This document shows, piece by piece, positions 1 through 30,222 of a stretch of 30,222 nucleotides of DNA (within the stretch, counting starts at the first letter, position 1; every line of letters begins with the position of its first letter). The stretch is from a virus. The notes beneath the pieces are model-generated. The model saw only the letters and a list, made by a program, of their open reading frames with translations. It ran no database searches and was not told the origin of the DNA. Made by a program: the position numbers and the translations under genes. Location: positions 1 to 30,222 of IMG/VR virus record IMGVR_UViG_3300044637_000275; one strand, given 5' to 3'.

Positions 1-111
1 AATAGAGCAGTCATCTTTGACCCAAAACTCTGGCACTCACACGGAGCAAACTTTGGAGATAGTTTAGAAAATGGTAGATTAGTTCAATTGTTCTTCTTTA
101 ATAATGCATAA
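1..111 (+). CDS. C-terminal end of a probable 2OG-Fe(II) oxygenase (partial)
   Basis: An open frame enters from the left edge and stops at TAA 109-111, giving 36 residues. They include an LWHSHG segment followed by an Arg (GRLVQLFFF), the kind of spacing seen at the distal iron His and 2-oxoglutarate-binding Arg of phage 2OG oxygenases. Too little is present to be firm. It overlaps the next gene by 8 nt, so the two are probably co-translated. Confidence 0.4.
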   Translation, partial: NRAVIFDPKLWHSHGANFGDSLENGRLVQLFFFNNA

Positions 112-934
112 GACTTATTTTTTTGAAAGTGGATTACCTCGTTCTGGTTCTACATTACTTTCTGCAATTCTAAATCAAAATCCAGACATTCACTGCGGTG
201 CAATTTCTCCTGTGTTGGAGATTATGTACTATACAGAGCAATATTTTGAAGGGTCGGAGCAGGCACTTGCATATCCAAAACCAGCACAGCATCATAAGAT
301 TATTTCAAGTGTGATTGATAATTATTATGATGATATTGATAAACCAATCGTAGTGGATAAATGCCGTGCTTGGCCTAATAACGTTGACCGACTACAAGAA
401 TACATCACAAAAACTCCAAAGATTCTGTGTCCTGTAAGAGATGTAGTAGAGATTCTTGCATCTTTTATTCAAATGATTCATCGCAATTCCAATCAAGTAT
501 CATTTGTTGATAAGGCACTGAAAGATAAAGGATATACACTCACAGACGACAATCGTTGTGATTATCTAATGTGTCCTGAAGGCATTGTAGACCAGTCTTT
601 ATATGCCTTTGGAGAGGGGTTCAGAAAGGGTTGTGAGAAATATATGCATATGATTGAGTATAATGACTTGGTAAATTGTCCAGAAGAAACGATGCACAAG
701 GTTTATAAGTTCTTAGAGATTCCCGAATACAAACACGACTTTGGTAATGTAAGTCATAAATACCGTGAGAGAGATAATGATATTTACGGACTAAGTGATA
801 TGCACGAAGTTCGTAAGCAAGTGAAAAAAACTTCTAAAAGACCTGAAGAAGTTTTGAGTGATTATGTATTGAATAAGTATTCTGGTATGGAATTTTGGAG
901 AAAGGCAAAACCACCAATCAGTTTGTTTATCTAA
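104..934 (+). CDS. Sulfotransferase family protein
   Basis: The 276-residue protein has the two signatures of PAPS-dependent sulfotransferases. A P-loop-like GLPRSGSTLL at residues 10-19 would bind the 5'-phosphosulfate. CPVRDVVEILAS at 109-120 contains the Arg of the 3'-phosphate-binding motif. VVDKCRAW at 83-90 is a further family-like stretch. Length and domain are complete. Such enzymes transfer sulfate from PAPS to a hydroxyl or amine of a sugar or protein. It sits directly upstream of a kelch-like virion protein and a glycosyltransferase, so modification of a surface polysaccharide or of a tail protein is a reasonable inference, but the substrate is not visible in the sequence. The ATG lies inside the stop region of the preceding gene. 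Confidence 0.85.
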   Translation: MHKTYFFESGLPRSGSTLLSAILNQNPDIHCGAISPVLEIMYYTEQYFEGSEQALAYPKPAQHHKIISSVIDNYYDDIDKPIVVDKCRAWPNNVDRLQEYITKTPKILCPVRDVVEILASFIQMIHRNSNQVSFVDKALKDKGYTLTDDNRCDYLMCPEGIVDQSLYAFGEGFRKGCEKYMHMIEYNDLVNCPEETMHKVYKFLEIPEYKHDFGNVSHKYRERDNDIYGLSDMHEVRKQVKKTSKRPEEVLSDYVLNKYSGMEFWRKAKPPISLFI

Positions 935-938
935 GTAA

Positions 939-2786
939 ATGACAATCAATAATAACAATATATTTGGAGCATTTACACTTGGAGAAGTTCGTAGTGGACG
1001 ACTGACTGGTGATTGGTTGAATAAAGAATCCGTTGCGAATTATGGATGGTTTGGTGGTGGACTTATTACACCAGGAAATGTATCATCAGTAGATCGTATA
1101 GACTTCTCTAATGATTCTGTAACAGCACAGTCTAGAGGTTCATTAAGTTCAATAAACCGAAGTTTATCAGCAACAGGAAACTCTAACTATGGTTGGTTTG
1201 GTGGTGGATTTCCTTCAGTATCAACGGTTAATCGTATAGATTTCTCTAATGATTCTGTAACAGCATCGACAAAAGGTTCATTAAATCTGGCAAAAGCAGA
1301 TTTAGCATCAACTGGAAACTCTAATTATGCTTGGTTTGGTGGTGGGTCTATTACAACTCCAGCAGTAGTATCAACAGTAGACCGTATAGATTTCTCAAAT
1401 GATTCTGCAACAGCATCACCAAGAGGTTCGTTAAGTTTGGCAAGAGAAAGATTATCATCGGTAGGAAATTCTAACTATGGTTGGTTTGGTGGTGGATATA
1501 TTGCACCTACAGTTTATTCGACAGTAGATCGCATAGATTTTTCAAATGATTTTGCAATATTAACACCAAGAAGTCCATTAAGTTTGGCAAGACAAAAATC
1601 TTCAGCAGTAGGAAACTCTAACTATGGTTGGTTTGGTGGAGGTCTCATTCCTGGTCCAGCATCAGTAGCAACAGTAGACCGTATAGATTTCTCTAATGAT
1701 TCTGTAACTGCATCTGTAAGAGGTTCATTGGTGTCGGCAAAAGCAACTATGGCAGCAACAGGAAACTCTAATTATGGTTGGTTTGGTGGTGCAGAATCTC
1801 CAGCATTTGTATCAACAGTGGATCGTATTGATTTTTCAAATGACTTATTATCAGCATCACCAAGAGGTTTATTATTTACTGCAAGAGGTAATTTAGCAGC
1901 AACCTCAGGAGTTCTCAATATTCGCAGACAAAAAGCAGGGAATTTTGGTTGGTTTGGTGGTGGATTATTACCAGCAGTATCAACAATAGACCGCATAAAT
2001 TTCTCGAATGATTTATCAGCAGCATCACTAAGAGGTTCATTGAATGCATCCAGATATTATATGGCAGCAACAGGAAACTCTAATTATGGTTGGTTTGGTG
2101 GTGGTGGTCCAGGATCAAAATCTACAGTAGAACGTATAGATTTTTCAAATGATTCTCCCACAGCATCACAAAGAGGTTCATTGAGTTTAGCAAGAGATCT
2201 TTTAGCAGCAACAGGAAATTCTAACTATGGTTGGTTTGGTGGTGGAGATTCTCCAATAGGTAGAGTAGACCGTATAGATTTCTCGAATGATTTAGCAACA
2301 GCATCGGTAAGAACTGCATTTCCTGCTGCAGCTCCTGGTTTATCAGCAACAGGAAACTCTAACTATGGTTGGTTTGGTGGGGGACTTTCTGTTGTTGTGC
2401 GGCGTATTAATTTTTCAAATGATTTAACATCACCATCACCAAGAGGTTCATTTTTAGAATCACGATTTAATGACGCAGCAACAGGAAACTCTAACTATGG
2501 TTGGTTTGGTGGTGGGTCTCCAAGTCATACGTCAGTTGTAGACCGTATAGATTTTGCAAATGATTTAGCAGTTCCATTGAGAAGAGCAACATTATCTCTC
2601 GCAAAAGGTAGAATGGGAGCAACAGGAAACTCTAACTATGGTTGGTTTGGTGGTGGTTCTACTCCAACACGTATATCAACAGTAGACCGTATAGATTTCT
2701 CGAATGATTTAGCAACAATAGCAATAAGAAATCCATTAACTTTGGCAAGAGATAATTTAGATGCAACCTCCAACACAACAAGGTAA
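939..2786 (+). CDS. 12-repeat kelch-like beta-propeller protein A (probable tail/fibre protein)
   Basis: The 615-residue protein is almost wholly repeats of about 45-50 residues. Each has a core like NSNYGWFGGG, a variable segment, VDRIDFSNDS, then a segment like RGSLSLAR. The GG pair, the aromatic residues and the C-terminal Arg match the kelch repeat of beta-propellers. I count twelve GWFGG-type cores, six before and six after a non-repeat linker (around nt 1908-1950), which suggests two six-bladed propellers. The N-terminus before repeat 1 is only about 35 residues and there is no signal peptide. The gene lies 4 nt after the sulfotransferase and 3 nt before the glycosyltransferase. It uses mainly TTA and AGA codons and has a paralogue at 4535-6745. 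A receptor-binding or tail-fibre role is inferred from context; the function is unproven. Confidence 0.75.
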   Translation: MTINNNNIFGAFTLGEVRSGRLTGDWLNKESVANYGWFGGGLITPGNVSSVDRIDFSNDSVTAQSRGSLSSINRSLSATGNSNYGWFGGGFPSVSTVNRIDFSNDSVTASTKGSLNLAKADLASTGNSNYAWFGGGSITTPAVVSTVDRIDFSNDSATASPRGSLSLARERLSSVGNSNYGWFGGGYIAPTVYSTVDRIDFSNDFAILTPRSPLSLARQKSSAVGNSNYGWFGGGLIPGPASVATVDRIDFSNDSVTASVRGSLVSAKATMAATGNSNYGWFGGAESPAFVSTVDRIDFSNDLLSASPRGLLFTARGNLAATSGVLNIRRQKAGNFGWFGGGLLPAVSTIDRINFSNDLSAASLRGSLNASRYYMAATGNSNYGWFGGGGPGSKSTVERIDFSNDSPTASQRGSLSLARDLLAATGNSNYGWFGGGDSPIGRVDRIDFSNDLATASVRTAFPAAAPGLSATGNSNYGWFGGGLSVVVRRINFSNDLTSPSPRGSFLESRFNDAATGNSNYGWFGGGSPSHTSVVDRIDFANDLAVPLRRATLSLAKGRMGATGNSNYGWFGGGSTPTRISTVDRIDFSNDLATIAIRNPLTLARDNLDATSNTTR

Positions 2787-2789
2787 TTT

Positions 2790-4523
2790 ATGAAATCAGG
2801 AGCAAGTGAAAGTTCTTATTTTTTTCTTGAAGAATATTATAAGTTTCCAGAAAACATTATAGTTTCTCATTTACCACAAGAACTTCAACAATCAAATAAA
2901 CCAATAAAAATCTTATGGTCGCAGCATTCTTACGACCAACCAGTTTATCTTAACTTTGATTTTTCAATTTGTGATTTAATTGTCTCTCCATCTAACTGGT
3001 GTAGAGAACAATTCATTAAGTATCATCACATTCCCGAAGATAAAATCGTCACAATTCCAACAGGTGTATCAAAACAATTCACATACTCCAGCAAAAAATC
3101 AAAGACATTCATTTATACTTCTATACCATATAAAGGTCTTGAAGTATTAGCACAAATCATTCCTCATATTCCAGAGGCAACATTTAAGATTTTCTCTGCG
3201 ATGAATCTTTATGACATTGAAGAAGACCCATATACAGAACTTTATGAGTATATCAAATCATTTCCAAATGTAATCTACTCACCAGCAGTAGACCAAGCAG
3301 AACTGATATGGCACCTACAAGATGCTGCATTCTTTATTCATCCCAATATATGGGAAGAAACATTCTGCGTTTCTCTTGCAGAAGCAATGTCTTGTGGATG
3401 TTTTCCAATTCTGACTGATATTGGAGCACTTCCAGAAGTTTCTAATGAGATTGCAAATATTGTTCCAATGGAAGGAATCAGAACTACAAAAGGTTATCAA
3501 GTTACAGACAACTTCCTAAATAACTTTATAGATGCCTGCAAATCTGCATTATATTTCTTTGATACTGATAGGCAATACTACGACCAAATTTCACAATCTG
3601 TTTCACATTATGCTACTGAAACTTATGATTGGAAAAAAATTGCAAACGTTTGGAAACAAACATTAGAACCATTTAGTAAAAACACTATGACTGAAAATTG
3701 TAACCAACTGCAAATTATTTCCCCAGAGGAAGCAGTAAGTAACGAAGAATATTTACAACAGGCATTTCAAGAAGTACTTCGTTGGGAAGAAGCAGATAAA
3801 GAACTGGCACAAGGTAGAACCAATTTCCAGATTGAAAAGTTCTTTCTTCTAGAGCAATACACAGTTCCTGCAGCATTCCAGGCAGCAATTAAGAATCGTC
3901 GTATTCTTGCCGAAGGATATATGCAGAAACTGATTGAGATGAAAGAGAAGGTTCGTGAGTTTGAGTATCGTTGGAAAGGTAAGAATACTGATGAACCTGT
4001 AGAGTGGCATACTTCAGGACCAAATGGTGGTTCCACAAAACTTTATTGGCACGATTTAGATTCAATTTCAACTCAAAACTATCTGAAGTCTTGTGAGTTG
4101 GAGATTCGTGACCGCATTCAGCAGATGAATTTCTTTGATAAGATTATTAATCGTTTGATTGAACTGAATGGTGGCAAGACAGTTACTAAAGAACAGTTTG
4201 AGGCAGAAGACCACGTTTATTGGGAACGTCGTTTTGCAGAGCAATCTCTGGATGAAATGGTAAGTTCCAAGACTGGTATTAGTATCGGTAATCTTCACTC
4301 AATGAGAAGAGGAACTGCACCTACTCTTGTGAGTGATGATACAAACAGAATCAAGAATGGTTATGGTTCACTTGCCGATGCGATTAATGACCCCGATAGA
4401 TTCCTAAATACCTTACAGGAAAAAGTTCTCCGTGGTATTGAAGAAGTTACAAATACTGACCTTGGTTTGCTTGCACCTGGAACCGAACAACATCAGCAAC
4501 TTTTAGAATCCAGAAATCAATAA
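2790..4523 (+). CDS. Glycosyltransferase (GT4-like) fused to an unrelated C-terminal domain
   Basis: Residues 1 to about 295 read as the C-terminal nucleotide-sugar-binding half of a GT-B enzyme. VSPSNWCREQF is at 65-75, IPTGV at 89-93, and the family EX7E pattern (E190 to E198, in EETFCVSLAEAM) is followed by GCFPI and GALPE. The N-terminal Rossmann half is short, so the enzyme may be truncated or reduced. Residues 301-577 start right after an internal Met (nt 3687) and form a different, mostly helical, charged domain containing RRFAEQSLDEM. I do not recognise its function. Codon use shifts from AGA/TTA to CGT/CTG across the junction. This suggests a phage structural or assembly gene that acquired a glycosyltransferase at its front; internal initiation at 3687 could also yield the second domain alone. 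Confidence 0.72.
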   Translation: MKSGASESSYFFLEEYYKFPENIIVSHLPQELQQSNKPIKILWSQHSYDQPVYLNFDFSICDLIVSPSNWCREQFIKYHHIPEDKIVTIPTGVSKQFTYSSKKSKTFIYTSIPYKGLEVLAQIIPHIPEATFKIFSAMNLYDIEEDPYTELYEYIKSFPNVIYSPAVDQAELIWHLQDAAFFIHPNIWEETFCVSLAEAMSCGCFPILTDIGALPEVSNEIANIVPMEGIRTTKGYQVTDNFLNNFIDACKSALYFFDTDRQYYDQISQSVSHYATETYDWKKIANVWKQTLEPFSKNTMTENCNQLQIISPEEAVSNEEYLQQAFQEVLRWEEADKELAQGRTNFQIEKFFLLEQYTVPAAFQAAIKNRRILAEGYMQKLIEMKEKVREFEYRWKGKNTDEPVEWHTSGPNGGSTKLYWHDLDSISTQNYLKSCELEIRDRIQQMNFFDKIINRLIELNGGKTVTKEQFEAEDHVYWERRFAEQSLDEMVSSKTGISIGNLHSMRRGTAPTLVSDDTNRIKNGYGSLADAINDPDRFLNTLQEKVLRGIEEVTNTDLGLLAPGTEQHQQLLESRNQ

Positions 4524-4534
4524 GGAGAAAGTAG

Positions 4535-6745
4535 ATGCCAGCAGGAGACGTATTTGGTCTTGATGGATTTTTTCTAAATGTATCAAATCCAGTTACGGTT
4601 TCTGCTGTAGATATTAATTCTACTGCTGCTGGTGCTGGTATTACAGTTGTAAGTGGAACTTTAGATACTACTGCTGGTATTGCAACTCTGACTCTTTCTA
4701 CTACTGCTGGTCTTTCTACTACACCTTTTTATACTGGTGTAAAGATTGCAGTTTCTGGTCTTGCAGATGCTGCTGGTGTTGCATATACTGGATATAATGG
4801 AAATTTTGTAGTCACAGGATTTGCAGGAACTACAACAGTTTCTTATGCAACTACTGGTTATGTTGGTTCTGTGATTGCTGGTATTACCACAACTGGTTTG
4901 GTAATGTTAGTGACTGATACTACTGTTACAAATACAACATGGAGTAGTAATCAAACTCACGGATGGTTTGGTGGTGGTTATACCACAGGACCAGCAATAG
5001 TATCAACAGTAGACCGTATAGATTTTTCTAATGATTCCTCAACAGCATCCGTTAGAGGTCCATTAAGTTCAACAAGACATAGATTAGCAGCAACAGGAAA
5101 CTCTAATTATGGTTGGTTCGGTGGTGGTGCTCCTGAGGCATCTCCAGCAGTATCAACAGTAGACCGTATAGATTTTTCTAATGATTCCTCAACAGCATCC
5201 GTTAGAGGTCCATTAAGTTCAACAAGACATAGATTAGCAGCAACAGGAAACTCTAACTATGGTTGGTTTGGTGGTAGTACATCTCCAACATTTTCATCAG
5301 TAGTAGATCGTATAGATTTCTCTAATGATTCTTCAACGGCATCCGCAAGAGGTTCATTAAGTTTAGCAAAAGATTCTTTAGCAGCAACAGGAAACTCTAA
5401 CTATGGTTGGTTTGGTGGTGGTGCTCCTGGACCAGTATCAGTAGTAGACCGTATAGATTTTTCCAATGATTCCTCAACAGCATCCGTTAGAGGTCCATTA
5501 AGTTCAGAAAGAAGTCGAATGGCAGCAACAGGAAACTCTAATTATGGTTGGTTTGGTGGTGGTTATACTCCAGCACCTCAAGCATCAATAGTAGACCGTA
5601 TAGATTTTTCCAATGATTCTGCAACAGCATCAGTGAGAGGTCCATTGAGTCAAGAAAGATATAATTTAACAGCAACAGGAAACTCTAACTATGGATGGTT
5701 TGGTGGTAAAACAGGAGAGACAACACCATTATCATCAGTAGATCGTATAGATTTCTCAAATGATACTGGAACTGCAAATATAAGAGGTCCATTAAGTTCA
5801 GCAAAAGGTAGTGGGGGGGCAACATCAGGACAGGCAAGATCTCGCAGTACTACTATTCCAAAAACTGGAACTTATGGCTGGTTTGGTGGTGGTTTTATAT
5901 CTCCAACATTTTCAGCAGTAGTAGATCGTATAGATTTCTCTAATGATTCTGCGACAGCATCACCTAGAGGTTCATTGACTGCGGGAAGAGGATATTTAGC
6001 AGCAACAGGAAACTCTAACTATGGTTGGATTGGTGGTGGAAGAACTGCTGTACCAACACCAGTATCAACAGTGGAACGTATAAATTTCTCTAATGATTCT
6101 GTAACTGCATCTGTGAGAAGTCCATTAACTATAGAAAGAGCCGTAACTGCAGCAGTAAGCAATTCTAATTATGGTTGGTTTGCTGGTGGTCTTAATCCTG
6201 GATCAACTCCGTCAACTATATCAAGAATAGATAGAATTAATTTTTCTAATGATACAAGAATAAATATTAGAAATTCAAGTCCATTAATTCAAGTTAATGA
6301 AGCAGCAGTTGGAAACTTTAATTATGGTTGGTTTGCTAGTAATGGTGTTAATCGTTTGGATTTTTCAAATGATGTAAATTCATTATCAACTAGAGGCAGT
6401 TTATCTCAAGGAAGAAGATCTTTAGCAGCAACAGGAAACTATGATTATGGATGGTTTGGTGGTGGGATTGTTATAGCAACAAGATCCACAAGAATAGACC
6501 GTATAAATTTCTCTAATGATTCCGTAGCAGCATCAGTTAGATCTTCATTTATTGCTGCAACCGATGATTTAGCAGCATCAGGAAACTCTAACTATGGTTG
6601 GTTTGGTGGAGGATCTACTCCAACAACAGTAGCAACAGTAAACCGTTTAGATTTCTCTAATGATTCAGTTCAAGCATCACCAAGAGGACCATTAAGTTTA
6701 GCGAGAAGTCAATTAGCAGCAACTGCCAATACACCAATAGGATAA
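4535..6745 (+). CDS. 12-repeat kelch-like beta-propeller protein B (probable tail/fibre protein)
   Basis: This 736-residue paralogue of the gene at 939-2786 starts after a good ribosome-binding site (GGAG, ATG 4535). About 135 N-terminal residues are Thr/Gly/Val-rich, predicted beta and Ig-like in composition, and could anchor it to the virion. Twelve kelch-like repeats follow, again split 6+6 by a linker (around nt 5823-5875). Repeats 1 and 2 share a 108-bp identical DNA stretch, showing recent duplication. Repeats 9 and 10 are degenerate (NYGWFAGG, NYGWFASN). The stop codon lies within a late-promoter motif for the next gene. A host-binding or tail-fibre role is inferred. Confidence 0.75.
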   Translation: MPAGDVFGLDGFFLNVSNPVTVSAVDINSTAAGAGITVVSGTLDTTAGIATLTLSTTAGLSTTPFYTGVKIAVSGLADAAGVAYTGYNGNFVVTGFAGTTTVSYATTGYVGSVIAGITTTGLVMLVTDTTVTNTTWSSNQTHGWFGGGYTTGPAIVSTVDRIDFSNDSSTASVRGPLSSTRHRLAATGNSNYGWFGGGAPEASPAVSTVDRIDFSNDSSTASVRGPLSSTRHRLAATGNSNYGWFGGSTSPTFSSVVDRIDFSNDSSTASARGSLSLAKDSLAATGNSNYGWFGGGAPGPVSVVDRIDFSNDSSTASVRGPLSSERSRMAATGNSNYGWFGGGYTPAPQASIVDRIDFSNDSATASVRGPLSQERYNLTATGNSNYGWFGGKTGETTPLSSVDRIDFSNDTGTANIRGPLSSAKGSGGATSGQARSRSTTIPKTGTYGWFGGGFISPTFSAVVDRIDFSNDSATASPRGSLTAGRGYLAATGNSNYGWIGGGRTAVPTPVSTVERINFSNDSVTASVRSPLTIERAVTAAVSNSNYGWFAGGLNPGSTPSTISRIDRINFSNDTRINIRNSSPLIQVNEAAVGNFNYGWFASNGVNRLDFSNDVNSLSTRGSLSQGRRSLAATGNYDYGWFGGGIVIATRSTRIDRINFSNDSVAASVRSSFIAATDDLAASGNSNYGWFGGGSTPTTVATVNRLDFSNDSVQASPRGPLSLARSQLAATANTPIG
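4999..5106 (+). repeat. Perfect 108-bp direct repeat, copy 1
   Basis: It is identical to 5149-5256, offset by 150 bp (50 codons), and ends at a T/C difference at 5107 versus 5257. It encodes the VDRIDFSND to AATGNS part of blade 1 of the second kelch-like protein. Perfect identity, including third codon positions, indicates a very recent duplication or gene conversion. Confidence 0.95.
5149..5256 (+). repeat. Perfect 108-bp direct repeat, copy 2
   Basis: Second copy of the repeat at 4999-5106, in blade 2. In-frame recombination between the copies would remove or add exactly one 50-residue blade. Confidence 0.95.
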
Positions 6746-6748
6746 ATA
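6741..6748 (+). promoter_or_regulatory. T4-type late promoter motif (GATAAATA)
   Basis: GATAAATA lies 21 nt upstream of ATG 6770 and overlaps the TAA of the preceding gene. NATAAATA is the late promoter described for T4-like cyanophages. The same motif precedes several other late-type genes here. Confidence 0.6.
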
Positions 6749-6769
6749 CTTCAAACTACATTATTACTA

Positions 6770-7420
6770 ATGAATTTATTATCAAAAATTTTGATTGCAC
6801 CAAAAGTCATCAGTCAAGAAGGTATTGATGCATTGGTTCATCATATGAAAACTTCAAAAACAGAAGACCTTTCAGTATTTGACCCAGACAAATCCAATCA
6901 GACACGAGGAACTGAATGGATTACTGATAAGAAAACAAGAGATACTCAAATTGCACCCATTGAACCTGTATTTCCACAGGTCAATGAACTGATGCATCAC
7001 ATTGTAAAGCAAGTTATTAATCCTTTTTATCAGTTTGAAGTTGATAGTAGTGAAGTTCCACAACTACTTTGCTATGGTGTAGGAGGACATTACCAACCCC
7101 ATATTGATGGTGAGGGTGTATGGACTGCACCAGACCAAACACAACTCTGGAGAAAGACAGTAGATCGTGATTTGTCAATGGTCTTATATTTGAATGATGG
7201 ATTTGAGGGTGGAGATTTTGTATTTCCAGACCTTCATATTCGTGTTCGTCCTGAACCTGGTCTTTTAGTATGTTTTCCTTCCAATAGGTATTATCGTCAC
7301 GGTGTAGAACCAGTCACTAAAGGAAACCGATACTCAATGGTGACTTGGATGACTGTAAAAGGATTTGAAAGTTTAGAAACACAATCCAATAACCTCAAAT
7401 CTAAATATGGAGTGTGCTAA
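6770..7420 (+). CDS. 2OG-Fe(II) dioxygenase (prolyl-4-hydroxylase-like)
   Basis: The 216-residue protein carries a complete iron and cosubstrate set: H111 and D113 in GGHYQPHIDGEG, distal H177 in YYRHGVEPV, and R187 in KGNRYSM as the probable 2-oxoglutarate ligand. The stretch DLSMVLYLNDGFEGGDFVFP (133-152) is typical of P4H-like double-stranded beta-helix enzymes. Such enzymes hydroxylate proline or other residues. T4-like cyanophages often carry them beside tail-fibre genes, so modification of a virion or host protein is plausible, but the substrate is unknown. A late promoter lies just upstream and the next gene starts 6 nt after the stop. Confidence 0.88.
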   Translation: MNLLSKILIAPKVISQEGIDALVHHMKTSKTEDLSVFDPDKSNQTRGTEWITDKKTRDTQIAPIEPVFPQVNELMHHIVKQVINPFYQFEVDSSEVPQLLCYGVGGHYQPHIDGEGVWTAPDQTQLWRKTVDRDLSMVLYLNDGFEGGDFVFPDLHIRVRPEPGLLVCFPSNRYYRHGVEPVTKGNRYSMVTWMTVKGFESLETQSNNLKSKYGVC

Positions 7421-7426
7421 AGAAGA

Positions 7427-7873
7427 ATGATTACTTATACTTGGAGTATTTCTAGATTGGATTGTGCCCCATCGGAAAATGGATTGACGAACGTAGTAAA
7501 AGTTATCAATTGGGGACTAAAAGCACAAGATGAGAATGGATATTCTGCAGAATGTTCTAATTCTTATCCTCTCTCATCACCAAGTTCAGAAGAATTTTTT
7601 GATTACTCAACTTTAACAAAAGAAACTGTGATTGGTTGGTTAGAAAGTAACCTTGATGTTGATTATTTGCAAATGAGACTTTCAAATGAAATCGCATCAC
7701 AACACAATCCTCCGATCATTTCATTGCCTCTTCCTTGGGAGAATGTTTCTATAGAACAAACATTAGAAGAAAAAATTGCTGATGGTTATAACCCTGACGC
7801 AAGGGATGGTGATGGAGATGGTATAGTTCAAGAAGGTACTGAATGGGAAAGACCTATAGATACTGAGATATAA
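7427..7873 (+). CDS. Virion-associated-type protein with C-terminal DxDxDG calcium-binding-like motif
   Basis: The 148-residue protein starts MITYTWSISRLDCAPSENGL. This N-terminus looks like a phage family of unknown function, but I cannot name it firmly. The C-terminus has an acidic loop, D127-D129-D131 in ARDGDGDGIVQEGTEW, that resembles an EF-hand or dockerin calcium loop. Its start 6 nt after the dioxygenase stop suggests they share a late transcript. A structural role is inferred from the neighbourhood only. Confidence 0.6.
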   Translation: MITYTWSISRLDCAPSENGLTNVVKVINWGLKAQDENGYSAECSNSYPLSSPSSEEFFDYSTLTKETVIGWLESNLDVDYLQMRLSNEIASQHNPPIISLPLPWENVSIEQTLEEKIADGYNPDARDGDGDGIVQEGTEWERPIDTEI

Positions 7874-7929
7874 TTTATCTTCAAACCCAACAGAGTGATT
7901 TTAGGTAGATTTTGATATCTTGTCAACAC

Positions 7930-7958
7930 TTGACACCTAAAATTGTTTGATGTATGAT
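7930..7958 (+). promoter_or_regulatory. Strong sigma-70-type promoter (TTGACA, 17 bp, TATGAT)
   Basis: TTGACA at 7930-7935 and TATGAT at 7953-7958 are separated by exactly 17 bp. The expected start is near 7965, which is also where a stable hairpin begins. No ORF starts in the next 95 nt, so the immediate product appears to be an RNA. Confidence 0.8.
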
Positions 7959-7964
7959 GAATAA

Positions 7965-8059
7965 GTCTTCACAACTTTGTATCTTTGAGTTGTAAGACCC
8001 GTTCTGTGGTGGGGACGGTTTTCGAGGTGGAACATTGGGGGGCAACTGCCCCCTTTTTT
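7965..8059 (+). ncRNA. Candidate small structured RNA (about 95 nt)
   Basis: The segment is bounded by a near-consensus promoter and a rho-independent terminator and has no plausible ORF. It folds into three consecutive hairpins. Hairpin 1 (7965-7998) pairs GTCTT and ACAACT with AGTTGT and AAGAC, 11 bp with a single bulged C. Hairpin 2 (7999-8018) pairs CCGTTC with GGACGG. Hairpin 3 is the terminator. I do not recognise the RNA family. It could be a trans-acting phage sRNA or a leader that attenuates the downstream CobT-like gene. Expression is inferred. Confidence 0.6.
8038..8059 (+). terminator. Rho-independent terminator
   Basis: A GGGGGC/GCCCCC stem with an AACT loop is followed by six T. 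It ends the candidate small RNA and insulates it from the CobT-like gene. Confidence 0.9.
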
Positions 8060-8060
8060 C

Positions 8061-8069
8061 TGTTATGAT
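8061..8069 (+). promoter_or_regulatory. Extended -10 promoter (TGTTATGAT) for the CobT/CobS-like operon
   Basis: TG-T-TATGAT follows the terminator T-run directly and lies 24 nt before ATG 8094. No good -35 is possible because the terminator occupies that region. The terminator-then-extended-10 arrangement recurs at 14006, 20618 and, less exactly, 30060. Confidence 0.6.
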
Positions 8070-8093
8070 ACTAGAAGTTCAAAAGCAAACCAG

Positions 8094-10277
8094 ATGTCCG
8101 TAAATCTAGAAGTCAAGGGTTCTCTTGCCAAATGTCTGGCAACTGAGAATCTTATCATCGAGCACAAAAAAGTTCCGACTGCAATGTTTGATGTGGATCG
8201 TCGTGTGTTGACTCTTCCTACCTGGGATAAAGCATCTGCGATTGTTTATGACCTTCTTGTTGGTCATGAAGTGGGTCACGCACTTTATACCGATAATATT
8301 GACTGGACTGAAGAATATCCTGAAGTTCCTAAAGACTTCGTGAATGTTCTGGAAGATGTTCGTGTAGAACGTCTGATGAAGAAAAAGTATCCTGGTCTTT
8401 CTCGGACTTTCTATAATGGTTATAATGAACTCAACAACGATGATTTCTTCTCCACTAAGGATGAGAAACTGGATGATTTGAGTTTTATTGACCGAATCAA
8501 TCTGTACTTCAAGATCGGTGCATTTCATAACATTGCTTTCGGTGATGAAGAAAATGAGTTTCTGACTCGTGCTTCTTGTACCGAAACCTTTGATGAAGTG
8601 CTGCAACTTGCTCGTGAAATTACCGAGTTCGTGCAATACAAACGTCAGAAGGTAGATTCTATGCCCAGTGCTGGTGGTGAAGATGAAATGTCTGGTTCTG
8701 GTGGGGAAGAAGTTGAAACTCCTCAATCGCAATCTTCTGAAGATGGTGAGAATCAGGACGGACAGAATAAAACTGAACTAGAACAAGATTCTCAGGGACA
8801 GTCTCAAACTGATGGTGAATCCTTTGGTGATGAGATGAATAAGTCTCTGGAAGCACCAAATGGTGGTGGTTTTGGTCAGGAAGCAAGTAATCAGCACGGA
8901 GAAACTAATAAAGATGAATTGAAATCCAAAACTTCTCGTTCTTTTGATGAGAAGTCTCAGGACCTTGTGGATAAGTATGCTCATGAAACTCATTATGTGG
9001 AACTTCCCAAAATGAATCTTGAAACGATGGTGATTCCGAATGAGTTTATTCATCGTAAAGCAAAGGAGTTCTATACAAATAATAATAGTTGGATTCGTGA
9101 TTCCTATGATGCTGCTTGTAAAGAATACAATATTTACAAGAAGTCTGCAGAAAAAGAAGTTTCTTATCTTGTAAAAGAGTTTGAGTGTAAGAAATCTGCA
9201 GACCAGTATGCTCGTTCTAGCACCGCTCGTACTGGTGTTCTGGATACACAGAAACTTCATACCTATAAGTTCAATGAAGACCTGTTTAAGAAGGTCTCTG
9301 TGGTTCCTGATGGTAAGAATCACGGTCTCATTTTTATTCTTGACTGGTCTGGTTCAATGAATGAATTCATTCTGGATGCTTATAAGCAACTTCTAAATCT
9401 CATTTGGTTTTGCCGTAAAGTAAATATTCCTTTTGAGGTTTATGCCTTTACTGTAGATTGCAATTCTTATGTGGAACTTCAACCGAATCATCCTCCTGTT
9501 TATGAAAAAGTTGCTGGTGTTCTTGCACCTGAAAACTCTTTCCGTCTGATGAATTTTTTCACCAGCAAGACCAATAATCGTGTTCTTGAAGAACAACTCA
9601 AGAACATTTGGGTTGCTTGCTATTCTTATCAGAAACGGTCTGGTGCTGTTCCTCCTCATCTTGACCTGTCTGGTTCTCCGATTGGTGAAAGTATCATTGC
9701 TCTTCATTCTTTGATTCCTGATTTTCAGGCAAAGAATAAACTGCAGAAGGTCAATGTTATTTTTCTGACTGATGGTGAAGGGTATCAAAATTCTGTGACG
9801 GTTGAACGTAAAAAGTATGATAGTGATTCTTATATCGGTCATACAAAGTACAATCGTACTGCAATTCGTGATCGTAAATCTGGTCGGATTTATCCTCCCC
9901 TGAATTATGATAATTTCCCTCGTTATGCGAAAGTTCTTCTTCAAACGGTAAAGGATAAGTTTCCAACTGTGAATCTCATCAATTTCCGTATCACTCCTAG
10001 TCGTGATTTTCAAACCTGCTATCGTTGGTATGGTGGTGATTATAACAACTATGATAGTGTGAAATCAGAATACAAAAAGAACCAATGTGTTCGTTTTGAT
10101 AATACTGGATTTGACCAATTCAATGTGATTGCTTCTAGTTCTCTTGCACAAGAAGAGGAGTTCTCTGTTCCCGAGAATGCGACCAAGGCACAAATCAAAT
10201 CTGCCTTCACTAAAGTTCTTGGCAAGAAAAGGACTAACAAAAAACTTCTGGGTTCTTTTGTTGAAATGATTGCCTAG
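8094..10277 (+). CDS. CobT-like protein: HExxH metallopeptidase-like N-terminus, acidic linker, VWA domain
   Basis: The 727-residue protein has three parts. Near the N-terminus is HEVGH (58-62) followed by NVLEDVRVERLM (84-95), a zinc-peptidase-like arrangement with a candidate third ligand. A Glu/Ser/Gln-rich low-complexity linker spans about 190-290. A von Willebrand A domain has the MIDAS motif D417-W-S-G-S421. CobT subunits of cobaltochelatase share the VWA end and the LExxRVE pattern. A CobS-like ATPase is encoded next, so the pair resembles a CobS-CobT or MoxR-VWA chaperone couple. Cyanophages are known to carry cobS. No CobN-like large subunit is present, so cobalt insertion is not demonstrated, and remodelling of some other protein complex is equally possible. 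Confidence 0.75.
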   Translation: MSVNLEVKGSLAKCLATENLIIEHKKVPTAMFDVDRRVLTLPTWDKASAIVYDLLVGHEVGHALYTDNIDWTEEYPEVPKDFVNVLEDVRVERLMKKKYPGLSRTFYNGYNELNNDDFFSTKDEKLDDLSFIDRINLYFKIGAFHNIAFGDEENEFLTRASCTETFDEVLQLAREITEFVQYKRQKVDSMPSAGGEDEMSGSGGEEVETPQSQSSEDGENQDGQNKTELEQDSQGQSQTDGESFGDEMNKSLEAPNGGGFGQEASNQHGETNKDELKSKTSRSFDEKSQDLVDKYAHETHYVELPKMNLETMVIPNEFIHRKAKEFYTNNNSWIRDSYDAACKEYNIYKKSAEKEVSYLVKEFECKKSADQYARSSTARTGVLDTQKLHTYKFNEDLFKKVSVVPDGKNHGLIFILDWSGSMNEFILDAYKQLLNLIWFCRKVNIPFEVYAFTVDCNSYVELQPNHPPVYEKVAGVLAPENSFRLMNFFTSKTNNRVLEEQLKNIWVACYSYQKRSGAVPPHLDLSGSPIGESIIALHSLIPDFQAKNKLQKVNVIFLTDGEGYQNSVTVERKKYDSDSYIGHTKYNRTAIRDRKSGRIYPPLNYDNFPRYAKVLLQTVKDKFPTVNLINFRITPSRDFQTCYRWYGGDYNNYDSVKSEYKKNQCVRFDNTGFDQFNVIASSSLAQEEEFSVPENATKAQIKSAFTKVLGKKRTNKKLLGSFVEMIA

Positions 10278-10287
10278 ACCACTTTGC

Positions 10288-10308
10288 GGGGTGTCCCTAA
10301 GGCACCCC
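10288..10308 (+). terminator. Intergenic hairpin (weak terminator or attenuator)
   Basis: GGGGTGTC pairs with GGCACCCC (8 bp with one G-T pair, 5-nt loop). It lies just after the CobT-like stop and just upstream of the next promoter. There is no T-run, so termination may be inefficient or it may protect a 3' end. Confidence 0.5.
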
Positions 10309-10324
10309 AAACCCCCCAAATCCC

Positions 10325-10345
10325 TGCTATGATTACGAAGTAATC
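10325..10345 (+). promoter_or_regulatory. Extended -10 promoter with palindrome GATTAC-N3-GTAATC
   Basis: TGCTATGAT (10325-10333) overlaps a perfect inverted repeat, GATTAC GAA GTAATC (10331-10345), just before the CobS-like gene. Near-identical elements lie at 21082-21102 and 25477-25497. The palindrome could be an operator or a hairpin at the transcript 5' end. Confidence 0.65.
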
Positions 10346-10355
10346 AAACCAACCG

Positions 10356-11489
10356 ATGCCTAGCAAATCTAACATTATGACCGACCAAGCAATCTCTATT
10401 CTGAAAGAAAAGTTTGGCACCGAGTTTGGTGCTGATGCCGTTAAAGAAGTTGCAACGCAACTCAATACAACTTATGCGACTCTTTCCAAGTATCTGAATC
10501 AATATAAGGTGGGTCGTGGTAAATGGAATCTGGAGGCAACCGTGCAAGAACTTGAAGAAACTTACAACTCTCCTGCTGCAGAAGGTTCCGATACGGTTCC
10601 TGGTGTGGCAACTATGACCTCTGTTATTCAAAACCTTATTCCCAAAAAAGATGCTACCTTCGTCAGCTTTGGTAACTTTTCGGATATTAAGAAAGTTATT
10701 CAGTCTGGTCTATTCTATCCTTCTTTCATCACTGGTCTTTCTGGCAACGGAAAAACTTTCGGTGTGGAACAGTCTTGTGCCCAACTTAATCGGGAACTGA
10801 TTCGTGTCAATATCACCGTTGAAACTGATGAGGATGACCTGATTGGTGGATTTAGGCTTGTGAATGGGGAAACTGTATGGCACAATGGTCCTGTGGTTGA
10901 AGCAATGGAACGTGGTGCAATTCTTCTTCTGGATGAGATTGACCTGGCATCTAACAAGATTATGTGTCTGCAATCTGTTCTGGAAGGTAAAGGTGTCTTT
11001 CTGAAGAAGATTGGCAAGCACGTTGCTCCAAAGGCAGGATTCAATGTGATTGCAACTGCAAACACCAAAGGTAAAGGTTCTGATGATGGTCGTTTCATCG
11101 GCACCAATGTGCTGAATGAAGCATTCTTGGAACGATTCCCGATTACCTTCGAGCAGGAATATCCTACTATTTCTGTGGAAACCAAAATCTTGACAAAGGT
11201 GGCAGAATCACTTAATATTCCTATGATTGGTGAGCACACCGATTTCATCAAACACCTCTGCACTTGGTCTGAGATTATTCGTAAGACCTTTGCTGATGGT
11301 GGTATTGATGAAGTGATTTCTACTCGTCGTCTGGTTCATATTATCAAAGCATATTCTATCTTTGGTAAGAAAGACAAAGCACTCAAAGTTTGTCTGAATC
11401 GTTTTGATGATGAGACGAAAGCAACATTTGTTGAACTCTACGACAAAATTGACGCAGAATTTCAACAAAACAACACAGAAGAGGGGTGA
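10356..11489 (+). CDS. cobS: CobS-like AAA+ ATPase
   Basis: This 377-residue MoxR/CobS-type ATPase has Walker A GLSGNGKT at 127-134, Walker B ILLLDEID at 189-196, a sensor-like VIATANTKGKG and a downstream R-containing ERFPITF segment. The N-terminal 60 residues look helical and may form a DNA- or partner-binding domain. In bacteria CobS works with CobT and CobN to insert cobalt into hydrogenobyrinate diamide. In cyanophages cobS is a recurrent gene thought to boost cobalamin supply. Here the preceding gene encodes the VWA partner. The gene has its own extended -10 promoter and palindrome. The symbol reflects cyanophage convention, and the chelatase role is inferred. Confidence 0.82.
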   Translation: MPSKSNIMTDQAISILKEKFGTEFGADAVKEVATQLNTTYATLSKYLNQYKVGRGKWNLEATVQELEETYNSPAAEGSDTVPGVATMTSVIQNLIPKKDATFVSFGNFSDIKKVIQSGLFYPSFITGLSGNGKTFGVEQSCAQLNRELIRVNITVETDEDDLIGGFRLVNGETVWHNGPVVEAMERGAILLLDEIDLASNKIMCLQSVLEGKGVFLKKIGKHVAPKAGFNVIATANTKGKGSDDGRFIGTNVLNEAFLERFPITFEQEYPTISVETKILTKVAESLNIPMIGEHTDFIKHLCTWSEIIRKTFADGGIDEVISTRRLVHIIKAYSIFGKKDKALKVCLNRFDDETKATFVELYDKIDAEFQQNNTEEG

Positions 11490-11536
11490 TTCCCTTTTCT
11501 GTGATATATAGAACAAACTTTGCCCTTTTTCTTCCT

Positions 11537-11671
11537 ATGACTCAACTTTTTCTAGATAAAGACGCAGATACAATCTACGAAGAGCTCCAAGAAAATAACA
11601 TCGAGGACAATCAAGAAGAAGAGTATAGAGAGGATAGAATGGACCAAATGATTTCAAGATACGGCTATTGA
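11537..11671 (+). CDS. Small acidic hypothetical protein
   Basis: A 44-residue, strongly acidic protein (LFLDKDADTIYEELQENN at its start, then Glu/Asp-rich). The frame is open from an upstream ATG at 11486 that overlaps the CobS-like stop. I prefer 11537 because the intervening residues are hydrophobic noise and a TGATATAT -10-like element lies between. Function unknown. Confidence 0.5.
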   Translation: MTQLFLDKDADTIYEELQENNIEDNQEEEYREDRMDQMISRYGY

Positions 11672-11679
11672 ATGGAGGA

Positions 11680-11838
11680 ATGAAAATGACTCAAGAAACC
11701 AAGGATTTAGTCAATCTTGATAAACACGAAGACCTAGAAAGTTTCGCAGAATATCTTGGGATTGATTATGAAGACCTTTACCAACTTCATCATAAGATTC
11801 AAAACGAAGATATTGACTTTGATGATTGGTCGAGGTAA
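11680..11838 (+). CDS. Small hypothetical protein
   Basis: 52 residues from ATG 11680 (or ATG 11686), preceded by GGAGGA-like ribosome-binding sequence. It is acidic and helical, with LESFAEYLGIDYEDLYQLHH in the middle. It ends just before a terminator. The fold may be a small helical adaptor; function unknown. Confidence 0.55.
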   Translation: MKMTQETKDLVNLDKHEDLESFAEYLGIDYEDLYQLHHKIQNEDIDFDDWSR

Positions 11839-11844
11839 AATTTG

Positions 11845-11867
11845 AAGAGAGAGTTCCTCTCTTTTTT
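11845..11867 (+). terminator. Rho-independent terminator upstream of tRNA-Arg
   Basis: AGAGAG, TTC loop, CTCTCT, with extra A-T pairs and a T-run at 11862-11867. The tRNA begins 3 nt later, so the tRNA must arise from read-through and processing or from an unseen promoter. Confidence 0.75.
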
Positions 11868-11869
11868 AT

Positions 11870-11942
11870 GGGCACGTAGCATAATGGATAATGCACCAAC
11901 CTTCTAAGTTGTCTATTGCTGGTTCGAGTCCAGCCGTGCCTG
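11870..11942 (+). tRNA. tRNA-Arg (TCT)
   Basis: Full cloverleaf of 73 nt: acceptor GGGCACG/CGTGCCT, T-arm GCTGG TTCGAGT CCAGC, anticodon loop CTTCTAA. CCA is not encoded. It reads AGA/AGG codons, and AGA is the favoured Arg codon of the kelch genes. It stands alone, about 10 kb from the main tRNA cluster. Confidence 0.93.
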
Positions 11943-11957
11943 TTTGTTTACTTTATA

Positions 11958-12125
11958 ATGCTTATGAACACTGACGGATACATTAGCAGTGATGGGATGT
12001 GGGCAGCAGTGCCCTGGCACAAAAATAAGTATATCTCCATTTATAATGGAGAACAAATATGTGTTCATCATTCCCTTGAAACCGCAAAGAAATTTATTCA
12101 AAAGGAAACTCGTAGAAAAAAATGA
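11958..12125 (+). CDS. Small hypothetical protein
   Basis: 55 residues from ATG 11958 (or 11964). The open frame extends upstream into the tRNA, which is not a credible start. It contains GMWAAVPWHKNKYISIYNG and a Lys/Arg-rich end, and reads like a single small beta-rich domain. It overlaps the next gene by 4 nt (ATGA). Function unknown. Confidence 0.55.
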   Translation: MLMNTDGYISSDGMWAAVPWHKNKYISIYNGEQICVHHSLETAKKFIQKETRRKK

Positions 12126-12385
12126 TTAGTGTAATTGAAACCTTTCAACAAAACGAAAATGAAATCTATGTTCGTGGTATTGTGGAAGATGTAATTGAGA
12201 TTTATCCTGCTACTCTTTATGACCCACCAGAATATGGTCCAGCACTTTGTGAAGCAAGTTTTGAACTGGATGAAGATGAAGTTATTCCTAAAGATGAAGA
12301 TGCTTTGCTTGATTATCTAAATGAACTTTACCTTGATTGGAAAATTGTAGACACTAGTGATTGCAATCTGGGATTTACTGATTAG
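12122..12385 (+). CDS. Hypothetical protein
   Basis: An 87-residue acidic protein containing YVRGIVEDVIEIYPATLYDP and ending in CNLGFTD. It is translationally coupled to the upstream gene by an ATGA overlap. I do not recognise it. Predicted beta-rich and cytoplasmic. Confidence 0.6.
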   Translation: MISVIETFQQNENEIYVRGIVEDVIEIYPATLYDPPEYGPALCEASFELDEDEVIPKDEDALLDYLNELYLDWKIVDTSDCNLGFTD

Positions 12386-12411
12386 ATAGATATAGAATTA
12401 GGAGTAGGGTT

Positions 12412-12612
12412 ATGGTTGCTCTGATACTTTCAACAACCATTATATCTTGTTCGCAAGCAATTCAATTGATTGATAATGTAGTAAATGTGGTTGGTTTGAA
12501 TAATCAACAAAAAACAGAAATCATTAAAGAAATAAAAAAGATTGTCCCATCCTGTCCAGTTATTGTAAAAGAAAATAAAAATGCCAAACCAATCAAAAAA
12601 TCAAGCAATTGA
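12412..12612 (+). CDS. Small putative lipoprotein
   Basis: 66 residues after a good ribosome-binding site (AGGAG). The N-terminus MVALILSTTIISC is a short hydrophobic segment ending in an I-I-S-C lipobox-like motif at Cys13. A short mature domain and a Lys-rich tail follow. Small phage lipoproteins of this size include outer-membrane spanins, but no partner inner-membrane spanin is obvious next to it, so this is only a possibility. It overlaps the next gene by 32 nt. Confidence 0.5.
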   Translation: MVALILSTTIISCSQAIQLIDNVVNVVGLNNQQKTEIIKEIKKIVPSCPVIVKENKNAKPIKKSSN

Positions 12613-12742
12613 CCTGATGCTTGAAGACCTTCATACAAAAAATATTGAAATTCGAATGACAGCAAAAGAACTTGGTTGCGAAGAGGAGTTGGAAGATTTG
12701 AAAATAAATCTTATAGAATATCTTTATTCCTTAAAACAATGA
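12581..12742 (+). CDS. Small helical hypothetical protein
   Basis: 53 residues from ATG 12581, with MLEDLHTKNIEIRMTAKELG in the middle and EYLYSLKQ at the end. It overlaps the previous gene by 32 nt and the next by 4 nt (ATGA). The helical, charged composition suggests a genuine small protein. Function unknown. Confidence 0.5.
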   Translation: MPNQSKNQAIDLMLEDLHTKNIEIRMTAKELGCEEELEDLKINLIEYLYSLKQ

Positions 12743-12969
12743 CATCCTATTACCTTTGGTTTGGGATTTTTATCTTTGTCTTCTACCTTGTAGCAACGGA
12801 TGATAGTGTTGCTTATGCTTTCTTATTGGTTTCTAAAATTATAAAGTTTCAATACGAAAAAACAAAGTGGTGGTTGTTGAATAATCCGAGAAATCCAGTG
12901 GTGAAGTGGTTGATGTGGAAAAGAGCATTGAAACTTGCAAAAGAACTTGAAAAAGAATTTAAGAAGTGA
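12739..12969 (+). CDS. Small membrane protein
   Basis: 76 residues. ATG 12739 is chosen because it overlaps the previous stop as ATGA; a longer frame starts at 12676. A hydrophobic segment near the N-terminus (YLWFGIFIFVFYLVA) is followed by a second weakly hydrophobic stretch and a basic Lys-rich tail, consistent with an inner-membrane protein with a cytoplasmic tail. Function unknown. Confidence 0.55.
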   Translation: MTSYYLWFGIFIFVFYLVATDDSVAYAFLLVSKIIKFQYEKTKWWLLNNPRNPVVKWLMWKRALKLAKELEKEFKK

Positions 12970-13001
12970 TATAATTAGTATTGTGTTTATTCACAAACAT
13001 T

Positions 13002-13226
13002 ATGTCTAGAACTCATCGCAATCTTGAAGGAATGAATAGCGGAGCACTTCGTTTTCCGCATACATTCAATGAAATACGTCAACTGGATGGAGTATTACAC
13101 GAAGAAGACTTGGAGGGTCTTCCTGTTTCAGGTTTAAATCATATGAGAGCAAGAGAGCATAATTTGCCGACTGCTTGGAATGACAAAGTTGTGAGTGGGT
13201 ATTATCAAGAGGATTATGAAGAATAA
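13002..13226 (+). CDS. Small hypothetical protein
   Basis: 74 residues beginning MSRTHRNLEGMNSGALRFPH. ATG 13002 is preferred over an upstream start in the intergenic leader. It contains GLPVSGLNHMRAREHNLPTAW and an acidic end. It overlaps the next gene by 11 nt. Not recognised. Confidence 0.55.
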   Translation: MSRTHRNLEGMNSGALRFPHTFNEIRQLDGVLHEEDLEGLPVSGLNHMRAREHNLPTAWNDKVVSGYYQEDYEE

Positions 13227-13407
13227 GTGGAACGTTAATCCACAATCAGCAATCACTGTCGCCCGTCTAATCTCAGAATTAGAGGGCGTTTCTTATATTT
13301 TGGATTGTTTAGACGAAGCAGAAGATTTTAAATACATAGAAAAATTAAAAGAAAAGTATTATAAAGAGTATTTTAAGAAAAAGAAAGAAGAGAAAAACGT
13401 TCAATAA
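13216..13407 (+). CDS. Small helical, lysine-rich hypothetical protein
   Basis: 63 residues from ATG 13216. The first part is amphipathic (ITVARLISELEGVSYILDCL) and the end is a Lys/Glu-rich helix. Its end overlaps a late-promoter motif for the next gene. Function unknown. Confidence 0.5.
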   Translation: MKNKWNVNPQSAITVARLISELEGVSYILDCLDEAEDFKYIEKLKEKYYKEYFKKKKEEKNVQ

Positions 13408-13410
13408 ATA
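13403..13410 (+). promoter_or_regulatory. T4-type late promoter motif (AATAAATA)
   Basis: AATAAATA lies 22 nt before ATG 13433 and overlaps the preceding stop codon. Confidence 0.55.
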
Positions 13411-13432
13411 ACACTATATCTGGGATTTTATA

Positions 13433-13759
13433 ATGCTTTCAACACAGTATCGTTTGCGTCTTGAAGCAATTTGTTCAAAAATTATACATCGTGAAGAAGT
13501 TAGTCTGGAAGATATGATTTGGTCGGAGAAACTTGCAAAAGCAAATCGCACTGCTGGAACAATGCTTAGGCAAGCAAGAAGAACCGCAGAAAATCCCAAT
13601 ATGCAAAAAGGAGACCTTGATGATTTTTTAAATCAACTTGATATTGGAGGAACTGGCAATGAAAGATTTGGTATCGGTGGATTTGATAGTGTCGATGATA
13701 TTATTGATTTCTTTAGTGAAGGTAGAGATAAACCAGATGATTGGAGACAAAGAGATTAA
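13433..13759 (+). CDS. Hypothetical phage protein
   Basis: A 108-residue protein that looks like a conserved T4-like cyanophage family. It has a helical basic N-terminal half (YRLRLEAICSKI, SLEDMIWSEKL, MLRQARRTAENP) and an acidic C-terminal half with FDSVDDIIDFFSEG. A late promoter lies upstream and another follows the stop. Function unknown; late timing suggests a virion or assembly role. Confidence 0.6.
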   Translation: MLSTQYRLRLEAICSKIIHREEVSLEDMIWSEKLAKANRTAGTMLRQARRTAENPNMQKGDLDDFLNQLDIGGTGNERFGIGGFDSVDDIIDFFSEGRDKPDDWRQRD

Positions 13760-13765
13760 TAAATA
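13758..13765 (+). promoter_or_regulatory. T4-type late promoter motif (AATAAATA)
   Basis: The motif overlaps the stop of the previous gene and lies 16 nt before ATG 13782, which encodes a protein with a capsid-targeting-like leader. Confidence 0.6.
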
Positions 13766-13781
13766 AAAGAAAAAGTTTAAG

Positions 13782-13958
13782 ATGAAATCTTTTAGAGAGT
13801 TTCAAGAGCAAGTAGAAGAAGCACAAAAAAGAGCACTTGCATCTAAAGAACGTTCTATTGATTATGCAAAAACACAAGTTCGTGCTGGTATGAGACATAG
13901 AGCTCATGTTCATAGAGAGCTAGCACAAAAACAAAAAGTTGAAAAAAATATGATGTGA
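13782..13958 (+). CDS. Small basic protein with T4 internal-protein-like leader
   Basis: 58 residues beginning MKSFREFQEQVEEAQKRA. This resembles the T4 capsid-targeting leader MKTYQEFIAEA, and V-E-E/A fits a relaxed version of the gp21 prohead protease site ([IL]-x-E, cut before A). The rest is basic (RSIDYAKTQVRAGMRHRAH) and could bind DNA. With its own late promoter it is a candidate capsid-packaged protein. The leader match is weaker than at 18875. Confidence 0.5.
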   Translation: MKSFREFQEQVEEAQKRALASKERSIDYAKTQVRAGMRHRAHVHRELAQKQKVEKNMM

Positions 13959-13979
13959 GACACTTCACAAAGTGTCCCT

Positions 13980-14007
13980 CACCCTTTCCCGTTCTTGGGA
14001 AAGGGTG
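13980..14007 (+). terminator. Perfect 11-bp hairpin
   Basis: CACCCTTTCCC, GTTCTT loop, GGGAAAGGGTG. It is very stable but the following bases are TTATAAT rather than a T-run. It probably ends the late transcript and insulates the promoter that begins inside its 3' arm. Confidence 0.7.
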
Positions 14008-14014
14008 TTATAAT
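14006..14014 (+). promoter_or_regulatory. Extended -10 promoter (TGTTATAAT)
   Basis: TG-T-TATAAT begins within the 3' arm of the hairpin and lies 25 nt upstream of ATG 14040. It is expected to drive the small-gene operon that follows. Confidence 0.6.
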
Positions 14015-14039
14015 ATGGAGAGAACCCAGGAGCACCACT

Positions 14040-14162
14040 ATGCCCGAAGAAAACACTAGTTATGTTTATCTGACTCACGAAGAAATGCTGGAAATTGCAG
14101 CACAACGAGAGAAGGGAAATCAACAAGTAGAAGAAACAATCGAAGAAGATGAAACCAAATGA
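14040..14162 (+). CDS. Very small acidic hypothetical protein
   Basis: 40 residues from ATG 14040 (SYVYLTHEEMLEIAAQREKG, then a Glu-rich end). It is preceded by AGGAG and ends in an ATGA overlap with the next gene, which supports translation. Function unknown. Confidence 0.5.
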   Translation: MPEENTSYVYLTHEEMLEIAAQREKGNQQVEETIEEDETK

Positions 14163-14401
14163 AAAAGAAATCAGAAACGATTGAGTTCCCTCACGTACAG
14201 TTTCCTATTCTTGTTATACATAAAGATGGAAAGGAATTGAAAGACACTAAAAAGTGTTATTTTCAAAATATGAATCACGCAGAGAAATACATCTCTAAGT
14301 GTAAATTGAAACAAAAAGATTATCAACTATTCATTAAACCTGGAACAAATGTGGAGACTGTGGTGCAAGGCACTGGGAGAAAAAGTAGGAAAAAACAATA
14401 G
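14159..14401 (+). CDS. Small basic hypothetical protein
   Basis: 80 residues, beta-rich, with FPILVIHKDGKELKDTKKCY and a Lys/Arg-rich tail. It is coupled to the upstream gene by ATGA. Not recognised. Confidence 0.55.
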   Translation: MKKKSETIEFPHVQFPILVIHKDGKELKDTKKCYFQNMNHAEKYISKCKLKQKDYQLFIKPGTNVETVVQGTGRKSRKKQ

Positions 14402-14555
14402 AGAAGCAGATAAGATTGCACTTATCAGAACAATTCTGTTTGCAACTTATTTGATTACCAACATATTCATATGTGCTGGGGTCATTCGTCATTGGAATGA
14501 TGAAACCACAATTTATATTCAAGTCGATGGAGTTCAAAGTGGAACAACTTTATGA
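14349..14555 (+). CDS. Small putative membrane protein
   Basis: 68 residues with one hydrophobic helix (IRTILFATYLITNIFICAGVI region). It overlaps both neighbours out of frame but fills 14402-14526, which otherwise has no gene. The start is uncertain; ATG 14349 has no convincing ribosome-binding site. Confidence 0.4.
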   Translation: MWRLWCKALGEKVGKNNREADKIALIRTILFATYLITNIFICAGVIRHWNDETTIYIQVDGVQSGTTL

Positions 14556-14748
14556 TGATTGCTTTTATGTAAAGCAAAAGAAATGGGGAACTTGGGGCAG
14601 TTACGATAAAGATGGCAAACCAATTATTACTTCATTGACTGAAGATAATTGTGTTAGGGCTACAAGATATTATTTGAAGTGGAAACAAGAAGGCAGCCTA
14701 AATGATGTAGGAGTTTCCTACGAGGGCACAGTGGGTGGAAAACTTTAA
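14527..14748 (+). CDS. Small hypothetical protein
   Basis: 73 residues starting MEFKVEQLYDDCFYVKQKKW, with GTWGSYDKDGKPI and a helical end. ATG 14527 is chosen over an upstream in-frame ATG (14473) because the extra residues look like a shadow of the membrane gene. It resembles a conserved cyanophage small protein. Function unknown. Confidence 0.6.
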   Translation: MEFKVEQLYDDCFYVKQKKWGTWGSYDKDGKPIITSLTEDNCVRATRYYLKWKQEGSLNDVGVSYEGTVGGKL

Positions 14749-14944
14749 ACATGGGGATAAAGTAATTTATATTGGTTGTACTCAAGACCAAATTAATTGG
14801 GGAAACAATGATGACCCAAGAAAAATTTTATTTGAAAATACTGCATATTTTGTAGAAACAATAAAAATTCACTCTCAACATACAAAATTGACTTTGAGAG
14901 GAGTTTATGGTAATTTTAATAGTGTATGCTTTAAAAAAATATGA
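14735..14944 (+). CDS. Small hypothetical protein (GTG start)
   Basis: 69 residues starting at GTG 14735 and overlapping the previous gene. FKHGDKVIYIG at the front and an alternating hydrophobic pattern suggest a small beta-barrel (SH3-like) domain. It ends in an ATGA overlap. Function unknown. Confidence 0.5.
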   Translation: MENFKHGDKVIYIGCTQDQINWGNNDDPRKILFENTAYFVETIKIHSQHTKLTLRGVYGNFNSVCFKKI

Positions 14945-15078
14945 CTAAAAGAACTTATACGCAAAAAGATGGAACAGTTTGGGAATGGGAAGAAACTGCA
15001 GAACTTTCTAAGTTCATTAAAAAATTGCACACAAAAGAGCCAATTCCCCCAACTAGACCCAACAACGCCGTGGTTTGA
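14941..15078 (+). CDS. Small hypothetical protein, possibly frameshifted
   Basis: 45 residues from ATG 14941 (ATGA overlap), starting MTKRTYTQKDGTVWEWEETA. The frame stops at 15078, but a plausible continuation (TPWFEFNSYVECCNSLERP) lies in the +1 frame to 15181. A +1 shift at the CCCCC run near 15051 would join them. This could be a real short gene, a sequencing indel or programmed frameshifting. Confidence 0.45.
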   Translation: MTKRTYTQKDGTVWEWEETAELSKFIKKLHTKEPIPPTRPNNAVV

Positions 15079-15181
15079 ATTCAACAGTTATGTTGAATGT
15101 TGTAATAGTTTAGAAAGACCAATTCGTATTCAAGGATTTATGAGATACCAAGCATATCTTAAAGAAATAGGAGTAATCTAA
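14969..15181 (+). CDS. Overlapping frame, probable C-terminal part of the preceding gene
   Basis: This 70-residue open frame overlaps 14941-15078. Its second half (from about 15055) looks like real protein, with FEFNSYVECC and IRIQGFMRYQAYLKEIGVI, while its first half reads like a shadow. No good start precedes the convincing part. It ends where the next gene begins. Confidence 0.35.
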   Translation: MEQFGNGKKLQNFLSSLKNCTQKSQFPQLDPTTPWFEFNSYVECCNSLERPIRIQGFMRYQAYLKEIGVI

Positions 15182-15405
15182 TGTTTAGGTGGATTGATAA
15201 TTTTCTCAAACCGTATCAAGTTTCAATATCTGATAGTTCTATGTTTCAAAAAATTGTTATGTTAGAAGAACGTATCGTAAAATTGGAACAGGAGAATGTA
15301 GAACTTATAAATTCTCTGTATGAAATTGAAAACAGACTACAAGCAAAGATTGACAATATTCACCCCGTAACTTATAATCTAAGTAATTATACTCTTGACA
15401 AATGA
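15181..15405 (+). CDS. Small coiled-coil protein
   Basis: 74 residues. A basic/aromatic N-terminus ([15 protein letters not shown]) precedes a heptad-like helix, [20 protein letters not shown] and onward, a clear coiled coil for oligomerisation. It starts at the A of the previous TAA and overlaps the ferredoxin start by 4 nt, so it is in the same operon. Function unknown. Confidence 0.6.
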
Positions 15406-15692
15406 CTTTTAATGTAACTCTCCGTTCCGCTGATGGAACCGAACAAACTATCCAGTGTCCCGAAGACCAATACATTCTTGATGCTGCTGAATATGCAGGT
15501 ATTGACCTTCCTTCCAGTTGCCGTGCTGGTGCTTGCTCTGCTTGTGCTGGTAAGGTTGTGGAAGGTGAAGTGGATAATTCTGAACAATCTTTCCTTGATG
15601 ATGACCAAATGAATGAGGGTTTCTCTATGCTTTGTGTTGCATATCCTCTGAGTGATTGTGTAATTCTTACGGAGCAAGAGGAGAATCTCTGA
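15402..15692 (+). CDS. petF: Plant-type [2Fe-2S] ferredoxin
   Basis: 96 residues with the full cluster ligands C40, C45, C48 and C78, spaced CX4CX2CX29C, in [13 protein letters not shown] and MLCVAYP. The length and the N-terminal beta-grasp pattern match cyanobacterial PetF. It carries electrons from photosystem I to FNR, ferredoxin-thioredoxin reductase or bilin reductases. Cyanophages carry petF as an auxiliary metabolic gene, so it probably keeps reductant flowing during infection. It is the clearest sign that the host is photosynthetic. No phage reductase is seen in this window. Confidence 0.95.
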
Positions 15693-15901
15693 TGTATGAA
15701 AATCTTTCTCAATACGAAAGAGCACTAGCACGTTTTGGAGATAAAGTTGGACTTATTGCGGGATTTGAAATTAGTGGAAAACTTTCACCTGAAGATGCTT
15801 ATCAACAAATTAAAGAACTCTATAAAGACCTTAAGAAACTGCGTAAAAAAGAAAGACGTATCTGGGGCAATACGGGCATCGGAACTACGAAAGTGCTCTA
15901 A
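15692..15901 (+). CDS. Small helical hypothetical protein
   Basis: 69 residues from ATG 15692, which shares its A with the ferredoxin stop TGA, so translation is coupled. [20 protein letters not shown], then KLSPEDAYQQIKELYKDLKKLRKK. The helical, basic middle suggests a small adaptor. The last residues after ERRIWGN may be non-native if the next gene represents a frameshifted continuation. Confidence 0.55.
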   Translation: MYENLSQYERALARFGDKVGLIAGFEISGKLSPEDAYQQIKELYKDLKKLRKKERRIWGNTGIGTTKVL

Positions 15902-16013
15902 ATGTAATGAAGAAAAACCATTAGACAAAGAGTATTATCAAGTTGTAAAATCATTTAAACACGGATATTCATATTACTGCAATGAGTGCAACAAACCCAA
16001 ACCAAAAGATTGA
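15795..16013 (+). CDS. Zinc-ribbon protein (start uncertain)
   Basis: The convincing part is the C-terminal 40 residues, RKCSKCNEEKPLDKEYYQ to YYCNECNKPK. These form a two-CxxC zinc ribbon like those attached to phage HNH endonucleases. The only ATG in a reasonable place (15795) makes a long out-of-frame overlap with the previous gene. It may be a free-standing zinc finger or a remnant of a larger nuclease. Confidence 0.45.
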   Translation: MLINKLKNSIKTLRNCVKKKDVSGAIRASELRKCSKCNEEKPLDKEYYQVVKSFKHGYSYYCNECNKPKPKD

Positions 16014-16164
16014 TACTTTAAAGATTACTCAAAATGAAGATGGGTCTTATACTATGGACTGGGACAAGGAAGACCCAAATTGGAAGTGGTTGAATGGATT
16101 GACTTCCAAAGAGATACAGGTTATTATGGAACAAGCAATCAAGGACTTTAATAATGAACTTTGA
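15982..16164 (+). CDS. Small hypothetical protein
   Basis: 60 residues starting MSATNPNQKIDTLKITQNED, with DWDKEDPNWKWLNGLTSKEI and a helical end. It looks like a conserved cyanophage small protein with one beta-beta-alpha unit. It overlaps both neighbours by short stretches. Function unknown. Confidence 0.6.
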   Translation: MSATNPNQKIDTLKITQNEDGSYTMDWDKEDPNWKWLNGLTSKEIQVIMEQAIKDFNNEL

Positions 16165-16744
16165 CTACAAGAAGCATTCTCTTGAAAGACTTGAAGAGTG
16201 GATGAATGATGCTCTTTTGTCTTCGGAGGCATCTCCACAAGAAATATATGATGTAATTAAAAAAGCAACCGAAGAAAACTACCATTATTTCAAACATCAC
16301 ACAGGACGATGCTATGAACTTCTTGCTCTTCTGAATGGTAATGGTAAAGGTCATATTCCAGCATATGATGAATATGTTGATAAAAAAGAAAATCTTGTAT
16401 GTGATAAGGATGATTTATCACCCGAATGTAAGAAATCCTGGAATGATTTTTGGAAAGTTGGGGAAGAATCTCATTATCCAGAAGAAGTAAAAGATAATGG
16501 TGTGCGTCCTTGTGGTCACAATGATATGAAAGCACTTCGTTATACTGATGAAGAACTGGATGCAATGTGTGATGCTGCTGAAGCAAAAAACAAAGTGAAA
16601 ACTTGGGTGGTTCCTGTTGATGATGACTACAATGTCACATTTCCAGAAGACCTTTTAGAACAAATTAATTGGAAAGCAGGTGATGCAATTGAATGGCACA
16701 ATCAAGGTGATGGTTCATTTAAACTGATTAAAAAGGAGAACTAA
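16154..16744 (+). CDS. Hypothetical protein with C-terminal AbrB/SpoVT-like segment
   Basis: 196 residues. The N-terminal 70 are helical. The middle contains CGHNDMKALRYTDEELDAMC. The last 50 residues (TWVVPVDDDYNVTFPEDLLE, then WKAGDAIEWHNQGDGSF) match the swapped-hairpin AbrB pattern of small DNA-binding or antitoxin-type domains. A regulatory role is possible but unproven. Confidence 0.6.
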   Translation: MNFDYKKHSLERLEEWMNDALLSSEASPQEIYDVIKKATEENYHYFKHHTGRCYELLALLNGNGKGHIPAYDEYVDKKENLVCDKDDLSPECKKSWNDFWKVGEESHYPEEVKDNGVRPCGHNDMKALRYTDEELDAMCDAAEAKNKVKTWVVPVDDDYNVTFPEDLLEQINWKAGDAIEWHNQGDGSFKLIKKEN

Positions 16745-16746
16745 AA

Positions 16747-16971
16747 ATGGCACTGGGAACACAAGTAGAAGAATCACTTAAAGAAGCACAAGAATCACTT
16801 CGCAATTCCCTTGCTTTTGCTGCAAGAACAGAACGACCAATGGTTTGTAGTGTGATTGCTGATTTAATTAGTCGTATTGATAGTGTAATACACACTGATT
16901 CTTTATTGGATAAACTGGAATCACGAAAACCAGGAAGTAGTGGTTTTTTCGGAACTATGTTTGGAGAATGA
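16747..16971 (+). CDS. Small helical hypothetical protein
   Basis: 74 residues starting 2 nt after the preceding stop, after an AGGAG-type site. It is almost entirely amphipathic helix (VEESLKEAQESLRNSLAFAA) with a Gly/Phe-rich tail ending FFGTMFGE. It overlaps the next gene by 4 nt. Function unknown. Confidence 0.55.
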   Translation: MALGTQVEESLKEAQESLRNSLAFAARTERPMVCSVIADLISRIDSVIHTDSLLDKLESRKPGSSGFFGTMFGE

Positions 16972-17336
16972 TGACTGAAAAACAACCTAACGAATTTGGT
17001 AAAGCACTACAAGAATGGTGGGATTCTGATGCTTGTAAAAAACTACAAGAAGCATCAGAACAATCAGTTCAAAAAGCAGTAGGAAAGTATCATATGCTTT
17101 CCTCTGAAGATAAGTATGATATGGTCCAAGCAATCTGTCATATTATGTGTAAAGCAGAAAAAGAAGGAACCAGTCATCGTGGTCTTCAAGATGCTTTGGG
17201 TATCTATCCTGAAGGATTTTGGATTTCAGAACTAATGGACGTTCATAATTCTTTGTGGTCTGAATTTCATAAACGTAAAAATGATGCTGAGTTAGACCGA
17301 GAAATTCAATTGTTACGAGACTTTACGGAAACCTGA
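16968..17336 (+). CDS. Hypothetical protein
   Basis: 122 residues, helical. FGKALQEWWDSDACKKLQEA leads, then MVQAICHIMCKAEKEGTSHR and a C-terminal helix. It is coupled to the upstream gene by overlap; ATG 16968 or 16971 could be used. I do not recognise a family. Confidence 0.6.
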   Translation: MMTEKQPNEFGKALQEWWDSDACKKLQEASEQSVQKAVGKYHMLSSEDKYDMVQAICHIMCKAEKEGTSHRGLQDALGIYPEGFWISELMDVHNSLWSEFHKRKNDAELDREIQLLRDFTET

Positions 17337-17381
17337 AGACATCCTTAAGGAAACGACATGTACCTAGATAGTGTGTTAGAA

Positions 17382-17390
17382 TGCTAATAT
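17382..17390 (+). promoter_or_regulatory. Possible extended -10 (TGCTAATAT)
   Basis: TG-C-TAATAT sits 19 nt before ATG 17410. No good -35 is seen. It would serve only the small gene that follows. Confidence 0.35.
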
Positions 17391-17409
17391 AAGAGTAGGG
17401 GAGTTTTCG

Positions 17410-17565
17410 ATGAGTTTAAGTAAAGAAGAATTTGAAGAAATGGATGTTTTACGCAAAGCAATTTCGCAAAATCCAGCATATGTGCATCCAGAAAAGCAAG
17501 AACGATTTACTGAACTCTTCGTCAAGTCTCTTTCTTATGTTGATTCTCCCATATATGATAAATAA
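17410..17565 (+). CDS. Small hypothetical protein
   Basis: 51 residues from ATG 17410, preceded by a GGGGAG ribosome-binding site: MSLSKEEFEEMDVLRKAISQ, then FTELFVKSLSYVDSPIYDK. It is helical and acidic at the front. Its stop lies within a late promoter. Function unknown. Confidence 0.5.
   Translation: MSLSKEEFEEMDVLRKAISQNPAYVHPEKQERFTELFVKSLSYVDSPIYDK
17557..17564 (+). promoter_or_regulatory. T4-type late promoter motif (GATAAATA)
   Basis: It lies 23 nt before ATG 17588, overlapping the stop of the preceding small gene. It is the first of a set driving the leader-tagged genes. Confidence 0.65.
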
Positions 17566-17587
17566 TCAGAGATATTTTTGTGTCTAA

Positions 17588-18403
17588 ATGCTCCAAGAAG
17601 CAAAGAAAAGAGAGAAAGTTGCTAATGCATTTTTAGCAGCAACAATGGCAGCATCTGCTGCACAATCACCAAAGGATTTTGTGAAAACTGGACACATTGA
17701 AGCACCTGGAACTGCTTTGATGCAAATGTGGGCAAAGAAAAGAGGTGAAGCAGAGAGAAACTTAGATAGTGGAAGAGTTTCACATCCAGCAAGAAATCGC
17801 AAGAAAAAAACATTCAAAGAGTTTGTAGAAGAATCATATATTAGTGAAGCACAAAGACATTTTTCAAGTAGAGCAGAACTTGAAAAACATCACGGTGGAA
17901 TTCCATCTGGATATTATGCAAACAATGCTGGCAGCACTGAAAATCCAAAGTGGAGATTAAAACCAAAAGAAGGTGGTGTTAAGGAAAGACAAGCAAGAGC
18001 AGAAAGAATTGCAAGTCTAAGTTCTTCATCAGAAAGAGAATCGGCAGATACTAAAGTAAGAAAGTTAAAAGCAAAAGGATTAGAAGCACATCATATTACT
18101 CCAACACATCATTCTGCAAAATTAAAAGCATCTATGAGTGATGCTGAGTGGGAAGCAAGAAAAGCAAGAGATGCAAAGATTGGTGTTTATCACGGGCATC
18201 ATCCGAAGAATGTGATGGGCACAAAGAAATCCACTGACCCAGCAGATAAACCTGGAATTTACCATCGTGCTGGTGGAGCACACGAACTTGAAGGAAAGAC
18301 AAAAGATATTGTTTCTGGACCAGGAAGTAGAGAGTCTGCAATTAGTCACAAAGAACTTCTTGCTGCTGCAGCAAGAAGAGCAAAGAGAAAAGCAAATAAA
18401 TAA
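17588..18403 (+). CDS. Putative HNH-like nuclease with internal capsid-targeting-like segment
   Basis: 271 residues, very basic. Residues 1-72 are an Ala/Lys-rich helical lead. KTFKEFVEESYISEA (74-88) resembles the T4 internal-protein leader, and I-S-E/A is a gp21-type cleavage site. Residues 164-236 carry an HNH-like layout: H168-H169 in GLEAHHITP, then GVYHGHHPKNVMG (N208), then H226 and H232 in IYHRAGGAHE. This spacing suits a beta-beta-alpha-metal nuclease. A late promoter precedes it and another follows. I infer a virion-packaged protein that may act on host DNA early in infection. Catalysis is not shown, and it might instead be a structural protein with a metal site. Confidence 0.6.
   Translation: MLQEAKKREKVANAFLAATMAASAAQSPKDFVKTGHIEAPGTALMQMWAKKRGEAERNLDSGRVSHPARNRKKKTFKEFVEESYISEAQRHFSSRAELEKHHGGIPSGYYANNAGSTENPKWRLKPKEGGVKERQARAERIASLSSSSERESADTKVRKLKAKGLEAHHITPTHHSAKLKASMSDAEWEARKARDAKIGVYHGHHPKNVMGTKKSTDPADKPGIYHRAGGAHELEGKTKDIVSGPGSRESAISHKELLAAAARRAKRKANK
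18395..18402 (+). promoter_or_regulatory. T4-type late promoter motif (AATAAATA)
   Basis: It overlaps the stop of the HNH-like gene, 20 nt before ATG 18423. Confidence 0.6.
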
Positions 18404-18422
18404 AAATAAAAGTTAGAAAAAG

Positions 18423-18878
18423 ATGAAGACCTTCAGAGAGTTCTTAGAAGAAGCATATCTCGTTGAGATGCGTAAAGAGGATAAAGTTGCTGGAAAGAAG
18501 AAGACTCCTCTTTATCTAACTAAGAAATATAAAACTGTGCAAAAAGCACCAGAAGGTAGTGGTAAAAAGTGGGAAACAAAAACTGTTGAGAAAAAGCAAA
18601 TCAACCCTACTGCTGACCTTGGAAGATACAAGCAAGGTAAAGTAGGTGGTTATCCAGCAATTCAGGCAGGTGGAACTCACGGAGGACCTACAATGGGATT
18701 CAAACCACACGAACATGGTGAAGGTGGTTCTGGAAGAGGAGTGAAGAAGGAGAGAGGTGCAAAGACTGCACCAAAACCAGGAACAACTGCAACTGATAGA
18801 GTTCAAGCAAAACGTAAGGCAGCAGATTCTTGGAGAGGTCAGTATGGTGGTAGATATTCCATCTGGGGATCAAAATGA
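18423..18878 (+). CDS. Basic protein with T4 internal-protein-like leader
   Basis: 151 residues starting MKTFREFLEEAYLVEM, close to the T4 leader MKTYQEFIAEA, with L-E-E/A as a predicted prohead-protease site. The remainder is Lys/Gly-rich and low in hydrophobics (YLTKKYKTVQKAPEGSG, then GGYPAIQAGGTHGGPTMGFK), as in DNA-associated internal head proteins. It overlaps the next leader-bearing gene by 4 nt, so both would be made together late. No enzymatic motif seen. Confidence 0.6.
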   Translation: MKTFREFLEEAYLVEMRKEDKVAGKKKTPLYLTKKYKTVQKAPEGSGKKWETKTVEKKQINPTADLGRYKQGKVGGYPAIQAGGTHGGPTMGFKPHEHGEGGSGRGVKKERGAKTAPKPGTTATDRVQAKRKAADSWRGQYGGRYSIWGSK

Positions 18879-19969
18879 AAACTTATCAAGAATTTATTTC
18901 AGAAGCAAAGAAGTGTTGGCCTGGATATAAGAAGAAGGGCACTCAAAAACTCTTTGGAAAGACTTACAATCGTTGTGTAAAAGAAGATATTGAAGAACTT
19001 GAAGAAAGTTCTGGTGGTGAAAGAAGTGGTAAAAGAACCAGAGGTAAAGTAACTCTTGCCCGTGGTCGTGGTGCTGATATGGATAGACAAGAGAGAACTA
19101 CAGCATCAGTTGCAAAAAAGGCAGGACTCAAAGGAACTGGTAAGTATTCAACTAAAGATTTGAGAACCAAAGCAAAAGATTATACAACTTATGATAGTGA
19201 AGATACTGAAGATGATTATGGAAGCACTGAGCAAGACCATTATATCCGCACATATTCATCAGCAAGAAAAGCAGCAAAGGGAGAACAACTCATTAAGAAG
19301 TTCAAATCAGCAGGAAGAACTGCGACTGGAATGACTAAACTCAAGACTGCACCTTCAAGTGAAAGTGTAAGAAGGGTGAAGGACTTGAAGAAGAGTATGT
19401 CTAAATCAGGTGCTAATAAGAGAGGTAAAGTTCACACTGTAGATGTAATGCATCGTGATAGTGATGTTGGTAAAGGTGATAAAGACCAACAAATGGAGAG
19501 GGGTAGAAACTTTATTCAGGCACTTAAAGATACTCCGAAACATTTAAAGAGGGCAGGAGCAAAGAAAGGTGATACTGTAATTGGAAAACCAACTGCTGTG
19601 ATGTCTGGTGAAGACAAGAAGACTGGTGAAGCAAAACGTGCAAAACTTTATAAGAAAATCTTCGGCAAAAGGAGCACTGAAAAGTCCGCAAAAACTGGAT
19701 TGATGACTGGTAAAGTTGATGAAGAATTTAAGCAAATGCCTGGTGAATTAATGAATCGGCAAATAAGAAAACTGAGTCAAAGTCAATCTAATTTGAGAAA
19801 AGGAAGACAAACTGAAAAAAAGAGAGATAGAGAAATTAAATATGATATGCAAATAAAAAGAATTCAAATGGCAGGAAAACAAGATTATAATAATGGAAAA
19901 GATTCTTATGATGTATTTTACAAAAATCCATTAGAAACTGGAAAAATTGTTAATCATAGATTTAGATAA
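18875..19969 (+). CDS. Large basic protein with near-exact T4 capsid-targeting leader
   Basis: 364 residues beginning MKTYQEFISEA, differing from the T4 internal-protein leader MKTYQEFIAEA at one position. Predicted cleavage is after E10 (I-S-E/A). A Cys-containing segment (KKCWPGYKKKGTQKLFGKTY, 12-31) follows; it looks like a recurring marine-phage motif. A long Lys/Arg/Ser-rich body follows, with KTADIVMHRD-like alternations around VHTVDVMHRDSDVGKG. The mature form would be strongly basic. I infer an internal head protein injected with the genome. The body is not recognised and could hide an enzymatic fold. Confidence 0.6.
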   Translation: MKTYQEFISEAKKCWPGYKKKGTQKLFGKTYNRCVKEDIEELEESSGGERSGKRTRGKVTLARGRGADMDRQERTTASVAKKAGLKGTGKYSTKDLRTKAKDYTTYDSEDTEDDYGSTEQDHYIRTYSSARKAAKGEQLIKKFKSAGRTATGMTKLKTAPSSESVRRVKDLKKSMSKSGANKRGKVHTVDVMHRDSDVGKGDKDQQMERGRNFIQALKDTPKHLKRAGAKKGDTVIGKPTAVMSGEDKKTGEAKRAKLYKKIFGKRSTEKSAKTGLMTGKVDEEFKQMPGELMNRQIRKLSQSQSNLRKGRQTEKKRDREIKYDMQIKRIQMAGKQDYNNGKDSYDVFYKNPLETGKIVNHRFR

Positions 19970-19981
19970 GATTGAATAATA

Positions 19982-19993
19982 TATAAATAAATA
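19982..19993 (+). promoter_or_regulatory. Overlapping T4-type late promoter motifs (TATAAATA and AATAAATA)
   Basis: TATAAATA at 19982-19989 equals the T4 consensus and overlaps AATAAATA at 19986-19993. ATG 20011 follows 17 nt after the second. Confidence 0.7.
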
Positions 19994-20010
19994 CAAAACG
20001 ATTTGTAACG

Positions 20011-20568
20011 ATGAACTCAAAAGACCTTTACAATCTCCAAGAAGCTTATACTCAAGTTTATAATGAACTTGATGAAGAGAGAGCACCTGGTGTAAAACCT
20101 TATAAACCAAGTCGAACTCAAGCAGAAATTAGAGCAGACGAAAAGAAAGCAGCAAAGAAAAAAGCAGATGCTGGTAAAGATAAATCAGGTTACGGTCCTG
20201 AAGAGAAGTTCAAAAGTGATTGGAAACTTCGTGCAACTCCATCTTCAAAAAGTAAGAGAAAGGATGGAACTGAAGAAACAGTTTCTCAAAGAATGAATAG
20301 AGAAAAGCCTTATGTGAAGAGAATGACAGGTCAAATGGCAAGAGAGTATGGTAGCCGTCATGCTGCTGAAGTTACTCGTGTTGTCAAAGGTGCTGGAGAA
20401 CCACAAGCAGTTACATATCCAAGAAAAGGAACTAAGAAAGAAGATTTTGATATGTTTGATTTAATTCTTTCGCATCTTCTTGATGAAGGATATGCTGATA
20501 CTCAAGAAGCAGCAATTGCAATTATGTCAAATATGAGTGAAGAGTGGAGAGATAGCATCATCGGTTGA
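20011..20568 (+). CDS. Basic late protein with LQEA-type processing site and conserved C-terminal helix pair
   Basis: 185 residues. The front, MNSKDLYNLQEAYTQVYNEL, has L-Q-E/A, another gp21-type cleavage site, though the leader differs from MKTFxEF. The middle is Lys/Ala-rich. The C-terminus FDLILSHLLDEGYADTQEAA and following MSNMSEEWRDSIIG look like a tail segment shared among marine T4-like phage virion proteins. A strong late promoter precedes it and a terminator follows. Probable internal or virion protein. Confidence 0.6.
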   Translation: MNSKDLYNLQEAYTQVYNELDEERAPGVKPYKPSRTQAEIRADEKKAAKKKADAGKDKSGYGPEEKFKSDWKLRATPSSKSKRKDGTEETVSQRMNREKPYVKRMTGQMAREYGSRHAAEVTRVVKGAGEPQAVTYPRKGTKKEDFDMFDLILSHLLDEGYADTQEAAIAIMSNMSEEWRDSIIG

Positions 20569-20590
20569 GGACCACTTCCCAAACCGTCCC

Positions 20591-20616
20591 AAGGTGCCCC
20601 AAAGGCACCTTTTTTT
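20591..20616 (+). terminator. Rho-independent terminator
   Basis: AAGGTGCC, CCAAA loop, GGCACCTT, then T-run to 20616. It ends the late leader-gene operon. Confidence 0.92.
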
Positions 20617-20617
20617 A

Positions 20618-20626
20618 TGCTATGAT
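20618..20626 (+). promoter_or_regulatory. Extended -10 promoter (TGCTATGAT)
   Basis: TG-C-TATGAT starts one base after the terminator T-run and 20 nt before ATG 20647. No -35 is visible. Confidence 0.65.
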
Positions 20627-20646
20627 ATTGGAAATCCAAGAAGACT

Positions 20647-21057
20647 ATGGAACTGACTGTACTTGCTTACAAACTTGAAGATGGATTGTGGGCATTCGAC
20701 CATCCACATAATAATACGGTTCAAGAACTCTTGATGAATGGAACCGAAGAAGCAATTGACGAGCACTTTTATTTTGAAACTGGACGACACGCAGTTGCAG
20801 AAGACCAAATGGAAATCAGTTTGAATACAGAAGAACCTGATGATTATGATACTTTGCTTGTAAAAGAAGTATCTGATGAAGAAGGAACGACTTATAGTGA
20901 TACGACACTTTGTATTCCTGTGTGGCTGTGTCCTTGGTTACAAGGATACTTTGGTGAAGTTCCTGAAGAAATTTATGTGAAAGTGCGTCCCATCAATCAA
21001 GGACTTGAATCTTTTGTGAAAAGGACAGGGATGAGACAGTTGCTGAACCGTCCCTGA
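20647..21057 (+). CDS. Hypothetical protein
   Basis: 136 residues, acidic, likely all-beta/alpha: MELTVLAYKLEDGLWAFDHP, then an acidic middle, then CIPVWLCPWLQGYFGEVPEE. It looks like a conserved cyanophage protein of unknown function. Flanked by a terminator-promoter unit upstream and a strong promoter downstream, it is a single-gene transcript. Confidence 0.65.
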   Translation: MELTVLAYKLEDGLWAFDHPHNNTVQELLMNGTEEAIDEHFYFETGRHAVAEDQMEISLNTEEPDDYDTLLVKEVSDEEGTTYSDTTLCIPVWLCPWLQGYFGEVPEEIYVKVRPINQGLESFVKRTGMRQLLNRP

Positions 21058-21060
21058 CCC

Positions 21061-21102
21061 TTGCCAAGACCCCAGAACCCGTGCTATGATTGCAAGGTAA
21101 TC
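21061..21102 (+). promoter_or_regulatory. Sigma-70-type promoter with GATTGC-N3-GTAATC palindrome
   Basis: TTGCCA (21061-21066), 18-bp spacer, TATGAT (21085-21090) with an extended TGC. The inverted repeat at 21088-21102 matches those at 10331-10345 and 25483-25497, with one G-T pair. Confidence 0.7.
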
Positions 21103-21117
21103 AAATGAATGAGGCAA

Positions 21118-21348
21118 ATGGAAGTCCTTGAAGTGACAAACTCCTCTGCTGTTGCTAAAGTTTCTTTTAATCAAGAAACCAGTGAAGTCGGTGTTGCTTA
21201 CACTTACAAACCTGATAAGTTTTATATCTTCAAGTGTGATAGCATTGAAGGTTTCAAAGACAGTCTTTATACTGCTTTTGATAATGGAGAAAGTGTAGGT
21301 AAAATGATTTCTCAAATGAAGAAAGATGGTATGCTGATGAGTGTGTAA
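21118..21348 (+). CDS. Small KTSC-like domain protein
   Basis: 76 residues from ATG 21118 (ATG 21109 is in frame; 21118 is preferred because the sister promoters are followed by a start in the same GCAAATG-like context). Two beta pairs, VAKVSFNQETSEVGVAYTY and KFYIFKCDSIEGF, then a helix and SVGKMISQMKKDG, match the KTSC fold seen beside bacterial and phage genes. Function unknown. Its own terminator overlaps its 3' end. Confidence 0.6.
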   Translation: MEVLEVTNSSAVAKVSFNQETSEVGVAYTYKPDKFYIFKCDSIEGFKDSLYTAFDNGESVGKMISQMKKDGMLMSV

Positions 21349-21362
21349 GTTCTCATCTTTTT
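21336..21362 (+). terminator. Rho-independent terminator overlapping a stop codon
   Basis: GATGAG and CTCATC, 10-nt loop containing the TAA, then five T. Confidence 0.8.
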
Positions 21363-21400
21363 ATGCTAAATAGGTGTATGTATATCACCATAACACCATT

Positions 21401-21832
21401 ATGTTTACCACTATTACTACTTGTCAAGGTTGTAGATGCGACATTCTTAATGAAAGAATGACAAAAGGACGACTAAAAAAATGGTGTAGTAATGCTTGTA
21501 GACAGAAATGGCGTTATAAAAATGATGAAAATATCGTGAACAGAAACACTTATACCGAACAAAAAGCAAGAGGTTATTCCAACAAATGGAAATCTCTTCA
21601 ATATAAAGGTGGTAAGTGCCAATCTTGTGGAGAAAATAGACCAGCAACTCTATGCTTTCATCATAGGGACCCTTCCCAAAAAGAATTAAAACTTGATGGG
21701 AGATCATTTGCGAATAGGAAATGGAAAACCATTAAAGAAGAAGTTGACAAATGTGATCTTCTTTGTCACAATTGTCATCATATATTACATTATGGTAATA
21801 GTTGGGAAGAGTTCTTACAAACGCTCGTCTAG
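21401..21832 (+). CDS. HNH homing endonuclease (free-standing)
   Basis: 143 residues. An N-terminal zinc knuckle has C8, C11 and C13, with C29 and C33. The HNH core has C73-x2-C76 (KCQSCGENR), H87-H88 in LCFHHRDPSQ, and C122-x2-C125-H-H (LLCHNCHHILHYG). This is the Cys-rich HNH type found in phages as mobile endonucleases. ATG 21401 is chosen over an in-frame ATG at 21374. The gene ends inside tRNA-Met: its last codons are the acceptor strand and its TAG is tRNA positions 8-10. It is probably a mobile gene lodged upstream of the tRNA cluster. Confidence 0.88.
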   Translation: MFTTITTCQGCRCDILNERMTKGRLKKWCSNACRQKWRYKNDENIVNRNTYTEQKARGYSNKWKSLQYKGGKCQSCGENRPATLCFHHRDPSQKELKLDGRSFANRKWKTIKEEVDKCDLLCHNCHHILHYGNSWEEFLQTLV

Positions 21833-21896
21833 CAATCTGGTAGAATGCTCCAAACTCATAATTTGGCGGAGAAGGGTTCAATTCCCTTGGCGAGCA
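21823..21896 (+). tRNA. tRNA-Met (CAT), elongator type (or Ile-CAT)
   Basis: 74 nt: acceptor GCTCGTC/GGCGAGC, D-loop with TCTGGTAG, anticodon stem CCAAA/TTTGG with loop CTCATAA, T-arm AAGGG TTCAATT CCCTT. The G1-C72 pair argues for elongator. Its first 10 nt encode the end of the HNH gene. Confidence 0.9.
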
Positions 21897-21939
21897 TCGC
21901 CGTGGTTCAAGACTTTAGATAAAATCCAGTGGGGCATTT

Positions 21940-21955
21940 ATCAAAGAGTTTTGAT
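21940..21955 (+). other. Spacer hairpin after tRNA-Met
   Basis: ATCAAA, GAGT, TTTGAT: 6 bp with a 4-nt loop. It matches the geometry of the other inter-tRNA hairpins. Confidence 0.55.
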
Positions 21956-21981
21956 TTAGACTCACAACCACACGGCAACCC

Positions 21982-22010
21982 TTGACAATCACAACTCTCT
22001 GTGGTATGAT
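21982..22010 (+). promoter_or_regulatory. Consensus promoter for tRNA-Leu (TTGACA, 17 bp, TATGAT)
   Basis: TTGACA 21982-21987, TATGAT 22005-22010, exact 17-bp spacer, extended TGG. The predicted start falls on the first nucleotides of the tRNA (22019), so the 5' leader would be minimal. Confidence 0.88.
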
Positions 22011-22018
22011 TGTCTTAT

Positions 22019-22102
22019 GGGAGTATGGTGGAATCGGTAGACACACCAGACTTAAAATCTGTTGACCTTAAGGTCGTGGGAGTTCAAGTCTCCCTACTCC
22101 TA
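22019..22102 (+). tRNA. tRNA-Leu (TAA)
   Basis: 84 nt with a long variable arm. Acceptor GGGAGTA/TACTCCT, anticodon loop CTTAAAA, T-arm GGGAG TTCAAGT CTCCC. Reads TTA/TTG, the Leu codons favoured by the AT-rich phage. Confidence 0.95.
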
Positions 22103-22118
22103 TTGCCCGAAAGGGCAA
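22103..22118 (+). other. Spacer hairpin after tRNA-Leu
   Basis: TTGCCC, GAAA tetraloop, GGGCAA. It begins immediately after the tRNA discriminator base. Likely 3'-end protection or a processing signal rather than a terminator (no T-run). Confidence 0.7.
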
Positions 22119-22152
22119 ATCGTAAACTCTAACTTATAGAATTATCTAACTT

Positions 22153-22734
22153 ATGATTACGACTACTGAATTTAAAAACATCTGTGAAACTGAATTTGAC
22201 TGGAACCTTATCTTTGGGGCAGTTAAAGATGCTTATTCTGATAAAGGATTTAAGAGTAATTCAGATAACTTTTTGAGAGCAAAAGTATTTGAACTTGCTA
22301 TTGCTTGTTTTTCACAGGTTGAATATATTGACGAAGATGGTGTTGATTTTCTCTTGAAAGTTCTTGAAGAACTTGTTCGTATTGAAGCAAAGTTCCTCAA
22401 AGGTTTCTTCAAAAAAGATGGAACCTGCAAAGATGTTAAGATGAAAAACTACCGAGGAGATGTGAGTGAAGTTGCATTCAATCGGTTCAAAACAGAAGAC
22501 AAGTTTGATTATGTAATGATTATCGACCGTGATGCTTATCGAGTTGCTATTGCTTCTCGTGAGACAGCACAGAAGTATTATGTAAGCAAAGGTGATGGGG
22601 TAATGGTTCAATTTCCTATCAATGAACTCACTGTTCTTGATTTGGATATTGCTAACTTTACTTTTCCTGCGTCTCCTGATAGACTGTCTGACCTTCTTCG
22701 TGAAACGATGAATAACTGGATTAAGAACCGATGA
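22153..22734 (+). CDS. Unknown protein coupled to Dam methylase
   Basis: 193 residues, not recognised. Helical N-terminal half with a Lys-rich stretch (IEAKFLKGFFKKDGTCKDVK), then KFDYVMIIDRDAYRVAIASR (117-136), a pair of beta strands with embedded acidic residues that recalls PD-(D/E)xK restriction folds, though the exact E-x-K triad is not clear. It overlaps the Dam start by 4 nt, so the two are co-translated. A restriction-like or anti-restriction partner is a hypothesis only. Confidence 0.5.
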   Translation: MITTTEFKNICETEFDWNLIFGAVKDAYSDKGFKSNSDNFLRAKVFELAIACFSQVEYIDEDGVDFLLKVLEELVRIEAKFLKGFFKKDGTCKDVKMKNYRGDVSEVAFNRFKTEDKFDYVMIIDRDAYRVAIASRETAQKYYVSKGDGVMVQFPINELTVLDLDIANFTFPASPDRLSDLLRETMNNWIKNR

Positions 22735-23570
22735 AACAATTTCCGTTAAAGACAATGCTCCGTTACCCTGGAGGCAAGAGTAAAGCATTAAAAACTCTTG
22801 CTCCTTGGTTTCCAAGTGACTTCAAAGAGTTCCGTGAACCCTTCTTGGGTGGTGGAAGCATTTCTTTAATGGTATCACAAAACTATCCAAAAGTTCCCAT
22901 CTGGGTCAATGACAAGTATTATTACTTGTATAACTTTTGGGTTCAACTTCGTGATGACGGACAAGTTCTTAAAGATAAGTTGAGAGCAATCAAAGAAGAA
23001 GTGAATGGTGATGATAATGCACACCGAGAACTCTTTGATGATTACTCTCACACGATTGGTAATCTTGAACCAATCGACCAAGCAGTTGCGTTCTTTGTAA
23101 TGAATAAGTGTTCTTATTCTGGTCTTACAGAGAACTCAACATTTTCAGTTCAAGCATCACGTTCTAACTTCTCATTGGTTGGTATTGATAAACTTCCTAG
23201 GTATTCTTATATTATTAAGGACTGGAGGATTACAAACATTGACTATGAAGAAGTGATGAACGCAAAGGGTGATGATGTGTTTGTATTTCTTGACCCACCT
23301 TATGATATTAAGGACTTCCTTTATGGAACTGGAAGAAAACTTCACTCATCATTCTCTCACGAAAGATTTGCTGATGATGTGGATAAATGTCCTCATCGTT
23401 TTATGATTACTTACAATCTCAATGATTGGTTATTGAGTCGTTATAAAGAGTATAATCTAAATGAATGGAAGTTAAGGTATTCGATGGTTCATCGTGGTGA
23501 GAAAGGAACTCAGGACAATGTAAAGACTGAGTTGCTCATTACCAATTATACACTTGACTCCGTTGTATAG
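22731..23570 (+). CDS. dam: DNA adenine-N6 methyltransferase (Dam/D12 class)
   Basis: 279 residues. YPGGKSK (12-18) and EPFLGGGS (36-43) form the SAM pocket, DPPY (188-191) is the catalytic motif IV, and KCSYSGLTENSTFSVQ is a family-like middle region. All are typical of D12 methylases, which usually act on GATC. A phage copy would protect its DNA from host nucleases or alter gene timing. The target site is inferred, not shown. The tRNA-cluster promoter lies across its stop codon. Confidence 0.92.
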   Translation: MKQFPLKTMLRYPGGKSKALKTLAPWFPSDFKEFREPFLGGGSISLMVSQNYPKVPIWVNDKYYYLYNFWVQLRDDGQVLKDKLRAIKEEVNGDDNAHRELFDDYSHTIGNLEPIDQAVAFFVMNKCSYSGLTENSTFSVQASRSNFSLVGIDKLPRYSYIIKDWRITNIDYEEVMNAKGDDVFVFLDPPYDIKDFLYGTGRKLHSSFSHERFADDVDKCPHRFMITYNLNDWLLSRYKEYNLNEWKLRYSMVHRGEKGTQDNVKTELLITNYTLDSVV

Positions 23571-23582
23571 ATAGTGTATAAT
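23554..23582 (+). promoter_or_regulatory. tRNA-cluster promoter (TTGACT, 17 bp, TATAAT)
   Basis: TTGACT 23554-23559, TATAAT 23577-23582, exact 17-bp spacer. It overlaps the Dam stop and its predicted start is at tRNA-Ser (23591). Confidence 0.88.
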
Positions 23583-23590
23583 TGATGAAT

Positions 23591-23675
23591 GGAAGTGTGT
23601 CCGAGTGGTTGAAGGAACTTGTCTTGAAAACAAGCATGGTGAAAGCCATCGTGGGTTCGAATCCTACCACTTCCG
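23591..23675 (+). tRNA. tRNA-Ser (TGA)
   Basis: 85 nt with a class II variable arm (ATGG and CCAT). Acceptor GGAAGTG/CACTTCC, anticodon loop CTTGAAA, T-arm GTGGG TTCGAAT CCTAC. Confidence 0.95.
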
Positions 23676-23676
23676 T

Positions 23677-23692
23677 TGCTCCTTATGGAGCA
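23677..23692 (+). other. Spacer hairpin after tRNA-Ser
   Basis: TGCTCC, TTAT loop, GGAGCA, between tRNA-Ser and tRNA-Thr. Confidence 0.65.
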
Positions 23693-23696
23693 TAAT

Positions 23697-23768
23697 GCCC
23701 TTGTAGCTCAGTGGTAGAGCAATGGTTTTGTAAACCATTGGTCGCAAGTTCAAATCTTGTCGGGGGCT
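23697..23768 (+). tRNA. tRNA-Thr (TGT)
   Basis: 72 nt. Acceptor GCCCTTG/CGGGGGC with two G-T pairs, D-arm GCTCAGTGGTAGAGC, anticodon stem ATGGT/ACCAT with loop TTTGTAA, T-arm GCAAG TTCAAAT CTTGT. Confidence 0.93.
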
Positions 23769-23769
23769 T

Positions 23770-23789
23770 GACAGAATTTTGATTCTGTC
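23770..23789 (+). other. Spacer hairpin after tRNA-Thr
   Basis: GACAGAAT, TTTG, ATTCTGTC: perfect 8 bp. No T-run. Confidence 0.7.
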
Positions 23790-23804
23790 TTACAATCAAA
23801 TAAT

Positions 23805-23876
23805 GCGGACATAGTTCAGTGGTAGAACGATATCCTTCCAAGTTAGATGTCGTCGGTTCGAATCCGATTGTCCGCT
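23805..23876 (+). tRNA. tRNA-Gly (TCC)
   Basis: 72 nt. Acceptor GCGGACA/TGTCCGC, anticodon loop CTTCCAA, T-arm TCGG TTCGAAT CCGA. The anticodon stem has a T-T mismatch. It is followed after 3 nt by tRNA-Val with no spacer hairpin. Confidence 0.92.
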
Positions 23877-23879
23877 CCA

Positions 23880-23952
23880 GGGAGATTAACTCAGTGGTTA
23901 GAGTGTCTGCTTTACACGCAGAAAGTCCACAGTTCGAATCTGTGATTTCCCA
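23880..23952 (+). tRNA. tRNA-Val (TAC)
   Basis: 73 nt. Acceptor GGGAGAT/ATTTCCC, anticodon stem TCTGC/GCAGA with loop TTTACAC, T-arm CACAG TTCGAAT CTGTG. Confidence 0.94.
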
Positions 23953-23953
23953 C

Positions 23954-23973
23954 TAGCAATCATAAGATTGCTA
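23954..23973 (+). other. Spacer hairpin after tRNA-Val
   Basis: TAGCAATC, ATAA, GATTGCTA: perfect 8 bp. Confidence 0.7.
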
Positions 23974-23980
23974 AACATTA

Positions 23981-24052
23981 CGGGGTGTAAGTCAGCGGTA
24001 GACGGTTTGCTTTGGGAGCAAAAAGACACTGGTTCGATCCCAGTCACCCCGA
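23981..24052 (+). tRNA. tRNA-Pro (TGG)
   Basis: 72 nt. Acceptor CGGGGTG/CACCCCG, anticodon stem TTTGC/GCAAA with loop TTTGGGA, T-arm ACTGG TTCGATC CCAGT. Confidence 0.94.
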
Positions 24053-24053
24053 C

Positions 24054-24076
24054 TTGGAGAATCTAAATATCTCCAA
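24054..24076 (+). other. Spacer hairpin after tRNA-Pro
   Basis: TTGGAGA and TCTCCAA, 7 bp with a 9-nt loop. It precedes a small gene. Confidence 0.55.
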
Positions 24077-24092
24077 ATACTACAAATTCATT

Positions 24093-24248
24093 ATGTCCTT
24101 AATTTCACAAAGAGATAGAGAAGTTGTAATTGAAGCACTGGACTTTTATCTTTTCAATAAAGGTAATGACTTTACTGAAGAAAAAAGAATGGAACTCAAT
24201 GCACTTATGAATTGGATTAAAATCGAATACAACAAGAATGAAAATTAA
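24093..24248 (+). CDS. Small hypothetical protein within the tRNA cluster
   Basis: 51 residues from ATG 24093: MSLISQRDREVVIEALDFYL, then FTEEKRMELNALMNWIKIEY. It is a helical protein of a kind that looks conserved in cyanophages. The frame is open upstream through tRNA-Pro, which is not a credible start. It overlaps the next gene by 11 nt. Confidence 0.55.
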   Translation: MSLISQRDREVVIEALDFYLFNKGNDFTEEKRMELNALMNWIKIEYNKNEN

Positions 24249-24399
24249 TCTTTGGTACTGTAAAGAAATGAATCAATGGAGATGGACTCTTTGTGATGAT
24301 CATCGTCCAATTGTTAAACAAGAATCAGGTCAAAGAGAAAATCTTCGTGATGCTATGAATGATGTAGCAAACACTGTTGAGTATTTAATGAATACTTGA
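24238..24399 (+). CDS. Small hypothetical protein
   Basis: 53 residues: MKINLWYCKEMNQWRWTLCD, then a helical end (NLRDAMNDVANTVEYLMNT). It overlaps the previous gene out of frame and ends 12 nt before the Asn-like RNA. Function unknown. Confidence 0.5.
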   Translation: MKINLWYCKEMNQWRWTLCDDHRPIVKQESGQRENLRDAMNDVANTVEYLMNT

Positions 24400-24410
24400 C
24401 GTTTTTATAA

Positions 24411-24483
24411 TCCCCACGACCAAGCAAGCGAATGGGCCGAACTGTTAATTCGAGATAGCTAGGAGCGTTACCTAGGTGGGGAG
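24411..24483 (+). ncRNA. tRNA-like RNA with Asn (GTT) anticodon and non-canonical D- and T-loops
   Basis: 73 nt, exactly tRNA length. The acceptor is a perfect 7 bp, TCCCCAC/GTGGGGA, with discriminator G. The anticodon hairpin CGAA-CTGTTAA-TTCG presents GTT. The T-stem is a perfect 5 bp, CTAGG/CCTAG. However, the T-loop is AGCGTTA instead of TTCRANN and the D-loop (AGCAAGCGAA) has no GG, so the normal elbow contact cannot form. It lies between tRNAs and has the usual spacer hairpin after it. It may be a decaying tRNA-Asn, a specialised tRNA or a cloverleaf mimic. Confidence 0.6.
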
Positions 24484-24485
24484 TT

Positions 24486-24506
24486 TGAGTGTATTAATTA
24501 CACTCA
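24486..24506 (+). other. Spacer hairpin after the Asn-like RNA
   Basis: TGAGTGTA, TTAAT, TACACTCA: perfect 8 bp, as behind true tRNAs. Confidence 0.7.
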
Positions 24507-24510
24507 TTAT

Positions 24511-24583
24511 GGGGGCATAGCTCAATTGGTAGAGCACTTGATTTGCATTCAAGAGGTTTCGAGTTCGAGACTCGATGCTTCCA
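24511..24583 (+). tRNA. tRNA-Ala (TGC)
   Basis: 73 nt. Acceptor GGGGGCA/TGCTTCC with the G3-T70 identity pair, anticodon stem CTTGA/TCAAG with loop TTTGCAT, T-arm CGAG TTCGAGA CTCG. Confidence 0.94.
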
Positions 24584-24604
24584 TTGTGGAGAGTAAGGGA
24601 ATAT

Positions 24605-24612
24605 TATAAATA
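24605..24612 (+). promoter_or_regulatory. T4-type late promoter motif (TATAAATA)
   Basis: Exact T4 late consensus, 21 nt before ATG 24634 of the HNH gene. It lies between two copies of TTGTGGAGAG (24584-24593 and 24620-24629). Confidence 0.6.
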
Positions 24613-24633
24613 ACTATAGTTGTGGAGAGCACT

Positions 24634-25173
24634 ATGGTTAGTTGTATTTGTAAAAAATGTGGGTCGCAGTTTGAAAAAATTAAAAGTGAATATAATAGGA
24701 AAATTAAATTGGGAACTCCATTTTTTTGTAGTTTAAAATGCTCCAGCAGTTCTCATGATACTTCTTATTTGGATAGTTGGAGAAAAAGTGAAACTAACAA
24801 AAATTTTATAAAGCAATTTAGTGGAAGTGATAAAGATGACTATTCTTCTTTTAGAGAAACTTTAAAAAAAGTTAGAAGCAGAAGTAAATCTAAAAATAGA
24901 GAATGTGATATTGATTTGAATTATCTAAAAGAAGTGTGGGAAATACAAGAAGGCAAATGTCCTTATTTAAAAAGAGAATTAGTTCTTCCTTTGACTGACC
25001 AATCTCACGATAAATCAAATCCAAATTTAGTTGCTAGTTTAGATAGGATTGATAGTTCAAAAGGATATGTAAAAGGAAATATACAATTTATTAGCACGAC
25101 TTTAAATTTTGCTAAAAACAAATATGCTGAAGATGTTCTCTTGAATTTAATTGAAATGTGTGCTACTATATAA
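24634..25173 (+). CDS. HNH-type endonuclease (free-standing, probably mobile)
   Basis: 179 residues. A front zinc finger has C4, C6 and C9 with C32 and C36. A later region KCPYLKRELVLP (108-119) leads to NLVASLDRIDSSKGYVKGNI (131-150) and QFISTTLNFAKN, the SLDRID...GY..GN pattern of phage homing HNH enzymes. ATG 24634 has a GGAGAG site 5 nt upstream, better than GTG 24622. It is inserted between tRNA-Ala and the tmRNA, and the tmRNA promoter lies within its last codons. Codon use is more A-rich (AAA, AGT, AGA) than neighbours, consistent with transfer. Confidence 0.82.
   Translation: MVSCICKKCGSQFEKIKSEYNRKIKLGTPFFCSLKCSSSSHDTSYLDSWRKSETNKNFIKQFSGSDKDDYSSFRETLKKVRSRSKSKNRECDIDLNYLKEVWEIQEGKCPYLKRELVLPLTDQSHDKSNPNLVASLDRIDSSKGYVKGNIQFISTTLNFAKNKYAEDVLLNLIEMCATI
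25141..25169 (+). promoter_or_regulatory. Probable tmRNA promoter (TTGAAT, 17 bp, TGC-TACTAT)
   Basis: TTGAAT 25141-25146 and TACTAT 25164-25169 with an exact 17-bp spacer and an extended TGC. The start is predicted near 25176, just after the HNH stop and just before the acceptor piece. Confidence 0.65.
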
Positions 25174-25301
25174 AGAGTTCAAGAGGATAAACCTCTATAT
25201 TCCAACACATCGGGGCAGTACCGATTATCTCCATTTCGTGGGGATAAAATAGAATCGACTGGGATGTATGTATTATCTGTTGACGGAACAAACAAACAAA
25301 C

Positions 25302-25346
25302 GTAAACAACATTGTTGCTTTCTCTCGTCAAACAGTTTCTGTTTGA
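25302..25346 (+). other. tmRNA tag reading frame: VNNIVAFSRQTVSV-stop
   Basis: GTA at 25302 to TGA at 25344-25346 encodes 14 residues. NNIVxFSRQ matches the core of marine cyanobacterial tags, which as I recall end in APVAA. Here the end is TVSV, without the terminal Ala-Ala that ClpXP-type proteases recognise. The resume codon is assigned by alignment to host tags (GTA in place of GCA); AAC at 25305 is the alternative. Confidence 0.75.
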
Positions 25347-25395
25347 ACTAAACGAGTGAGGGGGTTATAAGTTTCCTTCTTACCCAAAACTTACA

Positions 25396-25420
25396 AGGAG
25401 GTGTAATGCCTCCTATTTTT
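25396..25420 (+). terminator. Terminator of the tmRNA
   Basis: AGGAGG and CCTCCT with a 7-nt loop, then A and five T. Confidence 0.8.
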
Positions 25421-25476
25421 GTGCCTTGTGTCACTGTGAGGACTGGCACACAACCCCTCCAATGCCCTTGCAGACC

Positions 25477-25497
25477 TGCTATAATTACAGAGTAATC
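25477..25497 (+). promoter_or_regulatory. Extended -10 promoter with ATTAC-N3-GTAAT palindrome
   Basis: TGCTATAAT (25477-25485) overlaps AATTAC AGA GTAATC (25483-25497), the third copy of the element at 10325 and 21082. ATG 25509 follows 11 nt later. Confidence 0.65.
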
Positions 25498-25508
25498 AAA
25501 CAAAGCAA

Positions 25509-25919
25509 ATGAGTACAAGGTCACGCATCGGTATTGAACTCTCTGATGGTTCTGTATTATCTTCTTATCACCATTGGGATGGATACCCATCTTGGTTGGG
25601 TCGTATTCTTACTACTCACTACAACTCCAAATCTCTTGCCGAAGAACTGATTGATGGTGGTGATATGAGTTCTTGCTGGACTGATACTCCATTTGATTGT
25701 GATGGTAAAGCATCCAAGTATGGTCCAAATTATTATTCCCTCCGTGGTGAGGATTGTCCTCCTCGTCTTGATGCTAATCTCAATGAGTATCTTGAAAATG
25801 GTGAAGAGTATGCTTATCTCTTTGTAAATGGAGAATGGGTATGCTATGATTGTTATAAGTATGAAGACGGAAAAACGTTTGAAGTCGTTGAAATCCCCTC
25901 TGGTGCTCTTGCAGTATGA
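25509..25919 (+). CDS. Conserved phage hypothetical protein
   Basis: 136 residues beginning MSTRSRIGIELSDGSVLSSY, then HHWDGYPSWLGRIL. This N-terminus marks a widespread phage family of unknown function that combines a beta sandwich with acidic loops (FVNGEWVCYDCYKYEDGKTF). It has its own extended -10 promoter. It overlaps the next gene by 4 nt. Confidence 0.72.
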   Translation: MSTRSRIGIELSDGSVLSSYHHWDGYPSWLGRILTTHYNSKSLAEELIDGGDMSSCWTDTPFDCDGKASKYGPNYYSLRGEDCPPRLDANLNEYLENGEEYAYLFVNGEWVCYDCYKYEDGKTFEVVEIPSGALAV

Positions 25920-26122
25920 TGACTAAAGAAAAACGTAAAATGGTGAATGTTGAACCAATTTCTTCAAAAGCAAAGAATCGGTTTGCAAACATTATGGATA
26001 ATCTTCACGGATGCCACGTAGAACAAGAAAAAGGTGATATGATATTTCTTGCCTCTTTGAATAGGAAATACTTTATGTGGTTGCCGAAGAATGGAAACGA
26101 ACATTGGAGGATTGTAAAATGA
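25916..26122 (+). CDS. Small hypothetical protein
   Basis: 68 residues (ATG 25916 or 25919). MVNVEPISSKAKNRFANIMD begins the ordered part, and FLASLNRKYFMWLPKNGNEH ends it. Looks like a conserved cyanophage small protein. Coupled on both sides by overlaps. Function unknown. Confidence 0.6.
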   Translation: MMTKEKRKMVNVEPISSKAKNRFANIMDNLHGCHVEQEKGDMIFLASLNRKYFMWLPKNGNEHWRIVK

Positions 26123-26283
26123 CAGTAGAACTGAATAAACCAGAGATTGATGCTATTCTGACTTCACTTCAATTGCTTTCAAAACAAAATCAAATGATTG
26201 TTGAAGAAACTCTTTCGATTTCTGTCAATCAATTGTATAATAAACTCACAAGCATTCAAGAAGAACTTTATTATTCTCGTTAA
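26119..26283 (+). CDS. Small helical hypothetical protein
   Basis: 54 residues from ATG 26119, which overlaps the previous stop as ATGA (a longer frame from 26077 is a shadow). MTVELNKPEIDAILTSLQLL, then helical to the end. Function unknown. Confidence 0.55.
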   Translation: MTVELNKPEIDAILTSLQLLSKQNQMIVEETLSISVNQLYNKLTSIQEELYYSR

Positions 26284-26288
26284 ATCAA

Positions 26289-26804
26289 ATGACTTACGAC
26301 GCAACGGTAAAACTCTGCTACATCAACAACACTGAAGCAACTATTTCGAGTAAATATTTTCCAGAGATTGTTGATAAGCATTCAATTACGATTGAAGCAC
26401 CTGCTCAAGATATGAATGTTTATCAGCACTTTGAACTGTTCAAGGCATTTCTTCGTGCTATGGATTTTGCTGAGTATAGCATTATGGATGGTGCTTGCCG
26501 TCTTGCATTCAACGATAGTAACGATGGAGAACAGATGAAGAAGTTGATGAATGAATATGAACTGCAAGATAAGCAATATCACACTGATGATGAGTATTAT
26601 GCATTAAAGGAAGAAGTTCGTGAGTTAAAAGAAAAACTTGCAAGAGTTCTTCCAGAGCAATATAAAGAGTGGAATGGTTTAGTTCCTGGTTCAGATCAAG
26701 CATGTAGAGCAGGTTGCAAGTGCCCCGTGATGGACAATGCAGAGATGCCTAATGACCGTAAATGGGTGAATGGTGACTGTCCTCTTCATGGTAAAGCAAA
26801 ATGA
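26289..26804 (+). CDS. Hypothetical protein with C-terminal Cys/His cluster
   Basis: 171 residues. The front is alpha/beta (MTYDATVKLCYINNTEATIS). Around residues 100-120 is a charged coiled-coil helix (ALKEEVRELKEKLARVLPEQ). The end has CRAGCKCPVMDNAEM and CPLHGKAK, a possible zinc site. It starts 5 nt after the previous stop. Not recognised. Confidence 0.6.
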   Translation: MTYDATVKLCYINNTEATISSKYFPEIVDKHSITIEAPAQDMNVYQHFELFKAFLRAMDFAEYSIMDGACRLAFNDSNDGEQMKKLMNEYELQDKQYHTDDEYYALKEEVRELKEKLARVLPEQYKEWNGLVPGSDQACRAGCKCPVMDNAEMPNDRKWVNGDCPLHGKAK

Positions 26805-26845
26805 AACCTAACTAATGAACTCTTTGTGTGAATGATTTGAATTTG

Positions 26846-27055
26846 ATGATGAAAATGTCTCTGATTGATACTCTCAACTACTTTATAGAAGACCAAGAAG
26901 GGCACCTACAATGTCTTGAATGGGACATTAGAGAGGAAACTAATTATGAGAACAATGACCTTGATTGGTATTGTGAGCAGTATGATGAAGCAAAACAACG
27001 AGTAGAAGACCTTAAACAAATTAAAACTATCTTGGAGAAAAATGAGTCGGTTTAG
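26846..27055 (+). CDS. Small acidic coiled-coil protein
   Basis: 69 residues if started at ATG 26846 (GTG 26828, ATG 26849 and ATG 26855 are alternatives; the start is ambiguous). MSLIDTLNYFIEDQEGHLQC, then an acidic middle and a helix QRVEDLKQIKTILEKNESV. It overlaps the next gene by 14 nt. Function unknown. Confidence 0.5.
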   Translation: MMKMSLIDTLNYFIEDQEGHLQCLEWDIREETNYENNDLDWYCEQYDEAKQRVEDLKQIKTILEKNESV

Positions 27056-27314
27056 TACTACTGTTTCAACGATTGCTGCTCTGGGTACAATCGCAGCAAC
27101 TTCTATTACTGCATATAAGGTCTTTGACAATCAACAAGAGAATAGTCAGAAACAACAGGTTATTATTGAAGACCTAAAGCAACAACTAGAAGCAAAAAAA
27201 GAACAACCTATTACTCCTCAAATTCAAGTAGTTCAGCAACCTGTAACTCCTCCAGTTCAAGTGGTTCAACCTCCTCTAACTCCTCCCCCTCCTGTGCTTC
27301 CCGAAAAACCATGA
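27042..27314 (+). CDS. Membrane-anchored proline-rich protein
   Basis: 90 residues. An N-terminal hydrophobic anchor (STIAALGTIAATSITAYKVF) precedes a Gln/Lys/Glu-rich coiled coil and a tail of repeated VxPPxxV units (VTPPVQVVQPPLTPPPPVL). Anchor, coiled coil and Pro-rich tail together resemble an inner-membrane spanin or a linker across the periplasm. The next gene encodes an exported protein and overlaps by 4 nt, so an envelope pair is possible. Unproven. Confidence 0.55.
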   Translation: MSRFSTTVSTIAALGTIAATSITAYKVFDNQQENSQKQQVIIEDLKQQLEAKKEQPITPQIQVVQQPVTPPVQVVQPPLTPPPPVLPEKP

Positions 27315-27505
27315 TTGCTTTTCTTGCTGCTTCTACAATTCTTCAATATCCCACACACTCATATCAACTGGAACATATGCCAGAAAGTGTAGCACGATAT
27401 TGTGCGAGTGCTGTGGGTATTCCTTATGCTTCAGACAACTTCAGTCGTAATGATTGGGAACGATTTAAAGAATGTGCCTATATGCAAATGGAGGAGAAGA
27501 AATGA
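27311..27505 (+). CDS. Small exported hypothetical protein
   Basis: 64 residues with a signal-peptide-like start (MIAFLAASTILQYPTHS) and a mature domain with two Cys (ARYCASAVGIPYASDNFSRN, then FKECAYMQMEE). No lipobox. It follows the membrane-anchored gene by ATGA overlap. A periplasmic role is inferred. Confidence 0.55.
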   Translation: MIAFLAASTILQYPTHSYQLEHMPESVARYCASAVGIPYASDNFSRNDWERFKECAYMQMEEKK

Positions 27506-27654
27506 CTTATGAAGTCCAAACTTATGATTCCACAGATAAGACTGTGTATTATGAAGTTGTAGAAGATGCGATTGATTATGAGGATGCTCGTGATATAATT
27601 GTAGAGAAGTATCCAAACCGTAAAGTAATTGCTGTGATTGGAAAAAACAAATGA
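27502..27654 (+). CDS. Small hypothetical protein
   Basis: 50 residues from ATG 27502 (ATGA overlap with the previous gene). MTYEVQTYDSTDKTVYYEVV, then YEDARDIIVEKYPNRKVIAV. A compact beta-alpha-beta fold is likely. Function unknown. Confidence 0.55.
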   Translation: MTYEVQTYDSTDKTVYYEVVEDAIDYEDARDIIVEKYPNRKVIAVIGKNK

Positions 27655-28004
27655 GATTTGAAAACCCAACAAAATGGGAACTCTTCCTTGATGGATTTCG
27701 TAATGTCCTGTATATTCTTGACTGTTATGATGACGGTGATGAATGGGGTTATGGTGAGTTCTGGGAGAGTTTGAGTATTGGATGGTATCGAGAATACATC
27801 TATCCTTATGATGACCCATACAATCTAACCATCAGTCCAGAACGCAGGTTGAGATTAGCACAAGAACCTGAGAGAATTACTTTGTCTGCAGAAGCATATG
27901 ATGAACTTGTGCGACGAATCAATGAACCACAAGACCCTGCTGTGGTGGAAAGAATTAAAGAACTTATGAATCGTAAAGCACCTTGGGATGAAACAAATGA
28001 CTGA
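27651..28004 (+). CDS. Hypothetical protein with DUF1778-like C-terminal segment
   Basis: 117 residues, coupled to its neighbour by ATGA. An aromatic N-terminal half (WELFLDGFRNVLYILDCYDD, then IGWYREYIYPYDDPYN) and a helical end ERITLSAEAYDELVRRINEP. The latter resembles the ribbon-helix pattern of DUF1778 antitoxin-like proteins, but no toxin gene is adjacent. The resemblance is weak. Confidence 0.55.
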   Translation: MRFENPTKWELFLDGFRNVLYILDCYDDGDEWGYGEFWESLSIGWYREYIYPYDDPYNLTISPERRLRLAQEPERITLSAEAYDELVRRINEPQDPAVVERIKELMNRKAPWDETND

Positions 28005-28722
28005 ATTTCAACCAACTCCCCAGACACCAGAGCAAGTGGATACTGGTCTCCGTGATGCCTTTAGACAAGCAATCAAAGATGGTGTGATGGATGCTACTCC
28101 TTATTTTAAACAAATGACTTTCAAATCTGATATTGAAAAAACAGAAGCAGAAATCAAAGTGCTTCAAAAGAAACTGGAACTCCTCAAAGAGATTGAAACA
28201 CATAAATCTCAACCACCAAGAATGAACCTTCAATATACTGTTAAGGGTGAGGTTGTCTCTTATAATGATGAGGTTTATTATCGTCTTGACTTTTCTGGTA
28301 TGAACCACAATTGGTATAAGAAAAAAACTGATAATGGTGTGATTTTGGTAAAAATTACTGATGGTGAAACTCATCGTTTGCTTGAAGGTGTGTGGTTCAA
28401 CGATGTGAAGAAGGGGAAGTATGATGATGTAGTTGATGAACCTTATAGGAATGTGAGAGCATATTGGGATGAGAAAGATAATCCAAAACCGATGGATGAG
28501 GTTGTGAATAGGTTAATTAAAAAACACCAAGCACAAAAACTTTTTAATAGATTGGTAGATGAACTTGGTTATGATTTTGATGCCTGTAATGATATTGTAG
28601 ATTTGGTAGAAGATTGGCTTCCAAAGTATCAATCTGCTGCTGGTTCACAGAATGTAGATACCGAACTACTTGTTGATGGATTTAATCATTGTCTCAATAA
28701 AATGAAGGAGAAACTACGATGA
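27997..28722 (+). CDS. Hypothetical protein with coiled coil
   Basis: 241 residues from ATG 27997 (ATG 27988 is also in frame). FRQAIKDGVMDATPYFKQMT, then a coiled coil (KTEAEIKVLQKKLELLKEIE), then a beta-rich middle (GEVVSYNDEVYYRLDFSGM) and a helical end. It is the largest protein in this right-hand cluster. Not recognised. Confidence 0.6.
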   Translation: MTEFQPTPQTPEQVDTGLRDAFRQAIKDGVMDATPYFKQMTFKSDIEKTEAEIKVLQKKLELLKEIETHKSQPPRMNLQYTVKGEVVSYNDEVYYRLDFSGMNHNWYKKKTDNGVILVKITDGETHRLLEGVWFNDVKKGKYDDVVDEPYRNVRAYWDEKDNPKPMDEVVNRLIKKHQAQKLFNRLVDELGYDFDACNDIVDLVEDWLPKYQSAAGSQNVDTELLVDGFNHCLNKMKEKLR

Positions 28723-28853
28723 ACGATGATATGCCGTGGGTTAATCTCACTCAAGAAGAAATAGAAGAACTCCGCAAACAAAAACACGAATTGACTGAAT
28801 ACGGCAAAGAGAAGTTGAAAGAACTTATGGAGAAAAGAAATGAAACTCTTTGA
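28719..28853 (+). CDS. Very small charged helical protein
   Basis: 44 residues from ATG 28719 (ATGA overlap): MNDDMPWVNLTQEEIEELRK, ending MEKRNETL. It overlaps the next gene by 14 nt. The coupling pattern supports it. Function unknown. Confidence 0.5.
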   Translation: MNDDMPWVNLTQEEIEELRKQKHELTEYGKEKLKELMEKRNETL

Positions 28854-29079
28854 TTATCGCAAAAAAGAAGACTATGGTGTAGAGCATATATTTACTCTTC
28901 TCAAAGGTAAAAGACGTTCATTTTTACAACTTAGTCTTGATTGGAGTGAATATCCTGGAAATCCTTATCTTCAAATTGGAATTGGAAACAATCGTGTGAT
29001 TGATATTCTCTTCTGGTTCTGGAAGTTTGGATTTGCCTTTGAACTTCTTGGTATTACCTGGGGTAGTTGGGATGAGTAG
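28840..29079 (+). CDS. Small hypothetical protein, MKLF family copy 1
   Basis: 79 residues beginning MKLFDYRKKEDYGVEHIFTL. A hydrophobic, Trp-rich stretch (VIDILFWFWKFGFAFELLGI) may be a membrane-associated segment. The first residues resemble the gene at 30089 (MKLFQYDKK), suggesting paralogues either side of a duplicated promoter. Confidence 0.55.
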   Translation: MKLFDYRKKEDYGVEHIFTLLKGKRRSFLQLSLDWSEYPGNPYLQIGIGNNRVIDILFWFWKFGFAFELLGITWGSWDE

Positions 29080-29257
29080 ATTTCAAGAAAACCCAGACGA
29101 AATTGTGTTGCAAGACATTCAAATGTTTCATCTGGAAAGTATGAATGAAAGAACTCTTTGGATTGGAGTTTATACTGAGGATGATAAAATCTACCACTTG
29201 AATATTTCTGCGGATGGTGATAAACTGAAATACTATTGGAGTAAGGAGACACCTTAA
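29072..29257 (+). CDS. Small hypothetical protein
   Basis: 61 residues from ATG 29072, overlapping the previous gene by 8 nt (a longer frame from 29000 is a shadow). IVLQDIQMFHLESMNERTLW, then YTEDDKIYHLNISADGDKLK. Beta-rich. Function unknown. Confidence 0.55.
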   Translation: MSRFQENPDEIVLQDIQMFHLESMNERTLWIGVYTEDDKIYHLNISADGDKLKYYWSKETP

Positions 29258-29276
29258 GAACTGGCACAAGACCTCA

Positions 29277-29303
29277 CCACAGACCCTGTGGATGCCCTAT
29301 AAT
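29277..29303 (+). promoter_or_regulatory. Hairpin plus TATAAT promoter, module copy 1
   Basis: CCACAG, ACC, CTGTGG (29277-29291), then TATAATACTCTCATACA (29298-29314). The 17-nt segment recurs exactly at 30060-30076, and neighbouring sequence (AAGAACTGGnACA) is shared as well. ATG 29325 follows. Confidence 0.55.
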
Positions 29304-29324
29304 ACTCTCATACATAACAAACCA

Positions 29325-29519
29325 ATGACCTACGACCAACTCTACGAGCACATCATTCATTATGTTTCTCAACCACTGGATGATAAACGTAAAGCATGTC
29401 TGATTCTTGGTGCTGTGATGGAGTTCAATCTTGATTGTCTTGATGAAGGTATAGACCCACGCACACTTGATATGACTGGTTTTGTGAATGGGAAACTTGA
29501 TGAACTGGAGGGCAAATGA
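29325..29519 (+). CDS. Small hypothetical protein
   Basis: 64 residues from ATG 29325; the open frame from 29292 would start inside the -10 region, so is rejected. MTYDQLYEHIIHYVSQPLDD, then RKACLILGAVMEFNLDCLDE. Helical, first gene of a three-gene operon. Function unknown. Confidence 0.6.
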   Translation: MTYDQLYEHIIHYVSQPLDDKRKACLILGAVMEFNLDCLDEGIDPRTLDMTGFVNGKLDELEGK

Positions 29520-29770
29520 GGTTTCGTGATATTGAGTTCCGTTGGAGCAAAGTCAACAACAAGTATGAACTCGTCAAGTGGTATACTCACGACTCTGGTG
29601 ATAGTTGTTATGTCGTTGCCTTCTTCAATAAAACCACAGAAGGTTATGATATGGAAACCATCGGGAATAGGTTCTTTGAGGACAAGGATGCTTGGGTTGT
29701 TGGTAAGTATGGTCTAGAGTTTCTAAATGAAATCTTTGAGATTGAAAGGATTGAAGAGGAACTGAAATGA
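29516..29770 (+). CDS. Small hypothetical protein
   Basis: 84 residues, ATGA-coupled on both sides. MRFRDIEFRWSKVNNKYELV, then YVVAFFNKTTEGYDMETIGN, then an acidic helix. A compact alpha/beta domain is likely. Not recognised. Confidence 0.6.
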   Translation: MRFRDIEFRWSKVNNKYELVKWYTHDSGDSCYVVAFFNKTTEGYDMETIGNRFFEDKDAWVVGKYGLEFLNEIFEIERIEEELK

Positions 29771-30018
29771 ATAAGGACGAATATTACGACTGGATTGCTG
29801 AAAATGACACTTATCCAGAACATTCTCATAAGTGGATAGTGGGTCTTTATACTCCTGATGGTGGTAGATTTGATATGCTACACAGATACTTTGGAACATT
29901 TGATACAAGAGAAGAAGCAAAGGTATTCGCAGCAGATTATAAGGACAAATACACAAAACCAGGATTTATTTCCAGAACCAAAATCTTCCCACTCTGTGAG
30001 GTAGTAAAGGACACTTGA
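29767..30018 (+). CDS. Small hypothetical protein
   Basis: 83 residues, ATGA-coupled: MNKDEYYDWIAENDTYPEHS, then WIVGLYTPDGGRFDMLHRYF and FGTFDTREEAKVFAADYKDK, which suggests a small double-psi or SPOR-like alpha/beta unit. Function unknown. A terminator follows. Confidence 0.6.
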   Translation: MNKDEYYDWIAENDTYPEHSHKWIVGLYTPDGGRFDMLHRYFGTFDTREEAKVFAADYKDKYTKPGFISRTKIFPLCEVVKDT

Positions 30019-30030
30019 AGAACTGGAACA

Positions 30031-30055
30031 GGGCATCTCCACAGGTGCCCTTTTT
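30031..30055 (+). terminator. Rho-independent terminator
   Basis: GGGCATCT and AGGTGCCC (8 bp, one T-G pair) with a CCAC loop, then five T. Confidence 0.85.
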
Positions 30056-30059
30056 GCCT

Positions 30060-30076
30060 TATAATACTCTCATACA
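30060..30076 (+). promoter_or_regulatory. TATAAT promoter, module copy 2
   Basis: TATAATACTCTCATACA, identical to 29298-29314, four bases after the terminator T-run. No -35 is visible. ATG 30089 follows. Confidence 0.55.
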
Positions 30077-30088
30077 CACAGACACCTG

Positions 30089-30222
30089 ATGAAACTCTTT
30101 CAATACGATAAAAAAGTATGGGATGATGGTGATACTGACTACACTTGGCAGTTTGGTATCTTCAACAATCGTTCATTACTCTGGGTTCATTATGAAAATC
30201 CCAGTCGTTTAGTTTTTATTGA
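30089..30222 (+). CDS. Hypothetical protein, MKLF family copy 2 (partial)
   Basis: 44 codons from ATG 30089 run off the right edge. MKLFQYDKKVWDDGDTDYTW, then FGIFNNRSLLWVHYENPSRL. The first residues resemble the gene at 28840. Function unknown. Confidence 0.5.
   Translation, partial: MKLFQYDKKVWDDGDTDYTWQFGIFNNRSLLWVHYENPSRLVFI

Follow-up and report, generated by a model that had tools for sequence, protein, structure and literature searches.

Does the virus from which this DNA derives encode its own permuted tmRNA, and what would a tag peptide without the Ala-Ala end of the host do? The window, that is, the whole stretch of 30,222 nucleotides that was analyzed, is a 30.2-kb virus record. 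Nine of the ten window proteins scanned match PHROG phage families, including phrog_459 (peptidase), phrog_249 (porphyrin biosynthesis; presumably CobS-like), ferredoxin and a 2OG-Fe(II) oxygenase. A permuted tmRNA gene (ssrA) of the cyanobacterial type was found on the plus strand at positions 25160–25412, the extent of the whole covariance-model match. Two Rfam models score above their gathering thresholds: RF01851 (cyano_tmRNA) with 79.8 bits against a threshold of 70 (E = 5.5e-20), and RF04321 (tmRNA_permuted), at 25183–25346, with 55.3 bits against 47 (E = 2.2e-08). A preliminary description of the locus had named a phage-encoded permuted tmRNA and proposed such a covariance-model search; the matches are significant, and every element that it named is present, in the order and at the coordinates given. 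ARAGORN listed nine tRNAs in the window and missed the tmRNA gene. The window thus carries a phage-encoded permuted ssrA gene, which confirms the earlier observation.

All elements of the gene lie on the plus strand. A promoter-like site, TTGAAT-17-TACTAT with a TG extension at 25161–25162 (whole site 25141–25169), overlaps the 3' end of the upstream open reading frame. The 5' arm of P2, TATATTCC (25196–25203), pairs with its 3' arm, GGGATGTA (25261–25268), to form helix 1. Between these arms lie the T arm (25209–25225; helix 2), with a 5-bp stem and the loop GGCAGTA at 25214–25220; the acceptor 3' strand TATCTCC (25226–25232) with the A73 discriminator (25233), CCA not being encoded; a 6-nt spacer (25234–25239); the acceptor 5' strand GGGGATA (25240–25246), which completes the 7-bp acceptor stem (helix 3); and the D-region signature AATCGAC (25253–25259), whose positions T78–C82, numbered by the first sequence, are invariant in the alignment. 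The 3' strand of the tRNA-like domain (TLD; 25226–25233) precedes its 5' strand, as expected of a permuted gene. The tag frame VNNIVAFSRQTVSV (25302–25343) closes with TGA (25344–25346); the host equivalent ends in ..APVAA. The stop codon is held in the tag-end hairpin TCAAACAG-TTT-CTGTTTGA (25328–25346; helix 4). Downstream are a P5-like helix (25356–25383; helix 5) with arms at 25356–25364 and 25375–25383, a pseudoknot (25366–25395; helix 6) in which 25366–25374 pairs with 25387–25395, and a Rho-independent terminator detected by a terminator scan (25396–25420), with a stem at 25396–25414 followed by ATTTTTGTGC.

The canonical T-loop TTCRANY is typical of tmRNA, not defining. The window has GGCAGTA in its place, as do 24 of the 101 virus-side loci described below (window included); 76 have a TTC-type loop and one has another type. 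The resume codon is GTA (Val), and the frame with the A four bases 5' of this codon and the stop spans 25298–25346; the A at this distance is the A86 rule of PMC2481249. The GAC of the D region, expected to contact SmpB, is invariant in the 18 sequences aligned, and the equivalent bases were mutated in the work reported in PMC2584231. The window frame is open and conserved, so the gene does not belong with the TLD-only inhibitory tmRNAs of the DS6A type, which are marked by the lack of a tag frame. Since the tag ends in VSV and host tags end in Ala-Ala, we do not file it as a canonical ssrA degron.

The pairs of the named structure were counted in an alignment of 18 distinct members of the window superfamily, with tags ending in RQ[TP]xxV. 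Among these sequences, 93.1% of the structure cells are paired, compared with 33.8–55.8% when partners are slid by 1–3 columns. Covariation scores are 0.279 for the structure itself and 0.039–0.094 for slid partners; the structure tested was derived from the window, which favors it over the slid versions. In the acceptor stem 100% of cells are paired, with compensatory changes on both sides at three of the seven pairs and G3-U70 in all 18 sequences. The T stem is likewise paired in 100% of cells, with both-side changes at all five pairs. The tag-end hairpin (96.5% paired) varies on both sides at columns 156/168 and 159/165, and the latter pair shows C-G, U-A and A-U alternatives at third codon positions. 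The P5-like helix is 94.4% paired and has a both-side change at one of nine pairs. The pseudoknot, 93.8% paired, has no both-side change and is therefore without covariation support, though plausible. Over the superfamily P2 is only 77.1% paired, because its distal pairs occur in window-type sequences only. The expectation that relatives preserve the acceptor and P2 pairings is thus borne out for the acceptor with its invariant G3-U70, and only in part for P2. The D region reads TAGAATCGAC in the window type and AGGTTTCGAC, TGGAATCGAC or similar in the sister types of the alignment. When the sequence is folded singly, its advantage over shuffles is modest (z = −2.07; 5 of 200 shuffles did as well). 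The compensatory changes indicate that the tmRNA structure is real and kept by selection.

The window tag retains the conserved NNIVxFSR body, but its last residue is Val (VSV) and the Ala-Ala end is gone. One tag-body pattern, neutral as to the tag end, was run on host genomes and on viral contigs. The host scan yielded at least 120 stretches; 102 of 120 were read, the other 18 having no ANNIVxFSRQ frame. Among the matches listed, Ala-Ala closes all 102 ANNIVxFSRQ host tags, as part of APVAA in 100, and all come from Cyanobacteriota records, mostly Synechococcus, Prochlorococcus and Cyanobium; within these matches the claim that VNNIVAFSRQTVSV lacks the host Ala-Ala stands. In viral contigs the same pattern gave 35 readable tags out of 40, of which 24 end in Val, nine in Ala-Ala and two in another x-Ala. 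A scan by the tRNA-like domain only found 60 loci, 50 of them readable (Val 23, x-Ala 16, Ala-Ala 11), and so the result is independent of the tag pattern. One scan demanding a Val-stop end returned only loci already present in the tag-body scan, and a scan for the window's own T-arm gave nine extra loci, all Val-ended, eight of which are within the 101.

The 101 virus-side loci, which are contigs and not independent lineages, were chosen by sequence patterns and not by a covariance model, with near-identical contigs unmerged; 56 of them end in Val, 22 in x-Ala other than Ala-Ala, 22 in Ala-Ala and one in Leu. They hold 36 distinct tags, of which 18 are Val-ended. The tabulation of C-termini suggested in the preliminary description reveals recurrent altered ends, and also 22 loci with Ala-Ala. 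These loci are those read out of 119. The 18 misses include five chance matches (L003, L010, L022, L029, L034), two phages of other hosts (L170, L171), L178 with the tag LNNIVSFRRTAVAV, which was removed by a stricter filter, and 10 of the 60 loci of the TLD scan, two of which (L197 and L205) are one-piece tmRNAs with the tag ANNNNYFEVAQAA. None of eight named cyanophage records ends in Val (three Ala-Ala, four x-Ala, one Leu). A Val end as a general phage trait finds no support in the few other phages read: HTVC008M ends in ALAA, DLP_6 in AIAA and Enterococcus phage EfV12-phi1 in AVA. Sequencing errors or frameshifts were ruled out, as the tags recur across many contigs with conservation at the codon level.

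ARAGORN reads the same tag end at 74 of the 101 virus-side loci (Val 29, x-Ala 22, Ala-Ala 22, Leu 1) and reads the tag of L021 differently. At the remaining 26 it called no tmRNA: these are all 24 window-type loci together with L020 and L037. Counts of the window type obtained with ARAGORN would therefore be too low. Rfam was run on 15 loci of viral contigs, and cyano_tmRNA scored above gathering in 14, with no match in L021; L020 and L007 exceed the Rfam gathering score.

Where did the gene come from, and is its new end maintained? A quick tree was built from 81 sequences (71 from the virus side, all distinct, and 10 hosts, sampled at a rate of one in five from the distinct ones) with the tag-end columns removed; the search was short, branches are long and recombination is present. 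The 10 sampled hosts form a single clade (SH-aLRT 100) that contains none of the 71 virus-side sequences, and hence the window ssrA looks like an old phage lineage. The suggestion that the phage took a host ssrA is not borne out by this quick tree. Contamination of viral contigs with host DNA was rejected for the tree set on the same grounds; in addition, S-CAM1, S-CAM3 and S-SSM7 are isolates, T4 gp23 and psbA-type genes are present on the contigs G001 and G002, and L002 carries T4-like baseplate proteins.

On the quick tree the Val ending requires six changes, at least three of which are forced by starred branches, and the distinction between Ala-Ala and other ends requires nine. L181 (..ELATV) is sister to ten TA- or PA-ended sequences (98*), and L011 (..QAVAV) clusters with phages whose tags are ..APVAA, ..STVAA and ..AAVA (support 85). 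Five Val-ended families have 3, 0 and 10 variable sites at codon positions 1, 2 and 3 of their final five codons. The counts are small (13 variable sites), and the Val ending looks maintained, because ten of the 13 are third positions. In the RTAVAV family the same five codons have pS 0.36 and pN 0. The two x-Ala families have no third-position excess (2, 1 and 2 each, last five codons). At the tag end, host L045 reads CAAACAGCCCCTGTTGCTGCTTGA and the window reads CAAACAGTTTCTGTTTGA; the difference may reflect loss of GCTGCT, that is, of exactly two Ala codons, leaving a hairpin that resembles that of the window, loop aside.

Recombination within tmRNA is visible in L172, as its 5' half is that of L041 and its 3' half is like those of L001 and L005. 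Compared with window positions 25178–25412, L172, L008 and L032 are chimeras, with near-alike 3' halves on differing tRNA-like domains. From these alignments, it looks like the tRNA-like and mRNA-like parts are reshuffled between phages. At positions 8330–8490 of L178 the window-type TLD core with the odd T-loop sits on a shorter gene whose tag is LNNIVSFRRTAVAV, and so the core seems to be mobile as a module; this tmRNA is under the Rfam gathering score and was not called by ARAGORN.

A phage ssrA gene is present, its structure and tag frame are under selection, and its tag ends in Val where host tags end in Ala-Ala. The account that we find somewhat probable is that of a functional ssrA of a T4-like cyanophage, which would rescue ribosomes together with host SmpB and whose Val-ended tag would be a weaker ClpXP degron. 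Host RNA polymerase would transcribe the gene, probably early in infection, host tRNA-processing enzymes would cut the transcript into two pieces, and host AlaRS would charge it with alanine through G3-U70. The phage tmRNA and host SmpB could then release ribosomes that have stalled on broken mRNAs in the infected cell. Competing with host tmRNA, it would keep ribosomes circulating and, through the presumably weaker degron, spare ClpXP, to the likely benefit of the phage. Observations against this account include the following: none of the eight named cyanophage records is Val-ended, the two x-Ala families lack a third-position excess, the T-loop is non-canonical, and ARAGORN called none of the 24 window-type loci.

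The literature on engineered tags bears on the strength of the degron. According to PMC3446811, tag strength in Synechocystis falls from LVA through AAV to ASV, the weakest of the three. Proteins tagged with AAV or ASV in Salmonella are reported to be degraded more slowly than those with LVA, in a ClpXP-dependent manner (PMC11003136), and in E. coli LAA and LVA destabilize more than AAV or ASV (PMC9097571). PMC2584231 describes ribosome rescue as essential in H. pylori and the intact tag as dispensable for viability; replacement of the last two Ala residues stabilized the target only about two-fold. Ala-Ala is thus not decisive in every species, and proteolysis may only be slowed, given that ClpXP continues to degrade proteins with ASV or AAV tags. 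The idea that the phage tmRNA works without sending its products to ClpXP is probably too strong, as ssrA variants that end in Val have reduced but not abolished degron activity in the literature. Our best estimate is that the window tag would likewise be a weaker, not an absent, degron. Loss of Ala-Ala is not required in any case, since 22 of the 101 virus-side loci keep it.

A broader reading, possible but held only tentatively, concerns cyanophages as a group: several lineages may have replaced Ala-Ala by Val or x-Ala independently, with selection holding the new ends in the Val-ended families. The new ends would turn trans-translation from rescue and destruction of products into rescue and sparing, or would pass the products to a protease other than host ClpXP, and the change in the tRNA elbow (T-loop) of the window type would perhaps make host factors or tRNA-targeting defenses handle it differently from host tmRNA.

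The selection on the tag could also mean that the Val-ended peptide is a working degron, with Clp or another protease accepting small hydrophobic ends and the exact residues set by drift or tuning. Most ends are indeed small and hydrophobic, or so apart from Thr or Ser (ALV, SLV, VAV, VSV, VLV, ATV, ATA, VTA), similar ends recur in differing tag bodies, the codon-level conservation implies that the peptide still matters, and ASV tags are ClpXP substrates in Salmonella according to PMC11003136. However, hosts never vary the last two residues (102 of 102 among the matches listed), so that the host system seems intolerant of such change, and ASV is the weakest tag tested in Synechocystis in PMC3446811; we regard this explanation as unlikely, though worth weighing. 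The hairpin around the stop codon suggests another one, in which RNA structure sets the C-terminus: a compact stop-codon hairpin would be selected, and the loss of Ala-Ala would be a by-product of shortening. This would fit the perfect TCAAACAG-TTT-CTGTTTGA hairpin of the window and the compensatory changes in its relatives, and removal of GCTGCT from the host-like L045 does give a window-like hairpin, loop aside. Yet in local folds the stop codon of the SRSKxTALV tags is unpaired with the preceding tag codons and the end is still ALV, so that RNA structure alone fails to explain the Val ends. Furthermore, the host tag end is also a hairpin (by the Rfam model and the fold of L042) and keeps Ala-Ala, and the compensatory changes within the window family are also synonymous. 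We consider a purely structural cause quite improbable.

The non-canonical T-loop invites two further interpretations. The phage TLD could be a decoy that sequesters host SmpB and blocks host tmRNA, for which the TLD-only RNA of mycobacteriophage DS6A offers a precedent (PMC4131195, PMC11915505), and the altered T-loop is limited to the window type (24 of 101 loci). A decoy has no need of a tag, whereas frame, stop and codon conservation are all kept here, which makes this idea even more improbable than the structural one. The odd T-loop and the ARAGORN miss would also fit a decaying, functionless remnant of host origin, as would the modest score of 79.8 bits in comparison with 194.2, 186.3 and 159 for the Ala-Ala-ended viral loci L018, L002 and L012. 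The compensatory changes, the terminator, the conserved frame and the 24 viral contigs that share the T-arm leave decay scarcely credible.

The motif TGNTA[CT]TATA was found upstream of the gene in 19 of 67 distinct stretches, at a constant distance from the RNA start. The best −35-like hexamer, with the spacing picked from 16–18, is TTGACA in 8 of these 19; the remaining hexamers agree with it at 4 or 5 of the 6 positions. A generic promoter scan did not list the window site TTGAAT-17-TACTAT (8 of 12 matches, under its threshold), and the promoter-like sites that it found are fewer than in shuffles (1 versus a mean of 2.3). The upstream promoter-like sites suggest independent transcription by the host sigma-70 polymerase and hence early expression. 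SmpB was found in none of 21 virus records chosen for carrying tmRNA, all of which matched RF04321; they include seven named phages (six isolates and one single-cell genome) and contigs of up to 251 kb. Phage ClpP and ClpS were each found in none of 17 records. Many of the records scanned for these three proteins are fragments, so that their absence is not proven. Given the SmpB result, host SmpB would be needed.

The hosts are most likely picocyanobacteria. Three contigs of 247–251 kb (G001, G002 and G003) each have a single RF04321 match and also encode T4 gp23 and psbA-type genes; G001 has the window-type T-arm and the tag TALV, G002 has SKTTALV and G003 has STVAA. In the window itself neither T4 gp23 nor a psbA-type gene was found.

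Marine phages, including cyanophages, have already been reported to carry two-piece tmRNA: PMC9004378 reports 53 two-piece forms found by ARAGORN, with a figure legend that describes a cyanobacterial lineage common to associated phages. Its Methylophilales phage Melnitz type resembles the window in being a phage-borne permuted ssrA of T4-like marine phages; that survey relied on ARAGORN, which called none of the 24 window-type loci here. A 2025 tmRNA database contains 79 bacteriophage sequences (PMC11915505), and the TLD-only tmRNA of phage DS6A is a form shown to inhibit host tmRNA (PMC4131195, PMC11915505). Among the literature matches listed, no account of cyanophage tags losing or replacing Ala-Ala was found; database tag lists may include such tags without remarking on them.

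The window shares with tmRNAs of the RF01851 and RF04321 families the permuted order, G3-U70, the NNIVxFSRQ body, the tag-end hairpin, the P5-like helix and the terminator. In contrast to them, it has VSV and not APVAA, the T-loop GGCAGTA, the resume codon GTA and a promoter-like site directly upstream; the resume codon of most relatives is GCN. Seven phages carry ssrA above Rfam gathering and none of them is Val-ended: S-CAM1 (STVAA), S-CAM3 (STVAA), S-SSM7 (ELVTA), S-CRM01 (LVAAL), Sf-FS3 (ELATA), S-CBWM1 (VSCA) and AG-345-P14 (QLATA). No tmRNA feature is annotated in the stretches of these records that were examined (that of AG-345-P14 is entirely unannotated). The engineered AAV and ASV variants resemble the window in having Val for the terminal Ala, with weaker degradation; they were built on the E. 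coli tag, whereas the Val-ended window form is natural. With its Val-ended tag, the window tmRNA may rescue ribosomes yet target the tagged proteins less strongly for degradation. The finding bears on why phages carry tmRNA, and the tag terminus provides a rule for finding such tmRNAs, including the type missed by ARAGORN and unannotated genes in cyanophage records.

Unannotated tmRNA genes of this kind were found in S-CAM3 (L162), S-CAM1 (L163), S-CRM01 (L166), S-SSM7 (L167), Sf-FS3 (L168) and S-CBWM1 (L169); in the S-CAM3 and S-SSM7 records the gene is covered by an annotated hypothetical protein. S-SSM7-like phages (L167, L186–L189, L206, L215) have an unusually long tag, ..FSRILTREFARTDELVTA and variants. 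The S-CRM01 tag (L166, 602–661) reads ANNVVKFRRTAVTSLVAAL, which is Ala-Ala plus one extra Leu.

An HNH/endonuclease VII-like open reading frame (phrog_3322, phrog_1035) at 24622–25173 on the plus strand of the window ends just 5' of the tmRNA, and its last codons hold the tmRNA promoter-like site. Full-length matches to this frame were found at 11 loci (L001, which is the window, L006, L004, L038, L031, L027, L013, L040, L036, L175 and L016), with 133–135 bases from its end to the tag. The tags at these loci include VSV as well as ALV; a match at L198 covers 28 amino acids only. Elsewhere in the window, at 939–2786 and 4535–6745, two long proteins have repeats around NSNYGWFGGG and DRIDFSND; they are perhaps virion surface or fiber proteins, which is a guess. 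In two contigs the tmRNA lies directly 5' of psbA (L012, 11176–12669; L023, 224–1740), and in L005, L008 and L032 there are 22 to 25 tRNA genes beside it.
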